A stretch of DNA of 64,000 nt, taken from assembly GCF_001643375.1 (NCBI RefSeq), contig NZ_LSHB01000016.1, positions 32,238-96,237 on the forward strand. The letters run 5' to 3'. A program made the translations under genes and the position numbers. Positions within the stretch are counted from its first letter, which is position 1. Every line of letters begins with the position of its first letter. The notes under the pieces were generated by a model. The model did no database searches. It was not told the DNA's origin and worked only from the letters and a program-made list of their open reading frames with translations. This document shows positions 1-64,000 of the stretch, piece after piece. The DNA comes from Chryseobacterium sp. FP211-J200. Lineage in GTDB: Bacteria; Bacteroidota; Bacteroidia; Flavobacteriales; Weeksellaceae.

Positions 1-520
1 CAGCTAGCCCGTAATTTCTCATTAGATTCTTTTTACTAATAAAATACAACACAGACACTATAAAATAAAAAGAGATCTCAACCCATAAAGACCAATATGC
101 TCCATCTGTGTAACTGAACTGGGTATTGAAAATCCAATTGATCAAACTTGGGCTTATAAAAGTATTTGATATCAATAGATTCTTAAAATCATGAGATCCA
201 GGGAACAATAATTGGTGGTCAAAGGAAATTACAAAAACAAAAGTAAGCAAGGAACAAAGAAACATGGCGGGCCAAAGACGGATAATTCTTTTTTTCAAAA
301 AATCAAAAATATCTTTGCTTTTATCCAAAGTCAATGTGATTACGAAGCCTGATATAATAAAAAACAACTCCACTCCAAGATAACCAAAGTGAAAGACATT
401 TTTCGTGTTGACAGAATAAGAGTAATGAATACCAAAATATCTACTGTAATAATGATAAAGAATGACCATTAAAATAGCAACGACTCTTAATCCGTCTAAT
501 ATATCTATACGCTTTGACAT
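1..520 (-). CDS. Acyltransferase 3 family membrane protein (partial, C-terminus outside window)
   Basis: The reverse strand from 520 reads MSKRIDILDGLRVVAI and runs open to the window edge, about 173 residues. The start IDxLDGLRVVAILMVILYHY and the following segment YLGVELFFIISGFVITLTL are the signature of acyltransferase family 3 (OafA/NodX type), multi-pass inner-membrane enzymes that put acetyl or other acyl groups on sugars. A later KRIIRLWPAMF segment is also typical. It is the last gene seen of the leftward polysaccharide cluster and probably O-acylates a sugar of that polymer. The C-terminal half is missing from the window, so an additional SGNH domain cannot be judged. Confidence 0.85.
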   Translation of the reverse strand, partial: MSKRIDILDGLRVVAILMVILYHYYSRYFGIHYSYSVNTKNVFHFGYLGVELFFIISGFVITLTLDKSKDIFDFLKKRIIRLWPAMFLCSLLTFVFVISFDHQLLFPGSHDFKNLLISNTFISPSLINWIFNTQFSYTDGAYWSLWVEISFYFIVSVLYFISKKNLMRNYGLA

Positions 521-587
521 ATTAGGAAATTTTATTTGAAATGTTATACATATACTTTTGGAATTTCATTAGACAACTAAAACAATC

Positions 588-1472
588 TTACTTAATTAAA
601 CTTTTAAGCATCAATATGAAGTCCGAAAAAACAAAACTTCTGATATAAATATCCCAATATAATCTTGCTGCTTTTTGTCGGTTCACTCGTGATTCAGAAT
701 TATACAGACTAATACCAATTTTACGTAAACCATCTATTTCAATATATTTCCATTCTTGTTTCGTAAAATCCTGTCTTCGAGCCTGTAACCAAACCATCAT
801 CTGATCAATAGATTTTTGCGTCTTTTCAATGGATTTTGATGTTATTCTTTCAGAATCATGTTCATACATTATATGCAGTTGATCCATAATAACTTCAAAT
901 TTAAAATCTTTTTCCAGCATCGTCATCATATAAAATCTGTCTTGGAAACGCGGAATATCTATAAATCCTCCACTTAGTGAAAAAGAATCTTTTCGAATAC
1001 AAATCATCGGCGTAAAAAAATTACCATTTGCAACGAAATTTTTAAAATCTCCTACTACAGGAAAATTACTATTTGCAATAATTTGCGTTCCATTTGTATT
1101 AACTCTTTTAAAAGCAGCCAAACAACCATCATATTTTGGATTGTTGTCTAAAAAATCAACCTGCATTTGAACTTTATCAGTAAGATACTCATCATCATCA
1201 TCTAGAAAAAACAAGTATTGGCCCTCTGCCAGTTTTGCACCTCGATTACGCGCAATACAAGCCCCAGAATTAGTTTCCAAGATAATATATTTTACATTTT
1301 CAAATCCATTTACAATCTTTAAAGTTTCAATTTGTGCCGGTGTAGCTATTCCATTATCATCTACTACAATTATCTCAAATTCATAATTTGTTTTTTGAGT
1401 TTTGCAGCTTGATATAGCGCGCTTCAAAAACTCCGGACGATTATATGTTGTAATGATGATGGATGCTTTCAT
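588..1472 (-). CDS. Glycosyltransferase family 2
   Basis: This 294-residue protein has a GT-A fold start (SIIITTYNRPEFLKRAISSC), the nucleotide-binding strand FEIIVVDDNG, and the metal-binding acidic motif LFFLDDDDEYL near residue 92. It should transfer one sugar from a nucleotide donor to a lipid-linked oligosaccharide at the cytoplasmic face. Donor and acceptor cannot be read from the sequence. Its ATG overlaps the stop of the upstream glycosyltransferase by one base (TAATG on the minus strand), so the two are translationally coupled. Confidence 0.88.
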   Translation of the reverse strand: MKASIIITTYNRPEFLKRAISSCKTQKTNYEFEIIVVDDNGIATPAQIETLKIVNGFENVKYIILETNSGACIARNRGAKLAEGQYLFFLDDDDEYLTDKVQMQVDFLDNNPKYDGCLAAFKRVNTNGTQIIANSNFPVVGDFKNFVANGNFFTPMICIRKDSFSLSGGFIDIPRFQDRFYMMTMLEKDFKFEVIMDQLHIMYEHDSERITSKSIEKTQKSIDQMMVWLQARRQDFTKQEWKYIEIDGLRKIGISLYNSESRVNRQKAARLYWDIYIRSFVFSDFILMLKSLIK

Positions 1473-2338
1473 TAATTAAAATTATAATATGCATTTTTTA
1501 TCTGTGATATATTTCTCAATAAATAAAAAAATAATCTGAGATAATTTTTACTCTGTTTTTTGTCTGAAATATTACGAAAACATTCAACGAATATACTATA
1601 ATTTGTTTTAAAGAAGCTTTTGTAGAATCCTCCAGAAATTGACTTAATCTGGATTAAATGATTTGCAACCAAATGATTCCAAATCCTATCATCTGACAAC
1701 ACTCTTTCTTTGCGATCGTGTACAACACTTGCATTTTTGATAATACCTATTTTATAACCTTTTTTTTTCGCTCGCAAACAAAGGTCTATATCTTCACCAT
1801 AAAAAAAGAAAATGGGATCAAATCCCCTTACCTTTATCAAGCATTCTTTTGAAATAAACAAAAATGCTCCATTTATCAAATCTACATTTATCACTTCGTT
1901 ATTATTTTTTCCCAAAGTATTTCCGAGGTATCTTTTAAATCCAAAATCAAAATCTTTTAATGTCGCATCAAAATGAATTGGAGATAAAAGTCCATATTTT
2001 GTGTACTCCTCATCAGAAAGTATAGGCAATGTTTTCTTCCAAAATTCTGGTAACAACCAACCATCATGATTTATTAGAAAGACAAAATCATAACCAATTT
2101 CTAATGCATATAAAAAAGCCAAATTATTAGCGGCTCCAAAACCTAAGTTCTTTCCTGATTCTATAATTTTTACTTCCGGAAAATTATTCTTAATAATATT
2201 AATTGTGCTATCATTGGATGCATTATCTACTACCAGAATCTCAATATCTACTCCTTCACTATTATTAAGTATTGAAGTGATATTTTTTTTAATCCAATAT
2301 TCAGAATTGTAGGTTATTATTACTGATAAAATTTTCAA
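1472..2338 (-). CDS. Glycosyltransferase family 2, WbbL/rhamnosyltransferase-like
   Basis: The 288-residue GT2 enzyme begins LSVIITYNSEYWIKKNITSI, followed by EILVVDNASNDST. The pattern NLGFGAANNLA, then FVFLINHDGWLLPEFW, then GFDPIFFFYGEDIDLCLRAKKKGY is characteristic of the WbbL-like rhamnosyltransferase subgroup, where the metal motif is NxDxxL rather than a run of aspartates. Rhamnose or another deoxyhexose as donor is therefore a family-based guess. It is separated from the upstream gene by 9 bp and coupled to the downstream one. Confidence 0.85.
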   Translation of the reverse strand: MKILSVIITYNSEYWIKKNITSILNNSEGVDIEILVVDNASNDSTINIIKNNFPEVKIIESGKNLGFGAANNLAFLYALEIGYDFVFLINHDGWLLPEFWKKTLPILSDEEYTKYGLLSPIHFDATLKDFDFGFKRYLGNTLGKNNNEVINVDLINGAFLFISKECLIKVRGFDPIFFFYGEDIDLCLRAKKKGYKIGIIKNASVVHDRKERVLSDDRIWNHLVANHLIQIKSISGGFYKSFFKTNYSIFVECFRNISDKKQSKNYLRLFFYLLRNISQIKNAYYNFN

Positions 2339-2347
2339 TTGCTACAA

Positions 2348-3253
2348 TTAAGTTAGAGTTATAATAATCGAATTCTCGTACTCGATGTTTTTGAAAGACT
2401 CAGAGTTCGACTGAGTATTTACCACTTCGTTAAGTATCTTTCCCTTTATTGGTACTTTGTCTGTGGCTTTCATTTTAAACCATTCATACTCTACATCAAT
2501 ATGACCTAAATCTAAAGATCTGATACCTTTTTGAGCCAAGTTGTAAGCTAAGACAGTAGCTGTTGGTCCTAGAGCAAGAATAATTATATCATCCTTGTTA
2601 TAATTATTCACTATTTCTTTTTCAATGGTCTCTATCTTTTCAAAAGCATTCTTCGAGGGACATATAATTCTTTTTAAGGATGCCGAATTTGCAAAAAAAT
2701 TATTTATAGTTCCTAACTTACTATCCGTTCCTTCTACTATTATAATATTTTGCCCCTCCCACAATAACCTTACTTTTGCGAACCTTTCAGCAATTTTTGG
2801 ATTATTTTTATCTTTATAGCCCATGTACAATCTTGATAATCCTGTATCAGCATAGAACTTATTTTTAACTAAAATTGGATATAATTTATAATAAAGTGTC
2901 CCATAAAAATGTCGCCAAAAATCAAATGAATAGGGCAATAAATCATCCATATAGATTATGTTATGAGGAATGGCCACTATCAATCCCTTCACATCATTTT
3001 TTAAAATTTTTTTTAGACTTTGTTGTAATTCCAAAGAATTTTTTTGAAAACCTAAACTACTTCTTCCAAAAATGAGATGAAATTCTCCATCTCCCAATCT
3101 GCTTATAGAACTTTTTGTCTTTAACAGAAAATCTATGGTCTCATCTACATTATATACATTTTTAATAGGAAATATTTTCTTCAACAATAGATTTATCTGT
3201 ACAGAAACCTTTGTGACAATATTATTAATTTTGATTTTGAGGTATTTTAGCAC
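2348..3253 (-). CDS. GT-D fold glycosyltransferase (DUF1792 family)
   Basis: The 301-residue protein carries SISRLGDGEFHLIFG near residue 49, the hallmark of the GT-D (DUF1792, SP_1767-type) glycosyltransferases, first characterised in streptococcal Fap1 glycosylation. Further family features are IPHNIIYMDDLLPYS, the strand ENIIIVEGTDSKLG-like segment (here QNIIIVEGTDSKLG), and the C-terminal LALGPTATVLAYNLAQKG followed by LDLGHIDVEYEW. It is soluble, without membrane segments, and should act with the neighbouring transferases on the same repeat unit. The sugar is unknown. Confidence 0.8.
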   Translation of the reverse strand: MLKYLKIKINNIVTKVSVQINLLLKKIFPIKNVYNVDETIDFLLKTKSSISRLGDGEFHLIFGRSSLGFQKNSLELQQSLKKILKNDVKGLIVAIPHNIIYMDDLLPYSFDFWRHFYGTLYYKLYPILVKNKFYADTGLSRLYMGYKDKNNPKIAERFAKVRLLWEGQNIIIVEGTDSKLGTINNFFANSASLKRIICPSKNAFEKIETIEKEIVNNYNKDDIIILALGPTATVLAYNLAQKGIRSLDLGHIDVEYEWFKMKATDKVPIKGKILNEVVNTQSNSESFKNIEYENSIIITLT

Positions 3254-3263
3254 TTTTAAATTT

Positions 3264-4211
3264 TTAGATAGATTTTATATTTGACCTTGTGATTTTTTTA
3301 ATAAAAAACTGCAGCAATCTATTGACTCTTAATTTTTTATCAATATTTTTCTCATCTATTATATTAAATAGCAGTGAGCTAAAATTATAAAAGCCTTTTT
3401 CTAAATATGAGTCCAATGCTGATCTTCCTCCGCTTGTCATTTTGATGATTTTGGGAATAATTTGGGGCGGTTTACTGAATAGCATTACATTTTGTATCAC
3501 ACAAGGTTGAGTGAATACGTAATTATATGAATAGAAATGTCCCATATCACCTGCTTTGATAAGCGTAAGTTTATAATCTTTATTCCTCCTCATAATTACT
3601 GCAACTGATACATACGGCAAAAGATAACTAGGATTCCATATATTTTGCAAAACACTGGCATCCAAATCCTTATAGTAAACTTGGCGATTTCCAGAGAATA
3701 TACAATTGTTATACTCTACAAACCAATCAGTTATAAATTTAGAATGTTTCGGAGCTCCAAAAAACCAATTTTCAACTATTGGATATTCTAAATTTATAGT
3801 GCAATCGTCAGAATAAAACCCAACAAATTCGGATTTATATTGAATTTTGAGTTTTTCAATCCACTTAAAGTTATCTGTAACCAATATGCTTGCATCCAAC
3901 CAATATCCTCCAAATTCTTTTATCAAATATAATCTGATCCAATCAGCAATATTAGCCAGAGGTAAATCATTAAATTTTGGTGGATTCGTAATATATTCAT
4001 CTATATTGTCAAAGTCAATGACTCTAATTTCATAGTCAGCAAGTCTTTTTTTTAAGTTTTCAATACAAATATTGACAAAAATAGATGGCTTTTTTGATTG
4101 CCAAAACATCCAAATGATTTTGGGTATATCTTGAAAGTCATCTTCACCTTTTCCCCAAGATAGGATTTTGGGTTCCGGCGCATTTTTTATTTTGATTGAT
4201 TTGAAAGACAT
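3264..4211 (-). CDS. Capsular polysaccharide synthesis glycosyltransferase (GT32/Caps_synth-like)
   Basis: This 315-residue protein starts the fold with IPKIIWMFWQSKKPSIFVN and has YEIRVIDFDNIDEYI, typical of the Gly_transf_sug/Caps_synth families. The conserved ADWIRLYLIKEFGGYWLDAS holds the donor-binding Asp/Arg and a DxS version of the usual DxD metal motif. Later WFFGAPKHSKFITDWFVEY is also family-typical. Donors in this family are often galactose, mannose or their derivatives, but nothing here decides that. It lies 12 bp after the upstream GT2 gene. Confidence 0.8.
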   Translation of the reverse strand: MSFKSIKIKNAPEPKILSWGKGEDDFQDIPKIIWMFWQSKKPSIFVNICIENLKKRLADYEIRVIDFDNIDEYITNPPKFNDLPLANIADWIRLYLIKEFGGYWLDASILVTDNFKWIEKLKIQYKSEFVGFYSDDCTINLEYPIVENWFFGAPKHSKFITDWFVEYNNCIFSGNRQVYYKDLDASVLQNIWNPSYLLPYVSVAVIMRRNKDYKLTLIKAGDMGHFYSYNYVFTQPCVIQNVMLFSKPPQIIPKIIKMTSGGRSALDSYLEKGFYNFSSLLFNIIDEKNIDKKLRVNRLLQFFIKKITRSNIKSI

Positions 4212-4223
4212 TCTTTTTGACTC

Positions 4224-5108
4224 TTATTTTATTAAGCCTATTCTTTTAAGATTATTTTTAATCAAAGGTTTTAAATATTCATTATTAAGTTTTTCAATGG
4301 TCTTTAAATCAAACAATGTCATAAAAACTAGTTCAAAATAAAAAAAAATCGTATAATTTTTGACTCCGTATCCTAGCAAATGAAATTTTAATATATTTCT
4401 CTTTCGAAAGTTCAAATTATTTTTTTTCACAAATAATCCATATGAGTTCATCACATTTTTTTTACCACTATGCGTAATTCTGTCTGGCCTTTCACTATGT
4501 TCAAAAATATAAGTATCAAAAGGAATTTTTTTAATTTTTTTTTTATTACTAAGTAATCTGTACCAACAATCGAAATCCTGCCAGATTTTATATTCTTTAT
4601 CGAAACCATTTATATTTCTTAAATCCGCTGTTCGTAAAAAGACTTGATTTCCAATATCATTTTTATAAAGGAGGTCGTCCTGCATAATATAAAAAGGTTT
4701 TAAATCATTTCTCGTTTCTCCAACTATGCCATCAATTTTATTGCTCTTGTAAGCAGAAAGCCCAATCGTACTTTCATCATCTTCCCAATTGTCAATAAAA
4801 ATCTTTAATCTGTCTGGCTTGAACTCGTCATCATCATCCAAACCTGTAATAAAATCTCCGGTTGCTAAAGAAAGTGCATCATTTCTTGATACACAAGCGC
4901 CAAGTGATTCTGTATGATGTATTACTTTTACTCTCGTATTCTTTGAGACCAATTGATCAAGATACTTTTTTGTTTCATCGGTAGAAGCATCATTTACAAT
5001 GATCAATTCCCAATTTTTATAAGTTTGTTCTAAAACGGAATTAACCGCATTTATCAGCAGCGACAACCTGTTTTTGGTTGGCATATATATAGTGATTCTA
5101 CTATCCAT
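4224..5108 (-). CDS. Glycosyltransferase family 2
   Basis: The 294-residue protein begins RITIYMPTKNRLSLLINAVN, continues with WELIIVNDASTDETKKYL, and has the donor/metal motif DFITGLDDDDEF near residue 93. The LGACVSRNDAL segment before it is usual in GT2 enzymes. The C-terminal half includes IWQDFDCWYRLLSN, the acceptor-side ED-like motif. It has no clear membrane helices. It sits 3 bp downstream of the GT4 gene, so the two are certainly cotranscribed. Confidence 0.87.
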   Translation of the reverse strand: MDSRITIYMPTKNRLSLLINAVNSVLEQTYKNWELIIVNDASTDETKKYLDQLVSKNTRVKVIHHTESLGACVSRNDALSLATGDFITGLDDDDEFKPDRLKIFIDNWEDDESTIGLSAYKSNKIDGIVGETRNDLKPFYIMQDDLLYKNDIGNQVFLRTADLRNINGFDKEYKIWQDFDCWYRLLSNKKKIKKIPFDTYIFEHSERPDRITHSGKKNVMNSYGLFVKKNNLNFRKRNILKFHLLGYGVKNYTIFFYFELVFMTLFDLKTIEKLNNEYLKPLIKNNLKRIGLIK

Positions 5109-5111
5109 TTT

Positions 5112-6206
5112 TTAGAAAAGTGTTTTCTCTAAAATTTCCAAATGACTCTGCATTGAAAAATTTTGTTTCACATAATTCCTGCCTTTTTCACCCATCATCT
5201 TTGCCCTATCGGTATTTTCTATTATTTGAATGATTGCATTCGCCATTCCATTAATGTCATGTTCCTCCACCAATATTCCTGTTTCGCCATTGATTACAAC
5301 TTCTGGAATCCCTGCATGTAATGTAGAAATAATTGGCAACCCTGCAAGACTAGCTTCCAAAATAGCAACAGGTGTACCCTCCTTATCTCCATCTTCGGCA
5401 GTTATAGAGTGCTGAACAAATGCTGCTACCTTTTGAAAATAACGAATATAACTATTTTGATCCTGGACACCAATGAATTTTATATTTGAATTCAAGTTAA
5501 AATAATTAACCAATCTCTTTGATGTTTCTTCTAAAACACCATTGCCTCCAAAATATAATTTAGTTTCGGGATATTTTTCTATTACCTTTTTAAATGCCAA
5601 GATTGTAGAATCTGGAGATTTTTTGTTAACAAACCGCCCAAGTGCAATAAAAGATTTTGGTTCTTCAAAGGATGGTTGTACCTTGAGAAAAATATCACTT
5701 GCGGCACATGGTGAATAGACAATTTTTTTTTCATCACACCCAAGAGAGATCAATTGCTCTTTCATATCTAGAGACACTACCATGATAGCTTTACAATATT
5801 CGAAAAGCGCTTTATATTGATTTGCATATTCTTTTAAAACTTCCGTTTTGTAAGCATCAAATCCAAAAAAATAGGTAACAAGTGGCATATTTTCCTGTCT
5901 ACAAATATCCAATATATGAACAGCATTTGTTCCAAATTCTGATAATACTGTATCAATTTTGTTTTCCTTCAAAGACTCTCTGAATAGATATGCAGAAATA
6001 TTTTTATTTTTAAAAAGTCTATAATATAATCTATGAATTATTTGTTTAAACGAATGCTTATATAATGGACCATAATTCTCTAACATTTCAGGAATTCTTC
6101 CAGAATAATAAAAAAATACATTTGCATCAATATTTTTATGAGCCTGTATGAAAGTCTCACTATACAAATTATTTGAATTGGTAACTATTGCAATATTTTT
6201 TTTCAT
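5112..6206 (-). CDS. Glycosyltransferase family 4 (group 1)
   Basis: The 364-residue GT-B enzyme has the C-terminal donor domain clearly visible: FIALGRFVNKKSPDSTILAF, LYFGGNGVLEE, VKFIGV-like FIGVQDQNSYIRYF, and the E-x7-E type region EDGDKEGTPVAILEASLAG with GIPEVVINGETGILV. This is the retaining-transferase signature of GT4. The arrangement around AEDGDKEG resembles WcaL/AmsK-type transferases of exopolysaccharide pathways. Its start overlaps the stop of the preceding GT2 gene by 4 bp (ATGA-type), which implies translational coupling. Confidence 0.88.
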   Translation of the reverse strand: MKKNIAIVTNSNNLYSETFIQAHKNIDANVFFYYSGRIPEMLENYGPLYKHSFKQIIHRLYYRLFKNKNISAYLFRESLKENKIDTVLSEFGTNAVHILDICRQENMPLVTYFFGFDAYKTEVLKEYANQYKALFEYCKAIMVVSLDMKEQLISLGCDEKKIVYSPCAASDIFLKVQPSFEEPKSFIALGRFVNKKSPDSTILAFKKVIEKYPETKLYFGGNGVLEETSKRLVNYFNLNSNIKFIGVQDQNSYIRYFQKVAAFVQHSITAEDGDKEGTPVAILEASLAGLPIISTLHAGIPEVVINGETGILVEEHDINGMANAIIQIIENTDRAKMMGEKGRNYVKQNFSMQSHLEILEKTLF

Positions 6207-7090
6207 GGATGGAGAACAGTTTTTATTATTTTTATAAAAATCAATAAATTGGTTTTCGCTGAAAAACGAAAATTATCATTAAAAACTTTCCACTTAGAAA
6301 TCCACTTTTTTAGAAAATTAATTTTTCGAATTCCAAAACCTTTCTTTAATTCTAAAACAGCCTCAAGACCTTCTAAAAAAGATAAACCTTTCTTCATCGA
6401 AGGATTACTCACATTATTATTATGTCGTCTAAAATAATTTAGGTATTCATGAACCTCTATAACACAACCTTTTTTTATTATATCACCAAAAAATAGCCAG
6501 TCTCCAGCATATTTATAATTAGTTAGCTTTTTATAAATATTTTGGTCTATGTATTCCTTGTTAAACAAAACCATACTTGCATTATAAATATCATTTTGAT
6601 ATATTAAATTTGAGAGTATATAATCTTTTCCATGAGCGACATTATGTTCTATCGATAATGGTCTTTTTCTAATTGTCTTATTATTCAAATCGACTTCTTC
6701 TGAAAGGGAAAAACCTAATACTGCATCCGAATTATCTATAGCATCAAGTACATTTTCTAAAAAATTTTCTTTACAATAATCATCACTTTCTGCAATCCAG
6801 ATCCATTTTCCTTTTGCCAAATCTATACCTTTTTTCCACTGTTTGAATGTTGACCCTGAGTTTTCCTTATTATAAACAATATGAGAAATTTTTGGATGAT
6901 CTCTATATTTTTCAATAACTTCCATACTATGATCAGAGGAACAATCGTCTAAAATAATCACCTCAAAATCTAAAAAAGTTTGTTCCAACACAGAGTCTAT
7001 CCTCTGCTGGAGATAATCAGCGTGATTATAATTAGGAATAATAACTGAAACTTTTTTCACATTATTTTTTTTTAACACGTTGTTGTACAT
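6203..7090 (-). CDS. Glycosyltransferase family 2
   Basis: The GT2 domain begins KKVSVIIPNYNHADYLQQRI, followed by FEVIILDDCSSDHSMEVI and KWIWIAESDDYCKENFL, which holds the xDD metal motif. The first ATG (7090) would overlap the upstream gene by 29 bp. A GTG at 7060 (reading VKKVSVII) would sit just behind the upstream stop codon and leave a normal N-terminus, so 6203-7060 is an attractive alternative. The product is 285-295 residues, soluble, and takes part in the same assembly pathway. Confidence 0.83.
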   Translation of the reverse strand: MYNNVLKKNNVKKVSVIIPNYNHADYLQQRIDSVLEQTFLDFEVIILDDCSSDHSMEVIEKYRDHPKISHIVYNKENSGSTFKQWKKGIDLAKGKWIWIAESDDYCKENFLENVLDAIDNSDAVLGFSLSEEVDLNNKTIRKRPLSIEHNVAHGKDYILSNLIYQNDIYNASMVLFNKEYIDQNIYKKLTNYKYAGDWLFFGDIIKKGCVIEVHEYLNYFRRHNNNVSNPSMKKGLSFLEGLEAVLELKKGFGIRKINFLKKWISKWKVFNDNFRFSAKTNLLIFIKIIKTVLHP

Positions 7091-8156
7091 TCTTTAAAAA
7101 ATTATAAGTCACTGGCAATTGCCCTTTAATAAAAACACTTGCACTATTGTAAACTAATTCTTTCACGTACTCCCTATTTTCAATCAATGTCAAGTAATCT
7201 TTTGCATTGCGATGGGACTTTAAAAAAAACAACTCAATTAATTTATAATTAAGCATAGGTCTTTTTGATCTTCTTATTAGTGTAAAGACAGTGTTTCTTA
7301 CCAACCTGTTTTTCTTATCAGCTGAAGCCAATGTGGTTTCGAAAATCCTATCAAGAATAACTCGAAGACTTTCATTACTTATATTTTTTATGTTCTCAAA
7401 TGCCTCACTACTGTGTTTCTCTAACAAATCCTTTTCACCATTTTCTAATAATTGAAGATTCTGTTTGATTACTTCTGTCATCCTTATTTGCATCAATCTT
7501 TTCTCTGGTACGACAGTTGCGCCATCACTTCGTAGAAATCTTTTATACAAAAATTCCTGAATTGTGTAGAAGTCACATTTGAAACTTAACCTTGCCCACA
7601 GATCGTAATCTTGGGCAAATTTGAAAAATTCACGATATCCTCCAACTTCATCGTGCAAAGCTTTTCTAAACATGACTTCGCCATGGGTAAAGATGTTTCT
7701 ACTTTTCAATATTTCGGTAGCGCTTCCATCAATAGAATTTTTCATTAGAGCCATATCTTCTCCTTCTTCATTCACCGTAATATTTTCCACAAATGTACCA
7801 ACTACACCAATCTCAGCCCGACTATTTAAAACATCAACCTGTTTTTCTATCCTTGTGGGGTAAGAAAAATCGCCAGAACCGTGTATGGCAATATATTCGC
7901 CTTTTGCAGATTCTACAGCAGCTATCAATGACTTTACAAAACCTTTGTTTTCTGCATTTCTAACGAGTCTGATTCTAGTGTCTGTGCTTGCAATTTTCAC
8001 AAGCTTGTCATAGGTTTTATCCGTAGAACAATCATCAAAAATAATGATTTCTGTATTCTTATACGTTTGATTAATCAAACTTTGTATAGAATCATCTACG
8101 AAATCTTCTCTATTGTGATAGCCTGAAATAATACTTACTAAAGGTTGTTGTTCCAT
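7062..8156 (-). CDS. Glycosyltransferase family 2
   Basis: The 364-residue protein has PLVSIISGYHNREDFVDDSI, TEIIIFDDCSTDKTYDKL, GFVKSLIAAVESAKGEYIAI and HGSGDFSYPTRIEKQ. In the last of these the metal motif is GSGD rather than the usual DDD, a variant seen in some GT2 members. FKFAQDYDLWARLSFK gives the acceptor-side acidic residues. The C-terminal 120 residues are helical and not recognised. It is the first glycosyltransferase after the acyltransferase in the transcript. Confidence 0.83.
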   Translation of the reverse strand: MEQQPLVSIISGYHNREDFVDDSIQSLINQTYKNTEIIIFDDCSTDKTYDKLVKIASTDTRIRLVRNAENKGFVKSLIAAVESAKGEYIAIHGSGDFSYPTRIEKQVDVLNSRAEIGVVGTFVENITVNEEGEDMALMKNSIDGSATEILKSRNIFTHGEVMFRKALHDEVGGYREFFKFAQDYDLWARLSFKCDFYTIQEFLYKRFLRSDGATVVPEKRLMQIRMTEVIKQNLQLLENGEKDLLEKHSSEAFENIKNISNESLRVILDRIFETTLASADKKNRLVRNTVFTLIRRSKRPMLNYKLIELFFLKSHRNAKDYLTLIENREYVKELVYNSASVFIKGQLPVTYNFLKNVQQRVKKK

Positions 8157-8168
8157 ATATTATTAATT

Positions 8169-10112
8169 CTAAAGAATAGATTTTACTTTTTGACCCAGTG
8201 CCTTTGTCACGATTTGTGTTCCTTGATAGCTTAGCTGATCATCATCATAATATAAAACATCTTTACTACTAATTATTTTAATTGAATCATTCTTAGAAAA
8301 TAATTTGTAGACATTAAAAATATTTATATTTTCATATTTTTTTTTAAGTTTTTCTAAAGATTGATTTTTATCTAAAACTTTTTTCTCATTTAAAATCTTT
8401 ACGAATTGAACTTTGTTATTAGGTGAAAAACCTAAGAATGATAAATACTGAACAGAATTTTTATCTATAAATGAATCAGTTACCGGCGGTTGATTCAATA
8501 TCAATACTTTTTTATCTTTTGATTTTAAATATTGAAGTAAGTCTTCAAAATATTGCCAATCTTTTTTACTTATTGTCTCCCATCTGCAAGCTAAAATGAT
8601 AAGTTCGGAATTACAATCATCTATTTTATTTTTCAGATTTTGAGCATAATCTATACGTTCTTTTTGAGTAAAACTTTTTGTAGCCTGCTGATTATCTACA
8701 TCGTTTATATTATAAAACGGACTATTCCCTACACTTGTGTAAAATGATATTTTTGTATTCATTTCATCAGAAATTTCTCTAAGAACCTTTGCCCACATGG
8801 CACCGTGGGAATCTCCTATAACTACAGTTTTAGAATCTGAGTCACTTTTGCCAAATGTCATTCCTCCATTTTTGTATGCATTTTTATAATAATCTTCCCT
8901 AATTGGTGCAATTATTCCTTCTCTTTTTGCTTTATTGATTTCTGACACCTCTTTGATAGTGGGCGAGATATCATAGTATAGTCCATAAAAGATAACTTTG
9001 TTAAAATCATTCTTATAAGTTTTATCAAAGCTATCCGATTTTAGAAAAATACAGGATAAGATTGTAACAATACCCAAAGACAATGCAAATTTTGGAGTCC
9101 ATGATGCAAATCTTGTTCGCTTTTCGACCAGATGATAAGACAAAATTGATAATACAAATGTTAAACATACTATCCCAACATTGAGATATATATGAGAAAA
9201 CCTGTACTCGTAATATTTCGCAATCAAGATAATCGGCCAATGCCACAAATACAGGGAATAAGAGATTTTCCCGATGTAGACAATGACAGGATTGGATATT
9301 ATGTTCTTTACAAAACTCTGTTGAGTTGAATACAAAATAAACATCGCAGATCCCAAAACCGGTAATATTCCAAAAATACTCACGCTACCCGAACCCGGAA
9401 AAACGAAGTAAGACAGGAATATTAAAATTAATCCAAATGATGAAAATATGCCGCTGAATTTATTTTTAACATCGTTAGGCTTTATAATACTTATCAACGC
9501 ACCTGCTGCCAATTCCCAGGCTCTGGTCGGCAAAAGATAAAATGTAGACTGTGGGAACTTGTAACTCCCAATAATGAATAGCAAAAAACTGATCACAATA
9601 ATACCTACAAGCCACATCTTTATATTTCTCTTTTTTCTAAATAAGAAATAAAGCAAAAATGGATAGAAGAGATAAAACTGTTCTTCTACAGATAAAGACC
9701 AACAGTGTAAAAAGAAAGATTGCTCCGCGGTTCCGCCCCAATAATTTCCAAACGCAAACAGAGAATGGAAATTGGAATACGAAAATATAGCTGGCACCGC
9801 ATCTGTTACCAGTGCTGGAATATCACCTTTGAAGATTAAAAATGGTGCTAACAGCAAAACGATAAAGATCATGGTGTACAAAGCAGGTAGAATCCTCTTG
9901 GCCCTTTTGATCCAAAAATCCTTGAAACTGAACTTATCTTGATCCAGATTTCTTAGAATGTTGGAAGTGATAAGAAATCCAGAAATAACAAAAAAGACAT
10001 CTACACCGTAGAAGCCTCCTTTGATCCAAGAAAAACCCATGTGGAAAAGAATTACAGGGATTACTGCTATCGCTCTTAATCCATCAATTTCTGGTCTGTA
10101 CTTTATGCTCAT
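8169..10112 (-). CDS. Acyltransferase 3 with C-terminal SGNH domain (OafA/YrhL-like)
   Basis: The 647-residue protein starts IKYRPEIDGLRAIAVIPVIL and GGFYGVDVFFVISGFLIT, the acyltransferase-3 membrane domain with about ten helices up to residue 350. The soluble C-terminal third holds VVIGDSHGAMWAKV, the nucleophile block of an SGNH acyl-transfer domain. Such fusions O-acetylate periplasmic or lipid-linked glycans. The last catalytic block reads YYDDDQLSYQG, so the usual DxxH histidine is a glutamine here (about residue 626). The SGNH half may therefore be inactive or altered. It follows the MurB-like gene by 4 bp. Confidence 0.88.
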   Translation of the reverse strand: MSIKYRPEIDGLRAIAVIPVILFHMGFSWIKGGFYGVDVFFVISGFLITSNILRNLDQDKFSFKDFWIKRAKRILPALYTMIFIVLLLAPFLIFKGDIPALVTDAVPAIFSYSNFHSLFAFGNYWGGTAEQSFFLHCWSLSVEEQFYLFYPFLLYFLFRKKRNIKMWLVGIIVISFLLFIIGSYKFPQSTFYLLPTRAWELAAGALISIIKPNDVKNKFSGIFSSFGLILIFLSYFVFPGSGSVSIFGILPVLGSAMFILYSTQQSFVKNIISNPVIVYIGKISYSLYLWHWPIILIAKYYEYRFSHIYLNVGIVCLTFVLSILSYHLVEKRTRFASWTPKFALSLGIVTILSCIFLKSDSFDKTYKNDFNKVIFYGLYYDISPTIKEVSEINKAKREGIIAPIREDYYKNAYKNGGMTFGKSDSDSKTVVIGDSHGAMWAKVLREISDEMNTKISFYTSVGNSPFYNINDVDNQQATKSFTQKERIDYAQNLKNKIDDCNSELIILACRWETISKKDWQYFEDLLQYLKSKDKKVLILNQPPVTDSFIDKNSVQYLSFLGFSPNNKVQFVKILNEKKVLDKNQSLEKLKKKYENINIFNVYKLFSKNDSIKIISSKDVLYYDDDQLSYQGTQIVTKALGQKVKSIL

Positions 10113-10116
10113 CCTT

Positions 10117-10974
10117 CTAAATAACTCTTTGTTCCACTTCTAACTCGAAGCCGTATTTTTCTTTGACCATACTTTGGACATGCTCTATCACGGCTAATAT
10201 ATCCTGACCAGTTGCCTGATCATGGTTGACTATAAAACCGCCATGTTTCTCAGAGATCTTTGCACCACCTATAGAAAATCCTTTCAGCCCTAATTCATCC
10301 ATTATTGCGCCTACAAAATAACCTTCAGGCCTTTTAAAAACGCTACCTGCATTAGGAAAATCTCTAGGTTGCTTTGCCCAACGTTGATTTTTTATAGTTT
10401 GCATTTTCCCAAGAATGTCATCTTTGTTTCCTCTCTTAAGTTGTAAACTCACTTCGGTGATTATGAGATGTGGATTTTTCTGAAAAAAGCTGTTTCTGTA
10501 TTCGAAATTGATATCTTCTTTTGCAATCGAATGAAAAGTTGCTTCATTCGGGTCAAAGTATCTGGTTTCTACAAGCAGGTCTTTGATATCTTCTCCATTT
10601 GCTCCAGCATTCATAACTACTGCACCGCCTAAAGAACTTGGAATGTCATAAAAAATCTCTAGTCCAGACAACTCATTTTCCAATGCCAATTCGCTCAATG
10701 TTAAAAGGTCAATTCCTGATAACGCTTTTATATTTGTCTCATTAATTTTTACATCATTGAAACAATCTGAAAAGATGATAAAATCCTCGTCATAATATTC
10801 TTTTGACAAAATGATATTATGTCCGCTGCCAATGATTATTTTCTTGGAATCAGGATATTGAAAATATATAGAGTTGATATCTTCCTCTGTATTTGGGAAA
10901 AAAGCTCTCTTACAAACCGCCGAAATTTTGTAGGAATTATATTGAGACAAATCAAAATTTTCCGCAATTATCAT
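10117..10974 (-). CDS. murB: MurB-like UDP-N-acetylenolpyruvoylglucosamine reductase (cluster paralogue)
   Basis: This 285-residue FAD enzyme has the MurB N-terminus (NSYKI near residue 13, IIIGSGHNIILS for FAD), SGLEIFYDIPSSLGGAVVMN, EYRNSFF with the conserved Arg near 160, NAGSVFKRPEG with the proton-donor Ser near 211, and KHGGFIVN. It ends EVEQRVI with the catalytic Glu near 281. All active-site residues expected for reducing the enolpyruvyl ether with NADPH are present. Its place between a MurA-like gene and an acyltransferase inside a polysaccharide cluster suggests it makes a lactyl-ether sugar for the polymer, or supplements peptidoglycan synthesis. The normal housekeeping copy is not in this window. 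Confidence 0.82.
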   Translation of the reverse strand: MIIAENFDLSQYNSYKISAVCKRAFFPNTEEDINSIYFQYPDSKKIIIGSGHNIILSKEYYDEDFIIFSDCFNDVKINETNIKALSGIDLLTLSELALENELSGLEIFYDIPSSLGGAVVMNAGANGEDIKDLLVETRYFDPNEATFHSIAKEDINFEYRNSFFQKNPHLIITEVSLQLKRGNKDDILGKMQTIKNQRWAKQPRDFPNAGSVFKRPEGYFVGAIMDELGLKGFSIGGAKISEKHGGFIVNHDQATGQDILAVIEHVQSMVKEKYGFELEVEQRVI

Positions 10975-10983
10975 TACTCTCTA

Positions 10984-12282
10984 TTATTGATTAGAAATCA
11001 CCTTGAATTCTACACCAAGATTTTTCAGTTTATCTTCCAAATTATTGTAGCCTCTCAGAGCCATTTCAACATTATTGATCGTGGACTCACCTTTCGCTAA
11101 CAATGCTGCCATTACTACGGCCATGCTACCACGTAGATCGGTAGAATCCGCTTCAGCAGGAATAATTTCTTTGCCTCCAAAAATCTTAATGGTGCCAGCT
11201 TTTGCATCTAATGCTTTAGGGTAGAATTTGTTCAACTCTTCGCAATATTTGATTCTCTCCGGATATCTGTAGTCAAAAATCCTACTGATGCCGTTCGCAT
11301 GCAATCCAAGTAAAGTATAGAAAGGCTGCATATCGGATATAATACCTGGATGCGTACCACAAGCCAATTCAAAAGGCTGGATATCGCCATTAACCAGACA
11401 TTCTGGAGAGATGATGACGTTATTGGAATTTCGGTAAATTTCTATGCCGGCATGTTTGAGATGGATCAATGGAATCTCCATCATATCAAAAGGCACATCC
11501 TCAATAGTGATATTACCGCCTGAGATAATCCCGTAGACAATCCAGGTAATAGCTTCTATCCTATCTGGGATAACAGGAAATAAAGTACCTCGTAGATATT
11601 TGGTTCCTTTCACCTTGATAAAACTATTTCCAACCACTTCGATATGAACTCCCAATCTTTTAAGAAAATCAATGAGACTGTTGACCTCTGGGCTGATGTA
11701 AGCGTTCTTGATCACAGTTTCACCCACAGCTATAGAAGCCGAAATAAGCGCATTTTCTGTACCTCCAATTGTAGAGATAGGAAAATCTATTTCTCCTGCT
11801 GTGAAGCCAGATGGCGCAGACACTTCTATGTAATTTTCTTTTTCCGTAATCGTTGCTCCAAGTTTTTCCCAAACCATCATATGGAGATCATAACCTCGAT
11901 CTCCAATCTTACAGCCACCCGGATATGGAATTCTGGCTATCCCAGTTTTTTTTATCAAACCTGGAACGAGCAGATAGGTTGTTCTAATAGGATAATTATA
12001 ATCTTCTAAAATAGAACTAGTGATACTACCACTGTCAATCGTCAACTCTTCTTTGTCTGTATCTACAGTAATATTACCTCCTGATTTCCTAATAAAATCA
12101 ATTTTGTATTGTGCATCTACAAGCTGAGTAGGAAAATTTGAAAGTGTAACCTCTTCATCAGAGATCAGTGCTGCTGCCAATAGTCGGGTGCTTGCATTTT
12201 TTGCGCCACTTACGCGAACCTTACCTTGGGGAATTTGACCCCCTCTGATTTTTGCTGTCAGGTTATTTCTTATAATATCCAT
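10984..12282 (-). CDS. murA: MurA-like UDP-GlcNAc 1-carboxyvinyltransferase (cluster paralogue)
   Basis: The 432-residue EPSP-synthase-fold protein keeps the MurA landmarks: SGAKNAS (Lys28/Asn29), the loop PGGCKIGDRGYDLH with nucleophile Cys124 and Arg129, ISDMQPFYTLL with the catalytic Asp, and DLRGSMAVVMAAL with the conserved Arg. It should transfer enolpyruvate from PEP to UDP-GlcNAc or a related UDP-sugar. The sequence is divergent elsewhere (GDRGYD in place of GxRPxD; an unusual segment around FDYRYPERIKYCEELNKFYP). Together with the adjacent MurB-like gene 9 bp downstream it forms a two-step module embedded in a capsule/exopolysaccharide operon. Confidence 0.82.
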   Translation of the reverse strand: MDIIRNNLTAKIRGGQIPQGKVRVSGAKNASTRLLAAALISDEEVTLSNFPTQLVDAQYKIDFIRKSGGNITVDTDKEELTIDSGSITSSILEDYNYPIRTTYLLVPGLIKKTGIARIPYPGGCKIGDRGYDLHMMVWEKLGATITEKENYIEVSAPSGFTAGEIDFPISTIGGTENALISASIAVGETVIKNAYISPEVNSLIDFLKRLGVHIEVVGNSFIKVKGTKYLRGTLFPVIPDRIEAITWIVYGIISGGNITIEDVPFDMMEIPLIHLKHAGIEIYRNSNNVIISPECLVNGDIQPFELACGTHPGIISDMQPFYTLLGLHANGISRIFDYRYPERIKYCEELNKFYPKALDAKAGTIKIFGGKEIIPAEADSTDLRGSMAVVMAALLAKGESTINNVEMALRGYNNLEDKLKNLGVEFKVISNQ

Positions 12283-12283
12283 A

Positions 12284-14092
12284 TTAATTTTCTAATGCTA
12301 TGTTTTGATACTGGATCATTCTGCTGAACTTCGGCGATATTGATTTTAATTCTTCGAAATCTCCTACCGCTTCTATCCTTCCTTTTTCTAACAGACAGAT
12401 CTTATCCGCCGTCTTTATTGTTGATAATCTGTGTGCAATGACAATAATCGTGTATTGGCCATGAAGCTCATTAATACTATCTTGAATAAAGTTTTCAGTT
12501 TCTGAATCCAAAGCAGAAGTTGCTTCGTCCATTACCAAGATATCTACTTCTTTGAACAATTCTCTAGCTATTGTTATTCTTTGTTTTTGACCACCTGAGA
12601 TCAGTAGTCCATTGTCTCCTAGTTGGGTATCTTCTTTCTCAGATAGATCCTCCATAAAATCTGTCAAAGAAACTTTTTCCATAATATTATGGAATTTAGT
12701 CAAATTTTCTTGAGTCTTTGGAGCCCAGAATGTTACATTATTGTAAATATTATCGTTATATATGACAGGCTCTTGTGTAATATAACCTATCTTCTTTCTG
12801 AAACTATCCAGATCAAAATCATTATACGATTTGTCATCTATTTTAATCTCTCCAGAAACAGGCGATATCAGGCTTACAATGAGATTAGCAATTGTTGATT
12901 TTCCAGAACCACTTTCTCCAACAAAGGCAATGGTCTCATTTTTTTTGATATGTAAATTGATATCCGATAAAACCTTTCTTTCCCCATAGGAGAAAATTAC
13001 ATTATTTAAATTAATGCCAGCATGAAAGCCATTATACTTTTCTTTATTGTTGAATGATTCTTCATTCTCTTTAAGTTGGGAATTAAATTGACTAATAGAT
13101 TCTATAGATCCAACATTTTGCATAAAGCTTTGCCAGCTGCTTTGCACACCCATTAATCCGTTCAATGCTCTATAAAACAATAACAAAGCTAAAATTATTG
13201 AGCCTAAAGTAGCATCCATCCAATAGACCTGAATTAAAATAGCACCTGAAATAATGACCATTAAAATAGGTTCCCTAACACTTGCGGTAATAGCTTGGTT
13301 TTTTCCAATTCGTCTGTTCATCATTTCTATATCTTTCATTACATCAACTATTTTATTGGTGTACAAACTAAACCCGGCGGTAGATTTTAGGTATTTGAAA
13401 GATTGAATTGCTTGAATAATATACCCACTAAAAAGATTACCTCTTTTGGACATCAGAATCGAAGTCTCTTTAATAAGCTTATTAAGTTTTTTAAATATCA
13501 TATTCGATAAAAAACCACCAACAATGATAAACATTGCAAATTGCCAATTTGCAATAAATGCCAAAACAACATATGTACTTAGTAAAATAATAGCTTTGGA
13601 GGTATTCAAAAATTGAATCATCGCATTTAAGTTTTTACCAACTTCTGCTGTAACGGTATTCTGTATAATCCCAGAATCGACCTTTAAAAAACCTTTGTAA
13701 CTTAAATTTTTAAGAAGGTTAATTTGATTCAGACGTAATGACACCATATATTTCTGTCGTAAATCGACCTGCTCCATCGTGAGGATATAGTTTAATAAGC
13801 CCTTCAAAGTAAATATGATAACGATAAGTAGTAGAATTGTTAAAAGATTTACAGGAATACCCATAGCTTTATATCCATCTAAAACAAAAGTCATCCCACC
13901 TAGACTTTCGTTTTTATCTGCCGACTGTCCTCCGCTTACCATTTGTAGCAATGGAATAAATAAAGCTAGACCAATACCGTCAAATAAGCCCAAAAGAGTC
14001 GATAATAAAATATTAAAAATGAGTTTGAAACCCATCGCTCGATAGAAATACTTAAAGTATCCAAAAGGCGTATGTGAAATTTTATCAGCCAT
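12284..14092 (-). CDS. ABC transporter, fused permease and ATPase (lipid-oligosaccharide flippase type)
   Basis: The 602-residue half-transporter has a six-helix exporter membrane domain (residues about 15-310) and an ATPase domain from about 355. The ATPase shows Walker A GESGSGKST, Q-loop YITQEP, signature ISGGQKQR, Walker B DILVMDEATSALD and switch His in IVIAHRLST. The type is MsbA/PglK, acting as a homodimer. No Wzx flippase or Wzy polymerase is present among the genes visible here, so this protein is a good candidate for flipping the lipid-linked repeat unit across the inner membrane, by analogy with PglK. It starts 79 bp after the kinase gene. Confidence 0.88.
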   Translation of the reverse strand: MADKISHTPFGYFKYFYRAMGFKLIFNILLSTLLGLFDGIGLALFIPLLQMVSGGQSADKNESLGGMTFVLDGYKAMGIPVNLLTILLLIVIIFTLKGLLNYILTMEQVDLRQKYMVSLRLNQINLLKNLSYKGFLKVDSGIIQNTVTAEVGKNLNAMIQFLNTSKAIILLSTYVVLAFIANWQFAMFIIVGGFLSNMIFKKLNKLIKETSILMSKRGNLFSGYIIQAIQSFKYLKSTAGFSLYTNKIVDVMKDIEMMNRRIGKNQAITASVREPILMVIISGAILIQVYWMDATLGSIILALLLFYRALNGLMGVQSSWQSFMQNVGSIESISQFNSQLKENEESFNNKEKYNGFHAGINLNNVIFSYGERKVLSDINLHIKKNETIAFVGESGSGKSTIANLIVSLISPVSGEIKIDDKSYNDFDLDSFRKKIGYITQEPVIYNDNIYNNVTFWAPKTQENLTKFHNIMEKVSLTDFMEDLSEKEDTQLGDNGLLISGGQKQRITIARELFKEVDILVMDEATSALDSETENFIQDSINELHGQYTIIVIAHRLSTIKTADKICLLEKGRIEAVGDFEELKSISPKFSRMIQYQNIALEN

Positions 14093-14171
14093 TATTATTA
14101 AACATAAAAAAAATTAAATAAATAACTTACATTATTGACTAAAAATTATTAAAATAAGAATTATAATCTTT

Positions 14172-16496
14172 TTATGATTTTTTCTTTGTAAACAAAGACC
14201 TTAATTTTGATTTAGGCTTGTTGTAAGAATAATAGCCATAACCATACTTATATCCATATTTAGAATATTCAGGCTTTACATTATTAAGTACAAACACCAT
14301 ATTTTGGATTTGATTATCCTTTCTGAAACTTTGTGCAAATGACAGCATCTCATTATCCGAAAATTCTGATTTCACTGTATATATTACCAGATCAGCAATA
14401 TCTACCAAATGCATAGAATCACTCACCAGCATCACCGGTGCAGAATCCATAATGATGTAATCATAATCTTTCTTAAGGAGCAAAATCATATCATCGAACT
14501 TCCTCATATCCAGAAGGTCATTTGGATTAGGTGCTTTTGCCCCACTAAACAAGACATCCAAATTCTTATCTAAACCAGAGTTTGTAATAAAATCATGAAC
14601 AGTCTCATGACTTGAAACCAAATAATCCGTAAGTCCTTTCGTTTTTTTACTTATGAAACGGTGAAGCTGCGGGTTACGGATATCTGCCCCGATCAATAAT
14701 ACTTTACCACTACCGGAAAGGCTCAGGGCTGTATTCATTGAAATGGTGGTCTTACCTTCACCTTTTACTGATGATGTTACTAGTATCACCCCACCTTTGT
14801 CAATTTCTTTTGCTCGAAGAATAAATTTTATATTGGATGTCAGGATCCGGAATGATTCTGCAAAAATAGAAAAGTCATTTTTTTCTATCAATGTTTTTCC
14901 ACTTTCTTCAAATGGTATCTCTGAAATCACCGGAATATTAGGAACTAAATTCTGAATATCATCTTTCGTTCTGACTTTAACATCTAGTATCCTGATAAAG
15001 AAAATGATTGCCAAAGGAAAGAAGAATCCAACGATCAGTGATGCTGTTTTAATTTGACTGTAATTAGGTGTCACAACTCCAGTCGTATAAGCAGGATTTA
15101 CCACTTTTGTCTTTGGCGCTGTAACAGCCAAAGTAATTGCATTTTCCTCACGCTTCTGTAATAGATAAAGATATAAGGATTCTTTTAGATTTCTTTGTCT
15201 TTCTATATTTCTAAAGGTTCGTTCTTGCGTGGGATATTTGTAGATAGAGGCCTTGTCTTCGCCCATTTCATAATTGGTCTGCCCCAATCTTTTCTGGATC
15301 TGTGCACGACTTTCCTGTATATTTTTACGAATGGCCACTCCCAGCTCTGCAAGTTCCTTATCGAAGGCCTTAATTGCGGGATTGGCCGTGGTTGCCTGCT
15401 TCAGTGTTCTTTTTTTTGTCAACAGTAACTCATTGTATTGTGACAAAAGTGTTTCGGTTGCGCCAGGAAGACCTAGCCCTGTTGGAAACAACTGCTCTTT
15501 GCCGGAATCAGCCAAAGTCGAAACCGCATTCAAAACCTCTAACTGAGCAGATTGATTAAATATATTTTCAACATTACCAGTCAAGCGATTGACAGCAATA
15601 CCCGCTTGTACATCAAGATCTGTGATCTTATTGGCTTTTTTGAAATTCTCCTTATCTCCTTCTATTTTTTCGAGATCATGGGAGATCAATCCTAAACGGC
15701 TGTCAATAAACTCAGCAGAATTCTGAGCTTCGATATTCTTATCATTTACTCCATCAATATTATACTGCCTCGCCAACTCATTGAGAATATCCTCTGACTT
15801 TTGTGGAATCGGGCCAACCAGACTAAGATCCATAAGCAAACCAGTTTGGACTTGAGCCTTTACTCCAGACTCTAATCTTCGTACTACATTCTTCATTGAA
15901 CCGAAGATGACTTTAAGCTTGTATGGACTGATCTTTGGTACTTTGTCAATAATCACAGTACCAAAGGGTAAGTTAGCTGGTCTTCCATACTGGAATCTAT
16001 CCCCCGCCAATAACCTTCCTTCCGATAATTTATACGTATTTTGATCTACTGGTTCTATGTAGTATGACGCCCCTGAAAATCCATCCTTTTCCTTGATGAT
16101 CTGACCTTTGAAGGGTGACTTGTCATATAGCTCAACCTCTCTTATCTTTCCCTTTACAAAAAAACTAACGTCAAGATTTAAATTCTTACCAACTCTTTGA
16201 AGTATCGGTTTCGATATAATAATAGCCGCCTCTCCTTGTAACTCATCACCATCACTAACGCCCATCCCAAGACTCTTCAAATCACCTAAAGCACCTTTTC
16301 CGCCAGACGCTTCCTGAAATAGCAATGTGGTTTTTGATTGGTATTGTGGTTGTGTATATTTCAGATAAAAATACGCTGCCAAATAAAACACCACCATGCT
16401 CAGAATGATCCATGGCCAATATTTCAAAAAACGAATAATCTCTTTTTTGAAATTTATCTTTTTATTGGGACTGAAGTCCTGGTCTAATAATTCCAT
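14172..16496 (-). CDS. Wzc-like polysaccharide co-polymerase and tyrosine autokinase
   Basis: The 774-residue protein has an N-terminal Wzz-type chain-length domain with membrane helices near residues 30-50 (WPWIILSMVVFYLAAYF) and near 490-510 (ASLIVGFFFPLAIIFF), a long periplasmic coiled-coil between them, and a cytoplasmic BY-kinase domain. The kinase shows Walker A SSVKGEGKTT, Walker A' VLLIGADIRNPQ and Walker B YIIMDSAP. The C-terminus is a tyrosine cluster (YSKYGYKYGYGYYSYNK), the autophosphorylation tail. It controls polymer length and export with the Wza-like partner encoded 9 bp upstream. Confidence 0.92.
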   Translation of the reverse strand: MELLDQDFSPNKKINFKKEIIRFLKYWPWIILSMVVFYLAAYFYLKYTQPQYQSKTTLLFQEASGGKGALGDLKSLGMGVSDGDELQGEAAIIISKPILQRVGKNLNLDVSFFVKGKIREVELYDKSPFKGQIIKEKDGFSGASYYIEPVDQNTYKLSEGRLLAGDRFQYGRPANLPFGTVIIDKVPKISPYKLKVIFGSMKNVVRRLESGVKAQVQTGLLMDLSLVGPIPQKSEDILNELARQYNIDGVNDKNIEAQNSAEFIDSRLGLISHDLEKIEGDKENFKKANKITDLDVQAGIAVNRLTGNVENIFNQSAQLEVLNAVSTLADSGKEQLFPTGLGLPGATETLLSQYNELLLTKKRTLKQATTANPAIKAFDKELAELGVAIRKNIQESRAQIQKRLGQTNYEMGEDKASIYKYPTQERTFRNIERQRNLKESLYLYLLQKREENAITLAVTAPKTKVVNPAYTTGVVTPNYSQIKTASLIVGFFFPLAIIFFIRILDVKVRTKDDIQNLVPNIPVISEIPFEESGKTLIEKNDFSIFAESFRILTSNIKFILRAKEIDKGGVILVTSSVKGEGKTTISMNTALSLSGSGKVLLIGADIRNPQLHRFISKKTKGLTDYLVSSHETVHDFITNSGLDKNLDVLFSGAKAPNPNDLLDMRKFDDMILLLKKDYDYIIMDSAPVMLVSDSMHLVDIADLVIYTVKSEFSDNEMLSFAQSFRKDNQIQNMVFVLNNVKPEYSKYGYKYGYGYYSYNKPKSKLRSLFTKKKS

Positions 16497-16504
16497 GTGA
16501 ACAA

Positions 16505-17287
16505 TTAACGTGAAAATCTAATAACTAAAGCCACTAAACTTAAGCCTACTGCCAAAAGTTGTAAGAACAAGGCTCTATTAGGATTCGTTGTATTGGCTGC
16601 AATCTGAGCATTTCTATCCGGTTCTACATAGAGAATATCATTTTGCTGTAAATAATAATAAGGCGAATTCACGATGCTGGCATCAGAAAAATCTATAGCT
16701 ACCAGGGTATCTTTCTGTGTTTCTTCAGAATATCTCAACAGTTTTACGTTTGTTCTATCTGCCGCTGGATTCATATCGCCAGCCAAGGCTATCGCTTGGA
16801 AGAGATTAAGCTTTTCCTTGTTGGTGGTCTTTTGCCCAGGACTTCCCACCGCTCCCAAAATACTGACGCTGAAATTTGTCAATTTGATATCCACCCTTGG
16901 ATCTGTCAAATAGACCTTTAAGCGTTCCTCAATATCAGTTTCCAGCTGCTTCTTTGTCATTCCCAAACAATACACCCGTCCTAATACAGGCATCACGACA
17001 TAACCTTCCGGAGAAACCGTATATTGCCCATCAGCACCCGCATTACCCTCTTGGTTGGGATCGTTGGTTGTTGCCATTGAAGTTAAATTGAAAGGCTTAA
17101 CCGCTATCTCGTCAAAAGCGGACACTTTGATATCCAAAACATCCGCTTCTTTAATTTTCAGCCCAGTATATCTGGCTTGGCTAACTTCCTGCTCGAAGTT
17201 GTGATTGCTCATGTAGATCATGTTCTCTTTGGGCTTACAAGAACAAGCCAAAAAGAATATCAGCAATAGAAATATTTGTTTCTTCAT
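16505..17287 (-). CDS. Wza-like polysaccharide export lipoprotein
   Basis: The chosen start (17287) gives MKKQIFLLLIFFLACSCKPKE, a lipoprotein signal with a cysteine in the lipobox position. An upstream in-frame ATG at 17308 would add seven residues and spoil the signal. The polysaccharide export (Poly_export) domain covers YKIKEADVLDIKV-like LKIKEADVLDIKVSAF and GQYTVSPEGYVVMPVLGRVY, followed by a SLBB-type segment around SVLGAVGSPG-like SILGAVGSPGQK. The C-terminal helix LFLQLLAVGLSLVALVIRF may anchor it in the membrane. It forms the outer-membrane export channel with the Wzc-like kinase and heads the leftward operon. Confidence 0.9.
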   Translation of the reverse strand: MKKQIFLLLIFFLACSCKPKENMIYMSNHNFEQEVSQARYTGLKIKEADVLDIKVSAFDEIAVKPFNLTSMATTNDPNQEGNAGADGQYTVSPEGYVVMPVLGRVYCLGMTKKQLETDIEERLKVYLTDPRVDIKLTNFSVSILGAVGSPGQKTTNKEKLNLFQAIALAGDMNPAADRTNVKLLRYSEETQKDTLVAIDFSDASIVNSPYYYLQQNDILYVEPDRNAQIAANTTNPNRALFLQLLAVGLSLVALVIRFSR

Positions 17288-17334
17288 TTTAAGTCTGCAA
17301 AAGTACAAAAAACTTTCACAGTAATATTTTAACG

Positions 17335-17991
17335 TTAATACGACTCCCCTAAGTAATAACTAACGCCAATTGCCAGGAATCTATTGTATGTGGTCTGAGC
17401 TGTGTAATCTGGGTAGATCTTTGCAAAGCCTCTATCAAATCTAATAAACACCTCCAAAGACTCAGCCACCTTAGCACCTGCCTTCACAGAAAGTCCGTAA
17501 CTGAATTTATTCATTCTCTGACCCAGACCAAATAATTTTGGATCTTTTCCAGCAGCCAAGGCTTCATTTACCGCATTCCCTTCATCTGTTTTCTCGCTTG
17601 CCAAAAACTCCAATTTGGGACCCGCCATAAAGTAAATATCGCCTTTGTAGCCTTGATTCTTTAGATAATATTTGATATAAAGTGGTACGCCTACATAGAC
17701 ATTGCTGTACTTTTGGTAGTTGATCTTATCCTCGTTCCAATCACCTTTCTCACCCATGGTGTAAACTTCCAACTGCGGTGTGAAATACAACCAAGCAGAG
17801 TCATAGATGTCATTTGGCACCAATGCAAAGTCTGCAAAAACCCCAATATTACCACCCCAAGCAGGTTTTCCAACGCCATGGATCCCAGGCATTGAGCTTT
17901 TATGCACACTCCCCGTCACACCATACTTTATAGACTGCGCACCTACAAACCCAAACAACAAGAGCGTGTATATAAGAATAAGTTTTTTCAT
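17335..17991 (-). CDS. Outer-membrane beta-barrel protein (porin-family/PorT-like)
   Basis: The 218-residue protein has a signal peptide (MKKLILIYTLLLFGFVGAQS). The rest is amphipathic strands rich in aromatic residues, such as WGGNIGVFADFALVP, VYVGVPLYIKYYLK and YFMAGPKLEFLAS, ending in YLAIGVSYYLGESY-like FLAIGVSYYLGESY. This matches small eight-stranded outer-membrane barrels of Bacteroidetes. The function is unknown. It sits 48 bp upstream of the Wza-like gene on the same strand and could be the first gene of the polysaccharide transcript. Confidence 0.75.
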   Translation of the reverse strand: MKKLILIYTLLLFGFVGAQSIKYGVTGSVHKSSMPGIHGVGKPAWGGNIGVFADFALVPNDIYDSAWLYFTPQLEVYTMGEKGDWNEDKINYQKYSNVYVGVPLYIKYYLKNQGYKGDIYFMAGPKLEFLASEKTDEGNAVNEALAAGKDPKLFGLGQRMNKFSYGLSVKAGAKVAESLEVFIRFDRGFAKIYPDYTAQTTYNRFLAIGVSYYLGESY

Positions 17992-18091
17992 GAACTTTAA
18001 ATTGAGCTAATTTGGGACGAAATTATGAATTTTTTATTTATTTTAAGAAAATAATTTGTTTTTGATGTGTTAATTACAATATTAATTTAAT

Positions 18092-18568
18092 TTAACTTTG
18101 AATATCCTGATTATTAAAAACTTCCAAGATCACGTCATATTCGTAGCCTTTGGACATCAAATGTCTGATCGTTTTGCTTTTCTTCTGGTAGTCCTTCAAA
18201 CCTTTTTGGGTGGAGAAATAATTTTGATAAAGCTTGGCCAGGGTTTTTTCATAATCCTCTTCGTAGATCTCATCCATAGAATTTGAGATCAATTTTTCAT
18301 TGATCCCTTTTTGCTTCAGATTCATCCTGATCTTGTTCCTTCCCCACTGCTTGATATAGAACTTCCCTCGAATATAGCTTCTCGTGAAACGTTCTTCATT
18401 CAGATAATTCTCTTTCATCAAGTAGAGAAAGATCTCATCTTTCGCTTCCGGAATCAGTAAAAAATCTCTCATCTTCTGCTCTACCTCAGCATGACAACGG
18501 TCTTGATAGACGCAGTAGTTGACCATCTTTTGTTTGATCTCGTCAAAAGTGTAGGATTTCTTTTCCAT
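18092..18568 (-). CDS. recX: RecX family regulatory protein
   Basis: This 158-residue, helix-rich protein has the tandem three-helix repeats of RecX: YCVYQDRCHAEVEQKM, LKENYLNEERFTRSYIRGK (here MKENYLNEERF), and KQWGRNKIRMNLKQKGIN, ending with TIRHLMSKGYEYDVILEVF. RecX binds RecA filaments and modulates recombination and SOS activity. Length and repeat order are normal. It follows glyA on the same strand, separated by a terminator hairpin. Confidence 0.88.
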   Translation of the reverse strand: MEKKSYTFDEIKQKMVNYCVYQDRCHAEVEQKMRDFLLIPEAKDEIFLYLMKENYLNEERFTRSYIRGKFYIKQWGRNKIRMNLKQKGINEKLISNSMDEIYEEDYEKTLAKLYQNYFSTQKGLKDYQKKSKTIRHLMSKGYEYDVILEVFNNQDIQS

Positions 18569-18582
18569 TGGTATTCAAACAA

Positions 18583-18612
18583 AAAAGAATGAACGAAATT
18601 GTCCATTCTTTT
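18583..18612 (-). terminator. Rho-independent terminator after glyA
   Basis: An inverted repeat AAAAGAATG (18583-18591) / CATTCTTTT (18604-18612) encloses a 12-base loop, and the minus-strand transcript continues into a T-rich run. It lies just downstream of the glyA stop codon and upstream of recX. Confidence 0.7.
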
Positions 18613-18633
18613 ATTGTCAAGTTTAAAATTTTA

Positions 18634-19902
18634 TTAATAATTGAAAAGTGCGTGACCCTCCATCAATTCATTCACTTTCTTTTTAACTGAACCTAAAACT
18701 TCTTCATTCGTAATATTATCGACAACCTCTGAAATTAAATTAGCAATAGTTGCCATATCATTTTCTTTTAATCCTCTTGTTGTAATTGCTGCAGTTCCCA
18801 GTCTGATCCCGGAAGTTGTAAATGGCGATTTGTCATCAAATGGCACCATATTTTTATTACAAGTGATGTCTGCTTTTACCAATGCTTTCTCGGTCTCTTT
18901 TCCGTTCACATTCTTGTTACGAAGGTCGATCAACATCAAGTGGTTATCCGTTCCGCCGCTTACAATTTCGAAACCGTTATCTACCATTGATTTTGATAAT
19001 GCCTGCGCATTGGCCTTAACTTGCTTAGCATAAACTTCGAATTTAGAATCGATCGCTTCAGCAAATGCCACCGCTTTTGCACCAATCACATGCTCCAAAG
19101 GACCACCTTGGATTCCTGGAAAAACGGCGCTGTCCAAAACGGCACTCATCAGTTTCGTTTCGCCTTTTGGTGTTTTGTGCCCGTAGGTATTTTCGAAATC
19201 TTTTCCTAGCATGATCATTCCTCCTCTCGGACCTCTCAAGGTTTTATGCGTTGTAGTCGTCACCACGTGGCAATGTGCAAATGGGTCATTTAAAAGTCCT
19301 TTTGCAACCAAACCAGCCGGATGTGCAATATCTGCCCAAAGTGTAGCCCCAATTTCGTCTGCCACTTCTCTAAACTTGGCATAATCCAAATCTCTGGAGT
19401 AAGCTGAGAATCCAGCGATCAACATTTTTGGTCTTTCTCTCAAAGCCACTTCTCTCATCTGGTCATAATCGATCAGACCAGTTTCTCTTTGAACACCGTA
19501 AGAACAAACTTCATATTGAATTCCGGAGAAATTGACTGCAGAACCGTGCGTCAAATGTCCTCCCATAGAAAGGTCCATTCCCATCACTTTATCGCCGGGC
19601 TTCAAAATGGAAAGGTAGATGGCCGCATTGGCCTGAGAACCAGAATGTGGCTGTACATTCACATAATCCACGCCGAAAAGCTCTTTGGCTCTATCGATCG
19701 CTAATTGCTCTACTTGATCCACCACTTCGCAACCGCCGTAATAACGTCTGCCAGGATAGCCTTCTGCATATTTGTTGGTTAGTACACTTCCCATCGCCTT
19801 CATCACATTTTCGGAAACAAAATTTTCCGAAGCGATCAATTCGATTCCGTGGGTTTGTCTTTCTCTTTCTTTTTCAATGAGGTCAAAGATCGGGTCTTGC
19901 AT
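18634..19902 (-). CDS. glyA: Serine hydroxymethyltransferase
   Basis: The 422-residue PLP enzyme is full length. It shows [47 protein letters not shown], the PLP-lysine motif [16 protein letters not shown] and [15 protein letters not shown]. It interconverts serine plus tetrahydrofolate and glycine plus methylene-tetrahydrofolate in the cytoplasm, the main source of one-carbon units. A possible -7 element TATTTTTG lies on the minus strand at 19920-19927, just ahead of the start. Confidence 0.97.
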
Positions 19903-20065
19903 TTTAGATTTATTTTTGTCAAAAATAAGAAATTCTGAAGATATTTTTATAACTTTCGCCGATTAACATTTAGTTAATATAATTTGACATCTTTTGGAAA
20001 TTCAAACTTTCATTAGTGTGATGCAATAACATATGACCTTAAAAAAAATAATAAATATCTACAAT

Positions 20066-20362
20066 ATGAATTCTAAGAAAAAATATAAAAAAGAGCTTCT
20101 GAAATCTTTAAAATATATGGAAGCGGCGGAAAGCACTTCTCTGAAGGTGATGACCAACCTTATGCTTTTGAAAGAGTTAAAGGAAAACAACATCAGTTTC
20201 AAAAAAGGTGATGTCTTTTCTTTTGAAGACAACATCTTCGACTACAGTGAGGACAAAAATGTCCGCATTCTTGCCAAACTTCGTAAGAAAACGATGAAGG
20301 CGATGAACAAACTGGTTGAAAATAACAATTTCAAGGATAAAGAGCTTAAGTTTTTGGCTTAG
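20066..20362 (+). CDS. Small basic hypothetical protein
   Basis: A 98-residue lysine-rich protein starts at ATG 20066 (MNSKKKYKKELLKSLKYMEA). An upstream in-frame ATG at 20033 would add eleven residues. It is predicted helical, has no membrane segment or Cys/His motif, and ends KDKELKFLA. I do not recognise the family. It is the only rightward gene between glyA and the DUF72 gene and shares a convergent terminator with the latter. Confidence 0.6.
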   Translation: MNSKKKYKKELLKSLKYMEAAESTSLKVMTNLMLLKELKENNISFKKGDVFSFEDNIFDYSEDKNVRILAKLRKKTMKAMNKLVENNNFKDKELKFLA

Positions 20363-20396
20363 GCCACCCCGTCAAAAATTCTTTGAATTTTCGTCG

Positions 20397-20460
20397 CCCC
20401 TCCAAGGGAGGGGAATTTTTGAAAAAAATTAATTCCCTTCGAACTGAAGGGAATTTTTAT
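20397..20460. terminator. Double hairpin, bidirectional terminator
   Basis: Two adjacent hairpins lie between convergent genes: CCCCTCC / GGAGGGG (20397-20413) followed by a T run, and AATTCCCTTC (20431-20440) / GAAGGGAATT (20446-20455), flanked by A7 on the left and TTTAT on the right. The second hairpin can stop transcripts from either side. Confidence 0.8.
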
Positions 20461-20475
20461 TTTTCTTTGAATCGA

Positions 20476-21363
20476 TTAAAATAAAGTCGGTTGACCGTCC
20501 GCCATGACAGGAACATGAATATCCGTTTTCCATTCCTCATTCATTTTTTCAATTAAATGTGCGGATAAAAGTGGCGATGCTTTTTCAATATTTTGATGGA
20601 CGAAGAAATATAAGTTTTGAAGTCCTTCTTTTTTCCATTTGGTCAGTCTTTTCAGCCAATCTTCCAATCTTTCGTAATCGCTGTCGGCATTGGCACCAAC
20701 GTAACGGATAAAAGCATTCGGCGTCGTCAATCGCATATGAAGCATATCTCGTCTTCCTGCTGTATCGACGATGATATTGGTAATGTTATTCATTTCGAAC
20801 AATTCACAAACCGTATTGAAAACCTCTTCATCGGTGAACCATTCCGTATTTCTGAGTTCAACCGCCAAGGGCACTTCTTTTGGCCAATCTTTTACAAATT
20901 TCTCCAGTCGTTCATAATCTTTTGGCTTGAAATTATCATGAAGCTGTAAGAAAACCATTCCCAACTTTTCATCAAAATTAAGAACTGCCGAAGCGAACTG
21001 CGTGACAACATCAGTTATATTCAACAATCTTCGGAAGTGGGAAACTGTATTGGTAATTTTCGGAAAGAATTTGAAATCTTTTGGTGTTTTCTCTTTCCAG
21101 GTCTTAACTTGTTCGGCAGTTGGCATTCCATAAAATGTAGCATTCAATTCAATCGAATTGAATTGTGTGGAATAATAAGTCAGTTCGTCTTTAGTTCCTT
21201 TGGGATAAAAGCCTTTAAGGTCGGTCTTGTTCCACTTGGCACAACCAATGGAGATATTCTCCAAACCTTTCTTATTGTGCTCGAGAATGAATTTGGTTTG
21301 AGGATGGTCTTTTGGCAATGTAAAATCTATCTGTGAAGGATCTGCAACTTGTCCGAATTTCAT
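20476..21363 (-). CDS. DUF72 domain-containing protein
   Basis: The 295-residue protein has the DUF72 (YecE-like) TIM-barrel pattern: ISIGCAKWNKTDLKGFYPKG, LTYYSTQFNSIELNATFYGM, FKFFPKITNTVSH, MVFLQLHDNFKP, VPLAVELRNTEWF and LYFFVHQNIEKASP. Proteins of this family are widespread but have no firmly established activity; their fold resembles sugar-isomerase/endonuclease IV barrels. It stands alone between repeats and the terminator. Confidence 0.88.
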   Translation of the reverse strand: MKFGQVADPSQIDFTLPKDHPQTKFILEHNKKGLENISIGCAKWNKTDLKGFYPKGTKDELTYYSTQFNSIELNATFYGMPTAEQVKTWKEKTPKDFKFFPKITNTVSHFRRLLNITDVVTQFASAVLNFDEKLGMVFLQLHDNFKPKDYERLEKFVKDWPKEVPLAVELRNTEWFTDEEVFNTVCELFEMNNITNIIVDTAGRRDMLHMRLTTPNAFIRYVGANADSDYERLEDWLKRLTKWKKEGLQNLYFFVHQNIEKASPLLSAHLIEKMNEEWKTDIHVPVMADGQPTLF

Positions 21364-21429
21364 TTTGTAAGAAGTTAGAGGTTAGAAACTAGAAGTTAGT
21401 TTAGAACTTTAAAGTTAGGGAAAAGTTTT

Positions 21430-21515
21430 AATTATTTTAAACGCAAAGTCCGCAAAGATTTTTTGGAATATAAATCTGTTTTTAGGGTTCGCAAAGACGT
21501 AAAACTCACCAAAGA
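21430..21515. repeat. Dispersed intergenic repeat (CGCAAAG family), copy 1
   Basis: The segment contains AACGCAAAGTCCGCAAAG and, about 45 bases later, TTCGCAAAGACG. A related copy lies at 26047-26135 with the same AACGCAAAGTCCGCA start and TTCGCAAAGACG end but a different middle. The stretch just before it (21370-21400) is a degenerate run of GTTAGA/CTAGAAGTTAG units. Neither codes for protein. Confidence 0.6.
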
Positions 21516-21530
21516 AATTCAAACAAAAAA

Positions 21531-21552
21531 AACCACAGAAAATTCTGTGGTT
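21531..21552 (-). terminator. Terminator after nrdA
   Basis: A perfect inverted repeat AACCACAGAA (21531-21540) / TTCTGTGGTT (21543-21552) is followed on the minus strand by a run of eight T. It ends the nrdA transcript. Confidence 0.85.
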
Positions 21553-21578
21553 CAATTATTAATTCATTTTTTTTATTC

Positions 21579-23234
21579 TTAAGCCTCACAAGCCGAGCAA
21601 CTCACAAAGTTGACCATCATTTCCTTAGAAACCGATGAACTTCTTTGGTAATACAAAGTTTTCACACCTTTCTTCCAAGCTTCGATCATCACATAATTCA
21701 CATCTTTCACTGGCATTGTAGATGGAATCTGCAAGTTAAGTGATTGCGCCTGATCGATATATTGTTGTCTTTGAGCCGCCTGAGAAACGATCTCCATTGG
21801 AGAGATCTCACGGAACGTTTTGAATACTGCTTTTTCCTCATCAGACAAACCTTCAAGATGTTGTACAGAACCGTGGTTTAGCATAATCGTTCTCCAAGTT
21901 TCTTCGTTGTCCAAACCTTTTGCGTCTAGCAATTTCGCAAGATATTTGTTCTTACGCATAAAGTTTCCTTTTGCAAGACCCGCTTTGTAGTAGTTAGAAG
22001 CAAACGGCTCGATTCCAGGAGAAGTTTGTCCAAGGATTGCTGAACTTGAAGTCGTTGGCGCGATGGCCATCAAAGTCGTGTTTCTCAATCCGTAACCTTT
22101 CAACATATCCGGTTCGCCATAGATGTTTGCCAATTCTTTGGAAGCAATTTCAGATTGTTCTTTGATATGACGGAACGCCCTTGCATTGAACTGAGTCGCT
22201 TCGAAACTTTCGAACGGGATCATATTTTTCTGCAAATAAGAATGGTATCCTAAAACACCCAATCCTAAAGCTCTGTGACGCATTGCAAAATTTCTAGCAG
22301 AAGTCAAATAATAATTCCCTTCCGTTTTATCAATGAATTCTGAAAGAACCGCGTCTAGGAAATAGATTGCCAATTTCACAGCATTCGTATCTTTCCATTC
22401 GTCGTACAATTCCAAGTTCATAGAAGATAGACAACAGATGAACGATTCGTTGGCCGTAGAAGGCAACATGATCTCGGAACAAAGGTTACTTGCGTTCACC
22501 ATCAATCCGGAATCTTTGTAAACCTGAGGCTTGTTTCTATTCACATTATCCGTAAAGAAGATATAAGGCAAACCTTTTTGCTGACGACTTTCTAGAACTC
22601 TCGCCCAGATCTTACGTTTGTCTGCATCACCATCGATCATATCCTGCATCCAGTAATCTGGAACGCAGATTCCTGTAAACAAGTTTTGGATCGGACTTCC
22701 GATATCTTTGATACTCAAAAACTCCTCGATATCGCCGTGGTCGATGTCAAGATACGCTGCAAAAGCACCTCTTCTTACACCACCTTGCGACACAACATCC
22801 ATCGCTGTATCATATAATTTCATAAACGAAACCGCCCCGGAAGATTTTCCGTTGTCTGTCACCGCAGTTCCTCTGTTTCTTAATTCTCCAAAATAACCGG
22901 ACGTTCCACCACCGATTTTCGTCTGCATGATCACCTCGCCCAACTTGTGCGTGATGCCTTCGATATTATCCGGCACATGAACATTGAAACAAGAGATCGG
23001 CAAACCACGTTGTGTTCCCATATTCGCCCAAACAGGAGAAGAGAAACTGATCCAGCCTTTCACTATCATTTCCTTGAAAGCCGGTTGCAATTCCGGTTTG
23101 TAAAGACGTTTTGCAGCTGCCGTTGTAATACGGTCGATTGCGCCATCTACAGTTTCACCTTTCAAAAGGTAGCCTCTGTTCAGCATTTGTTCAGACTCTT
23201 CGTTAAGCCACCAGATATCTATATTTTCGTCCAT
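21579..23234 (-). CDS. nrdA: Ribonucleoside-diphosphate reductase, alpha subunit (class Ia)
   Basis: The protein of about 551 residues (two adjacent ATG codons; the second used here) has the R1 active site: GLPISCFNVHVP, SNLCSEIMLP with the Asn-Cys-Glu triad, FICCLSSMNLE with the second redox cysteine, TLYYQRSSS with the Tyr-Tyr radical relay, and the C-terminal CSACEA thiol pair. It reduces NDPs to dNDPs with NrdB. The N-terminus begins directly in the catalytic domain, without the ATP-cone that sets overall activity in longer NrdA proteins. nrdB is encoded upstream on the same strand after a repeat-filled gap. Confidence 0.96.
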   Translation of the reverse strand: MDENIDIWWLNEESEQMLNRGYLLKGETVDGAIDRITTAAAKRLYKPELQPAFKEMIVKGWISFSSPVWANMGTQRGLPISCFNVHVPDNIEGITHKLGEVIMQTKIGGGTSGYFGELRNRGTAVTDNGKSSGAVSFMKLYDTAMDVVSQGGVRRGAFAAYLDIDHGDIEEFLSIKDIGSPIQNLFTGICVPDYWMQDMIDGDADKRKIWARVLESRQQKGLPYIFFTDNVNRNKPQVYKDSGLMVNASNLCSEIMLPSTANESFICCLSSMNLELYDEWKDTNAVKLAIYFLDAVLSEFIDKTEGNYYLTSARNFAMRHRALGLGVLGYHSYLQKNMIPFESFEATQFNARAFRHIKEQSEIASKELANIYGEPDMLKGYGLRNTTLMAIAPTTSSSAILGQTSPGIEPFASNYYKAGLAKGNFMRKNKYLAKLLDAKGLDNEETWRTIMLNHGSVQHLEGLSDEEKAVFKTFREISPMEIVSQAAQRQQYIDQAQSLNLQIPSTMPVKDVNYVMIEAWKKGVKTLYYQRSSSVSKEMMVNFVSCSACEA

Positions 23235-23289
23235 CATAACTTTTATATTTTAGGGAATTAGCAACTTATTAATTTTATTTGACTTACGT

Positions 23290-23660
23290 CGAACCACTTT
23301 GTTAGGTTTTGGGCGCCTTCATCCGTCTTCCGTTCCCGCTTTTTTCTGTCATTGCGAACGATGTGAAGCTATCCAATTGAACATTTCCACATCGCAATGC
23401 CAGAAAAAGAGCTCCACTCAAGCCGGGGCGCGCTTCGCCATTTTTGACGATTTCACATAAAAAAGAAAACTCCAAGAATTAAAAACATTTCTCAAAATTT
23501 TCTTTTTTACACCTTTCTCAGTTTGAAACTTTGAAAGGATTTTTATTCAGTTTTGTCATTTCGTAGGAATCTCGACAGCTTTGTTTAATTTCCTGCAGAA
23601 TGGCAATGTGATGTACTTGTTGGATACAAAGTCCTTCGACTCCGTTCAGGATGACAACGC
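23290..23660. repeat. Intergenic repeat-like sequences between nrdA and nrdB
   Basis: The 480-base gap holds no gene. It contains GC-rich blocks unlike the surroundings: GGGCGCCTTCATCCGTCTTC near 23307, a TGTCATTGCGAACGATGTGA block near 23346 with a partial inverted partner (CACATCGCAATGCCAG near 23389), and AGTCCTTCGACTCCGTTCAG near 23631. Blocks of this style recur between genes in flavobacterial genomes. That recurrence is from general knowledge, and only single copies are seen here. Confidence 0.45.
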
Positions 23661-23715
23661 TGATATCAAAAGTTTACGACTCGCCAGCTTCAGACATCCA
23701 GCTTCCTGGCATAAA

Positions 23716-24690
23716 TTAAAATAAATCGTTCGCAGTAATACTCTTATCGTGTTTTGTGTAATCTACCGGACGTTTTGCAAAGAAATCATCCATAGAGTTG
23801 GCGAAAACTTCTTCTTCGAACCATACCATTGGACGGTAATCTTCCGGAGAAACGTTATATCTTGTTTTAACACCTATTTTTTTCAAAGAGTCATCTACTC
23901 TGTATTTCATAAAATCTAATAGATTCTTTTTAGAAACTTTTTGCAATTCGCCTTGCTCGAAGATCCAGTCCAAAATGTTAGATTCCATTTCTATAGATTC
24001 GTCAACCAGGTCATAGATCGCTTCTATGTCTTCATCTGTCAACAGGTCAGGTTGTTCTTCACGGATCTTGTTGATCAAATAGATCCCGCCATTGGCGTGG
24101 ATCTGCTCATCTACAGAAGTCCAGGCGATGATGTTGGACACATTTTTCATATAACCTTGGAATCTTGTAAACGACAAAATAATCGCAAACTGACTGAACA
24201 GGGACACGTTCTCTATCAAAATACTGAAAAGCAACAATGAAGAAACGTAAGCTTTCGGATCCTGAGAATTGGCGTTTTTCAACATTTTTCCAAGATATTC
24301 GATTCTGTCTTTTACGGCTGGAACATTCACCACTTCCATAAAGTCGTCGTTGTAACCCAACACTTCCAACAATCTGGAGTAAGCTTCGGAATGGCGGAAT
24401 TCGCATTCTGCGAAAGTGGCACCCAGACCATTAAGTTCCGGCTTCGGAAGGTGGTCGTAAAGATTTCCCCAGAATGTTTTTACATTGACCTCTATCTGTG
24501 CGATCGCCAACAAAGCATTTTTGACCGCGTTTTTCTCGTGAGGCTCAAGCTGGGAATGGAAATCCTGAACATCGGCTGTAAAATCCACTTCTGAATGTAC
24601 CCAATAAGACTTGTTGATAGCCTCTACAAATTGCATTACTTCTGGATATTCAAAAGGTTTGTAGCTTATTCTTTTATCGAAAATTCCCAT
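23716..24690 (-). CDS. nrdB: Ribonucleoside-diphosphate reductase, beta subunit (class Ia)
   Basis: The 324-residue R2 protein starts MGIFDKRISYKPFEYPEVMQ. It shows ECEFRHSEAYSRLLEVLGY, in which Glu-x-x-His gives iron ligands and the Tyr four residues on is the radical-bearing residue. VSLFSQFAIILSF and ARTSVDEQIHANG-like ASTSVDEQIH (here AWTSVDEQIHANGG) give the second set of ligands. The C-terminus KSITANDLF is the tail that docks into NrdA. It lacks the N-terminal ATP-cone found in some Bacteroidetes NrdB proteins. Confidence 0.96.
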   Translation of the reverse strand: MGIFDKRISYKPFEYPEVMQFVEAINKSYWVHSEVDFTADVQDFHSQLEPHEKNAVKNALLAIAQIEVNVKTFWGNLYDHLPKPELNGLGATFAECEFRHSEAYSRLLEVLGYNDDFMEVVNVPAVKDRIEYLGKMLKNANSQDPKAYVSSLLLFSILIENVSLFSQFAIILSFTRFQGYMKNVSNIIAWTSVDEQIHANGGIYLINKIREEQPDLLTDEDIEAIYDLVDESIEMESNILDWIFEQGELQKVSKKNLLDFMKYRVDDSLKKIGVKTRYNVSPEDYRPMVWFEEEVFANSMDDFFAKRPVDYTKHDKSITANDLF

Positions 24691-25065
24691 TATCAGCTGT
24701 TTTTATCAATTAATTAGTTTCTATGAAAAGATAATGAATCGTAACGGAATATTTCTGCCTGAGAAATGCGTTATTTTTATCTTCTAAGTGATTACAAAAA
24801 TAGAAATTGAAGTCTATAAATGAAAGGGCAAAATGAGGAAATGAGTCAAAAAACTGACAATCATCGGCAAAAGTTTTCCACATTATGTTAAAAGGTGGAT
24901 GGATAGGGAATTCTTGATAATTTGAAATTCTCTAACAGCGTTAACTTGTCAAATTTAAATTAAACAAATGATGAAAAAACCCAATAACAAAGCATCAAAA
25001 CAGTTAAACAAATAGAAGCACAAGGTCGGCTTCACGAAAAATGGAGATGGAAATGGTTAAAAATA
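24691..25065. other. Intergenic region upstream of nrdB
   Basis: About 375 bases without a gene. The part next to nrdB presumably contains its promoter, but I see no clear -33/-7 pair. There is no strong hairpin or repeat. Confidence 0.4.
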
Positions 25066-25881
25066 TTAACCTTCTGTCACCTTCTTGGAGAAGTTGTGCG
25101 TCTTGATATATTCCGCAAACACGACTTTGAGTTGGGTTTCTATCGCCACCTTGTTGAAATTGTTCCTGTAATTCTTGGAAAGGTCTTTCTGATCGTCGGC
25201 ATAAGCCAGGAAAACATCAAAGTCATATTCGTCCAGACCGTATTCTGTATAGTAATCCAAATTGACCACGGCTTTCACACGTTTGTAAAACTCCTGTTTC
25301 TCAGAATAATTGGCGGTGGTTTTGGGCGATTGTGTGGCCTTCCCCAATAATTTCCCTACAACGCCAGCCAGTTTTACCATATCCATTTGTCCTGCCAATA
25401 GATTGGGCTGTTGGAAAGAGGAAGGTACTTTTGCTGATGGTGACACTTCATTTGGCGGCGTCCTCATATAATTGTTTATCGCCATATTGAGCGCAGTCAC
25501 CTTGGGTGGCGGGTTGAGTCTGGCGACATCTTTTTTAAGGATCCCTGTTGGGCGGAATGTGAGTTTCACCTCTTCTATTTCTAATGGGATCGTGAAAAGT
25601 TTGACGTCCATGCTTTTTGAGAAATTCTCTGTGTTTACGATCAGATTTTTACGTTCGTAGCCTTGTCGTGCAATCCTCAGTTCGTCAGAAGCCTTGGCTG
25701 CGATGACGAAGTTTCCCATAAAATCCGAAACGACCACCTGATCGGTCCGAAGATTCACGATGCTGGCATTGGGCAATTTGTCGCCGTTCTCATTGGAGAT
25801 ATTTCCCATCACATAGTCTGACTGGGAAAATGCCTTGATGAAGAAAAGAAATATGATGAGTGACAGTAATTTGATTTTCAC
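25066..25881 (-). CDS. Exported protein with carboxypeptidase-regulatory-like domain
   Basis: The 271-residue protein has a signal peptide (MKIKLLSLIIFLFFIKAFSQ). A CarbopepD_reg-like beta-sandwich follows at about residues 24-95: VMGNISNENGDKLPNASIVN, VVSDFMGNFVIAAKASDELR and IARQGYERKNLIVN. The rest is helical and unrecognised. Such domains are common at the N-terminus of Bacteroidetes outer-membrane proteins, but here no barrel follows. The role is unknown. Confidence 0.72.
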   Translation of the reverse strand: MKIKLLSLIIFLFFIKAFSQSDYVMGNISNENGDKLPNASIVNLRTDQVVVSDFMGNFVIAAKASDELRIARQGYERKNLIVNTENFSKSMDVKLFTIPLEIEEVKLTFRPTGILKKDVARLNPPPKVTALNMAINNYMRTPPNEVSPSAKVPSSFQQPNLLAGQMDMVKLAGVVGKLLGKATQSPKTTANYSEKQEFYKRVKAVVNLDYYTEYGLDEYDFDVFLAYADDQKDLSKNYRNNFNKVAIETQLKVVFAEYIKTHNFSKKVTEG

Positions 25882-26476
25882 GGATTCTACGTTTTGTGCA
25901 AAATTAATTCTAATTGATCGAGTTATTATATGAAGGGGATCTTTGGATTGATAGTTTAACCGACTTTAAGGAGTTTTGTGATTTTTTTAGAAATTGGAGG
26001 TTTTGGTTTTGTTAAAATTTTTCTGACAACAATTTGAACCGTTAATAATTTGAACGCAAAGTCCGCATTTTTTATCATTGCTGAAAATATTTTTAAGATT
26101 CGCAAAGACGCTTCGCTCAACAAAGGGTTGGGAATCTCTCGCTGATTTGGCAAATTGTGCAGATTTATCAACTATGGATTTTGTTCTTATTGAAATGTTC
26201 TGGAAATGGACAAAACTTAAATTGTGGCGAAGCTGCGTAAGGGATGGTAGTGGAAATCCTTTTTGTCTTTGTGGAAGCGTCTTTCTTAGACCGATGGTGA
26301 AAGACAAAAAGATTGCAACGGACAGCCCGACCCGAGCTGCGGGAAAGTTTGGCGAGGGGTACGCCCAAATATTGATGAATGATGAATGATGATTGATGAA
26401 TTATAAATGATAAGTGGTGATTGGAATTGGATTGGTAAATTAATTTTTTGTAAATTTGTCGTCTTATTTAAAAATT
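25882..26476. repeat. Intergenic region with repeat copy 2 and low-complexity run
   Basis: No credible gene is present. Positions 26047-26135 hold the second copy of the CGCAAAG-type dispersed repeat (see 21430-21515). Positions 26370-26420 are a low-complexity run of TGATGAA/TGATGAT units. ORFs on either strand here have no family resemblance and cross the tmRNA promoter region. Confidence 0.55.
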
Positions 26477-26872
26477 GGGGTTGACTGGTTTCGACAGCAA
26501 GGTCAATGGGTAAGTAAGCATGCAGAGAACCGTAGCGCGATCTCTTAAATCCCTTGCTACACACTTTTAACTGGCAACGAAGAGTTCGCTCTTGCAGCTT
26601 AATCCGAAGTTTAGTAGGATCCAGCGCTTTCCCGAAGATAGTAAGGAAGCAAGATGTCTCACAAACGCTCTGTTCTGCGGCGTTTGATCCTGGGGCATAG
26701 CAATGCAGAAATAAGGTTTTGGGCACTTCGACCAAGATTCGAAAATCTCAGAAGATAAGGTTTAGGTTGGGTGTTTGCTCTCTGCCTGAGCTCGAAAATC
26801 AATAGCGAAATAAGCATGTAGAAATCTTATGTATTGCTTGTTTGGACGAGGGTTCGAATCCCTCCAACTCCA
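26477..26872 (+). ncRNA. ssrA: Transfer-messenger RNA (tmRNA)
   Basis: The 5' end GGGGTTGACTGGTTTCGACA is the conserved tmRNA start. The 3' end has a T arm (GGTTCGAATCC) and CAACTCC-A, which pairs with GGGGTTG to form a 7-bp acceptor stem with one G-U pair. CCA is not encoded. The tag reading frame resumes at GGC 26573 and codes for GNEEFALAA followed by TAA at 26600-26602, the expected ALAA-type degradation tag. tmRNA with SmpB rescues stalled ribosomes. Its 3' end is the integration site of the downstream element. Confidence 0.95.
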
Positions 26873-26873
26873 C
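26859..26873. other. attL: direct repeat at the ssrA 3' end
   Basis: The 15-base sequence TCCCTCCAACTCCAC covers the 3' end of tmRNA and recurs exactly at 43843-43857. The pair marks the boundaries of an integrated element whose recombinase gene starts 200 bp to the right. Confidence 0.9.
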
Positions 26874-26885
26874 AACCTACACAAC

Positions 26886-26912
26886 AAAGGCACTCTTGCG
26901 AGTGCCTTTTTT
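26886..26912 (+). terminator. tmRNA terminator supplied by the element
   Basis: The stem AAAGGCACTC (26886-26895) / GAGTGCCTTT (26900-26909) has a TTGC loop and is followed by T residues. It lies 14 bp after the tmRNA, inside the element. Confidence 0.9.
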
Positions 26913-27020
26913 CATTTAATTTTCATTTTAAAAACAACATTAACTGTCTGTTAATCAGCACCAATATAGTAGTTTAGTGTTGTTTGATATTTCTTGTTGT
27001 TTAAAGAAATTTGCACAAAC

Positions 27021-27073
27021 ATTACTACAATTCAATTTTTATTTTACATTTGTAGTAGAACAATTACTACAAA
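27021..27073. promoter_or_regulatory. Integrase promoter with TACTACAA-type operator/arm sites
   Basis: TACATTTG (27045-27052) fits the Bacteroidetes -7 element TAnnTTTG. TTTGTAGTA (27049-27057) and TACTACAAA (27065-27073) form an inverted repeat over the expected transcription start and end three bases before the ATG. A further ATTACTACAA lies at 27021-27030. The same word occurs near the right end of the element (43783-43793). These could be operators or recombinase arm-binding sites. Confidence 0.55.
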
Positions 27074-27075
27074 AA

Positions 27076-28371
27076 ATGGCTTACAGTTTTTTTCTCAGAG
27101 GTACAAAGGATGTAAAGAAAATTTATATCTCCATAACGCACGGTTCCGATCTAAAAGTTATCCGGCCAACAGATTTTAAGGTCGATGTTAATAGCTGGGA
27201 TAAAGTTCAGAAAAGAATGAAACTAAATGAAGTCGAAAGTCAGCTTAAGAATAGCGCGCCAATTAAAATACAGCGCCAGAATGCAATTGCTGACTTTAAT
27301 AAAAAATTCTCTGATTTTGAGCAGGATTTTATCAGCTACTTCAATTCTCTACTGGATAACAATCGATTGACTGAAACAAAGCTTGTAGAATTCTTCACCG
27401 GACAAAATAAAACGAACGAAATCCCGACTGATTTTAAAAGTTTCGTAGATTATTATTGCGATATGAATATCGGGATAACAGAAAGCACGAAGAAAGTTTA
27501 TAAAAGAACCAGAAATCTAGTGTCTGGGTTTAATCCTAAATTAAGAATGCAGGATATTGATGATCGATTCAAAAAAGATTTTGGGAGTTATCTTGACAAA
27601 AACAATTATCAAAGGTCGTATATCAGAAAAACTATCGGAAATGTTAAAGACTTCTGGAAATATGCAAAGAGAAAGAAAATCAATGTGTCTGATGATCCGG
27701 AATGGTGGGAACTGACAAAGGATTTCCCTGACTTAGCAAAAGACCTGGCAGATGATCCTTATTTAACGTGGGAAGAATTGGAAGCAATAAGATTAGTTGT
27801 GTTTGATAACAATTACCTTGACAACGCCAGAGATTGGCTCTTGATTAGCTGTTGGACCGCGCAGCGAGTATCTGATTTAATGGAATTCACTTTTGATAAA
27901 ATTATCACTGACGAAAAAGGAAGTAAGTTTCTTCCAATCATCCAAGAAAAGACAGGTTCTAAAATAACGATTCCTTTATTTCAAGAAGTTGAAAGCATCC
28001 TTAACAAAAGGGATGGGAACTTTCCTAGGAAAATTAGTGATCAGAAGTACAATGATTATATAAAGCTTGTATGCAAGGAAGCAAAAATAACAGATATGGT
28101 TTTCGCTCCAAAATATAGACAGCCGGTCATAGTCAATGGCAAAACGGTGTACAGGAAAATTGTAGGCTTTTTTCCAAAGAATGAAGTGATCACAAGTCAC
28201 GTTGGCCGGAGGACATTCGTTTCATTATTCATTAACAATGTAGATCTGGATTCGATCAGGAAAATAACTGGACACACACGCGATAAGATGGTAGAAGTTT
28301 ACAATCGACTCAATTCCCTTGAAAGAGCTGAAATCACCAAAGCAAAATTCAGGGATGCTGGGTTTGAATAG
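27076..28371 (+). CDS. Tyrosine recombinase / phage integrase
   Basis: Start at 27076 (MAYSFFLRGTKDVKK); an upstream ATG at 26977 would overlap the operator and add non-conserved residues. The 431-residue protein has a Bacteroidetes-type Arm-binding N-terminus, a SAM-like core-binding domain (about 120-220) and a catalytic domain. The catalytic residues are Arg in CWTAQRVSDLMEF, His-x-x-Arg in TSHVGRRTFVS, His in ITGHTRDKM and nucleophile Tyr in VEVYNRL. It lies beside the ssrA attL and should integrate and excise the element at the tmRNA 3' end. Confidence 0.95.
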   Translation: MAYSFFLRGTKDVKKIYISITHGSDLKVIRPTDFKVDVNSWDKVQKRMKLNEVESQLKNSAPIKIQRQNAIADFNKKFSDFEQDFISYFNSLLDNNRLTETKLVEFFTGQNKTNEIPTDFKSFVDYYCDMNIGITESTKKVYKRTRNLVSGFNPKLRMQDIDDRFKKDFGSYLDKNNYQRSYIRKTIGNVKDFWKYAKRKKINVSDDPEWWELTKDFPDLAKDLADDPYLTWEELEAIRLVVFDNNYLDNARDWLLISCWTAQRVSDLMEFTFDKIITDEKGSKFLPIIQEKTGSKITIPLFQEVESILNKRDGNFPRKISDQKYNDYIKLVCKEAKITDMVFAPKYRQPVIVNGKTVYRKIVGFFPKNEVITSHVGRRTFVSLFINNVDLDSIRKITGHTRDKMVEVYNRLNSLERAEITKAKFRDAGFE

Positions 28372-28410
28372 AAACAAAAATCAATCAATAATATTTTAAA
28401 ACAAAACAAT

Positions 28411-28995
28411 ATGAAAACAAATGTTAAAAAAATGCTCTGGGAAACAGAGGAAGGATGCTACGTGTATATAGACTCAAATGTACTCCTGGATGATTTAAAA
28501 TTTAATAAAGGAAATCAATATCTGATGGAAATTTCCGGTATTGGTATCGTTAGAATGGTTCCTTATAGCATTAATAAAGAGAAAGGACACCTTGTTTATG
28601 ACTGCCTTACAAATAAGGACCTATACAATGTCTCTCTTGATAGAATTTTATCAATCAAAGAAATTATTTCATATCCCTTACAACATTCTCCGGCAAAACA
28701 TTTTGACGAGATTGAAAACAAGTATAGCGAGGAATTAATTTATAATATCGATAATCTTTTATCTGTGATTGAAGATAATGCAGTGGATATTTCCGAGAAT
28801 GAATATTTGGATGAACCATTATGTGAAGAAGCAATTTACAGAAAGGCTTCTCAGATGGCTTCAATGTTACGTATTGCAAAAAAGGAAATTGATCATTTTA
28901 GTAATATTGTAATCGATGTAAACAAACTAAGAAAAGCAATTTATCCAGGAGAAAATATTGCATCCAGATACAGTAATAAATACTGCCCTGCGTAA
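28411..28995 (+). CDS. Hypothetical protein of the integrative element
   Basis: The acidic protein has 194 residues and starts MKTNVKKMLWETEEGCYVYI. The N-terminal half looks beta-rich (YLMEISGIGIVRMVPYSI) and the C-terminal half helical. No known motif is recognised. Its stop overlaps the start of the DUF3853 gene (TAATG), so they are coupled. A regulatory or accessory role is only inferred from position behind the integrase. Confidence 0.7.
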   Translation: MKTNVKKMLWETEEGCYVYIDSNVLLDDLKFNKGNQYLMEISGIGIVRMVPYSINKEKGHLVYDCLTNKDLYNVSLDRILSIKEIISYPLQHSPAKHFDEIENKYSEELIYNIDNLLSVIEDNAVDISENEYLDEPLCEEAIYRKASQMASMLRIAKKEIDHFSNIVIDVNKLRKAIYPGENIASRYSNKYCPA

Positions 28996-29306
28996 TGGAA
29001 ATCACTCATAATAATCTGCCAGAAGCTTTGGCGCTACTCCTGCAGGAAGTTCGAGATCTTCGGCAACAAGTCAGTCAGCTGGAACCGCCAAAGCAAAAAG
29101 AAGAATTCTACGGAATTGCTGGAATTGCAAAGATCCTCAACTGCTGTAATACGACAGCACAGCGGATAAAAAACACAGGATATATAGATGGAGCATTGTA
29201 TCAGGCAGGCAGGCAAATCTTGATTGATAAAGACAAGCTGCAGCAACTGTATAAAGAGAATGAACACAAGATAAAATCAAAAATCAGAAAATCCCTCGCG
29301 AAATGA
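28995..29306 (+). CDS. DUF3853 family protein, putative DNA-binding
   Basis: The 103-residue protein has a coiled-coil N-terminus (LALLLQEVRDLRQQVSQL). It then has the DUF3853 core: FYGIAGIAKILNCCNTTAQR, IKNTGYIDGALYQAGRQILI, ending in DKDKLQQLYKE. This is a winged-helix/excisionase-like fold common in Bacteroidetes mobile elements next to integrase genes. It may act as recombination directionality factor or regulator. Confidence 0.8.
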   Translation: MEITHNNLPEALALLLQEVRDLRQQVSQLEPPKQKEEFYGIAGIAKILNCCNTTAQRIKNTGYIDGALYQAGRQILIDKDKLQQLYKENEHKIKSKIRKSLAK

Positions 29307-30009
29307 ATGGTTTTATAATGTGATTCAAACTCACCTTTTAAATACGGCCAAAAACCACATTATAGTAGGCCTACAGCAAACAAGGGTTGTCCACAATTGG
29401 ACAAGGTGTTTTTATACTCGCCAAAACACTGTAAATCAGGCGACATAGAAAAACACTATGTCGCTCATAAAACGAAAATAATAGTCTGATGGTTTACCAT
29501 AAAATTGTGGTAAACCTCAAATTTTAGATCTGTCCACAATTGGACAGACGTATTTCAAAGGGCAGATTAGCCTTTTGGAAATTAAAAAATATTAACTATA
29601 AAGGGTTCGACAAGTTTGTCGAGAGCAACGAAGTTAAAGATTTGAGCGTTTTCACAATTGTATGAAAGCGGGAGGAAGACTGATAGATCCGCACAAAGCT
29701 GTGCAGATGATAAAAGTGCAACTGTACATTTTAATGGGTATGCTCAAAATTGAGCCGACCTACCTCAGTTTGAGGAAGTATAAAAACGACAATTCACGCT
29801 TTTATGGAATCGGCTGAGATTTCAGCCGATTACTACAAAGATTTGTTGACTCCTCAAATTTGAGGTATCATAAAAACACAAATTCGTGTTTTTATGGAAA
29901 TGGTTGAAGGTGGGAATGGCTGAAATTTCAGCTGTGAATAACAAAATAAAAGTTGTTTTTCAGCCTACATTTTCTACATTAGCTACATTTCGAGTAAAAA
30001 TTGATAATT
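29307..30009. repeat. Palindrome-dense non-coding segment
   Basis: This 700-base stretch has no convincing gene but many short inverted repeats with different stems. Examples: GTCCACAATTGGAC (29388-29401 and 29532-29545), GCGACATAG/CTATGTCGC (29440-29465), GGTTTACCA/TGGTAAACC (29491-29516), GCTCAAAATTGAGC (29742-29755), CCTCAGTTTGAGG (29763-29775), GGCTGAGATTTCAGCC (29812-29827), CCTCAAATTTGAGG (29852-29865), CATAAAAACAC/GTGTTTTTATG (29870-29897). Two pieces (around 29336 and 29638) recur in diverged form at 42750-42880. It could be a control region or replication origin, or debris of an antirepressor gene. Confidence 0.6.
29939..29990. repeat. Left copy of a 52-bp inverted repeat with 9-bp iterons
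   Basis: The reverse strand holds three units ATGTAGnnn in tandem (ATGTAGCTA, ATGTAGAAA, ATGTAGGCT), followed by AACAACTTTTATTTTGTTA. The same arrangement occurs on the plus strand at 43677-43727, with only a few differences. It ends 20 bp before the next gene. Confidence 0.7.
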
Positions 30010-30756
30010 ATGGATTACCTAAAAACTGGCTTGCCGGATCGATTTAAAAATGTTGTAACTGAATCAACGGATTTTGAAAATACAATTTTGTCGAACTTGG
30101 ATAGGCAAATCATTGAAATTGCAAAGGAGATAAATTATTCGAGAGAAGAATTATCATTCTATTACTATGTCGAAAATATTAAGCGCAATATCTTAGAATT
30201 AAAAGCCGGCAACCAGCGCTCAATAATAAATTATATTACTGAGCAAACCGTTCCATTATTCGCAATTGCAAAAGATCAGGAAGTGACCAAATCCTTATTT
30301 CAAAATGATGTGATTAAAACCAGATTACCTCAAGCAGAAATCGACAGGAGAATAAATATTTTATCAAATGCCCTTTTAGGTATCTATCCGAAGGAAATAA
30401 TTGAAAAAGAATATAACTTTTGTGACTTTACAATACATGACTACGACGAAAGGACAATCGAAAGTTTCTTAGGATACGCTAAATTCATTGAAAGTCAAAA
30501 TTTCTCGCAAATCCGGAAGGCTATCTTAATTTTCGTGTTGATCGACCAAGGAGTTATCAAAGAAGGAATGCCATTAAAACCGGTCTTAGCTTCAATCTAC
30601 GGAAACAGGAACATCAATAAGGTATATGAGCACCTCAGAGATTATGAAGAAGGATGCAGCTTTATTGATGACATAAAAAAAGATATTACCCATAACAAAT
30701 ACAAAATTTATATAGAAATCGAAAAAGGTGTGCTGTCACACTTTTCACACAAATAA
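30010..30756 (+). CDS. Hypothetical protein of the integrative element
   Basis: The ATG at 30010 (MDYLKTGLPDRFKN) is preferred over a TTG nine bases earlier. The product has about 248 residues, is helical and charged, and has no membrane segments or recognised motif. A central KEIIEKEYNFCDFTIHDYDE and a C-terminal IYGNRNINKVYEHLRDYEEG are visible. It begins just after the iteron-like repeat, so it could be an initiator or regulator, but this is inference from position only. Confidence 0.65.
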   Translation: MDYLKTGLPDRFKNVVTESTDFENTILSNLDRQIIEIAKEINYSREELSFYYYVENIKRNILELKAGNQRSIINYITEQTVPLFAIAKDQEVTKSLFQNDVIKTRLPQAEIDRRINILSNALLGIYPKEIIEKEYNFCDFTIHDYDERTIESFLGYAKFIESQNFSQIRKAILIFVLIDQGVIKEGMPLKPVLASIYGNRNINKVYEHLRDYEEGCSFIDDIKKDITHNKYKIYIEIEKGVLSHFSHK

Positions 30757-30939
30757 AGAAACAATCATTTATACCTTTGTATTAAGTAAAACAAAAAACC
30801 TGACCGAAGCCAGGCAGAAAAAAGAGATAATTCCCTCAATTATACTGATTTGAATATTCGAACCTCCAAATCAGACTCTCCAAAATTACAAATTTTCTGC
30901 AAGCTTAGGAAGGATTTAAACAATTTTAAAACCGAACCT

Positions 30940-31233
30940 ATGAAACCTACATTAGAACAGGTCCCTGCAATCGTTTCCAACATTCTGGAATCTCAACAAA
31001 AAATTGAAAAGTTACTTTCTGATTTTGGATCGAAATTCCAGTCCGTTAGCTCAGTTCCTCAGAAAGAACTTCTAACCAATAAAGAAGCGTGTGCGCTACT
31101 GGATATCAACCGGACTACTCTATGGAAGTGGGAAAAAGAAGGCATAATACAAGCACACGGTTTAGAAGGGCGCCGATATTTCAAATATTCCGAAATAATG
31201 GAAGCTTTAATTCCTCTTAACAATAAAAATTAA
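30940..31233 (+). CDS. Helix-turn-helix (excisionase/MerR-like) protein
   Basis: Start at ATG 30940; the open frame extends upstream only to a TTG. The 97-residue protein has an N-terminal coiled coil (QVPAIVSNILESQQKIEKLL). A HTH_17-type winged helix follows: ELLTNKEACALLDINRTTLW, KWEKEGIIQAHGLEGRRYFK, YSEIMEAL. Proteins like this regulate or act as excisionase in Bacteroidetes elements. Its stop is 3 bp ahead of the helicase gene. Confidence 0.78.
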   Translation: MKPTLEQVPAIVSNILESQQKIEKLLSDFGSKFQSVSSVPQKELLTNKEACALLDINRTTLWKWEKEGIIQAHGLEGRRYFKYSEIMEALIPLNNKN

Positions 31234-31236
31234 GAT

Positions 31237-32733
31237 ATGGGAATTGTTGACGAAATAAGACCTAAAAGAGAAACGGTCAAGGATCAAAGCCTAAATCAAA
31301 ATCAGATTTTATCTGAAATAATTAAAAACCTAAAGCCCGCGGATTTCGTCGCGGAAGTCTTCCCAGTTGTTATTGAGCTCAGAGAAAAACACCAAAATGC
31401 TGATGAAGAAGAAAAGACTAAGATTGCGGAAAAGATTTCTAAACTAAAACTGCAGCAGAAAAACTACATCGTAATAGCGATTGAGAAAACTCTGCAGTTA
31501 GCTGAAAATCTGAAATTAGATTTTTGCTTACACAACAACATAGTATATACCTACAATGGTGTTTACTGGCAAAGCTTAGAGGATAATGAATTGGAAAGAT
31601 TTTTAGGAGATTGTGCAAAAACTCTGGGAGTACCAAAATACGATGCATCATATTTCGATTTTCGAAGTAAAATGGTAAAACAGTTTTTTTCAGTTGCTCA
31701 CCTTCCAAAACCGGAAACAAAAACAGAATCTGTACTTATCAATCTCCAAAATGGAACTCTCGAAATATCTCAATATGGGGTCAATTTGCGCGACCATTTA
31801 CCAAGGGATTTTTTAACATATGTTCTACCATTTAACTATGACCCAGAAGCAACCGCGCCAATATTTAATAACTTCCTGAATGAAGTATTAAGCATTGAGA
31901 AACAGAAAGTAATTAGCGAGTATTTAGGCTATATCTTTATGAGACACGGAAACGGACTAAAGTTAGAAAAAGTTCTACTCTGTTATGGAACCGGTGCAAA
32001 TGGAAAGTCTGTATTTTTCGATATCGTGACTGCTTTACTTGGGGACCACAACGTAAGTAATTTTTCTCTATCGTCCTTAACAAATGAAAACGGTTACTAC
32101 CGAGCTAAGATTGCAAACAAACTTCTTAATTATTCTAGTGAAATCAACAACAATATTGAGGCAGCTATTTTTAAACAGCTTGCGAGCGGTGAACCAATAG
32201 AGGCTCGCAGCCCTTATTGCGAACCAGTTACAATTAAGAATTATGCTAAATTGATGTTTAACACCAACGGATTTTTGATAGGTGAACAAACGAATGCTTT
32301 TTTTAGAAGATTTCTAATTATTCATTTTGATAAAACAATTTCCGAGGAAAATCAAGACCCAGAATTATCTCGAAAAATCATCAATAGTGAACTGTCAGGC
32401 GTTTTGAATTGGGCCTTATTGGGCCTCACCACTCTTTTACGAAATAAAGAATTTACGCCTTCAGAAGAAATAAAGGAGACATTAAACGAATATCGGACAC
32501 AATCAGATCCGGTGCAGATGTTTATGATTGATCAAGACATAAAACCTGGAACAAAGCCAATACCCTTAAAAGATCTCTATAAATCATTCAAAGAATTTTC
32601 AGAAGAAAACGGAAATAGATCTTTATCAATGAAAACTTTTGTTGAACGCCTTAGAATGGTAGGATTTGAAACTCAAAGATTATCATTAGGAAATGTTGTC
32701 TATGTAGCTGATGAAGTAAATGTAGGTCAATAA
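31237..32733 (+). CDS. Phage/plasmid primase-helicase, P4/D5 family (superfamily 3 helicase)
   Basis: This 498-residue protein has a D5_N-like region (residues about 150-220) and an SF3 helicase core. Walker A is LCYGTGANGKSVFFD, Walker B-like is LLNYSSEINNN, and the sensor motif is KLMFNTNGFLIGE, followed by the arginine-finger region FFRRFLIIHFD. A winged-helix C-terminus (KTFVERLRMVGFETQRL) closes it. P4-type helicases start replication of phages, plasmids and phage satellites. It is paired with the DUF6371 primase-like gene 32 bp downstream. Confidence 0.9.
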   Translation: MGIVDEIRPKRETVKDQSLNQNQILSEIIKNLKPADFVAEVFPVVIELREKHQNADEEEKTKIAEKISKLKLQQKNYIVIAIEKTLQLAENLKLDFCLHNNIVYTYNGVYWQSLEDNELERFLGDCAKTLGVPKYDASYFDFRSKMVKQFFSVAHLPKPETKTESVLINLQNGTLEISQYGVNLRDHLPRDFLTYVLPFNYDPEATAPIFNNFLNEVLSIEKQKVISEYLGYIFMRHGNGLKLEKVLLCYGTGANGKSVFFDIVTALLGDHNVSNFSLSSLTNENGYYRAKIANKLLNYSSEINNNIEAAIFKQLASGEPIEARSPYCEPVTIKNYAKLMFNTNGFLIGEQTNAFFRRFLIIHFDKTISEENQDPELSRKIINSELSGVLNWALLGLTTLLRNKEFTPSEEIKETLNEYRTQSDPVQMFMIDQDIKPGTKPIPLKDLYKSFKEFSEENGNRSLSMKTFVERLRMVGFETQRLSLGNVVYVADEVNVGQ

Positions 32734-32765
32734 AAACCTTTTTTATTACAAAAATATATTAAGTA

Positions 32766-33932
32766 ATGGAAACGAAATTCGTCAGAAACAGAACACAAAC
32801 AGCGCCCTTTTGTCCTTGTGGTAAGAGCAATAAAGATGGAAAATTTGCACCCAGCAAAGAGAATCCTGAACAGGGTTTCTGCCATTCTTGTGCTAAGTTT
32901 TTTGATTGTTCGGAAAAAATACCATTCACACCAAATTTAATACCTCCGAAACCGATTGATTACCACCCGATAGAATTTGTTAAAAAGTCATCAAAAAACG
33001 AAAACAATAATTTAATTAAATTTCTAAAGTCAAAGTTTGATTCTGACTCAGTTGATGAAAAAGTAAATCTATTAAAAGTAGGAAGCGCAAAACATTGGAC
33101 AGGTGCAACAGTTTTTTGGCAAATAGATAATCTGCAACGAGTAAGATACGGAAAAGTAATGCTGTATGATCCTGAGACTGGTAAAAGAGTAAAAGAACCA
33201 TTCAATCATTTTACAAACATCCACACCATTCTAAAAATGAAAGATTTTAACCACAAACAATGCTTATTTGGTTCTCACTTATTGCCCGGTAATAAAAAGC
33301 CCATTGCGCTTGTAGAAAGCGAGAAAACAGCAATAGTAATGAGTATAGTCGATGAATCTTATTTATGGCTTGCGACTGGTGGAAAAGGAAACTTTAATTA
33401 TGAATTCCTAGAACCAATTAAAGGAAAAAAAATTATGGCCTTCCCCGATGCTGGGGAAGCTTTCTGGACCGAAGTAAGTGTGCGTCTTAATGATATGGGA
33501 TTCAATATCACCATCAGTAAAGTTTTAGATGGAAAACCTAAAGGATATGATCTTGCAGATGCAGTTTTGGACGAATTAGAAGCCAAAGTGAGTGAAAACC
33601 ACTTTGCGGAAAAAAGAGCAATTACCACTATAAATGGTAATTCTGAAAATCAATTAGTTACAAATTCAATTGACAAAGTCGGAAATTCCGATAATTTAAA
33701 AGTGGTCCTGGAATATGCAATTTTTCCGGATGACGTCCTTAAAGATCTTGCGAAAAAAATAATTCCTGAGCAGGACAGTGTAGAAGAGAGTATTATGATT
33801 AGAAAATTAATCGAAATTGAAAAACTTGATGCAATTCAATCGAAAGATTTGCTCAATATAATGAGATTAAAGAATATAATAGATGTTACGGGTCTGGGGA
33901 GATACTTTCTTAATGATTCGACACCATACTAA
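32766..33932 (+). CDS. DUF6371 toprim-like primase protein with zinc finger
   Basis: The 388-residue protein begins with a zinc-ribbon (FCPCGKSNKDGKF, then GFCHSCAKFFD). It then shows the DUF6371 core: HWTGATVFWQIDNLQRVRYG, KVMLYDPETGKRVKEPFNH, KQCLFGSHLLPG, and the toprim-like strand ALVESEKTAIVMSI with the conserved Glu, followed by MAFPDAGEAF. It probably supplies the primase function to the neighbouring helicase. The C-terminal 100 residues are less conserved. Confidence 0.82.
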   Translation: METKFVRNRTQTAPFCPCGKSNKDGKFAPSKENPEQGFCHSCAKFFDCSEKIPFTPNLIPPKPIDYHPIEFVKKSSKNENNNLIKFLKSKFDSDSVDEKVNLLKVGSAKHWTGATVFWQIDNLQRVRYGKVMLYDPETGKRVKEPFNHFTNIHTILKMKDFNHKQCLFGSHLLPGNKKPIALVESEKTAIVMSIVDESYLWLATGGKGNFNYEFLEPIKGKKIMAFPDAGEAFWTEVSVRLNDMGFNITISKVLDGKPKGYDLADAVLDELEAKVSENHFAEKRAITTINGNSENQLVTNSIDKVGNSDNLKVVLEYAIFPDDVLKDLAKKIIPEQDSVEESIMIRKLIEIEKLDAIQSKDLLNIMRLKNIIDVTGLGRYFLNDSTPY

Positions 33933-33983
33933 AAAACAAAGCAACCGAGAAGCAACCGATAAATAAATAAAAACAACCATAAA

Positions 33984-34247
33984 ATGACAACAGACGAAAT
34001 TAAAAAAGAGATCGAAAAAGCAATGAGACCGCTACAGGAGAAAATCAATCAATTATCCTTAAAATCTGATCCGAAATTACTAGAAAAGGATCCGGTAACC
34101 GATGATTTTAAGGATGAACAGAACAGAGCCAAAGACCAATGGAAGAATGATGGAAATGAGTTTTTCGAAAAAGGTCAATCTGCGTTGGACCGTGCTATAA
34201 ACAACTACATCCAAGGAAACGATTCCTTGGTAGGTAAGAAACTTTAA
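33984..34247 (+). CDS. Small acidic hypothetical protein
   Basis: An 87-residue, highly charged helical protein: MTTDEIKKEIEKAMRPLQEK at the start, and FEKGQSALDRAINNYIQGND near the end. It has no recognised motif. It sits between the replication genes and the phage-like genes. Confidence 0.6.
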   Translation: MTTDEIKKEIEKAMRPLQEKINQLSLKSDPKLLEKDPVTDDFKDEQNRAKDQWKNDGNEFFEKGQSALDRAINNYIQGNDSLVGKKL

Positions 34248-34259
34248 AACTGGTCAGGA

Positions 34260-34664
34260 ATGAGAGAAAAAAATTTAACCGGTACGGGAGGATTTCAGAA
34301 CAATCCCCAGAACATAAACCGGTCAGGAGCAAATAGGAAATCTTTCTCAATCATCAATGAAGCTTTGAAGAAGAAAGGCATCCAGCCATTGAAAAAGAAC
34401 GAACTGATCGAAACTTACACTTTAATTTTCAACGCAACCGAGGCGGAATTAAAACGAATTGCAACTGATAAAAAAACACCTTTCGCTCTTCGATTGATCA
34501 TTACTGAATTGAATGATAAAAACACCCGAAGCAAAGCTCTTGCTGATTTTCGAAATTATATGTTTGGCGAGGCGCCGCAAGAAGTGACTCACAAAATAAA
34601 AGCGCGTGTACTCACACCTGAGGAAATGAAAGAACATCTTAAACACCTAGAAGAAAATTATTAA
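34260..34664 (+). CDS. Hypothetical phage-like protein (possibly small-terminase-like)
   Basis: The 134-residue protein begins with a basic, Asn/Gly-rich segment (GGFQNNPQNINRSGANRKSF). Next come helices FSIINEALKKKGIQPLKKNE and TPFALRLIITELNDKNTRSK, and the C-terminus is KARVLTPEEMKEHLKHLEEN. The layout resembles DUF5681/small terminase-type DNA-binding proteins of Bacteroidetes phages, but the match is by impression only. No large terminase gene follows. Confidence 0.55.
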   Translation: MREKNLTGTGGFQNNPQNINRSGANRKSFSIINEALKKKGIQPLKKNELIETYTLIFNATEAELKRIATDKKTPFALRLIITELNDKNTRSKALADFRNYMFGEAPQEVTHKIKARVLTPEEMKEHLKHLEENY

Positions 34665-34665
34665 A

Positions 34666-35229
34666 ATGGAAAGAATTATTTTAAACTTTAACGAGGCTGC
34701 ATACAATGCAGAATGTGAGAAAATCAGAGAAGCAGCAGCACAATTAAATGGGGAGATTATAGATCTCAAAAATGAGTTCGAGATTAATTTCTCTGATGCT
34801 CAATTAAACAATCTTTTTATCTACAAAAAGAATATTGAAAAATTTTGCGATTCTTTATACCCAGAGATAAGACCATTAAAGTTCAGAACCGAAGCGAGAA
34901 CCGAAGTACTCAAGGCAATTAGCAAAATTGTTTCTAATGACTTTATTTATAATAATGGGATTAATTCTGCGGATTTCTTTACTGTACAAAAGGGAATTAT
35001 CACAGTGAGAGAAGAATCATTCGAGACTATAAGATCAAAGTTTGAAGTTTCTCTCGAAACAGAAAGAGCAAAGGAAGCTTATGATTTGCACAACACTGCA
35101 TTCGAAGCGGTAAATGCTATCTTTAAGATGGCTAAAGAAAAAGGAGGGACTCTACATATAACCCATCTATTCCAGTATGATAGAGATTTTAACCTGCAAA
35201 AAACAGAGCTATTGTATAATATGATCTAA
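34666..35229 (+). CDS. Hypothetical protein of the integrative element
   Basis: The 187-residue soluble, mostly helical protein starts MERIILNFNEAAYNAECEKI and ends HLFQYDRDFNLQKTELLYNM. I do not recognise it. It begins one base after the preceding stop and is cotranscribed. Confidence 0.6.
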   Translation: MERIILNFNEAAYNAECEKIREAAAQLNGEIIDLKNEFEINFSDAQLNNLFIYKKNIEKFCDSLYPEIRPLKFRTEARTEVLKAISKIVSNDFIYNNGINSADFFTVQKGIITVREESFETIRSKFEVSLETERAKEAYDLHNTAFEAVNAIFKMAKEKGGTLHITHLFQYDRDFNLQKTELLYNMI

Positions 35230-35248
35230 TGGTTAAAGTCCAAATCAG

Positions 35249-35307
35249 ACTACAAAATACTACTGATTTATAAATAGTTACATAATTCTGTAGTATTTTA
35301 TTGTAGT
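35249..35307. repeat. Imperfect inverted repeat with TACTAC/GTAGTA words
   Basis: ACTACAAAATACTAC (35249-35263) is matched in inverse by GTAGTATTTT-att-GTAGT (35290-35307). It lies in a 196-base gap before the next gene and shares the TACTAC word with the sites around the integrase start. Confidence 0.45.
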
Positions 35308-35425
35308 GGCTCAAAATTAAAACACTATAAATCAAGCACTTAAATTAACGGATTTTTGATGCAAAAAATCATCAGAATTCAAAAATTGAGGAAAGTAAGA
35401 ATCAATAATTACAAATTTAAAAAAA

Positions 35426-35692
35426 ATGGAAAATAATTACAGTCAAGAATTCTTTGATTTCACAGATGAATTTTTTCAAAAAATACAAGCTAACAATATT
35501 TCCAATGAGCAAATAAAATTCAATAAGGATTTCTTTGATTTCGTACAGATGGATTTTGACAAGACAATCAAGATGTTTATCAAAGAAGGTTTATTGGATG
35601 AAGAAGGAAAACCTACCGAAAAAGGTTTGAAATCCGGAATACTATCAGGTCACAAATTAAATGATAAATACGATGGGATTCAAACGGACTAA
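35426..35692 (+). CDS. Small hypothetical protein
   Basis: An 88-residue acidic protein beginning MENNYSQEFFDFTDEFFQKI and ending KSGILSGHKLNDKYDGIQTD. It is rich in Phe and Asp and has no recognised domain. Its end overlaps the start of the gp10-like gene by up to 32 bp. Confidence 0.6.
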   Translation: MENNYSQEFFDFTDEFFQKIQANNISNEQIKFNKDFFDFVQMDFDKTIKMFIKEGLLDEEGKPTEKGLKSGILSGHKLNDKYDGIQTD

Positions 35693-36119
35693 AAATAACA
35701 TCGATGATTACCATCAAAAAATTATCAATGATACGCTTTACTCTATTCAGCAGGCGCTAGAATTAACAATGCGTGAATTGGTCATATATGCCAAGAGTGG
35801 GCAGTTTATGAATAAAAATTGGAAGGATCAATCATCTGCTTTGAGAAACTCAATTGGATATCATATTTATTACAATAGTCAACTTGTAGCATCAAGCTTT
35901 TCTGGACCTGAAGAAGGCGTTAAGCAGGGAGATGATTACGCGAAATCCTTGAGTGCTGGAGATAATGATTCTGGATTTGTCTGTGTGTTTGTCGCTGGGA
36001 TGGATTACGCTCTTTACGTTGAATCTAAAGGATTTGGTGTAATCAGTGGACCAGCTTTACAATTTGATAATGTTTTTAAGAATCATTTTGAAGAAATAAA
36101 AAACAACCTAAAAAAATAA
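35661..36119 (+). CDS. HK97 gp10-like phage protein
   Basis: The 152-residue protein (a second in-frame ATG at 35673 gives MGFKRTKNN, also plausible) has the gp10-like pattern. A helical N-terminus is followed by WKDQSSALRNSIGYHIYYNS, and FVAGMDYALYVESKGFGVIS resembles the conserved YAxYVExG segment; it ends with a helix. Family members are head-tail connector or tail-completion proteins. Its presence right before a tape-measure gene is normal for a tail module, though the rest of the module is missing. Confidence 0.7.
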   Translation: MINTMGFKRTKNNIDDYHQKIINDTLYSIQQALELTMRELVIYAKSGQFMNKNWKDQSSALRNSIGYHIYYNSQLVASSFSGPEEGVKQGDDYAKSLSAGDNDSGFVCVFVAGMDYALYVESKGFGVISGPALQFDNVFKNHFEEIKNNLKK

Positions 36120-36179
36120 GTCAATTACTATTCCCTCGTAGTATTGATTTTAAACTAAAAAACCATAAAAAAAACTATT

Positions 36180-39100
36180 ATGAACGGGGGAGAAATTGGA
36201 TATAAATACACAGTTGATTCAAAGGAATTAATTGAATTTTTGAAAGGAACAAGTATTTCCATAGAAAAACTAAACAAATTTTTGGACCAATATGGTCAGA
36301 AGGCTGATGATGCCTTTGGTGCCACAAAAGAAAATATCAAGATCCAGAAAGAAGTTATTCTTGAGCTTGAAAATCAATACAAAGAACTTCAAAAAACAAT
36401 TGACAAAATTGCACCCGGACAAGCAAAGCTTAATCTTATGGGTGATGCTGCGGAGATCGCAAAAGAGATTGAAGTTGAGAAAAAAGCCTTAATCGAACTT
36501 GAATCTTATGTCAAATCCAACCAGGAAACACACGAATCTCTTCGCCAAAAACTAACTGCAGTCAAAAATGAAATGCAGGAGCTGGCGGCAGCCGGCAAAC
36601 GCGATTCTGTACAATACGATGAATTATCAAACAAAGCCGATGATTATCAAAATGCAATTGATGAAGTAAATTCAACAATGAATTCTCTCGGGGGCAATAC
36701 GGGTCTTAATGCGCTTGTGCAAACTCTGGGATTGGCATCAGGAGCAATGGCAACGTTTCAGGGATTTGCAGCAATGGCAGCCGGTGACAACGAAAGACTT
36801 GATCAAATTATGGTCAAACTTCAATCCACAATGTCGATAGCAATTGGTGTTCAGCAAATTCAGAATTCACTCCAAAGAGAATCCGGAATAATTCAATCTG
36901 TGATGGCCTTGCAGGCTATGGCAAGAGCCAGAGCTGAAAGACTAGCCACCACCAACACTATTGCCGCTACGGTAGCGCAAAGAGTGTTTAATGCAGTTGC
37001 CAAAGCTAATCCCTATGTTCTTTTGGCGACAGCATTACTGACTGTTATAGGAGCCTTGGTCCTGTTCTCTAAAAATACCAAAGATGCTAAGGATAATGAG
37101 GCAGCACTTGCAAAAGCGACAGCAGACGGCGCGGCAGAATCCGTGTCCAGCTATAAAAAACTTCAATACCAATGGAATCTTCTCGGTAACGACCTGAAAA
37201 AGAAAGAACAATTCATCAAAGATAATAAGGAAGAGTTTCAGAAGCTCGGTACTGAGGTGGAAAACGTCTCAGATGCTGAAAACGTATTAGTAAAGCAAAC
37301 TGAATCTTTTTTAAACGCGATGATGCTCCGTGCAAGAGCGGCGGCAGAAATGCAGATAGCTCAAGAGAATTATAAAAAATACTTAGAGAACAAAGATGAA
37401 GTAGATTCTAACGAATCAAAATACAACGGTCAAACTTTCGGAGGAATCAATAAAGCTATGGATGATTTCGGACGTGACTATTTTGGCATCGGAGGTGTTT
37501 CTAAAAATTCAAATGACGAATATTTAAAAACCGCTGACAAGAATATCAAAAATAGTGTAAAAACTACTCAGAAGGCGGCTGAGGAATTGGAAAAAGCGAA
37601 AATCAAGATTGCTGCCGCTCCACCGTCCAAAGGTTCTGAAGCTTGGTATAAATCTGAGATTTCACGACTTGAAGAATTAAAAAGCAAAGCTGTAGTTGGC
37701 TCAAAAGAATGGAATTCCTATAAAAAGCAAATTGAGAATTATCAAAATCTGATTAATCCAAAGAAGCCAGGTAAAACGAAAAAAGAAAAAGTTGACGAAT
37801 TCTTTCCAGCAGGTTCTGTTGGAGAAATTCAGAAAAGAATCGCAGATATCGATAAAGCCCTGTCTAAAGCCACCGGCGACAAACAAATTGCTGAATTAAA
37901 AAACAAAAGGATTGCCGCCGCTACCGAACTTGCGGAAGCTGAAAAGAAAATCCAAATACTTTCTATTCAGGAACAACTTGACCAAAGTAATAAGCTTTGG
38001 GAACAATACTACTCTACTGTTGAATCTTTAGGAAAAAATATTGCTGATAATATTTACGGTGATCTTTTGAAAGAAGGTCAGTCTCAATTTGACCAGTTGG
38101 TAAATTTACAGCAGCGTCTCAGCGAAAAATCTAAAAAAGGCAAACTGACATCTGAGGAAAAAGAAGTTTATACACAGGCAACTCAGGCCATCGATTCTAT
38201 GCTGGGTAAACAGTCAGCATTGGATAAGTTTAATAGTGATATTGAGTTTTCTCTTTCAAACTTATCAACAGCATCGGAAAGGTTAATTTTTCTTCAGAAC
38301 GAACAAGATAAACTTAATCCGGATGATAAAGGCAATGGGAAATTTGCATCATTAGAAGATTCGAAGCGAAACGAAATTAATGAGCAAAAGCGTCAATATC
38401 AAAATCTTTTGATTGAACATCAGTCCTTTGAAGATAAAAGAAATGAAATTGCGAAAATAGCTTCTGATCAAAGAATTCAGATACTTGAGGATGAAAATCT
38501 AACTCCGGAGAAAAAAGCGGAATTAACTTCAAAAGTTACAAAAGAACAAAACAGTGCTACTTCCGCTGCTGCCCTTGAAGAACTACAAACCTCTGGCATT
38601 TGGCAAACATTGAATGAAAATTTAGATACGCTCACTGCAAATCAAATAGAAAATCTTCTAAGAATCCTCGATGAGAAAGCTCCAGAATTAGCGGCTAAAA
38701 TGACACCAATGGATTTTGAAGCCGTTAAGAGAAACCTTCGTCAAGCACGTCAGCAACTACTTACCTTAAATCCATTTACTGGAATGCTAAGTATGGCCAG
38801 AAAGAATCTGGAAGAATTTTCTGGTGAGTTGGGTGAAACGGTAGAAGAATCAGAAGGTTGGGATGCCATATCTGGTAAAATTACAACTGTTGCCGGTAAA
38901 ATTAAAAATGCAACTAATGCGCTAGAACCATTCAAAGATATAATTGGAGAAACCGGTTCTGAAGTTATTGATACAATTTCAACTATAGCAACTGGCGCTA
39001 TGGTTATGGTCCAACAAATTGAAGTAGTCGTCCAAGCTACTTCAGATGGAATAAAAGCAGCAGAAATAGCCTCTGTTGTCCTTGCCATACTTCAAATTGT

Positions 39101-40037
39101 TATGATGGCTGTTAAGGCTATAATTAGTTTGTTTTCGCTTTTTTCTGGCGATAAGAAAAGAGAGAAAATGATTAAAGGGCTGGCTGATGAAGTTGAAAAT
39201 TTAAAAGAGCAGTATAAAGACTTAGAGTTTGCAGCGGAACGAGCGTATGGTGCGATGAAATATGAAGGACAGCGTGATCTTATTAAAAATATCCAAGCGC
39301 AACAACAAGCGATTGAAGAAATGAAAAAAGCTGAAAGTAACAAGAAGAAGTCGGACCAGGACAAGATAAACGAATGGAACAATCAGCTTGCGGATAACGC
39401 CAGAAAGATTCAAGAAATAAAAGAAGGGATAATTAATGATGTCCTACAAACCGATATTCCGGACGCCGCCGCGCAACTAGGTGATGCCCTTCTGGAAGCT
39501 TTCGGCAAAGGAGAAGATGGGATAAATGCAATTAACGATGCCTTTAATGACCTTGTTAAAAATATGCTCCGGAATCAACTGAATAAAGTTTTAGAATCCC
39601 AAATGGATGGAGTTTTAAAAAAAATGCTATCGTCCGCAGGTTTTAATCAAAACGGAGAAGGAAGTTTCGATGGACTTACTCCTGCTGAGATTGCTGAAAT
39701 CAAAGCACTGTATGAAGCAGCCGCGGCAAATGGGCAACAATTCATTCAGGCCTACTCAGACATTTTCGGAGAATTAAATAATCCATCAAGCAATTTAACT
39801 GGCGCCATCAAAGGTATCACAGAAGAAACAGCATCCGTACTGGCAGGTCAAATGAATGCTATACGGATTATGCAAGGTGAAGCAATGAAGGTTCATTCAG
39901 ATTCAAACCTAGTCCTTAGAAATAGCTTAACACAACTTACTCAAATTGAAATAAATACAAGATATAATAAATATCTAGAGCTTATTTATTGGGGCATGAA
40001 AGACAAAGGAATTTTAAGAGGAATGGGCAAAATTTAA
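36180..40037 (+). CDS. Phage tail tape-measure-like protein
   Basis: The 1285-residue protein is dominated by long coiled coils and is the largest gene of the element. Hydrophobic stretches interrupt them: QTLGLASGAMATFQGFAAMA near residue 180, NPYVLLATALLTVIGALVLF near 275, and IASVVLAILQIVMMAVKAII near 965. This alternation is typical of tape-measure proteins, which set tail length and pass through the membrane during DNA entry. It is orphaned: no major tail, tube or baseplate gene is seen. A terminator follows at 40063. Confidence 0.8.
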   Translation: MNGGEIGYKYTVDSKELIEFLKGTSISIEKLNKFLDQYGQKADDAFGATKENIKIQKEVILELENQYKELQKTIDKIAPGQAKLNLMGDAAEIAKEIEVEKKALIELESYVKSNQETHESLRQKLTAVKNEMQELAAAGKRDSVQYDELSNKADDYQNAIDEVNSTMNSLGGNTGLNALVQTLGLASGAMATFQGFAAMAAGDNERLDQIMVKLQSTMSIAIGVQQIQNSLQRESGIIQSVMALQAMARARAERLATTNTIAATVAQRVFNAVAKANPYVLLATALLTVIGALVLFSKNTKDAKDNEAALAKATADGAAESVSSYKKLQYQWNLLGNDLKKKEQFIKDNKEEFQKLGTEVENVSDAENVLVKQTESFLNAMMLRARAAAEMQIAQENYKKYLENKDEVDSNESKYNGQTFGGINKAMDDFGRDYFGIGGVSKNSNDEYLKTADKNIKNSVKTTQKAAEELEKAKIKIAAAPPSKGSEAWYKSEISRLEELKSKAVVGSKEWNSYKKQIENYQNLINPKKPGKTKKEKVDEFFPAGSVGEIQKRIADIDKALSKATGDKQIAELKNKRIAAATELAEAEKKIQILSIQEQLDQSNKLWEQYYSTVESLGKNIADNIYGDLLKEGQSQFDQLVNLQQRLSEKSKKGKLTSEEKEVYTQATQAIDSMLGKQSALDKFNSDIEFSLSNLSTASERLIFLQNEQDKLNPDDKGNGKFASLEDSKRNEINEQKRQYQNLLIEHQSFEDKRNEIAKIASDQRIQILEDENLTPEKKAELTSKVTKEQNSATSAAALEELQTSGIWQTLNENLDTLTANQIENLLRILDEKAPELAAKMTPMDFEAVKRNLRQARQQLLTLNPFTGMLSMARKNLEEFSGELGETVEESEGWDAISGKITTVAGKIKNATNALEPFKDIIGETGSEVIDTISTIATGAMVMVQQIEVVVQATSDGIKAAEIASVVLAILQIVMMAVKAIISLFSLFSGDKKREKMIKGLADEVENLKEQYKDLEFAAERAYGAMKYEGQRDLIKNIQAQQQAIEEMKKAESNKKKSDQDKINEWNNQLADNARKIQEIKEGIINDVLQTDIPDAAAQLGDALLEAFGKGEDGINAINDAFNDLVKNMLRNQLNKVLESQMDGVLKKMLSSAGFNQNGEGSFDGLTPAEIAEIKALYEAAAANGQQFIQAYSDIFGELNNPSSNLTGAIKGITEETASVLAGQMNAIRIMQGEAMKVHSDSNLVLRNSLTQLTQIEINTRYNKYLELIYWGMKDKGILRGMGKI

Positions 40038-40062
40038 AAATGAGAATAGGAAAAGAATAAAT

Positions 40063-40090
40063 AAAACCTCTCAGAAATGGGAGGTTTTTT
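40063..40090 (+). terminator. Terminator after the tape-measure gene
   Basis: AAAACCTC (40063-40070) / GAGGTTTT (40081-40088) with a 10-base loop, followed by T residues. Confidence 0.8.
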
Positions 40091-40145
40091 ATTTCAGGAA
40101 TTTCAAACACATTAATAAATAAAAGTAGGAGGCTGGTTTAATCTA

Positions 40146-40742
40146 TTAAATTTCGAGAATTTGTATATCCTCATAGCAATCATGTACAACTTTTTTGATC
40201 TTCGCTATTCTCTGTCTTATTGCCCTTCTTCTCGTACGAAGACTACTAAATTCGAGATCCTTAACATAAACGAGAGCCATTCCACTAATATCAGGTAACA
40301 TTATCATTACGTAATCACTATTAGAGCCAAAAAAATTCATTAATTTTTGACAATATATCTTGTATCTTCTATTGTTCTGAGCAGGTTCTGCACTTTCACT
40401 TTTAATAGATCTTGCACCCACTGCAACAAAAGAGCAATCTGGATAAATATCAATTAGTAAAGGAATAGCTTGTAGGCAAGAATCAATAATTTTGTTTGCC
40501 TCAAAAGTATTAGTATGAATACTATATCTATTTTTAGAAAGTTTGTGAGTTTTACAGTAATATTTTAGAGCAAAAAAATTTTCTTCATGATAAATCCCCT
40601 CAACACAGTATCGTAACTTAGATTTTGTAGATTTAAAGTAAAAGTGGTATTCATCCTTAATAAAATGTCCGGCTACTTTTGCCGGACAATATCTTGTATT
40701 ATAAAATTCGTAGAATGAACTCATAGCTTTACCAACTAACAC
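40146..40742 (-). CDS. Hypothetical protein of the leftward accessory block
   Basis: A 198-residue basic protein with a beta-rich start (DEYHFYFKSTKSKLRYCVEG), the central segment LIDIYPDCSFVAVGARSIKS, and a C-terminal Arg-rich helix (LRTRRRAIRQRIAKIKK). I do not recognise it. It is encoded against the phage-like genes and preceded, with a 14-bp overlap, by a 57-codon gene. That small-gene/larger-gene arrangement resembles toxin-antitoxin or anti-defence pairs, but there is no motif support. Confidence 0.6.
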   Translation of the reverse strand: MLVGKAMSSFYEFYNTRYCPAKVAGHFIKDEYHFYFKSTKSKLRYCVEGIYHEENFFALKYYCKTHKLSKNRYSIHTNTFEANKIIDSCLQAIPLLIDIYPDCSFVAVGARSIKSESAEPAQNNRRYKIYCQKLMNFFGSNSDYVMIMLPDISGMALVYVKDLEFSSLRTRRRAIRQRIAKIKKVVHDCYEDIQILEI

Positions 40743-40902
40743 TAATTTGTTTTGACTTACCAGTATTTGGAGTATAAATAATCATTCTTTTTACATCAGA
40801 CAATCTAATTTCATTAGCTTTATCTAATGTAGTCCATCCCTTCCTTATAGGCCTTGACGCCAAAGGTTTTTTGCCAGAATTAATTTGTTTTAAACATTTC
40901 AT
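40729..40902 (-). CDS. Small basic protein overlapping the next gene
   Basis: The minus-strand frame from 40902 gives 57 residues, MKCLKQINSGKKPLASRPIR at the start and TPNTGKSKQISVSW at the end. It overlaps the 198-residue gene downstream by 14 bp, which suggests coupled translation. No family is recognised. It is short but has a clean ATG and a plausible composition. Confidence 0.5.
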   Translation of the reverse strand: MKCLKQINSGKKPLASRPIRKGWTTLDKANEIRLSDVKRMIIYTPNTGKSKQISVSW

Positions 40903-41007
40903 AGTAAGGTGGTTTATAGCTATTTTGGGGCAAATATAAAAAGATTTTTGACATCTGCAACAATGAGTTATATTAATTAATAATATTTATGATAATAGTC
41001 CTGCAAA

Positions 41008-41045
41008 TTTGAAACCATATAACGTCAAAACTTGACGTATATTTG
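41008..41045 (+). promoter_or_regulatory. Promoter with palindromic operator
   Basis: TATATTTG (41038-41045) fits TAnnTTTG. Directly in front lies the inverted repeat ACGTCAA (41022-41028) / TTGACGT (41032-41038). A TTTG at 41008-41011 could be a loosely spaced -33 box. The arrangement predicts a repressible promoter for the small gene starting at 41069. Confidence 0.55.
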
Positions 41046-41068
41046 AAACAACTTTAAAACAATACAAA

Positions 41069-41245
41069 ATGAAAATTAAAATTGGAGACCTAGTTAGACT
41101 TAAATCTGATATTGATAGTAACTACATTATGACCGTAAACGGATTAAGTAAAGTTGGACCCCTTTATCGCTTCTGTGTGTGGTTCGTTGGACCCGACTTA
41201 AAATCTGGCGACTTCCACGAAGAAGCATTAGTGATTGTTGAGTAA
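41069..41245 (+). CDS. DUF2158 (YodC-like) small protein
   Basis: The 58-residue protein reads MKIKIGDLVRLKSDIDSNYI followed by MTVNGLSKVG, a Cys/Trp strand FCVWFVG and the acidic end DFHEEALVIVE. This is the DUF2158 pattern (GDxVxLKS...MTV...CxWF...F..EALV), a small SH3-like barrel found in many bacteria and mobile elements without known function. Its end overlaps the converging gene by 18 bp. Confidence 0.72.
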   Translation: MKIKIGDLVRLKSDIDSNYIMTVNGLSKVGPLYRFCVWFVGPDLKSGDFHEEALVIVE

Positions 41246-41641
41246 ATATTTTCCAAACGTTGTATTACATCTCAATACTTCATCAACTAAAACCATATCA
41301 CGCCAGTATTTAATATTGGCGTTTTTATATTCCAAATCGTCGGCTTTTGCTTTTGGTTCTCGTAAGTAGATTAGAAGATTAGAAAGACCGTTATTGAGAT
41401 CCGGATAGAGTTTTTTATCTATTTCCGTGAATAGGTTTTCAATGAAAGAAACGAATCTTTCGTACTCACTTTGAAGATGGGAATCATTGTAGAAATGAAA
41501 GCAGAAATAACGCAGATCGGTGTATTCTGAGCCTTCAATAATATTTTCACAGTGTTGTAGGAAATCAAAAGTTAAAGCTCGGAATTCAAACTCCAAGCCT
41601 TTTGTTAATCTTTCGTATTCTTCGTATTCCCTTGTATGCAT
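41228..41641 (-). CDS. Hypothetical protein of the leftward accessory block
   Basis: The 137-residue helical protein starts MHTREYEEYERLTKGLEFEF and has a middle segment YFCFHFYNDSHLQSEYERFV. There are no membrane helices and no recognised motif. It converges on the DUF2158 gene. Confidence 0.6.
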   Translation of the reverse strand: MHTREYEEYERLTKGLEFEFRALTFDFLQHCENIIEGSEYTDLRYFCFHFYNDSHLQSEYERFVSFIENLFTEIDKKLYPDLNNGLSNLLIYLREPKAKADDLEYKNANIKYWRDMVLVDEVLRCNTTFGKYLLNNH

Positions 41642-41646
41642 TGAAA

Positions 41647-41793
41647 CTATTTATACATAATCATCGCAGAATATTTACTTTCCGACATAGACCATTTAAT
41701 ATCAATAATTTCAAGCTTTTGACTTTTTAGAAAATCATTAATTTTATTTTCAACTCCAGATGCAGAACTCGAATAAACAACTTTTACTTTCAT
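41647..41793 (-). CDS. Small protein resembling Cse60/DUF2758
   Basis: The 48-residue frame starts MKVKVVYSSSASGVENKIND and ends KWSMSESKYSAMIMYK. The layout (a short strand, a helix with NKINDFL, the strand EIIDIKWS, then YSAMIMYK) matches the small DUF2758/sporulation-protein-Cse60 family found in Firmicutes and phages. The role is unknown. The call rests on pattern similarity. Confidence 0.5.
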   Translation of the reverse strand: MKVKVVYSSSASGVENKINDFLKSQKLEIIDIKWSMSESKYSAMIMYK

Positions 41794-41954
41794 ACTATGA
41801 CTTTTTGTTTTGACAAAAGTATACTATTTTACGAACTTTTTATTCTCTGAAATAAAATATGGTGTTTTGTTTCCTTCAAAGTCACCAACCCATTTATTAA
41901 AATATCGGGGAAATCTGCCGATAAATTTATTTAAATTTTGAAAAAATATATTAA

Positions 41955-42275
41955 TCAAATAGGCTGCATTCCTGAAATAATAGACTGCAATTCTAATCCT
42001 AACTTACCTCCAAAACCTCTATTTTTCCGAATTTCCTTAATGCCATAATCATTAACCAATGAAGCTACTTCGCTAACTGTGTAATCGTCCGACAAAGAAA
42101 AGAACTCTCTATGTTTCAAAGCTTGATACAGTTTTCTGGATGATACTTCTCTAAATAAAGAATCAGGATCAATACCTTTAAGTAGATCATCCGACAAACC
42201 AATATCTTCCAGACATTGTTTTCTGTATAGTTTAACAATTTCCAAGGCTTGCAAATATTCTTCTCTCGTAATCAT
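41955..42275 (-). CDS. Hypothetical protein with alphaCTD-like helical C-terminus
   Basis: The 106-residue protein starts MITREEYLQALEIVKLYRKQ. Its second half (LSDDYTVSEVASLVNDYGIK, then RGFGGKLGLELQSII) resembles the helix-hairpin-helix arrangement of the RNA polymerase alpha C-terminal domain, which also occurs in small phage and mobile-element proteins. The function is unknown; a DNA-binding or regulatory role is a guess. Confidence 0.55.
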   Translation of the reverse strand: MITREEYLQALEIVKLYRKQCLEDIGLSDDLLKGIDPDSLFREVSSRKLYQALKHREFFSLSDDYTVSEVASLVNDYGIKEIRKNRGFGGKLGLELQSIISGMQPI

Positions 42276-42423
42276 AATTTATATTTAATGTTCAGTAGTG
42301 CGAAAAAGCACTTCTAAAAATGACATTTAAAATTACAAATCTTAATTGATATAATTCAGGACTCTCAAAATTGAGGAATCTATTTGACAATGCTAAAAAG
42401 CTGATAGAAATAATGTTAGTCGC

Positions 42424-43000
42424 AGCTCAGAAAAGAAAGTGAAACAGTTTATGTTAACGCTACCGAAATGGCCAAGCCATTTGGAAAGAGGCCGGTAGAT
42501 TATTTACAAAACCAACAATCTCAACAATTTATAAAAGAGTTAAGCAAAGTGAGAAAAAGCACTTTGACTGATTTAGTGAAGGTTACAAAAGGAGGAAATA
42601 ATCCAGGCACTTGGATGCATGAAGATTTAGCGATTGAATTCGCACGATGGTTAATCCTTGAATTTAAGCGTGGACGAAATCTCGTCCGTGAATTGCTCAA
42701 CAATTTTGGCGAGCAAACATTAGAATCGAATCGAAAAGTATGGATTTATCGAAAATCAAGATTTTGAGCGTTTCCACAATTTTATGGAAGCGGGTATTTG
42801 GCAGAAAACATTTGATTGAGTATGCACTTTCAATTGATTGCGCAAAAGAAATTTTAAATACGGTTAAAAACCATATTATAAAATCAAAAAAAGGAAAAGG
42901 TGGCGGAACCTATTCGCATAAAAGCATTGCTTACTTCCGGACTATATCGGCAAATTTCTGATCTCCCCAATGGAGTTTTGTACAAATTCAAATCCTTCAA
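42424..43000 (+). pseudogene. Decayed KilA-N/antirepressor gene
   Basis: From 42450 the frame reads VNATEMAKPFGKRPVDYLQN, then LSKVRKSTLTDLVKVTKGGN and GTWMHEDLAIEFARWL, a clear KilA-N DNA-binding domain of phage antirepressors. No intact start exists because a TAG lies just upstream in frame. The C-terminal half is scattered over other frames: FERFHNFMEAGIWQKTF, YALSIDCAKEI, and GGGTYSHKSIAYF, which resembles the YAHKDIAFEF motif. The region contains short palindromes such as GGACGA/TCGTCC near 42672. It is a frameshifted remnant or mosaic. Confidence 0.7.
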
Positions 43001-43110
43001 TAATCTAATTTCAAAGCAGTTACAATATAAAATATTAAAAAAAATAATTATACGGGAAACCGTAAAAAATATTGGAATAAAATCTATTACTTTGAAATAA
43101 AATAACCAAA

Positions 43111-43674
43111 ATGAAAAATTTATTACTACTGTTAATCATTATTTCATCATTATCATTTGCACAGTCGCTGCCTAGAATCGAAAATGATACATTATACACC
43201 ACATCTGGCTATAAATTGTATCCAAAACTAGAAGTTAAAATAGGTGTTGGTACGATGCCGGACGGGGATTTTAAGTACATAAGAACAAATTCAGCATCAC
43301 TTTTTAATTATACCTCGACTACTGGCTACCAAGGTTTAGCAAACCAGGCTAATTCACTTCCAAGAAACAATTCTGGATTCAAATACGTCATCAAAAAAGT
43401 AGAAGAAAGAGGCTCTAAAAAGAGGGGATTTAATTATTATGTGGTATTAAAAAACATTATTGCATATGAAGTTGATGTTGAAAATGCGATAAGAACGGGA
43501 GAACTTGAATTGCCTGAGGAATTTAGAAAAACGATTCCCACAAACGACACTGTTAAAATGTCGACGACCGATAAATATGACAAATTAAAAAAACTCAAGG
43601 AATTATTGGATTCAGGAATTCTCACACAAGAAGAATTTAAGACTGAGAAAGACAAAGTAATGGCAGAAAATTAG
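43111..43674 (+). CDS. Exported protein with C-terminal SHOCT motif
   Basis: The 187-residue protein has a signal peptide (MKNLLLLLIIISSLSFAQS), a beta-rich middle with GYKLYPKLEVKIGVGTMPDG, and a C-terminal SHOCT segment YDKLKKLKELLDSGILTQEE-F. SHOCT motifs often mediate oligomerisation. It is the last gene before the right end of the element and may be a cargo gene. Confidence 0.75.
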   Translation: MKNLLLLLIIISSLSFAQSLPRIENDTLYTTSGYKLYPKLEVKIGVGTMPDGDFKYIRTNSASLFNYTSTTGYQGLANQANSLPRNNSGFKYVIKKVEERGSKKRGFNYYVVLKNIIAYEVDVENAIRTGELELPEEFRKTIPTNDTVKMSTTDKYDKLKKLKELLDSGILTQEEFKTEKDKVMAEN

Positions 43675-43676
43675 AT

Positions 43677-43727
43677 AATGTAGCTAATGCAGAAAATGTA
43701 CATCAAAAAACAACTTTTATTTTGTTA
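43677..43727. repeat. Right copy of the 52-bp inverted repeat
   Basis: AATGTAGCTAATGCAGAAAA, then TGTACATC, then AAACAACTTTTATTTTGTTA, is the inverse of 29939-29990 with a few changes. The 9-bp unit ATGTAGnnn is partly degraded here. A TTACTACAAAA word, shared with the integrase promoter, follows at 43783. Confidence 0.7.
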
Positions 43728-43842
43728 ATGACTAAAATTACAATCTTAAAAGGAATTTTGGTGATTTTAAAAAGAAATTCATTTACTACAAAAATTACAA
43801 CAAATGCTGCCTAATGAATTGATTTTCAAATAATAAACATAG

Positions 43843-43857
43843 TCCCTCCAACTCCAC
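43843..43857. other. attR: direct repeat of the ssrA 3' end
   Basis: Exact second copy of TCCCTCCAACTCCAC (see 26859-26873). The match stops at both edges, and only the last 15 bases of the tmRNA are duplicated. Confidence 0.9.
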
Positions 43858-43859
43858 TT

Positions 43860-43892
43860 AAAACCCTGTAAATTACTGATTTACAGGGTTTT
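43860..43892. terminator. Probable original tmRNA terminator, displaced
   Basis: AAAACCCTGTAAAT (43860-43873) / ATTTACAGGGTTTT (43879-43892) form a perfect stem followed by ATTTTT. It sits 3 bp after attR, the place expected for the tmRNA terminator before integration. Confidence 0.8.
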
Positions 43893-44064
43893 ATTTTTAA
43901 AGATGCTAGTGTAGGTGCTATATTAAATTCTATTTTATTAAGAATTATCAAATAATTACCATCATACTTTGCCAATGATAACAAATCTAGCTCTCTTATT
44001 GCATTTACTTAAATAAAATAATCATATTATAACTATCAAAAAGAAATAATTTCATAATTTTGTT

Positions 44065-44457
44065 GTGTTGAAAACTTTTAGTAAACATATCAGCTTTATT
44101 ATCTTACTATGTTTGGGCTTTTTTCTAATTCCCAGCTTAAGCTATGCTTGTGCAAAAAAAACAGCTAATACAGAACAGAAAAGTTGCTCTAAAGATCAAT
44201 ATTCAAAATCAGAACATAAAAGCAGATGTAAGAATCAGTCCTGTACTAAGTGCAACGATGGTCACGACTGCAACGGTAAGTGTAAACACAGTTCTTGCAA
44301 ATGTAGCACTTCTTCATCTTCATTAAGTTTACCTATACTGGTAGATATAAAAACAGAAAACCACTTTGCAGAAATTAAAACGCAAAAATTCGGTTTCAAA
44401 CAAACCTATTATTCTTCGGGTTACCATTCTTTTTGGCAACCGCCTAAAATAGGATAA
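44065..44457 (+). CDS. Cys/Lys-rich exported protein ending in WQPPK
   Basis: No ATG is available; GTG (44065) or TTG (44068) starts a signal-peptide-like segment (FIILLCLGFFLIPSLSYAC). A Cys/His/Lys-rich region follows (CSKDQYSKSEHKSRCKNQSC, then CNDGHDCNGKCKHSSCKC), with the C-terminus YHSFWQPPKIG. A -7 motif TAATTTTG at 44055-44062 would place the transcription start almost at TTG 44068, so the mRNA may be leaderless. It heads the copper island and probably binds metal. Its C-terminal signature is shared with the DUF6660 gene at the other end of the island. Confidence 0.65.
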   Translation: MLKTFSKHISFIILLCLGFFLIPSLSYACAKKTANTEQKSCSKDQYSKSEHKSRCKNQSCTKCNDGHDCNGKCKHSSCKCSTSSSSLSLPILVDIKTENHFAEIKTQKFGFKQTYYSSGYHSFWQPPKIG

Positions 44458-44552
44458 AACTATGGCTTGTTAGCCACAGTTACGTCTTGTCGAGAACTAA
44501 ATCCGGTTTTCGCAATCCTTTTATATATCTTATTAATTTTAAAATTTTCAAA

Positions 44553-45422
44553 ATGAAGTCAATATCAAAAATATTGATGGTAATCACCGTATTACTATCA
44601 GCAGTAAACAGTTTTGCACAAATCAAAAATGCAAAAACAGAAACCGTAAAAATATATGGTAACTGTGATATGTGTAAAACCACAATTGAAAAAGCAGGAA
44701 ACGTAAAAAATGTAGCCACAGTAGAATGGAATAAAGACACCAAAATGGCTACACTTAAATACGATGATAAAAAAACAAGCCAGGATGAAATACTGAAACG
44801 TATTGCTTTAGCAGGGTACGACAGCGAGAAATTTTTAGCTCCAGATGATGTATATGCTAAACTATCCGGATGCTGCCAATACAACAGAGAATTAAAACCA
44901 GTTGCAAAAGTTGAAGTTGCAAATATGGATATGAAAGCAGAACACGGTAACCACAACTCAAAAGAAATGACAACTACCCAAAATGCACCACAACTGAAAG
45001 CAGTTTTCGATAATTATTTTTCTGTGAAAGATGCTTTGGTGAAAACCGACGCAGGTACTTCATCCGCAAAAGCTTCTGAACTGATAAAAGCAATTAAAGC
45101 AGTAGAAATGACAAAACTTTCCAACGAAGAACATACCGTTTGGATGAAAGTAATGAAAGATTTAACTGCTAATTCAGAAAAAATTGCAGTAGCAAAAGAT
45201 GTTACCAAACAAAGAGAAATTTTCGCTTTACTGGCTAATAATATGTACGAATTAGCCAAAGTTTCAAAACAAGAAACACCTGTTTATTATCAGCATTGCC
45301 CAATGTACAATAATGGTAAAGGAGCAAATTGGCTAAGCAAAGAAGAAGCAATTAAAAATCCGTATTACGGCTCCAAAATGCTTACTTGCGGAAGCGTACA
45401 GGAAACTATTAATAACAAATAA
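44553..45422 (+). CDS. Periplasmic HMA-domain and DUF3347 copper-binding protein
   Basis: Start at ATG 44553 (MKSISKILMVITVLLSAVNS, a signal peptide); the longer frame has only a TTG start. Residues about 25-90 form a heavy-metal-associated domain with the CxxC site in YGNCDMCKTTIEKAG. The C-terminal 170 residues are DUF3347 (LKAVFDNYFSVKDALVKTDA, YYQHCPMYNNGKGANWLSKE, NPYYGSKMLTCGSV). It is the first ATG-started gene of the rightward copper operon. It likely binds copper in the periplasm and hands it to the export or oxidase components. Confidence 0.88.
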   Translation: MKSISKILMVITVLLSAVNSFAQIKNAKTETVKIYGNCDMCKTTIEKAGNVKNVATVEWNKDTKMATLKYDDKKTSQDEILKRIALAGYDSEKFLAPDDVYAKLSGCCQYNRELKPVAKVEVANMDMKAEHGNHNSKEMTTTQNAPQLKAVFDNYFSVKDALVKTDAGTSSAKASELIKAIKAVEMTKLSNEEHTVWMKVMKDLTANSEKIAVAKDVTKQREIFALLANNMYELAKVSKQETPVYYQHCPMYNNGKGANWLSKEEAIKNPYYGSKMLTCGSVQETINNK

Positions 45423-45434
45423 AACGCAATTGTT

Positions 45435-45956
45435 ATGGAAAGTATGGAAAACCAACACGAAATACAACACAATCATAAGAATGAAAAGCATAATACTAAT
45501 CATTCTTTAGCAATGTACAAACGCTTTACTGTAATGGCTGTTGCTATGTTCATAGCTATGTACTTCATTATGTATGCTATGATTGACGGCTTACAGAACC
45601 TTATCCTGAACATCAATAATTTATATATGACATTGCTGATGATTTCTGCAATGTTGATCATAGAACTATTGATAATGAAAGGAATGTATGAAAACAAAAA
45701 AATCAACTGGGCAATCATAACGGTTTCCTTTGCGATTGGCATCTTTTCTTGGTTTGGTATTCGGGAGCAAATAAATGTGGGCGATAAGGAATTTGTAAAA
45801 GGGATGATACCGCATCACGCAGCCGCATTATTAATGTCTGAAAAAGCAAAGCTTACCGACCCCGAATTAATTGAGCTACAAAAGAACATACTGGAAACAC
45901 AAGCAAAGGAAATCGAATTTATGAAGCGAAAGCTGAAAGAATTTGAAAACAAGTAA
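45435..45956 (+). CDS. DUF305 membrane protein
   Basis: The 173-residue protein has a His-rich N-terminus (NQHEIQHNHKNEKHNTNHS), about three membrane helices (FTVMAVAMFIAMYFIMYAMI; LYMTLLMISAMLIIELLIM; INWAIITVSFAIGIFSWFGI) and a C-terminal DUF305-type tail, FVKGMIPHHAAALLMSEKA. In DUF305 proteins the HHxxA helix is thought to take part in metal handling. It is 12 bp downstream of the HMA/DUF3347 gene. A second ATG at 45444 is equally possible. Confidence 0.82.
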   Translation: MESMENQHEIQHNHKNEKHNTNHSLAMYKRFTVMAVAMFIAMYFIMYAMIDGLQNLILNINNLYMTLLMISAMLIIELLIMKGMYENKKINWAIITVSFAIGIFSWFGIREQINVGDKEFVKGMIPHHAAALLMSEKAKLTDPELIELQKNILETQAKEIEFMKRKLKEFENK

Positions 45957-45995
45957 ACAACAAAAATTTCTTTAATAACATTAAATAGCATTAAA

Positions 45996-46655
45996 ATGAA
46001 AAATATATTTTTCTCCATCATCGCAATGGCAACGGTTGCAACAATAACAGTTTCGTGCAATCAGTCTTCAAAAAAAAACAACGAGCAAGCTAATAATAGT
46101 ACAGCGGTACTTGAAACTCAAGATTTGTCATCATCAGCACAAAGTGACACAGCAGCTATCGTTACTTCAAGGGATACAGTATCTCAAAAGGTGGAAAAAT
46201 CTGCTAAAAAAGAGCAAGCACAAAATTTCTCTATTGAACCCATTGTAAAGGATTATCTGGCTTTAAAAAATGCACTCGTTGCTGACAATGACAAAGCAGC
46301 TGCTAATGCAGGAAAACAACTTTTTGCCACTTTAAGCAAGGTGGATATGAAAAACGTACCCGCCAAAAAGCATAAAGAGTTTATGGATATTTTCGAAAAT
46401 GCTAAGGAAAATGCAGAACACATTGGCGACAATGCTGGCAAAATAGACCATCAAAGAGAGCATTTAGCATCATTAAGTAAAGACGTTTCCGACCTTATTA
46501 CACTGTTTGGAACTACTCAAAAATTATATCAGGATTATTGTCCGATGTACAATGACAGTAAAGGTGCGGTTTGGATTAGCGAAGCCAAAGCTATCAAAAA
46601 CCCCTACTATGGTAGTAAGATGCTTAGCTGTGGCTCTGTAAAAAAAGAGTTCTAA
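45996..46655 (+). CDS. DUF3347 lipoprotein
   Basis: The 219-residue protein has a lipoprotein signal (MKNIFFSIIAMATVATITVS-C), a Ser/Thr/Lys-rich linker, and a DUF3347 domain: IVKDYLALKNALVADNDKAA, YQDYCPMYNDSKGAVWISEA, and NPYYGSKMLSCGSV at the end. It is a paralogue of the C-terminal half of the first operon gene. It probably binds copper at the outer face of a membrane. Confidence 0.85.
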   Translation: MKNIFFSIIAMATVATITVSCNQSSKKNNEQANNSTAVLETQDLSSSAQSDTAAIVTSRDTVSQKVEKSAKKEQAQNFSIEPIVKDYLALKNALVADNDKAAANAGKQLFATLSKVDMKNVPAKKHKEFMDIFENAKENAEHIGDNAGKIDHQREHLASLSKDVSDLITLFGTTQKLYQDYCPMYNDSKGAVWISEAKAIKNPYYGSKMLSCGSVKKEF

Positions 46656-46656
46656 A

Positions 46657-47127
46657 ATGAAGAAAGTATTAAAGATAATATTGGCAATACTGCTGTTTAT
46701 TTTTATTGCAATTCAGTTTTATCAGCCTGCCCTTAATGTAGATAAGGGGCAGGTTTACACGGCCGATTTTTCGAAAGTTTATACCGTTCCGCCAAATGTG
46801 CAAAACATCTTACAAAATGCCTGTTACGATTGTCATAGCAACAATACCAATAATGTTTGGTATTCCAACATTCAACCAATGGCGTGGCTGATGAAAAAGC
46901 ATATTGATAACGGCAAGGAACAATTAAACTTTAGTGAGTTTGGCAGTTTTAGTAGTCGAAGGCAAATAAGTAAATTGAGAGCAATAGCAAACCAAATTAA
47001 AGACGAAGAAATGCCTTTAGGTTCTTATAAAATAATGCACAGAAATGCACAGCTCTCAAAAGAGCAAAAAAGTTTGTTAATGAATTGGATGAACAAAAAA
47101 GCAGACAGCCTTTCAACAGAAAATTGA
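46657..47127 (+). CDS. Haem-binding domain protein
   Basis: This 156-residue protein has an N-terminal membrane anchor (VLKIILAILLFIFIAIQFYQ). The Haem_bd domain follows, with the c-type haem motif CYDCHSNNTNNVWYSNIQPM (CxxCH) and WLMKKHIDNGKEQLNFSEF. Such proteins are common in Bacteroidetes copper operons and may take part in electron transfer. It starts 1 bp after the DUF3347 lipoprotein stop. Confidence 0.87.
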   Translation: MKKVLKIILAILLFIFIAIQFYQPALNVDKGQVYTADFSKVYTVPPNVQNILQNACYDCHSNNTNNVWYSNIQPMAWLMKKHIDNGKEQLNFSEFGSFSSRRQISKLRAIANQIKDEEMPLGSYKIMHRNAQLSKEQKSLLMNWMNKKADSLSTEN

Positions 47128-47132
47128 AAGCA

Positions 47133-47207
47133 ATGCACAAAATCAAAAAAATATTAATCAGCACTTTTAAAGCAATCTATATTCGCAAAAAAGATTGTTG
47201 CAAATAA
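47133..47207 (+). CDS. 24-residue basic Cys-Cys peptide
   Basis: A tiny frame starts at ATG 47133 (MHKIKKILISTFKAIYIRKK) and ends DCCK at TAA 47205. It sits in the 90-bp gap between the haem-binding protein and the ATPase. The basic amphipathic helix with a terminal Cys pair could bind copper or act as a leader peptide. It may also be chance. Confidence 0.3.
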   Translation: MHKIKKILISTFKAIYIRKKDCCK

Positions 47208-47217
47208 AATTATTTAT

Positions 47218-49257
47218 ATGGAACATCAACATGAAGTAAAAAAAGAAGACCACGCAGGGCATGACATGAGCAATATGAATCATGGAGCAAACCCATCAAT
47301 GGGGATGGCAGGTCATAATCATCATGCCATGATGATTGCAGATTTTAAAAAGCGATTTTATATAGTACTAATACTTACTATCCCGATTATGCTTTTATCA
47401 GAAATGATACAGCATTGGATAGGTGTTAATTGGCAATTTGGAGGTTCGCAATACATCCTGTTTGCATTATCAACAGTGGTATTTTTGTATGGAGGATTTC
47501 CGTTCTTAAAAGGATTAGTTGACGAAGTAAAAGCAAAGAATCCTGGCATGATGTTTTTAATTGGTTTCGCAATTACCGTTGCCTACACCTACAGTGTGGC
47601 AATTGTATTTGGTTTGCAGGGCATGGATTTTTTTTGGGAATTGGCAACTCTAATCCTCATCATGCTTTTGGGGCATTGGATAGAAATGAAATCCGTTGCA
47701 GGAGCTTCAAAAGAATTAGAATTATTGGTGCAGTTAATGCCAGCCGATGCACACATGGTAATGCCAAACATGGTGCATGATGTGAAGACCGACACATTAA
47801 AAAAGAATGATATTATTTTAGTAAAGCCGGGTGAAAAAGTAGCAGCAGATGGAATAATATTAGAAGGCGAAAGTTATCTGAATGAAAGTATGCTTACAGG
47901 CGAGAGCAAACCTGTACAAAAAGTAAAAGGCGATAAAGTAATTGCAGGTGCGATCAACGGTAATGGCTCAATAAAGGTTACCGTTTCTCATGCTGCAAAA
48001 GACTCTTATTTATCGCAGGTTATAAAGTTGGTTGATGATGCACAAAAATCTAAATCACAAACGCAGCTACTGGCAGACAAAGCGGCAAGGTGGTTAACCA
48101 TCATTGCATTGGTTACAGGCGTGGCCACATTTTTATATTGGTATCTCACAGGCCAATCATTGGCCTTTGCAATGGAAAGAATGGTAACCGTAATTGTTAT
48201 TTGCTGCCCTCATGCTTTGGGTTTGGCAGTACCATTGGTTGTTGCAAAATCAACAGCATTATCAGCTAAGAATGGTTTACTTATTAAAAATCGTACAGCG
48301 TTTGAAAATTCAAGAAAAATAACCACTATCGTTTTTGACAAGACAGGAACATTAACTGTTGGAAGATTTGAAGTGTCAAAAATTGTATCGCTGCAAAAAG
48401 AGTTCAATGAAAATGAAATCATTCGTCTTGCGTCTGCATTAGAACAAAAATCAGAACATCCTATTGCAACAGGCATTTTGCAAAAAGCAAAAGCCCTATC
48501 GATCACCATTCCTGAAACGGAAAACTTTAATGCCATAACAGGCAAAGGAGTTGAAGCAATGGTTGAAGGCGAAAAAATATTGATAGTCAGTCCGGGATAT
48601 TTAAAAGAAAATAATTTAGCAATTCCCGAAGGCTTTAATGCCAACGACACAGAAACGGTTGTGTTTGTAATCGTAAATAATGAGTTGGCAGGTTATATTG
48701 CTTTGTCAGATGAAATTCGACCTGAAGCTGCCGAAGCAATAAAGACCTTGAAAGAAAATAATATCAAATCTATTTTACTTACCGGTGATAATAACAAGGT
48801 AGCAAAAAGTGTAAGCGATACGTTGGGCATGGATAGTTTTATTGCCGAAGTATTACCACATCAAAAATTAGAAAAGATAAAAGACCTGCAAAGCAATGGC
48901 GAATTCGTAGCTATGACAGGTGATGGCGTAAACGATGCACCAGCATTGGCAATTGCAGATGTTGGTATTGCAGTTGGAAGCGGTAGTGATATTGCAGCCG
49001 AAACCGCAGGTATTGTTTTAGTAAACAGTAACCCTAAGGATGTTGTAAATCTTATTTTATTTGGCAAAGCCACCTATCGTAAAATGATACAGAATTTAAT
49101 TTGGGCTACGGGTTACAATGTAATCTCATTGCCTTTGGCAGCAGGTGTTTTGTACAAGCAAGGCATATTGTTAAGCCCAGCCGCAGGTGCGGTTTTAATG
49201 ACGGTTAGCACAGTTGTAGTTGCAATCAATGCAAGTTTTTTAAAAGTAAAAAAATAA
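47218..49257 (+). CDS. CopB-type P1B copper/silver-transporting ATPase (CPH motif)
   Basis: The 679-residue pump has a Met/His-rich N-terminal metal-binding tail (HAGHDMSNMNHGANPSMGMA, GHNHHAMM). The ion-binding motif is VIVICCPHALGLAVP (CPH, typical of CopB rather than the CPC of CopA). It also has the TGES loop (LTGESKPVQK), the phosphorylation motif VFDKTGTLT, an SEHPIA HP-motif and MTGDGVNDAPALAIADVGIA. It exports copper or silver across the inner membrane. The multicopper oxidase gene starts 3 bp later. Confidence 0.93.
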   Translation: MEHQHEVKKEDHAGHDMSNMNHGANPSMGMAGHNHHAMMIADFKKRFYIVLILTIPIMLLSEMIQHWIGVNWQFGGSQYILFALSTVVFLYGGFPFLKGLVDEVKAKNPGMMFLIGFAITVAYTYSVAIVFGLQGMDFFWELATLILIMLLGHWIEMKSVAGASKELELLVQLMPADAHMVMPNMVHDVKTDTLKKNDIILVKPGEKVAADGIILEGESYLNESMLTGESKPVQKVKGDKVIAGAINGNGSIKVTVSHAAKDSYLSQVIKLVDDAQKSKSQTQLLADKAARWLTIIALVTGVATFLYWYLTGQSLAFAMERMVTVIVICCPHALGLAVPLVVAKSTALSAKNGLLIKNRTAFENSRKITTIVFDKTGTLTVGRFEVSKIVSLQKEFNENEIIRLASALEQKSEHPIATGILQKAKALSITIPETENFNAITGKGVEAMVEGEKILIVSPGYLKENNLAIPEGFNANDTETVVFVIVNNELAGYIALSDEIRPEAAEAIKTLKENNIKSILLTGDNNKVAKSVSDTLGMDSFIAEVLPHQKLEKIKDLQSNGEFVAMTGDGVNDAPALAIADVGIAVGSGSDIAAETAGIVLVNSNPKDVVNLILFGKATYRKMIQNLIWATGYNVISLPLAAGVLYKQGILLSPAAGAVLMTVSTVVVAINASFLKVKK

Positions 49258-49260
49258 AAA

Positions 49261-51804
49261 ATGAAAAAGATAACATTAATAATATTCATCGTTGCAACGT
49301 ACACCTTTGCACAAGCACAGGATATGAAAGGTATGGATATGAGTAAAAAAGAACAGGTTCAACAGGCAACTTATACTTGCTCGATGCATCCCGAAATCCA
49401 CGCCACAAAACCAGGCAACTGCCCAAAGTGTGGTATGAAATTGATAAAAGAAAAGGCTAAAACGGTAAAGCAGTCATCAAACAAAAAAAATGATGAAATG
49501 CAGATACCTCCAAAAGAGCAGCCGAAAAAGGTGGACAAAATGAACAATATGTCTATGCCAAAAGAAAAGCCTCAAACCGTAAAAAGAATTGTAAACACAA
49601 AACCTCCAAAAACAGTTCGATACGAATTATATGTAACAGATACACTAGTAAACTATGCAGGTAAAGAAAAGAGAGCCATTGCCGTAAATGGTCAAATACC
49701 TATGCCCACGTTGACATTTACTGAAGGCGATACAGCCGAAATTGTCGTACATAACCAATTAAAAGAAAGTACATCACTGCATTGGCATGGTGTGTTCTTG
49801 CCCAATAAAGAGGATGGTGTGCCTTGGCTTACACAAAAGCCAATTAAGGCGGGCGACACTTATACCTATCGTTTTCCGATTATCCAACATGGCACGCATT
49901 GGTACCACTCACATTCGGGTTTGCAGGAGCAGATCGGTATGTATGGCAGTTTTGTAATGAAAAAGCGTGAGGATGATAAAAATTTTAGAGAAGGAATTGA
50001 TGATTTGCCAACCGAACCCATCATTTTAAGTGAGTGGACAAACCTTAATCCTGATAACATTAACAGGATGTTGCACAACGCCAATGATTGGGCGGCTATC
50101 AAAAAAAATGCTACACAATCTTACGCAGAAGCTATCAAAGAAGGTCATTTCAAAACAAAAGTAACCAACGAATGGAAACGTATGCTGGCAATGGATGTTA
50201 GCGATGTGTATTACGATAAAATATTAATCAACGGAAATAATGCTACCGACTTAAAAACAGTTGATGGAAAAACACTGAAAGCAGGCGATAAAGTGCGGTT
50301 GCGAATATCAAATGGTGGGGCATCTTCTTACTTTTGGTTGCGTTATGCGGGTGGTAAAATTACTGTAGTAGCCAATGATGGTAATGATGTAGAACCAGTA
50401 GAGGTCGATAGATTAATCATTGCAGTTTCCGAAACTTACGATATTGTTGTCACAATTCCTGAAGATGGTGTTGCTTATGAATTTTTAGCTACAACCGAAG
50501 ACCGGACACAATCCGCAAGTTATTTTGTAGGCAACGGCATAAAGCAGTTAATTTCCCCGCTCCCTAGATTGAAATATTTTGAGGGGATGAAGATGATGAA
50601 TGATATGATGAAGATGAACGGAGATCTGGATGATATGGGAATGAAAATGAGCTTGAACCAAATGGATATGAACGTAGTAATGTATCCTGAAATCACAGGA
50701 GATAGTAAGCAGAAAGAAGACCATAGCCAACACAATATGAATATGAATATGGAAAATGATCCCAACCGTTATAATGCAAATGCTTTGGGAGAAATCAAAA
50801 CCCTTAACTATGCAATGTTACAATCACCGAATAGTACTTCACTTCCTAAAGATGCACCTGTAAAAGAATTAAAATTTACGCTTACAGGAAATATGAACCG
50901 CTATGTGTGGAGTATGGATAACAAAATCCTATCAGAAGTTGATAAAATCCCTGTTAAGAAAGGAGAAATTTTACGCATCACAATGTACAATAACTCAATG
51001 ATGAGACATCCAATGCACCTACACGGCTTCGATTTTAGAGTTATTAATGGCAAAGGTGAAAAATCTCCCCTTAAAAATGTTTTAGATATAATGCCGATGG
51101 AAACTGACACTATTGAGTTTTTAGCAAACGAAGAAGGAGATTGGTTTTTCCACTGTCATATCCTTTATCACATGATGTCAGGAATGAATAGGGTATTTGC
51201 AGTTGACGATTATCAAAATCCAAATTTGCCTGATAAAAGGCAAGCATATAATATGTTGCAAAGAGAAAGCAATATGCCACACTTTATGGCTCAGAACGAT
51301 TTTGCTACCAATGGAAATGATGGTGATGCAATGTTTCAGAATGCAAGATGGAGCTTAGGTACAGAATGGCGTTTAGGTTATAATGATATGCATGGTTATG
51401 AAGTAGAAACTCATTTAGGACGATATATTGGTAAAATGCAATGGTTTATGCCATTCATCGGTTTTGACTGGAGGTATCGTAAAATGGGTATGGATGAACA
51501 CGAAACCAATTTATTTGGACAGAAAAATGAAAAAGATACACGTAGAGCCATAAGTTTAGGTTTGATGTACACTTTGCCAATGCTAGTAAACTTTCAGGCG
51601 GAAGTCTATCACGATGGTATTGTACGTCTTTCCTTAATGCGTGAAGACATCCCCATTACAAAAAGATTGAGAGCAGGTTTTATGGTCAACACCGATATGG
51701 AATATATGACAGAACTAAAATATATTATTAATAAAAATGTGGGCATTCGTACACATTATGACAGTGATATGGGATGGGGATTTGGTATTTCGATTAATTA
51801 TTAA
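49261..51804 (+). CDS. Multicopper oxidase (CopA family) fused to CopB-like outer-membrane domain
   Basis: The 847-residue exported protein is a three-part fusion. After a signal peptide comes a heavy-metal-binding domain (TYTCSMHPEIHATKPGNCPK-CGM). The multicopper oxidase follows at about residues 120-655, with HWHGVFLPNKEDGVPW, GTHWYHSHSG, HPMHLHGFDFR and the type-1/3 motif WFFHCHILYHMMSGM, plus a Met-rich insert near 440-500. The last 170 residues (WSLGTEWRLGYNDMHGYEVE ... GWGFGISINY) resemble the copper-resistance CopB outer-membrane barrel. It oxidises Cu(I) to less toxic Cu(II) outside the cytoplasm. Confidence 0.9.
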   Translation: MKKITLIIFIVATYTFAQAQDMKGMDMSKKEQVQQATYTCSMHPEIHATKPGNCPKCGMKLIKEKAKTVKQSSNKKNDEMQIPPKEQPKKVDKMNNMSMPKEKPQTVKRIVNTKPPKTVRYELYVTDTLVNYAGKEKRAIAVNGQIPMPTLTFTEGDTAEIVVHNQLKESTSLHWHGVFLPNKEDGVPWLTQKPIKAGDTYTYRFPIIQHGTHWYHSHSGLQEQIGMYGSFVMKKREDDKNFREGIDDLPTEPIILSEWTNLNPDNINRMLHNANDWAAIKKNATQSYAEAIKEGHFKTKVTNEWKRMLAMDVSDVYYDKILINGNNATDLKTVDGKTLKAGDKVRLRISNGGASSYFWLRYAGGKITVVANDGNDVEPVEVDRLIIAVSETYDIVVTIPEDGVAYEFLATTEDRTQSASYFVGNGIKQLISPLPRLKYFEGMKMMNDMMKMNGDLDDMGMKMSLNQMDMNVVMYPEITGDSKQKEDHSQHNMNMNMENDPNRYNANALGEIKTLNYAMLQSPNSTSLPKDAPVKELKFTLTGNMNRYVWSMDNKILSEVDKIPVKKGEILRITMYNNSMMRHPMHLHGFDFRVINGKGEKSPLKNVLDIMPMETDTIEFLANEEGDWFFHCHILYHMMSGMNRVFAVDDYQNPNLPDKRQAYNMLQRESNMPHFMAQNDFATNGNDGDAMFQNARWSLGTEWRLGYNDMHGYEVETHLGRYIGKMQWFMPFIGFDWRYRKMGMDEHETNLFGQKNEKDTRRAISLGLMYTLPMLVNFQAEVYHDGIVRLSLMREDIPITKRLRAGFMVNTDMEYMTELKYIINKNVGIRTHYDSDMGWGFGISINY

Positions 51805-51867
51805 TTACTAATTACGGCGAGTTATGCTGTAATGTAAAGATATTAGCACACCTTTATTTTACGTTAA

Positions 51868-51900
51868 AACAAAATCCATCTTTTTGAGATGGATTTTGTT
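51868..51900 (+). terminator. Hairpin after the copper operon
   Basis: AACAAAATCCATCT (51868-51881) / AGATGGATTTTGTT (51887-51900), a perfect 14-bp stem about 65 bp after the oxidase stop. No T tract follows, so it may instead protect the mRNA 3' end. Confidence 0.65.
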
Positions 51901-52038
51901 GCTATAATTTACAGCAATCATTAACAATCCCTCCTTTCTTTACTTTAGATTAACTCTTCTTTTTCAAATGCGTGATGCGGTGATGAAACCATGATAATCT
52001 AAATAAAGAAAGAACTTAGTCCAGAATTTCACTAATAA

Positions 52039-52064
52039 AAAATACCGATGATAATCGGTATTTT
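52039..52064. terminator. Bidirectional terminator
   Basis: AAAATACCGAT (52039-52049) / ATCGGTATTTT (52054-52064) with loop GATA. It separates the rightward copper operon from the leftward XRE gene. Confidence 0.8.
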
Positions 52065-52166
52065 ATTCATTTATAGTTTAAAAAATTGTTCGAGAGTAAT
52101 TTTTCTATCCTCTTTTCGTCAAAATTAAAAATTTCCTTTAGAGAAATTACAACTATTCAGAATTTT

Positions 52167-52400
52167 TTAGTCAATTTTAAAGTTCAGCAAATCTTTAGGA
52201 GACACATTTAAACCTTTAGCTAAGTCGATTAAAGTAGTAAAAGCAAAATTTCTTTTCCCATTTTCAATATCACTTACTGTACCTTTAGTAATTTTACTAC
52301 TATTTAGCACAACCTCGTCTTGGGTAAGTCCTGATTTAATTCTTAAATCTTTAACGTGTTCACCAAATTTTTTTAGTATTTCATCTTTTAAAACATCCAT
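52167..52400 (-). CDS. XRE-family HTH regulator
   Basis: A 77-residue Cro/C1-type helix-turn-helix protein: GEHVKDLRIKSGLTQDEVVL, TKGTVSDIENGKRNFAFTTL, IDLAKGLNVSPKDLLNF. It consists of the DNA-binding domain only. A perfect 11-2-11 inverted repeat lies 43 bp upstream of its start, so autoregulation is likely. It is divergent from the sigma/dCas12f operon and could also control that operon. Confidence 0.85.
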   Translation of the reverse strand: MDVLKDEILKKFGEHVKDLRIKSGLTQDEVVLNSSKITKGTVSDIENGKRNFAFTTLIDLAKGLNVSPKDLLNFKID

Positions 52401-52442
52401 TTGCTAACATTTTATACAAAGGGCGTAATTTTATTTGCAAAT

Positions 52443-52466
52443 TTTGTTACAAGTTCTTGTAACAAA
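52443..52466. promoter_or_regulatory. Perfect palindromic operator upstream of the XRE gene
   Basis: TTTGTTACAAG (52443-52453), spacer TT, CTTGTAACAAA (52456-52466). The symmetry and position between divergent genes suggest the binding site of the XRE protein. Confidence 0.7.
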
Positions 52467-52787
52467 TTGGAAATTTCTTATATTTGAACAAATTAGTTAT
52501 AAAGGTAATTTTGTGATAGTCAAAGAAATATAGAAGCTATTGCTTTAGATTCTCGACTGGAAAACTGGCACTTTTCAAAAAGCAACGAGTTATTAAGTAA
52601 ATGTGCCCACGACCTCGGCAAGGGCTCACTTATCGTTGCTCGGTATGCCAGTACCACCAGTCGGTAAGTTGAGTTCCACGCATTCTTTTTGGCAATATGT
52701 AGTGAGATAATGTTTGAATGTTGCAGATAATTCATATAAAGATCTAAACAATTCCTTCAGCAATAATTTAATTAAAATTCGCTGTTT
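52467..52787. other. Region upstream of the sigma factor, with a GC-rich island
   Basis: About 320 bases without a convincing gene. Positions 52600-52690 are clearly richer in G+C than the flanks. The island contains a partial inverted repeat (GTGCCC near 52602, GGGCTCAC near 52622) and CGGCAAGGGCTC followed by ACTTAT (52616-52633). The latter resembles the guide region at 54777-54801 if its T7 is removed. The minus-strand ORF in this stretch looks spurious. The sigma promoter is presumably between 52690 and 52780. Confidence 0.45.
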
Positions 52788-53603
52788 ATGAAAAGAACAA
52801 ACTCTTTGCCCCGAAAGTTGACCAATCTTCAGTTGTATGAACTGCTAAAAAAAAGCAATCCGACCGCTTTGGAACATCTTCATCTGCGTTACAAAAGACT
52901 TCTTTTTTGGGTTGGATGGCAGGTGCTTAAAGATGATTTTGTAGTGGACACTATTGTTCAGGATACCTTCCTCAAATTGTGGCTGCACCGCGACACCATT
53001 GAAACGCCTGATCATATTACAGGATTTTTACGGTTTGTAATGAAAAGGGATTGTATATCGTATGTTACTGCTCCAAGAAATAAATTCAACCGCTTAATGG
53101 CTTCTCTTGACAGTTTTGAGAATTATCAGGATTATCTTGCAGGTTATGACCCGCTAAAAGATAAAGAGTATCTTCTCAGTCAGGAATCCGATCAGAAAAA
53201 TTTCGATGAAGTTAAAAAGGTTTTACCCGTTCTGGATCCCAAAAGAAAACACCTGATTGAACTTTGCTTGGAATATGGCTTTCAGCACAAACCAATCGCA
53301 GAAGCAATGGGAAGCAGTGTGAAAGATATCAGCAATGAGGTGAGCAGAGCTATAAATGACCTTCGGAAAATTCTTAATAGAAGTTCTTCTGAGCAGCCAA
53401 AGGGAAAAGCTCTCGATAATAAAAAGCAGTCAGAAAAACTCAGTAGTCAACAACTCGATATTTTGAAAAGAAGGTTTGAGCAGAAATCTTCATTTGCAGT
53501 TATTGCCCAAGAACTCAAATTACCTGAAAAGGAAGTACATCGGGAATTTCTGTATGCATATCAACATTTACAAAATCAAAACACTTCTGAAATACCTCTT
53601 TAA
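52788..53603 (+). CDS. Sigma-70 family (ECF-like) factor linked to dCas12f
   Basis: The 271-residue protein has a sigma region 2 at about residues 20-100 (ALEHLHLRYKRLLFWVGWQV, then DTIVQDTFLKLWLHRDTIET, then GFLRFVMKRDCISYV). Region 4 is at about 135-195 (KVLPVLDPKRKHLIELCLEY, then KPIAEAMGSSVKDISNEVSR). A C-terminal extension of about 70 residues follows, ending in a further HTH-like segment (LDILKRRFEQKSSFAVIAQE). No anti-sigma gene is adjacent. Instead the dCas12f gene starts one base after its stop. This arrangement matches the dCas12f-associated sigma factors of Bacteroidetes that bring RNA polymerase to RNA-specified sites. The extension could be the contact surface for dCas12f (inference). 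Confidence 0.88.
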   Translation: MKRTNSLPRKLTNLQLYELLKKSNPTALEHLHLRYKRLLFWVGWQVLKDDFVVDTIVQDTFLKLWLHRDTIETPDHITGFLRFVMKRDCISYVTAPRNKFNRLMASLDSFENYQDYLAGYDPLKDKEYLLSQESDQKNFDEVKKVLPVLDPKRKHLIELCLEYGFQHKPIAEAMGSSVKDISNEVSRAINDLRKILNRSSSEQPKGKALDNKKQSEKLSSQQLDILKRRFEQKSSFAVIAQELKLPEKEVHREFLYAYQHLQNQNTSEIPL

Positions 53604-53604
53604 A

Positions 53605-54699
53605 ATGGAAAAATCCACGATGACATTGACCCGAAGAATTCAGCTACTGATTGATCTTCCTGCAAATGAACAAAAAGAGATGTGGGAAAAACTCTACCGG
53701 TATCAGAACCGCTGTTTCAGAGCTGCTAATTTTATTGTTTCCCATCTGTATGTTCAGGAAATGATCAAAGATTTCTTTTACCTCACAGAAGATATCCAAT
53801 ACAAACTTGCTGATGAAAACAAAGATAAAATGGGAATATTCACCCGTTCGAAAACACACACAACTGCACGTATGGTTTTTGATCGCTTCAAAGGAGAAAT
53901 TCCTACAGATATTCTGGGAAGCCTGAACAATACGATTCAATCAACCTTCTCTAAAACTAAAGCCGACTATTGGCAGGGAACAAAATCATTGCGAAACTTT
54001 AAGAAAGATATTCCAATTCCGCTTCCGGTCAAATGCATCAGCAAAATGAAGTATGATCCCGAAAAGAAAGCATATAGCTTCAATATGTTTGCTATTCCTG
54101 TTAAAACGTATTTGGGAAACTACTACTCTGATAAGCGAGTGATAATGGAACGCCTCTTAAGAGAAGAGATAAAGCTTTGCACATCGCAGATCCAGCTGAA
54201 AGCCGGAAAGATCTATTGGCTTGCAGTATTTGAATTTGAAAAAGAAGAACATAAATTAAAACCCGAAATCATTGCAGAGGCTTCCCTGTCTTTGGAACAC
54301 CCGATAGTGGTAAAGGCCAACAATGTGCGAATCAATATTGGCTCGAAAGAGGAGTTCCTGTATCGCAGGCTTGCTATTCAGGCAAGTCAGAAAAGGATTC
54401 AAGACGGTATCGCCTATACCCGTTCAGGAAATGGAGTTAAACGCAAACAGAAAGCATTGTATAAGACAGAGAATCTGGAAAGCAGATATGTAAGTCATCG
54501 GCTTCACCTTTATAGCCGTAAACTTATCGATTTCTGTATCCAGCAACAGGCAGGCACATTGATTCTTAAAAATCAGGAAGATAAAATAGGCATTGCAAGA
54601 GAACAGGAATTTGTGCTTCGCAACTGGAGTTATTATGAATTGCAGACCAAAATAAAATACAAAGCAGAAAAAGCCGGTATTGAGTTAATTATTGGATAG
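53605..54699 (+). CDS. dcas12f: Nuclease-dead Cas12f/TnpB-family protein (dCas12f)
   Basis: Start at ATG 53605, just after the sigma stop; an upstream start would overlap the sigma gene. The 364-residue protein has a Cas12f-like N-terminal WED/REC part (LTRRIQLLIDLPANEQKEMW; DYWQGTKSLRNFKKDIPIPL near 120-150) and a degenerate RuvC part. RuvC-I (about 232-246, PIVVKANNVRINIG) lacks the Asp. The RuvC-II strand reads GTLILKNQ, with Lys at about 322 where Glu is expected. RNWSYYELQTKIKYKAEKAG is the conserved Cas12f/TnpB helix, and the protein then ends, without RuvC-III or zinc ribbon. It should bind guide RNA and DNA but not cut. Confidence 0.88.
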   Translation: MEKSTMTLTRRIQLLIDLPANEQKEMWEKLYRYQNRCFRAANFIVSHLYVQEMIKDFFYLTEDIQYKLADENKDKMGIFTRSKTHTTARMVFDRFKGEIPTDILGSLNNTIQSTFSKTKADYWQGTKSLRNFKKDIPIPLPVKCISKMKYDPEKKAYSFNMFAIPVKTYLGNYYSDKRVIMERLLREEIKLCTSQIQLKAGKIYWLAVFEFEKEEHKLKPEIIAEASLSLEHPIVVKANNVRINIGSKEEFLYRRLAIQASQKRIQDGIAYTRSGNGVKRKQKALYKTENLESRYVSHRLHLYSRKLIDFCIQQQAGTLILKNQEDKIGIAREQEFVLRNWSYYELQTKIKYKAEKAGIELIIG

Positions 54700-54704
54700 A
54701 AAAA

Positions 54705-54795
54705 ATAACGAGGGTGCTTGTACACCCGCAGGGTGAGGTGTTGAACACTCACTAAATACTCAGTGAGTATATACAACGGCGTGGGCTCTTTTTTT
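54705..54795 (+). ncRNA. Putative dCas12f guide RNA
   Basis: The element begins within 10 bp after the dCas12f stop. It can form GGGTG/CACCC (54712-54727), GTGA-GTGT/ACAC-TCAC with one bulged G (54733-54752) and ATACT/AGTAT (54756-54770). ACTCACT (54747-54753) can alternatively pair with AGTGAGT (54762-54768). It then reads ATACAAC (54771-54777), the style of 3' repeat end seen before Cas12f guides. The putative guide GGCGTGGGCTC (54778-54788) follows and runs into T7 (54789-54795), which may end the transcript. The 5' end is uncertain. Confidence 0.75.
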
Positions 54796-54864
54796 ACTTA
54801 TGTTTTAAAATACTTCAAACGCTCATTAATAAATTAAAGGATTACTTCAGGGTAATAACTTTTA

Positions 54865-54900
54865 TATTTAAGGCTCAACCATCTAGTTGAGCCTTAAATA
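54865..54900. terminator. Bidirectional terminator
   Basis: A perfect 15-bp stem TATTTAAGGCTCAAC (54865-54879) / GTTGAGCCTTAAATA (54886-54900) separates the guide RNA locus from the converging Zn/Cd ATPase gene. Confidence 0.75.
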
Positions 54901-54959
54901 TGAATTACAAATGTACTTTTACAGCATCTCTGTTTTTTAAATACTTATAAATAGCATTA

Positions 54960-57005
54960 TTAAAAAGTCATTCTTTGAATTCTGACAGCATTTAATATAG
55001 CTAATAGAGCAACTCCTACGTCAGCAAAAACTGCTTCCCACATTGTTGCTAATCCACCAGCTCCCAAAACCAGTACAATCGCTTTTACAGCAAAAGCAAG
55101 AAAAATATTTTGCCAAACAATCTTCCGGGTTTGCTTTCCGATATTGATTGCCATCGGTATCTTGCTTGGCTTATCGTCTTGAATGACTACGTCTGCGGTC
55201 TCAATGGTTGCATCACTTCCCAATCCGCCCATTGCAATACCTACGTCGCTCAAGGCAACAACAGGGGCATCATTGACGCCGTCTCCCACAAAGGCAACTG
55301 TTTCATTTTGTGATTTGATCTCTTTTACTTTGTTAACCTTATCTTCCGGCAGCAGGTCACCGAAGGCGTTAGTTATTCCCAGTTGATTTGCAACAAATTG
55401 TACAACAGTGCTCTTGTCTCCGCTTAACATCGTAGTTTTTACACCTAAAGCTTTAAGTTTATCAATGCTCAGCTGTGCATCGGCTTTTATACTGTCTGCA
55501 ATAGTAATGTAGCCTGCAAATTTTCCGTCATATGCGATTGCAATTATTGTATAAACGATCTGCGTAGGGTCAAGATCATATTTGATATTGAACTTATCCA
55601 TCAATTTAAAATTTCCCACAAGCAGATCTTTCCCGTTGATATTGGCTTTCAATCCGTGCCCAGGAATTTCTTCTGTATTTTCTAATTGTATAGAATGGTC
55701 GATTTCGCCGACATATTGATGGATTGCCGTAGCGACCGGATGGGTACTTTTGCTTTCTAAAGCATTTACCATCTTCAGAATTTCATCTTTATTAAATTCA
55801 GATTTTAAAGTAACTTCCTGAACTTTAAAGACGCCCTCGGTCATTGTTCCGGTCTTGTCCATTACCACATTTTCAATATTGGCGATAATGTCTAAAAAAT
55901 TACTTCCTTTAAACAGTATACCGTTCTTTGAAGCTGCGCCAATTCCGCCGAAATAACCTAGAGGAATGCTAATAACCAAAGCGCAAGGACAAGAGATCAC
56001 TAAGAACACTAATGCTCTGTAAAGCCAGTCACGGAAAACATAATTTTCCACGAACAGATATGGTAGTAGGCATATCAGTACTGCGAGTCCGACGACAATG
56101 GGTGTATAAATCCTTGCGAATTTTCGGATAAAAAGTTCGGTAGGTGCCTTCTGAGCCGTCGCATTTTGTACTAATTCCAGAATTTTGCTCAACTTACTGT
56201 CTTCGTAAGCAGTTGTCACTTTTACCTGAGCAATAGTCTGTAGATTGATCATTCCGGCAAGCACACTCTCACCTTTGTTTTTGGTATCAGGCTTACTCTC
56301 ACCAGTTAATGCAGCGGTATTGAACGATGCGGATTCACTTACCAACTCTCCGTCCAGAGCCAGCTTCTCTCCTGATTTTAGCTGTACAATATCCCCAATT
56401 CTCGCCTGTTTGGCAGGGATGATCTTTGGTTGGTTACCTTCAAGAATGGTCACCTCATCAGGACGCTGATCCAACAATGCTTTGATATTATTCTTTGCTC
56501 TCGAAACAGCAAGTGTCTGGAAAACCTCTCCTACACTGTAGAAAAGCATAACAGCAACCCCTTCCGGATATTCACCGATTGCAAATGCACCTATAGTAGC
56601 AATGCCCATTAGAAAAAATTCCGAAAACACGTCACCTTTGGCGATGCTTTCATACGCTTCTTTTAGAACGGGTAGACCGACAGGCAAATAAGCCACCGCA
56701 TACCATACGATCCGTACCCAGCCTTGAAACCACTCCTGCGGAAAAAAGTTATCCAGTACGATCCCTATCAAAAGTATAACCAGAGAAACAATTGCTGGTA
56801 AAAACATTTGAAATGTATTTTTCTCACCATCGTTATGGTCATGTTCATCATCGTCACTGTGCGTTTCAGATTTATTATTCTCTGTAGAGCAGCAGCTATC
56901 ATTATTAAGCAATTTTTTGGCACCTGCGTCTTTGTAAATTTTGCCTTCCTGCGCTGTACAACAAAGCTGGTTTCCTTCCTCGTCGTAAATATGTTTGTGT
57001 TCCAT
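54960..57005 (-). CDS. Zn/Cd/Pb-type P1B ATPase (CPC motif)
   Basis: The 681-residue pump begins with Cys pairs (GNQLCCTAQEG and NDSCCSTENN) and a His/Asp-rich linker (HSDDDEHDHND). It has the LTGESKPDTK loop, the ion-binding motif VISCPCALVISIP, MDKTGTMTEG for phosphorylation, SKSTHPVATAIHQ, and FVGDGVNDAPVVALSDVGIA. The Cys-Pro-Cys motif with the acidic His-rich N-terminus points to Zn(II)/Cd(II)/Pb(II) export (ZntA/CadA group). It is the last gene of the leftward efflux operon, 18 bp after the adaptor gene. Confidence 0.92.
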   Translation of the reverse strand: MEHKHIYDEEGNQLCCTAQEGKIYKDAGAKKLLNNDSCCSTENNKSETHSDDDEHDHNDGEKNTFQMFLPAIVSLVILLIGIVLDNFFPQEWFQGWVRIVWYAVAYLPVGLPVLKEAYESIAKGDVFSEFFLMGIATIGAFAIGEYPEGVAVMLFYSVGEVFQTLAVSRAKNNIKALLDQRPDEVTILEGNQPKIIPAKQARIGDIVQLKSGEKLALDGELVSESASFNTAALTGESKPDTKNKGESVLAGMINLQTIAQVKVTTAYEDSKLSKILELVQNATAQKAPTELFIRKFARIYTPIVVGLAVLICLLPYLFVENYVFRDWLYRALVFLVISCPCALVISIPLGYFGGIGAASKNGILFKGSNFLDIIANIENVVMDKTGTMTEGVFKVQEVTLKSEFNKDEILKMVNALESKSTHPVATAIHQYVGEIDHSIQLENTEEIPGHGLKANINGKDLLVGNFKLMDKFNIKYDLDPTQIVYTIIAIAYDGKFAGYITIADSIKADAQLSIDKLKALGVKTTMLSGDKSTVVQFVANQLGITNAFGDLLPEDKVNKVKEIKSQNETVAFVGDGVNDAPVVALSDVGIAMGGLGSDATIETADVVIQDDKPSKIPMAINIGKQTRKIVWQNIFLAFAVKAIVLVLGAGGLATMWEAVFADVGVALLAILNAVRIQRMTF

Positions 57006-57023
57006 TACAGTTATTTTAAAAAT

Positions 57024-58280
57024 TTAATCTTCGTGTTCACCTGAATTACTTAGCTTAGCATTGACAAAAAATGCGCCTTTTACTACTATTTCAGCATTTG
57101 CCGGAATTTCATTGACAGCTGTAATCGCCGTGTAACCCATATCAGAAGAACCTTTCACAACTTCTATCTTTTCGAAATTAGTCATTTTTTCTTCTTTGTT
57201 AGATATTTTCTTTTCATTTAAATGTTCATCTTCTCCCTCTTCTTGATGCTCTTCAGCCTTTTTGTCTGTTTTGATAAAAATGAAATATTTGCTGTCCGCT
57301 TCTACAATGGCTTCATTGGGAACCGCAGGCGTGGTACTTTTATCGAGACTTACGATTCCTGTGATATTCATTCCGTCGATCAATCCGGATTTGTTTCCTG
57401 TTACAGAACAGTGAACGGAGATTGTTTTGCTGTCGTTTTCAAAGGATGAACCAATGCTGTAGATTATGGCATCGTACTCGGTTTCAGGATTATTTGTTAA
57501 TTTAAAATGAACGATTTGTCCCACTTTCATTTTTGGCAGATCCTTTTCAAAAACCTGCAAATCAAGATGTAGGGAACCATTATCTATAATTTCCGCAACG
57601 GGCGATGAGATGTCAACGTAACTTCCAATTTGTGAGGAAATAGTACTTATCGTTCCACTGATTGGTGATGTGATAACTAAACCGGATCGCAAATTTCCAT
57701 TATTGACATTGGCGGGATTGATGCCCATAATCTGAAGCTGTCTCTGCAAAGATGATCTTTGTGTTCTGAGGGTTTTCAGTTCAGCATCTGAACTCTGAAG
57801 GTTCTTCTTTGCGCCGGCATCATTATCAAATAATTCCTTTTGTCTCCTGTATTCTTGTTCTGCAAATGCAATCCTGCTTTTCACGGTCAGGTATTGCTCT
57901 TGCAACTGAATGTATTCCGGATTTGAAATGGAGGCAATTACCTGTCCTCTTCTTACAAAATCCCCGATCTGTACATTCAAAGTTTTAATAATCCCACCAT
58001 ACATTGATGTGACGGTCGCTTTATTATTGTTCGGAACTCTAAGTGCTCCATTGGCTTTGATGGTAGAAGTCAATTCCTTCATCTCAATCTTTCCTAGATT
58101 GATGCCAACCGCTTTAATCTGTTCTTCAGACAGGCTTGCTATGGTCTGTGGAACCTCATCACCGTGTTCTTCTGCCTGCTCAGTTTTGATTTCGCTTTCC
58201 GATTCTGTGTTGGCCTCCTTCTTTTCACAGCTCATAAGAATAACAAAAACGAAAGCAGTATAGATGATATTTTTTTTCAT
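57024..58280 (-). CDS. CusB/CzcB-type periplasmic adaptor
   Basis: The 418-residue lipoprotein (signal MKKNIIYTAFVFVILMSCEK) has the adaptor architecture. A barrel-sandwich half-motif with SMYGGIIKTLNVQIGDFVRR is followed by a coiled hairpin (YLTVKSRIAFAEQEYRRQKE), a second lipoyl half with SPISGTISTISSQIGSYVDI, and beta-barrel and proximal domains. His/Glu-rich patches (QAEEHGDEV and AEEHQEEGEDEHLNEKK) fit metal sensing or binding. It links the inner-membrane RND pump to the outer-membrane channel. Its start is 2 bp from the pump's stop. Confidence 0.92.
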   Translation of the reverse strand: MKKNIIYTAFVFVILMSCEKKEANTESESEIKTEQAEEHGDEVPQTIASLSEEQIKAVGINLGKIEMKELTSTIKANGALRVPNNNKATVTSMYGGIIKTLNVQIGDFVRRGQVIASISNPEYIQLQEQYLTVKSRIAFAEQEYRRQKELFDNDAGAKKNLQSSDAELKTLRTQRSSLQRQLQIMGINPANVNNGNLRSGLVITSPISGTISTISSQIGSYVDISSPVAEIIDNGSLHLDLQVFEKDLPKMKVGQIVHFKLTNNPETEYDAIIYSIGSSFENDSKTISVHCSVTGNKSGLIDGMNITGIVSLDKSTTPAVPNEAIVEADSKYFIFIKTDKKAEEHQEEGEDEHLNEKKISNKEEKMTNFEKIEVVKGSSDMGYTAITAVNEIPANAEIVVKGAFFVNAKLSNSGEHED

Positions 58281-58281
58281 A

Positions 58282-61200
58282 TTATTTATTGATTAAAGAG
58301 TTAATGATGACTACAGACTGATTGACCTGTTGAATGGATTCCAGATACTTTAGCTGAATATTGGTTGCAGTCTGCAGAGCGAAAAGATATTCGACGTAGG
58401 AGATTTCTCCGGTTTTGTAACCGAGCTGACCTGCTTTTACAATTTTTTCTGCATTTGGAATAGCCTTACCTACATAATATTCATATTGCTGCACATCCTG
58501 CTTATATTGCTCTAAGGCATTCTCAAGTTGAACTGTCAATTGCCTTTGCTGGAGTTTTGCGTTCGATTCTGCCATTTGCCTCTGATAATCCAAAGACTGG
58601 ATTCTCGCTTTCGTCGCTCCAAAAGTCAAAGGAATTGAAATTCCAAGATTGGCAATGTGAAATCGCTTTCCTGCATCAAAATATTTTTCCTGCCCATTGA
58701 GTGTATGAAAACCTATGATCGACTGGTTCGTGTAACCCAAACTGAACTCAGGTAAGCCCTGCGATAGCTCTACGTTTTTATTTTTATCGGCAATTTCCAT
58801 TTCCTGATAAAATGCTTTGACGGTTGGATGGCTGGAAATCGCTGTACTGTCAAGAACATATTCCGCTTTCATCGGTTCATAATTTTCTTTAAACAAAACC
58901 TTTATATCATCGTCTGTATTTAATAGTGCTTTCAGATTTTTGTATGCATTATCAAGATAAATTTTATTCTGATTTAGCAATAGACCGATCTCCCCTTTCT
59001 GAGTTTCTGCTGTACTGATTTCAATTTTTTTGATGTCACCTGCATTGAATCTGACAGTGGCTATCCTGATAAAATCCTGATAAAGGCTGTCGAGCTTCAT
59101 CAGTTTGGTCTGGTTGTAGTGCAGATATTCAATCTGGTAAAAATAAGTTCTGACCTGCCTTGCAACTTCGTTGGCGGTGATGTCTTTACTGATCTGTTTA
59201 GCTTTAATCTCTTCTGCAATCAGGTCTTTTCTGGCTTTAAACAAAGTCGGAAATGGGATGCTCTGCGAAATGGAAAACGACTGATCGAACTTCGGACTGC
59301 TGTATTGACCTAACTGTGCATTGAAATTCATTTTTGGAAGTTCATTAGCGGTCGGTTTCAAGGCCTCGGAAACTTTAATATCCAATTCTTTCGTTTTTAT
59401 TGAATAACTATTGCTCAATGCCATTTCTGTAGCCTGTTCCACAGAAAGTGTTTTTGTTGTTTGAGCATTCAATGTTTGTCCGACAAGTAGAAATCCTAAC
59501 ACGATAATTGTTGTCAAAGATTTCATCTTCATATTTTTAATTCTGAAGTTACTGTTGAAAATGATGTAAAGAATCGGTAGAACAAATAGCGTTAGAAACG
59601 TCGCAGTGATCAAGCCACCTATTACCACCGTTGCCAAAGGTTTCTGAACTTCTGCTCCAGCTCCTGTCGAAATTGCCATTGGAAGAAATCCTAATGAAGC
59701 CACTGTTGCGGTCATCAGAACTGGCCGAAGTCTAGTTTTAGTACCTTCTACGACACGTTTCATAAGATTTGTTTCGCCCTCTTTTTCCAGCTGATTAAAT
59801 GTTCCTATGAGGACAATTCCGTTGAGAACAGCAACGCCAAACAATGCGATAAAACCTATTCCGGCACTGATACTGAATGGCATATCTCTGATCAATAAAG
59901 CGAAGATCCCGCCGATGGCACTCATTGGAATGGCCGTGAAAATCAATGCAGCCTGTTTGAAAGAGCGGAATGTAAAATACAGTAAGAAAAAAATCAGAAG
60001 TAAAGACACAGGAACAGCAATCAGCAGTCTCTTGCTTGCAGCCTGCAGATTCTCAAACTGTCCGCCGTAGGTGAAATAATATCCTGAGGGCAGCTTTATT
60101 TGTTGTTCAAGTCTGCTTTGAATATCATCGACTACACTTTCTACATCCCGACCTTTGACATTAAAACCTACAACTATTCTTCGTTTCCCTTCTTCTCGAC
60201 TGATCTGTGCCGGGCCGAGTTTATAGCCGATATTAGCCACTTGAGAAAGTGGGATCTGGTTTCCTGTATTGGTGGATATCATCAGATTATTGACATCATC
60301 GATATTGGTTCGGTGAAGACTGTCGAGTCTGACTACCAGATCAAAACGTCTTTCGTTCTCAAAAACCTGACCAGCAGATTTTCCTGCAAAAGCTGTACTT
60401 AAAGTATTGTTAACATCCTCAATACTTAATCCATAGTTTGCCATTCTTGTACGGTCGTACTCTACATTGATCTGTGGCAGCCCGCTGATGCGTTCAATTT
60501 GTGGAGCAGTAACCCCATCAACAAATTGAATGACTTTGCCAACCTTATCTGCGTAAATTGCAAGGGAATCCAAATTTTCACCAAAGATTTTCACCGCCAC
60601 ATCCTGACGGATTCCAGTCATCAGCTCATTAAAGCGCATTTGTATAGGCTGGTTTTTCTCGAAAAATACACCGGGAATCAATTCTAGTTGTTCTGAAATT
60701 TCGTCCGCTAATTCATCATAAGATTTATCACTTTTCCATTCTTTTTGTGGCTTTAAAACAATGATCAGATCTGTAGCTTCAAAAGGCATTGGGTCGGTAG
60801 GTACTTCGGCAGCCCCTGTTTTTCCCACCACCATTTTTACCTCATCAAATTTTTTGATAATTCTAGAAGCCTGCATTGAAGTCTCAATGCTTTGCGACAG
60901 GGAGCTTCCTTGAGGCAAGATGCAATGAAAAGCAAAATCGCCTTCCTGTAACTGTGGGATAAATTCGCCACCCATTCGACTGAATAAAAATAGGCTCACT
61001 GCAAATAAAAGTACCGTAACGGAAACAATTATAACCTTGATTTTGATAGCTCTTTTTAGTAATGGCTGATAGACACCCTGTAGTTTATTCATCAGCTTAT
61101 CTGAAAAAGTTTCCTTTCGTGATATTTTTTTTGATAAAAATAATGCGCTCATCATCGGGATATAAGTCAGCGATAGGATCAAAGCTCCCAAAATAGCAAA

Positions 61201-62646
61201 CCCTACTGTTTTTGCCATCGGTGTAAACATTTTCCCTTCAACACCGACCAAAGTTAAAATAGGAATGTAAACGATCAGAATGATGATCTCGCCAAATGCC
61301 GCACTATTTCTGATTTTTGAAGCAGAAAGAAAAACTTCTTCATCCATTTCAGTTTGCGTCAGTTTTTGAGTAGATTTCCGTAATCCTAAATGGTGAAGTG
61401 TTGCTTCCACAATGATGACAGCTCCATCGACAATCAATCCGAAGTCGATTGCGCCTAAACTCATCAAATTGGCACTGACCCCAAAAACATTCATCATCCC
61501 TAATGCAAAAAGGAGCGATAACGGAATAGCTGATGCAACGATCAATCCCGCTCTTAGATTTCCTAAAAATACGACCAAAACAAAAATAACAATCAATGCA
61601 CCTTCAATCAGGTTCTTTTCCACTGTGCTGATTGCTCTTCCAACAAGATTTGTCCTGTCCAAAAATGGTTCTATTACAATATCATCCGGCAAAGATTTTT
61701 GGATCGTAGGAATTTTATCCTTAATCAGGTTTACAACTTCATTGCTGTTGGAGCCTTTTAGCATCATTACAATGCCGCCAACAGCATCTACATTACCATT
61801 GTATGTCATAGCTCCGTAACGAACTGCACTTCCAATACGAACATCAGCTACATCCTTAATGAAAATAGGGACATTTCCTTTGTCATTCTTGACTGCTATA
61901 TTTTTAATATCCTCGAGAGAAGTTACGACACCTATGCCACGGATAAAATAAGCATTCGGTTTTTTGTCTATGAAAGCACCTCCTGTGTTCTGATTATTTT
62001 TCTCCAATGCAGTAAAAAGGTCTGTGATGCTGATCCCCATTGCTCGGAGCCGATTGGGATCGACAGCCACTTCATATTGTTTCAGTTCCCCTCCAAAACT
62101 GTTGACCTCCGCAACTCCCGGCGTTCCGTTCAGTTGTCTTCTGACGATCCAGTCCTGCATCGTTCTGAGCTCCTTAGATGAATATTTTTTTTCACTTCCT
62201 TTCTTCGGATGCAAAATATACTGATACACATCTCCTAAGCCCGTACTCACAGGAGCAAGTTCTGGCGTGCCAACACCTTTTGGAATTTCTTCTGAAGCTT
62301 CTTTTAATTTTTCACTGATCAGTTGGCGTGCAAAATATATATCGACATCTTCTTTAAATACCACGGTAATGACAGAAAGACCGAATCTTGAGATACTTCG
62401 AGTCTCTTCAATATCTGGTATATTGGCGATGCTTTGCTCAATGGGGAAAGTGACCAGCTGTTCCACTTCCTGACCCGCAAGTGTTGGACAGACAGTTATG
62501 ATCTGCACTTGATTGTTGGTGATATCGGGCACAGCATCAATGGGCAATCGGTTTGCGCTCCATACACCCCATAGTATCAGTAACAAGGTCATTATTCCTA
62601 TGACGATCTTGTTGTTGATGCTAAATTTTATGATTTTATCTAACAT
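58282..62646 (-). CDS. CusA/CzcA heavy-metal RND pump fused to TolC-type channel
   Basis: The 1454-residue protein contains a complete HME-RND pump (about residues 1-1040): GVWSANRLPIDAVPDITNNQ at the start, the proton-relay segment GAIDFGLIVDGAVIIVEATL, and the permease repeats. A second signal-like stretch follows (LTTIIVLGFLLVGQTLNAQ), then a TolC/CusC-type outer-membrane efflux domain of about 400 residues (LSVEQATEMALSNSYSIKTK ... YKTGEISYVEYLFALQTATN). Such fusions are recurrent in Bacteroidetes. It exports divalent metal or Cu/Ag out of the cell with the adaptor downstream. Confidence 0.93.
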   Translation of the reverse strand: MLDKIIKFSINNKIVIGIMTLLLILWGVWSANRLPIDAVPDITNNQVQIITVCPTLAGQEVEQLVTFPIEQSIANIPDIEETRSISRFGLSVITVVFKEDVDIYFARQLISEKLKEASEEIPKGVGTPELAPVSTGLGDVYQYILHPKKGSEKKYSSKELRTMQDWIVRRQLNGTPGVAEVNSFGGELKQYEVAVDPNRLRAMGISITDLFTALEKNNQNTGGAFIDKKPNAYFIRGIGVVTSLEDIKNIAVKNDKGNVPIFIKDVADVRIGSAVRYGAMTYNGNVDAVGGIVMMLKGSNSNEVVNLIKDKIPTIQKSLPDDIVIEPFLDRTNLVGRAISTVEKNLIEGALIVIFVLVVFLGNLRAGLIVASAIPLSLLFALGMMNVFGVSANLMSLGAIDFGLIVDGAVIIVEATLHHLGLRKSTQKLTQTEMDEEVFLSASKIRNSAAFGEIIILIVYIPILTLVGVEGKMFTPMAKTVGFAILGALILSLTYIPMMSALFLSKKISRKETFSDKLMNKLQGVYQPLLKRAIKIKVIIVSVTVLLFAVSLFLFSRMGGEFIPQLQEGDFAFHCILPQGSSLSQSIETSMQASRIIKKFDEVKMVVGKTGAAEVPTDPMPFEATDLIIVLKPQKEWKSDKSYDELADEISEQLELIPGVFFEKNQPIQMRFNELMTGIRQDVAVKIFGENLDSLAIYADKVGKVIQFVDGVTAPQIERISGLPQINVEYDRTRMANYGLSIEDVNNTLSTAFAGKSAGQVFENERRFDLVVRLDSLHRTNIDDVNNLMISTNTGNQIPLSQVANIGYKLGPAQISREEGKRRIVVGFNVKGRDVESVVDDIQSRLEQQIKLPSGYYFTYGGQFENLQAASKRLLIAVPVSLLLIFFLLYFTFRSFKQAALIFTAIPMSAIGGIFALLIRDMPFSISAGIGFIALFGVAVLNGIVLIGTFNQLEKEGETNLMKRVVEGTKTRLRPVLMTATVASLGFLPMAISTGAGAEVQKPLATVVIGGLITATFLTLFVLPILYIIFNSNFRIKNMKMKSLTTIIVLGFLLVGQTLNAQTTKTLSVEQATEMALSNSYSIKTKELDIKVSEALKPTANELPKMNFNAQLGQYSSPKFDQSFSISQSIPFPTLFKARKDLIAEEIKAKQISKDITANEVARQVRTYFYQIEYLHYNQTKLMKLDSLYQDFIRIATVRFNAGDIKKIEISTAETQKGEIGLLLNQNKIYLDNAYKNLKALLNTDDDIKVLFKENYEPMKAEYVLDSTAISSHPTVKAFYQEMEIADKNKNVELSQGLPEFSLGYTNQSIIGFHTLNGQEKYFDAGKRFHIANLGISIPLTFGATKARIQSLDYQRQMAESNAKLQQRQLTVQLENALEQYKQDVQQYEYYVGKAIPNAEKIVKAGQLGYKTGEISYVEYLFALQTATNIQLKYLESIQQVNQSVVIINSLINK

Positions 62647-62774
62647 TTAATTTTAATTTTATTGAAATTGCTTACGAATTCAACATAGCCACAAAATCCT
62701 GTAAAAAGTACAGTAATCGTAACCATTAAAGACACTGCTTTACGGCAAAATCTTTAAAAAACTGTCAAAAAAAA

Positions 62775-63101
62775 TTAAATCTTAGGGGGTTGCCAGATAT
62801 GGTCATAAACCTGATAGGCAATGTTATTCTTATGAAAAAGAATTTTTTTGGAAAAATAGAATTGAACCTGCAAAGGAATTTCCAGCAAAGGCTCTGCCTT
62901 AAATGCAATGACACTTACGTGGCTACAGTTGCACATGCAAAAAGGAGAACAAGTACCATCATTACTACCCGGCTGGGAATTTTCGGCACTTATGGAAATT
63001 TCACTATGATGACCTACAAAAAGCTGCGTTTCAACATCACTGCAAGGAATGATAAGCAGTGCTATGAAATAAAATGTTAATAGAAGTCTCAAAATTTTCA
63101 C
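62775..63101 (-). CDS. DUF6660 family protein
   Basis: The 108-residue protein has a signal-like N-terminus (ILRLLLTFYFIALLIIPCSD), a Cys cluster CSPFCMCNCSHV and the C-terminus VYDHIWQPPKI. This is the layout of DUF6660, small exported Cys-rich proteins that accompany metal-efflux operons in Flavobacteriia. It precedes the CusA-like gene in the same direction and probably binds metal. The tail WQPPK is shared with the protein at 44065-44457. Confidence 0.78.
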   Translation of the reverse strand: MKILRLLLTFYFIALLIIPCSDVETQLFVGHHSEISISAENSQPGSNDGTCSPFCMCNCSHVSVIAFKAEPLLEIPLQVQFYFSKKILFHKNNIAYQVYDHIWQPPKI

Positions 63102-63267
63102 TTCACAAAAGTAATAAATTTTAATTTATGTTTTACTTTTAGTAAAAACTATCTTATAAGGAGTTGGAGGTGTAATTCACAAAGAACTCAAATAGTCGAT
63201 ACAATACATTACCTCATTTTTTTCTAATTACCAAATTAACTTAACCCTCCAACTGCTTGATAATTTT

Positions 63268-63879
63268 TTAATAATTTTTCTTACTCGCGTTATATCCATC
63301 TTTAAACCTCAGAAAGTCCTCTGCTTTTTTAGGATTATTCTTAATCCACAATTGCATAACTTGAGTATTTTCTCTCAACATTATTATCTCATTTTTATCA
63401 TAGATTTTTTTTCCGTCATCAGCAATTTCATTTAAAATATCTTGGCGTAGTTCACTTTTGGCTCTGATGCTTTCTTTGTACCATTTGGTTGAGAAATTAA
63501 TTGAGGCGATCAGTACAAAAATCGCAAAGACAAAAACTCCAATTCCGCTCCAAATAAATTTCTTCTTCCATCGTATATCCTTCCCTAAACCTTCCAAATA
63601 ATCTTTAGTTTCTTTTGAAAGAACCATTTCTGTCTGGGCAGGAATACTGGCAATTAATTCAGTTATTTTGGCTTGCACTAATTTGAAAAAGACCACAGTT
63701 TCATTATTGATCGACTGTCCGTCTTCCAAGCATGTCTTTAAGTCATTCAATAGAGTCGTATGATCTTCAATGGCAAACTGAAGTTTGATATTTTGTTCAA
63801 TATTTTCCGTATTTGATTTGATCACGTTTTCTAAAAGTTCCATTCCGTTACTTTTAGATTCTTTATTTTCATTTTCCAT
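63268..63879 (-). CDS. Membrane protein beside a mobilisation gene
   Basis: The 203-residue protein has a long charged coiled N-terminal half, one membrane helix (WSGIGVFVFAIFVLIASINF, residues about 130-150) and a charged C-terminus. Proteins of this size and topology commonly follow relaxase genes in Bacteroidetes mobilisable and conjugative elements; this is association by context. It starts 23 bp after the stop of the partial gene at the window edge. Confidence 0.6.
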   Translation of the reverse strand: MENENKESKSNGMELLENVIKSNTENIEQNIKLQFAIEDHTTLLNDLKTCLEDGQSINNETVVFFKLVQAKITELIASIPAQTEMVLSKETKDYLEGLGKDIRWKKKFIWSGIGVFVFAIFVLIASINFSTKWYKESIRAKSELRQDILNEIADDGKKIYDKNEIIMLRENTQVMQLWIKNNPKKAEDFLRFKDGYNASKKNY

Positions 63880-63901
63880 ATTTATTATTTTAAATTTTTA
63901 A

Positions 63902-64000
63902 TTATCTTCTTAATTTTCGCTTCTTTTTCCAGAGTTCATCTTCGTCCTGAGAAATATAGGTTGGATTAAGGAAGTCACCGAATAATCCGCCTGCAATTTC
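63902..64000 (-). CDS. C-terminus of a gene, possibly a mobilisation relaxase (partial)
   Basis: Only the last 32 codons are present: EIAGGLFGDFLNPTYISQDE, followed by the basic tail WKKKRKLRR. A GGLF-type segment and a Lys/Arg tail resemble the ends of MobB/BmgA-type relaxases of Bacteroidetes, but so little sequence is available that this is a suggestion. Confidence 0.4.
   Translation of the reverse strand, partial: EIAGGLFGDFLNPTYISQDEDELWKKKRKLRR

What the first reader, a model, noticed from the sequence alone, without database searches (positions are those of the whole stretch)
52788..54795. Sigma factor, nuclease-dead Cas12f and guide RNA: a candidate RNA-guided transcription system
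Seen: a sigma-70-family gene, then 1 bp later a 364-residue Cas12f/TnpB homologue that lacks the RuvC acidic residues, RuvC-III and zinc ribbon, then within 10 bp a compact structured RNA with an ACAAC-guide-T7 end. Known: nuclease-dead Cas12f proteins genetically linked to ECF sigma factors in Bacteroidetes have been reported to recruit RNA polymerase to RNA-specified sites and start transcription without usual promoter motifs. Inference: this locus is such a system, located here between copper and zinc/cadmium resistance operons.
Basis: partly seen in the sequence, partly recalled or inferred. Interest (0 to 1): 0.97.

Follow-up and report, generated by a model that had tools for sequence, protein, structure and literature searches.

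The report
RNA-guided transcription switch for SusCD operons
The window encodes a sigma factor, a nuclease-dead Cas12f and a predicted guide RNA whose 11-letter guide is identical to a conserved stretch in front of a SusC/SusD nutrient-uptake operon of the same genome, so the trio likely starts transcription there; the kind of machine is already known, but a nearly invariant guide shared by many species makes its targets directly testable.

Summary
dCas12f is 61-64% identical to cryo-EM dCas12f (PDB 9n9c, 9n9m), and the sigma matches the RpoE chain of 9n9q. Sigma lies directly upstream in 58 of 60 loci with room.

What I add is the target. The guide GGCGTGGGYTY is nearly invariant (56 of 62 loci). 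It equals the core of a structured leader RNA without an Rfam match, found in 75 of 198 relatives, many without dCas12f. The leader mostly precedes SusC-like or TlpA-like genes, and also many sigma-dCas12f operons. The own genome holds four leaders: two SusCD operons, the sister sigma-dCas12f locus, and the window's own copy, mutated in the core. Other guides match other leader variants or classes.

Most likely the complex starts transcription inside the leader, past its core. Binding, start sites and activation are untested. The family is known; this is a new member with an unusually legible regulon.

The parts
52167..52400 (-). divergent small HTH_3 (XRE-type) regulator; similar small HTH genes stand divergent beside the C35 SusCD leader and the C9 sister leader
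   Evidence: HTH_3 E 4.6e-11
52479..52513 (+). two TAnnTTTG promoter-like motifs (52479 and 52506) upstream of the leader
   Evidence: such a motif lies within 90 nt upstream of 77 of 77 distinct leader upstreams, reversed motif 5 of 77
52533..52693 (+). structured leader of the SusC-leader family, upstream of sigma
   Evidence: model R1, 155 bits; the window's leader is one of the 25 sequences R1 was built from
52617..52627 (+). leader core, mutated here to GGCAAGGGCTC (two mismatches to the guide GGCGTGGGCTC)
52788..53603 (+). sigma-70-family (ECF-like) sigma factor, 271 aa
53605..54699 (+). nuclease-dead Cas12f, 364 aa
54710..54777 (+). guide-RNA scaffold ending TATATACAAC
54778..54788 (+). 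guide GGCGTGGGCTC, identical to the core of the SusC leader at G000 C54
54789..54795 (+). T-run, likely the 3' end of the guide RNA
   Evidence: inference

Best explanation
This is a sigma factor, nuclease-dead Cas12f and predicted guide-RNA cassette that would bring RNA polymerase to DNA sites matching its guide, most likely the conserved leaders in front of two SusC-SusD operons and of the sister sigma-dCas12f locus in the same genome. Shown: gene order, homology to the solved dCas12f/RpoE pair, conservation of the guide, and the identity of guide and leader core. Inferred: the RNA is made and loaded, an R-loop forms on leader DNA, sigma and polymerase start downstream of it in the direction of the operon, and expression rises. 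A start downstream of the guide match would yield a transcript without the leader core, so the leader's own control would likely be bypassed. Because many sigma-dCas12f operons carry the same leader, the system would feed back on its kind; the window's own leader is mutated in the core, so this copy would act on its sister but little on itself.
For: Full-length homology to solved dCas12f and RpoE of PDB 9n9c/9n9q. Sigma linked in 58 of 60 loci. Guide GGCGTGGG[CT]T in 56 of 62 loci, positions 1-8 invariant in 57 guides, positions 9 and 11 only C or T, position 10 T in 56 of 57. Leader core equals the guide in 63 of 80 leader matches, three more hold it at shifted length; 32 of 38 distinct leaders not known to precede sigma hold the 11-mer, 0 of 20,000 shuffled 11-mers do as well. 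Own genome: four leaders, two before SusC-SusD-type operons. Other guides match other leaders: G249 17 of 20 letters, G108 second guide 12 nt in a row (wobble allowed) to a leader with a changed core, AGAGCTCCTCACATT at 7 intergenic sites.
Against: No expression, binding or start-site data. 11 letters are short: at up to one mismatch the guide pattern has 49 genome matches against 21 for the reversed control, and one of the two other perfect 12-letter hits lies inside an ORF. The base before the match is not constant, so the recalled 5'-G TAM is not established. 18 of 60 loci with room lacked the leader motif upstream of sigma in a simple scan, and 13 had an altered core. G064 and G118 have dCas12f but no leader hit. 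R1 was built from leaders that mostly carry the core. The attenuator reading is weak: folding favours arm1:core over core:arm2 in 10 of 11 leaders, the C54 leader being the exception. About 350-430 nt lie between the leader and SusC at C54.
Confidence: 0.76

Rival explanations
1. dCas12f-guide RNA is a repressor or roadblock, TldR-like: it binds inside the transcribed leader and stops polymerase coming from the upstream promoter, and sigma serves elsewhere.
For: The match lies downstream of TAnnTTTG motifs found before 77 of 77 leaders; TldR is a described RNA-guided repressor (passages of PMC13418256).
Against: Sigma is directly upstream in 58 of 60 loci, and 9n9q holds both dCas12f and RpoE.
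Confidence: 0.1
2. The guide acts on leader RNA, not DNA: it pairs with the arms of the leader that are complementary to the core and so switches the leader's fold.
For: The core is paired with two arms in the alignment, so a guide identical to the core could pair with either.
Against: 9n9m is a dCas12f-gRNA-DNA complex with a partial R-loop; a linked sigma factor has no role in this reading.
Confidence: 0.06
3. GGCGTGGG is a fixed part of the RNA scaffold, not a guide, and its identity to the leader core is coincidence or shared origin.
For: It is nearly invariant in the closely related loci.
Against: In arrays and distant relatives the letters after ACAAC are the variable part, and several variants match other leaders; shuffle control 0 of 20,000.
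Confidence: 0.05

Closest known systems
dCas12f-RpoE systems of PDB 9n9c, 9n9m, 9n9o, 9n9q (RNA-guided transcription; the papers are recalled, not read)
   Same: Full-length dCas12f homology, 61-64% identity in the Foldseek alignments; sigma homologous to the RpoE chain of 9n9q; guide RNA downstream.
   Different: Here the guide is nearly invariant across loci and aims at a structured leader shared by SusC-type and sigma-dCas12f operons; I could not check whether the published work already describes this.
TldR, TnpB-derived nuclease-dead RNA-guided repressors
   Same: Nuclease-dead relative of TnpB with a compact guide RNA.
   Different: Linked to a sigma factor and to leader targets of SusC-type operons; TldR is described as a repressor of flagellin and prophage-borne (passages of PMC13418256).
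Cas12f / TnpB nucleases
   Same: Same fold family by sequence and Foldseek.
   Different: RuvC-I and RuvC-II acidic positions replaced; protein ends before the zinc ribbon and RuvC-III.

Membership tests
dCas12f-sigma RNA-guided transcription | dCas12f homologous to the solved one over its length | tested here: met
   E 3.9e-157, residues 1-364; 61-64% identity
dCas12f-sigma RNA-guided transcription | RuvC acidic residues lost | tested here: met
   Ser227 and Lys322 at the Asp and Glu positions in the alignment to 9nzo; catalytic roles recalled
dCas12f-sigma RNA-guided transcription | linked sigma factor homologous to the RpoE of the complex | tested here: met
   9n9q_C E 3.1e-78; 58 of 60 loci
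dCas12f-sigma RNA-guided transcription | guide RNA gene next to dCas12f | tested here: met
   conserved scaffold and guide; expression not tested
dCas12f-sigma RNA-guided transcription | guide matches upstream regions of genes | tested here: met
dCas12f-sigma RNA-guided transcription | 5'-G target-adjacent motif (recalled) | tested here: inconclusive
   first matched base is G in 79 of 80 leaders, but the base before it varies, and the second leader class has A
dCas12f-sigma RNA-guided transcription | recruits RNA polymerase and starts transcription at a fixed distance from the R-loop | not testable with these tools
   needs ChIP-seq and 5'-end sequencing
TldR | represses its target from a prophage or transposon setting without sigma | tested here: not met
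   sigma linked in 58 of 60 loci; repression itself not testable
Cas12f/TnpB nuclease | intact RuvC triad and zinc ribbon | tested here: not met

The most novel reading that the evidence does not exclude
The cassette is a portable, self-wiring regulon: one nearly invariant guide aims sigma and polymerase at the core of a structured leader shared by SusC-type operons of many Flavobacteriales, starts transcription past the leader's switching strand so that the leader's own control is bypassed, and does the same at sigma-dCas12f operons, giving mutual activation between copies; guide arrays then add further leader classes.
Probability: 0.4. Interest if true: 0.82.

Novelty: new member of a known kind. 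Interest (0 to 1): 0.66.

Why it matters
It turns a protein-family assignment into a testable circuit: named target sites, named operons, a cross-target on the sister copy, and a natural core mutant at the self-site. It also points to a structured leader RNA family without an Rfam match that precedes SusC-type receptor operons with and without dCas12f, and suggests why a guide can stay constant across species: it aims at a sequence that RNA structure holds constant.

Tried and rejected
AlphaFold models were poor (mean pLDDT 43.5; 52.8), so the fold claim rests on sequence homology to solved chains; Foldseek hits of the second model agree, with low TM-scores (about 0.4). Rfam: the leader in the window reaches no gathering score; at E up to 1 on L002, L005, L055 and L105 three weak hits below their gathering scores appear, none on the leader. 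The terminator/antiterminator idea is only partly supported: core and arm 2 pair in 99.2% of cells, but the number of pairs changed on both sides (2) is reached by 113 of 500 shuffles, while the cell-based measures exceed all 500; folding favours arm1:core in 10 of 11 leaders. The perfect 12-letter hit at C30 lies inside an ORF and was set aside. The target of L105's guide (CCTTCCC...) was not searched. Many of the KGRGCGGTTTTC matches lie inside ORFs and were not used. Literature: searches listed no paper on a dCas12f linked to a sigma factor, and one search listed none on a SusC leader RNA (listings only); two recalled DOIs are not held. What I say of published RNA-guided transcription is recalled.

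Full report
WHAT IS THERE. The window lies in genome G000. A same-genus relative, G021, has its dCas12f at the same contig coordinates as a contig titled Epilithonimonas sp. JDS, so the host is likely Epilithonimonas or a near Chryseobacterium. A sigma gene (52788-53603) is followed after 1 bp by a 364-aa nuclease-dead Cas12f (53605-54699) and about 10 bp later by an RNA-like segment ending TATATACAAC, then GGCGTGGGCTC, then seven T. Upstream lie a leader (52533-52693), two TAnnTTTG motifs (52479, 52506) and a divergent HTH_3 regulator (52167-52400). The flanks are copper genes and cadmium/zinc-type efflux genes.

WHAT THE PROTEINS ARE. dCas12f matches four PDB entries named nuclease-deactivated Cas12f over its whole length, and sigma matches the RpoE chain of one of them, 9n9q. 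Foldseek on a low-confidence model ranks 9n9m (dCas12f-gRNA-DNA complex, partial R-loop) and 9n9c (dCas12f-gRNA complex) first, at 64 and 61% identity. In the alignment to a solved Cas12f the RuvC-I Asp and RuvC-II Glu positions hold Ser227 and Lys322, and the protein ends soon after (residue roles recalled). Pfam's TNB domain scores below its cut-off.

HOW WIDESPREAD. 42 of 296 relatives have a match at E 0.001, a few of them only fragments or weak (G018, G087, G280). The own genome holds a second copy, 85% identical, at C9. 62 named loci were fetched. Sigma lies directly upstream in 58 of the 60 with room; L112 and L113, partial copies, lack it. In the protein collection 739 relatives reach E 1e-10, of which the best 120 were listed.

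THE GUIDE. 56 of 62 loci carry a guide RNA beginning GGCGTGGG[CT]T. L100 (GGCGTGGGTC) and L113 add two that this count missed. L081, L102 and L107 showed none, and L105 has another guide. One of the 63 script hits, in L083, is spurious. In the 57 guides beginning GGCG, positions 1-8 never vary, and positions 9 and 11 are C or T only, changes that an RNA-DNA wobble pair would tolerate (inference).

THE TARGET. The 11-mer also sits in a leader about 170 bp upstream of many sigma genes and upstream of a SusC gene elsewhere in the own genome. A covariance model (R1) built from 25 leaders found the leader in 75 of 198 relatives. By eye over the tables, about 23 of those 75 also have dCas12f; G064 and G118 have dCas12f without a leader hit. 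Of 40 leader places fetched, a SusC-like ORF follows within 900 nt in 28, a TlpA-like one in 7, sigma in 1, and another or none in 4 (my count, family names by eye except the examples tested by Pfam). Weaker R1 hits also precede response-regulator-like and other ORFs (by eye). In alignment A5 (80 matches from 81 sources, 78 distinct rows; L005 and L175 are the same place) 98.3% of structure cells pair, 14 pairs change on both sides, and no shuffle of 500 reaches any of the five measures. The core equals the guide in 63 of 80 matches, 3 more hold it at shifted length, 11 have one mismatch and 3 have two, the window's leader among these. Of 38 distinct leaders not known to precede sigma, 32 hold the 11-mer; 0 of 20,000 shuffled 11-mers do as well. 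Caution: R1 was built from leaders that mostly carry the core.

SELF-SITES. Among 60 loci with room, a simple scan finds a leader with the exact core upstream of sigma in 29, a leader motif with a changed core in 13, and no motif in 18; L082, counted among the 18, does hold the core.

THE OWN GENOME. At E up to 10 exactly four leaders are found. C54: the first 12 guide letters match, followed by SusC, SusD and an S9 peptidase. C35: one mismatch, at guide position 1, and the same gene order by eye. C9: 11 of 11, upstream of the sister sigma-dCas12f operon. C16, the window: GGCAAGGGCTC, two mismatches, shared with L052-L054. The window system is thus predicted to act on two SusCD operons and on its sister, and little on itself. 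With up to one mismatch the pattern has 49 genome matches against 21 for its reversed control, so short matches alone prove little.

GUIDES FOLLOW TARGETS. G249's guide GCGTGGGCTCTCTTATTTTG matches that genome's SusC-type leader L205 in 17 of 20 letters, and a second guide of G108, AGCTCACTTATCGTTC, matches over 12 nt in a row a leader of G108 whose core has changed (the 12 count allows wobble). Arrays in four same-family genomes (G068, G119, G129, G155) hold further guides. AGAGCTCCTCACATT, from G129 and G155, recurs at 7 intergenic sites: two in G155, two in G129, three in G119, which lacks that guide. Four of the 7 show a SusC-like or TlpA-like ORF within 900 nt; one further match to the shorter pattern lies inside an ORF. 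GGGGCGGTTTTC matches an inverted-repeat element in G119 at 12 of 12, and TGAGCGGTTTTC matches its homologue in G155 at 11 of 12. Homologues of that element have a SusC-like gene next in 7 of 8 places read at length, up to about 3 kb away (by eye), and a sigma gene like this one in another, L241.

MECHANISM. Shown: anatomy, homology, conservation and guide-leader identity. Inferred: R-loop, recruitment and activation. The guide has the sense of the operon, and arm 2 ends 64-70 nt downstream of the core start. A start downstream of the R-loop would omit the core, which can pair with arm 1 or arm 2. Whether the leader is an attenuator is open: the arm-1 fold is favoured in 10 of 11 leaders tested, the C54 leader being the exception.

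LITERATURE. The published dCas12f-sigma work is recalled only; it did not turn up in the held library. Of PMC13418256 and PMC11844463 I saw passages.

Noticed in passing
window 52533-52693; L278, L279, L280; 75 of 198 relatives: A structured leader RNA family with strong covariation and no Rfam match, mostly before SusC-like or TlpA-like genes, preceded by TAnnTTTG motifs in 77 of 77 distinct upstreams.
   Followed up: yes
L046, L047, L069, L083 (genomes G155, G129, G068, G119): Guide-RNA arrays of 3-4 units; in G129 and G155 fragments of the dCas12f 3' end lie between units, as if tail plus guide RNA had been duplicated.
   Followed up: partly
L280 5870-7030: The sister sigma-dCas12f locus at C9 stands beside a relaxase-like gene (Pfam Relaxase E 0.0022, below cut-off), which suggests a mobile element.
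   Followed up: no
L278 48-1763; L279 11306-12999: Both SusCD-S9-peptidase operons are met by a convergent small secreted-looking protein and a MauE-like gene (DUF6520 and MauE by Pfam in L278; in L279 by eye).
   Followed up: partly
L124 (G068): A 16-letter match to the guide TGAGCGGTTTTCTTTT in an intergenic, terminator-like repeat; it may be chance.
   Followed up: no
window 26227-26875: A Flavo-1 RNA lies just upstream of the tmRNA gene.
   Followed up: no
L114, L141 and homologues L227-L244: A second element with inverted-repeat arms around GGRGCGGTTTTCACG and often a divergent XRE-like ORF; found in 13 of 198 relatives.
   Followed up: partly
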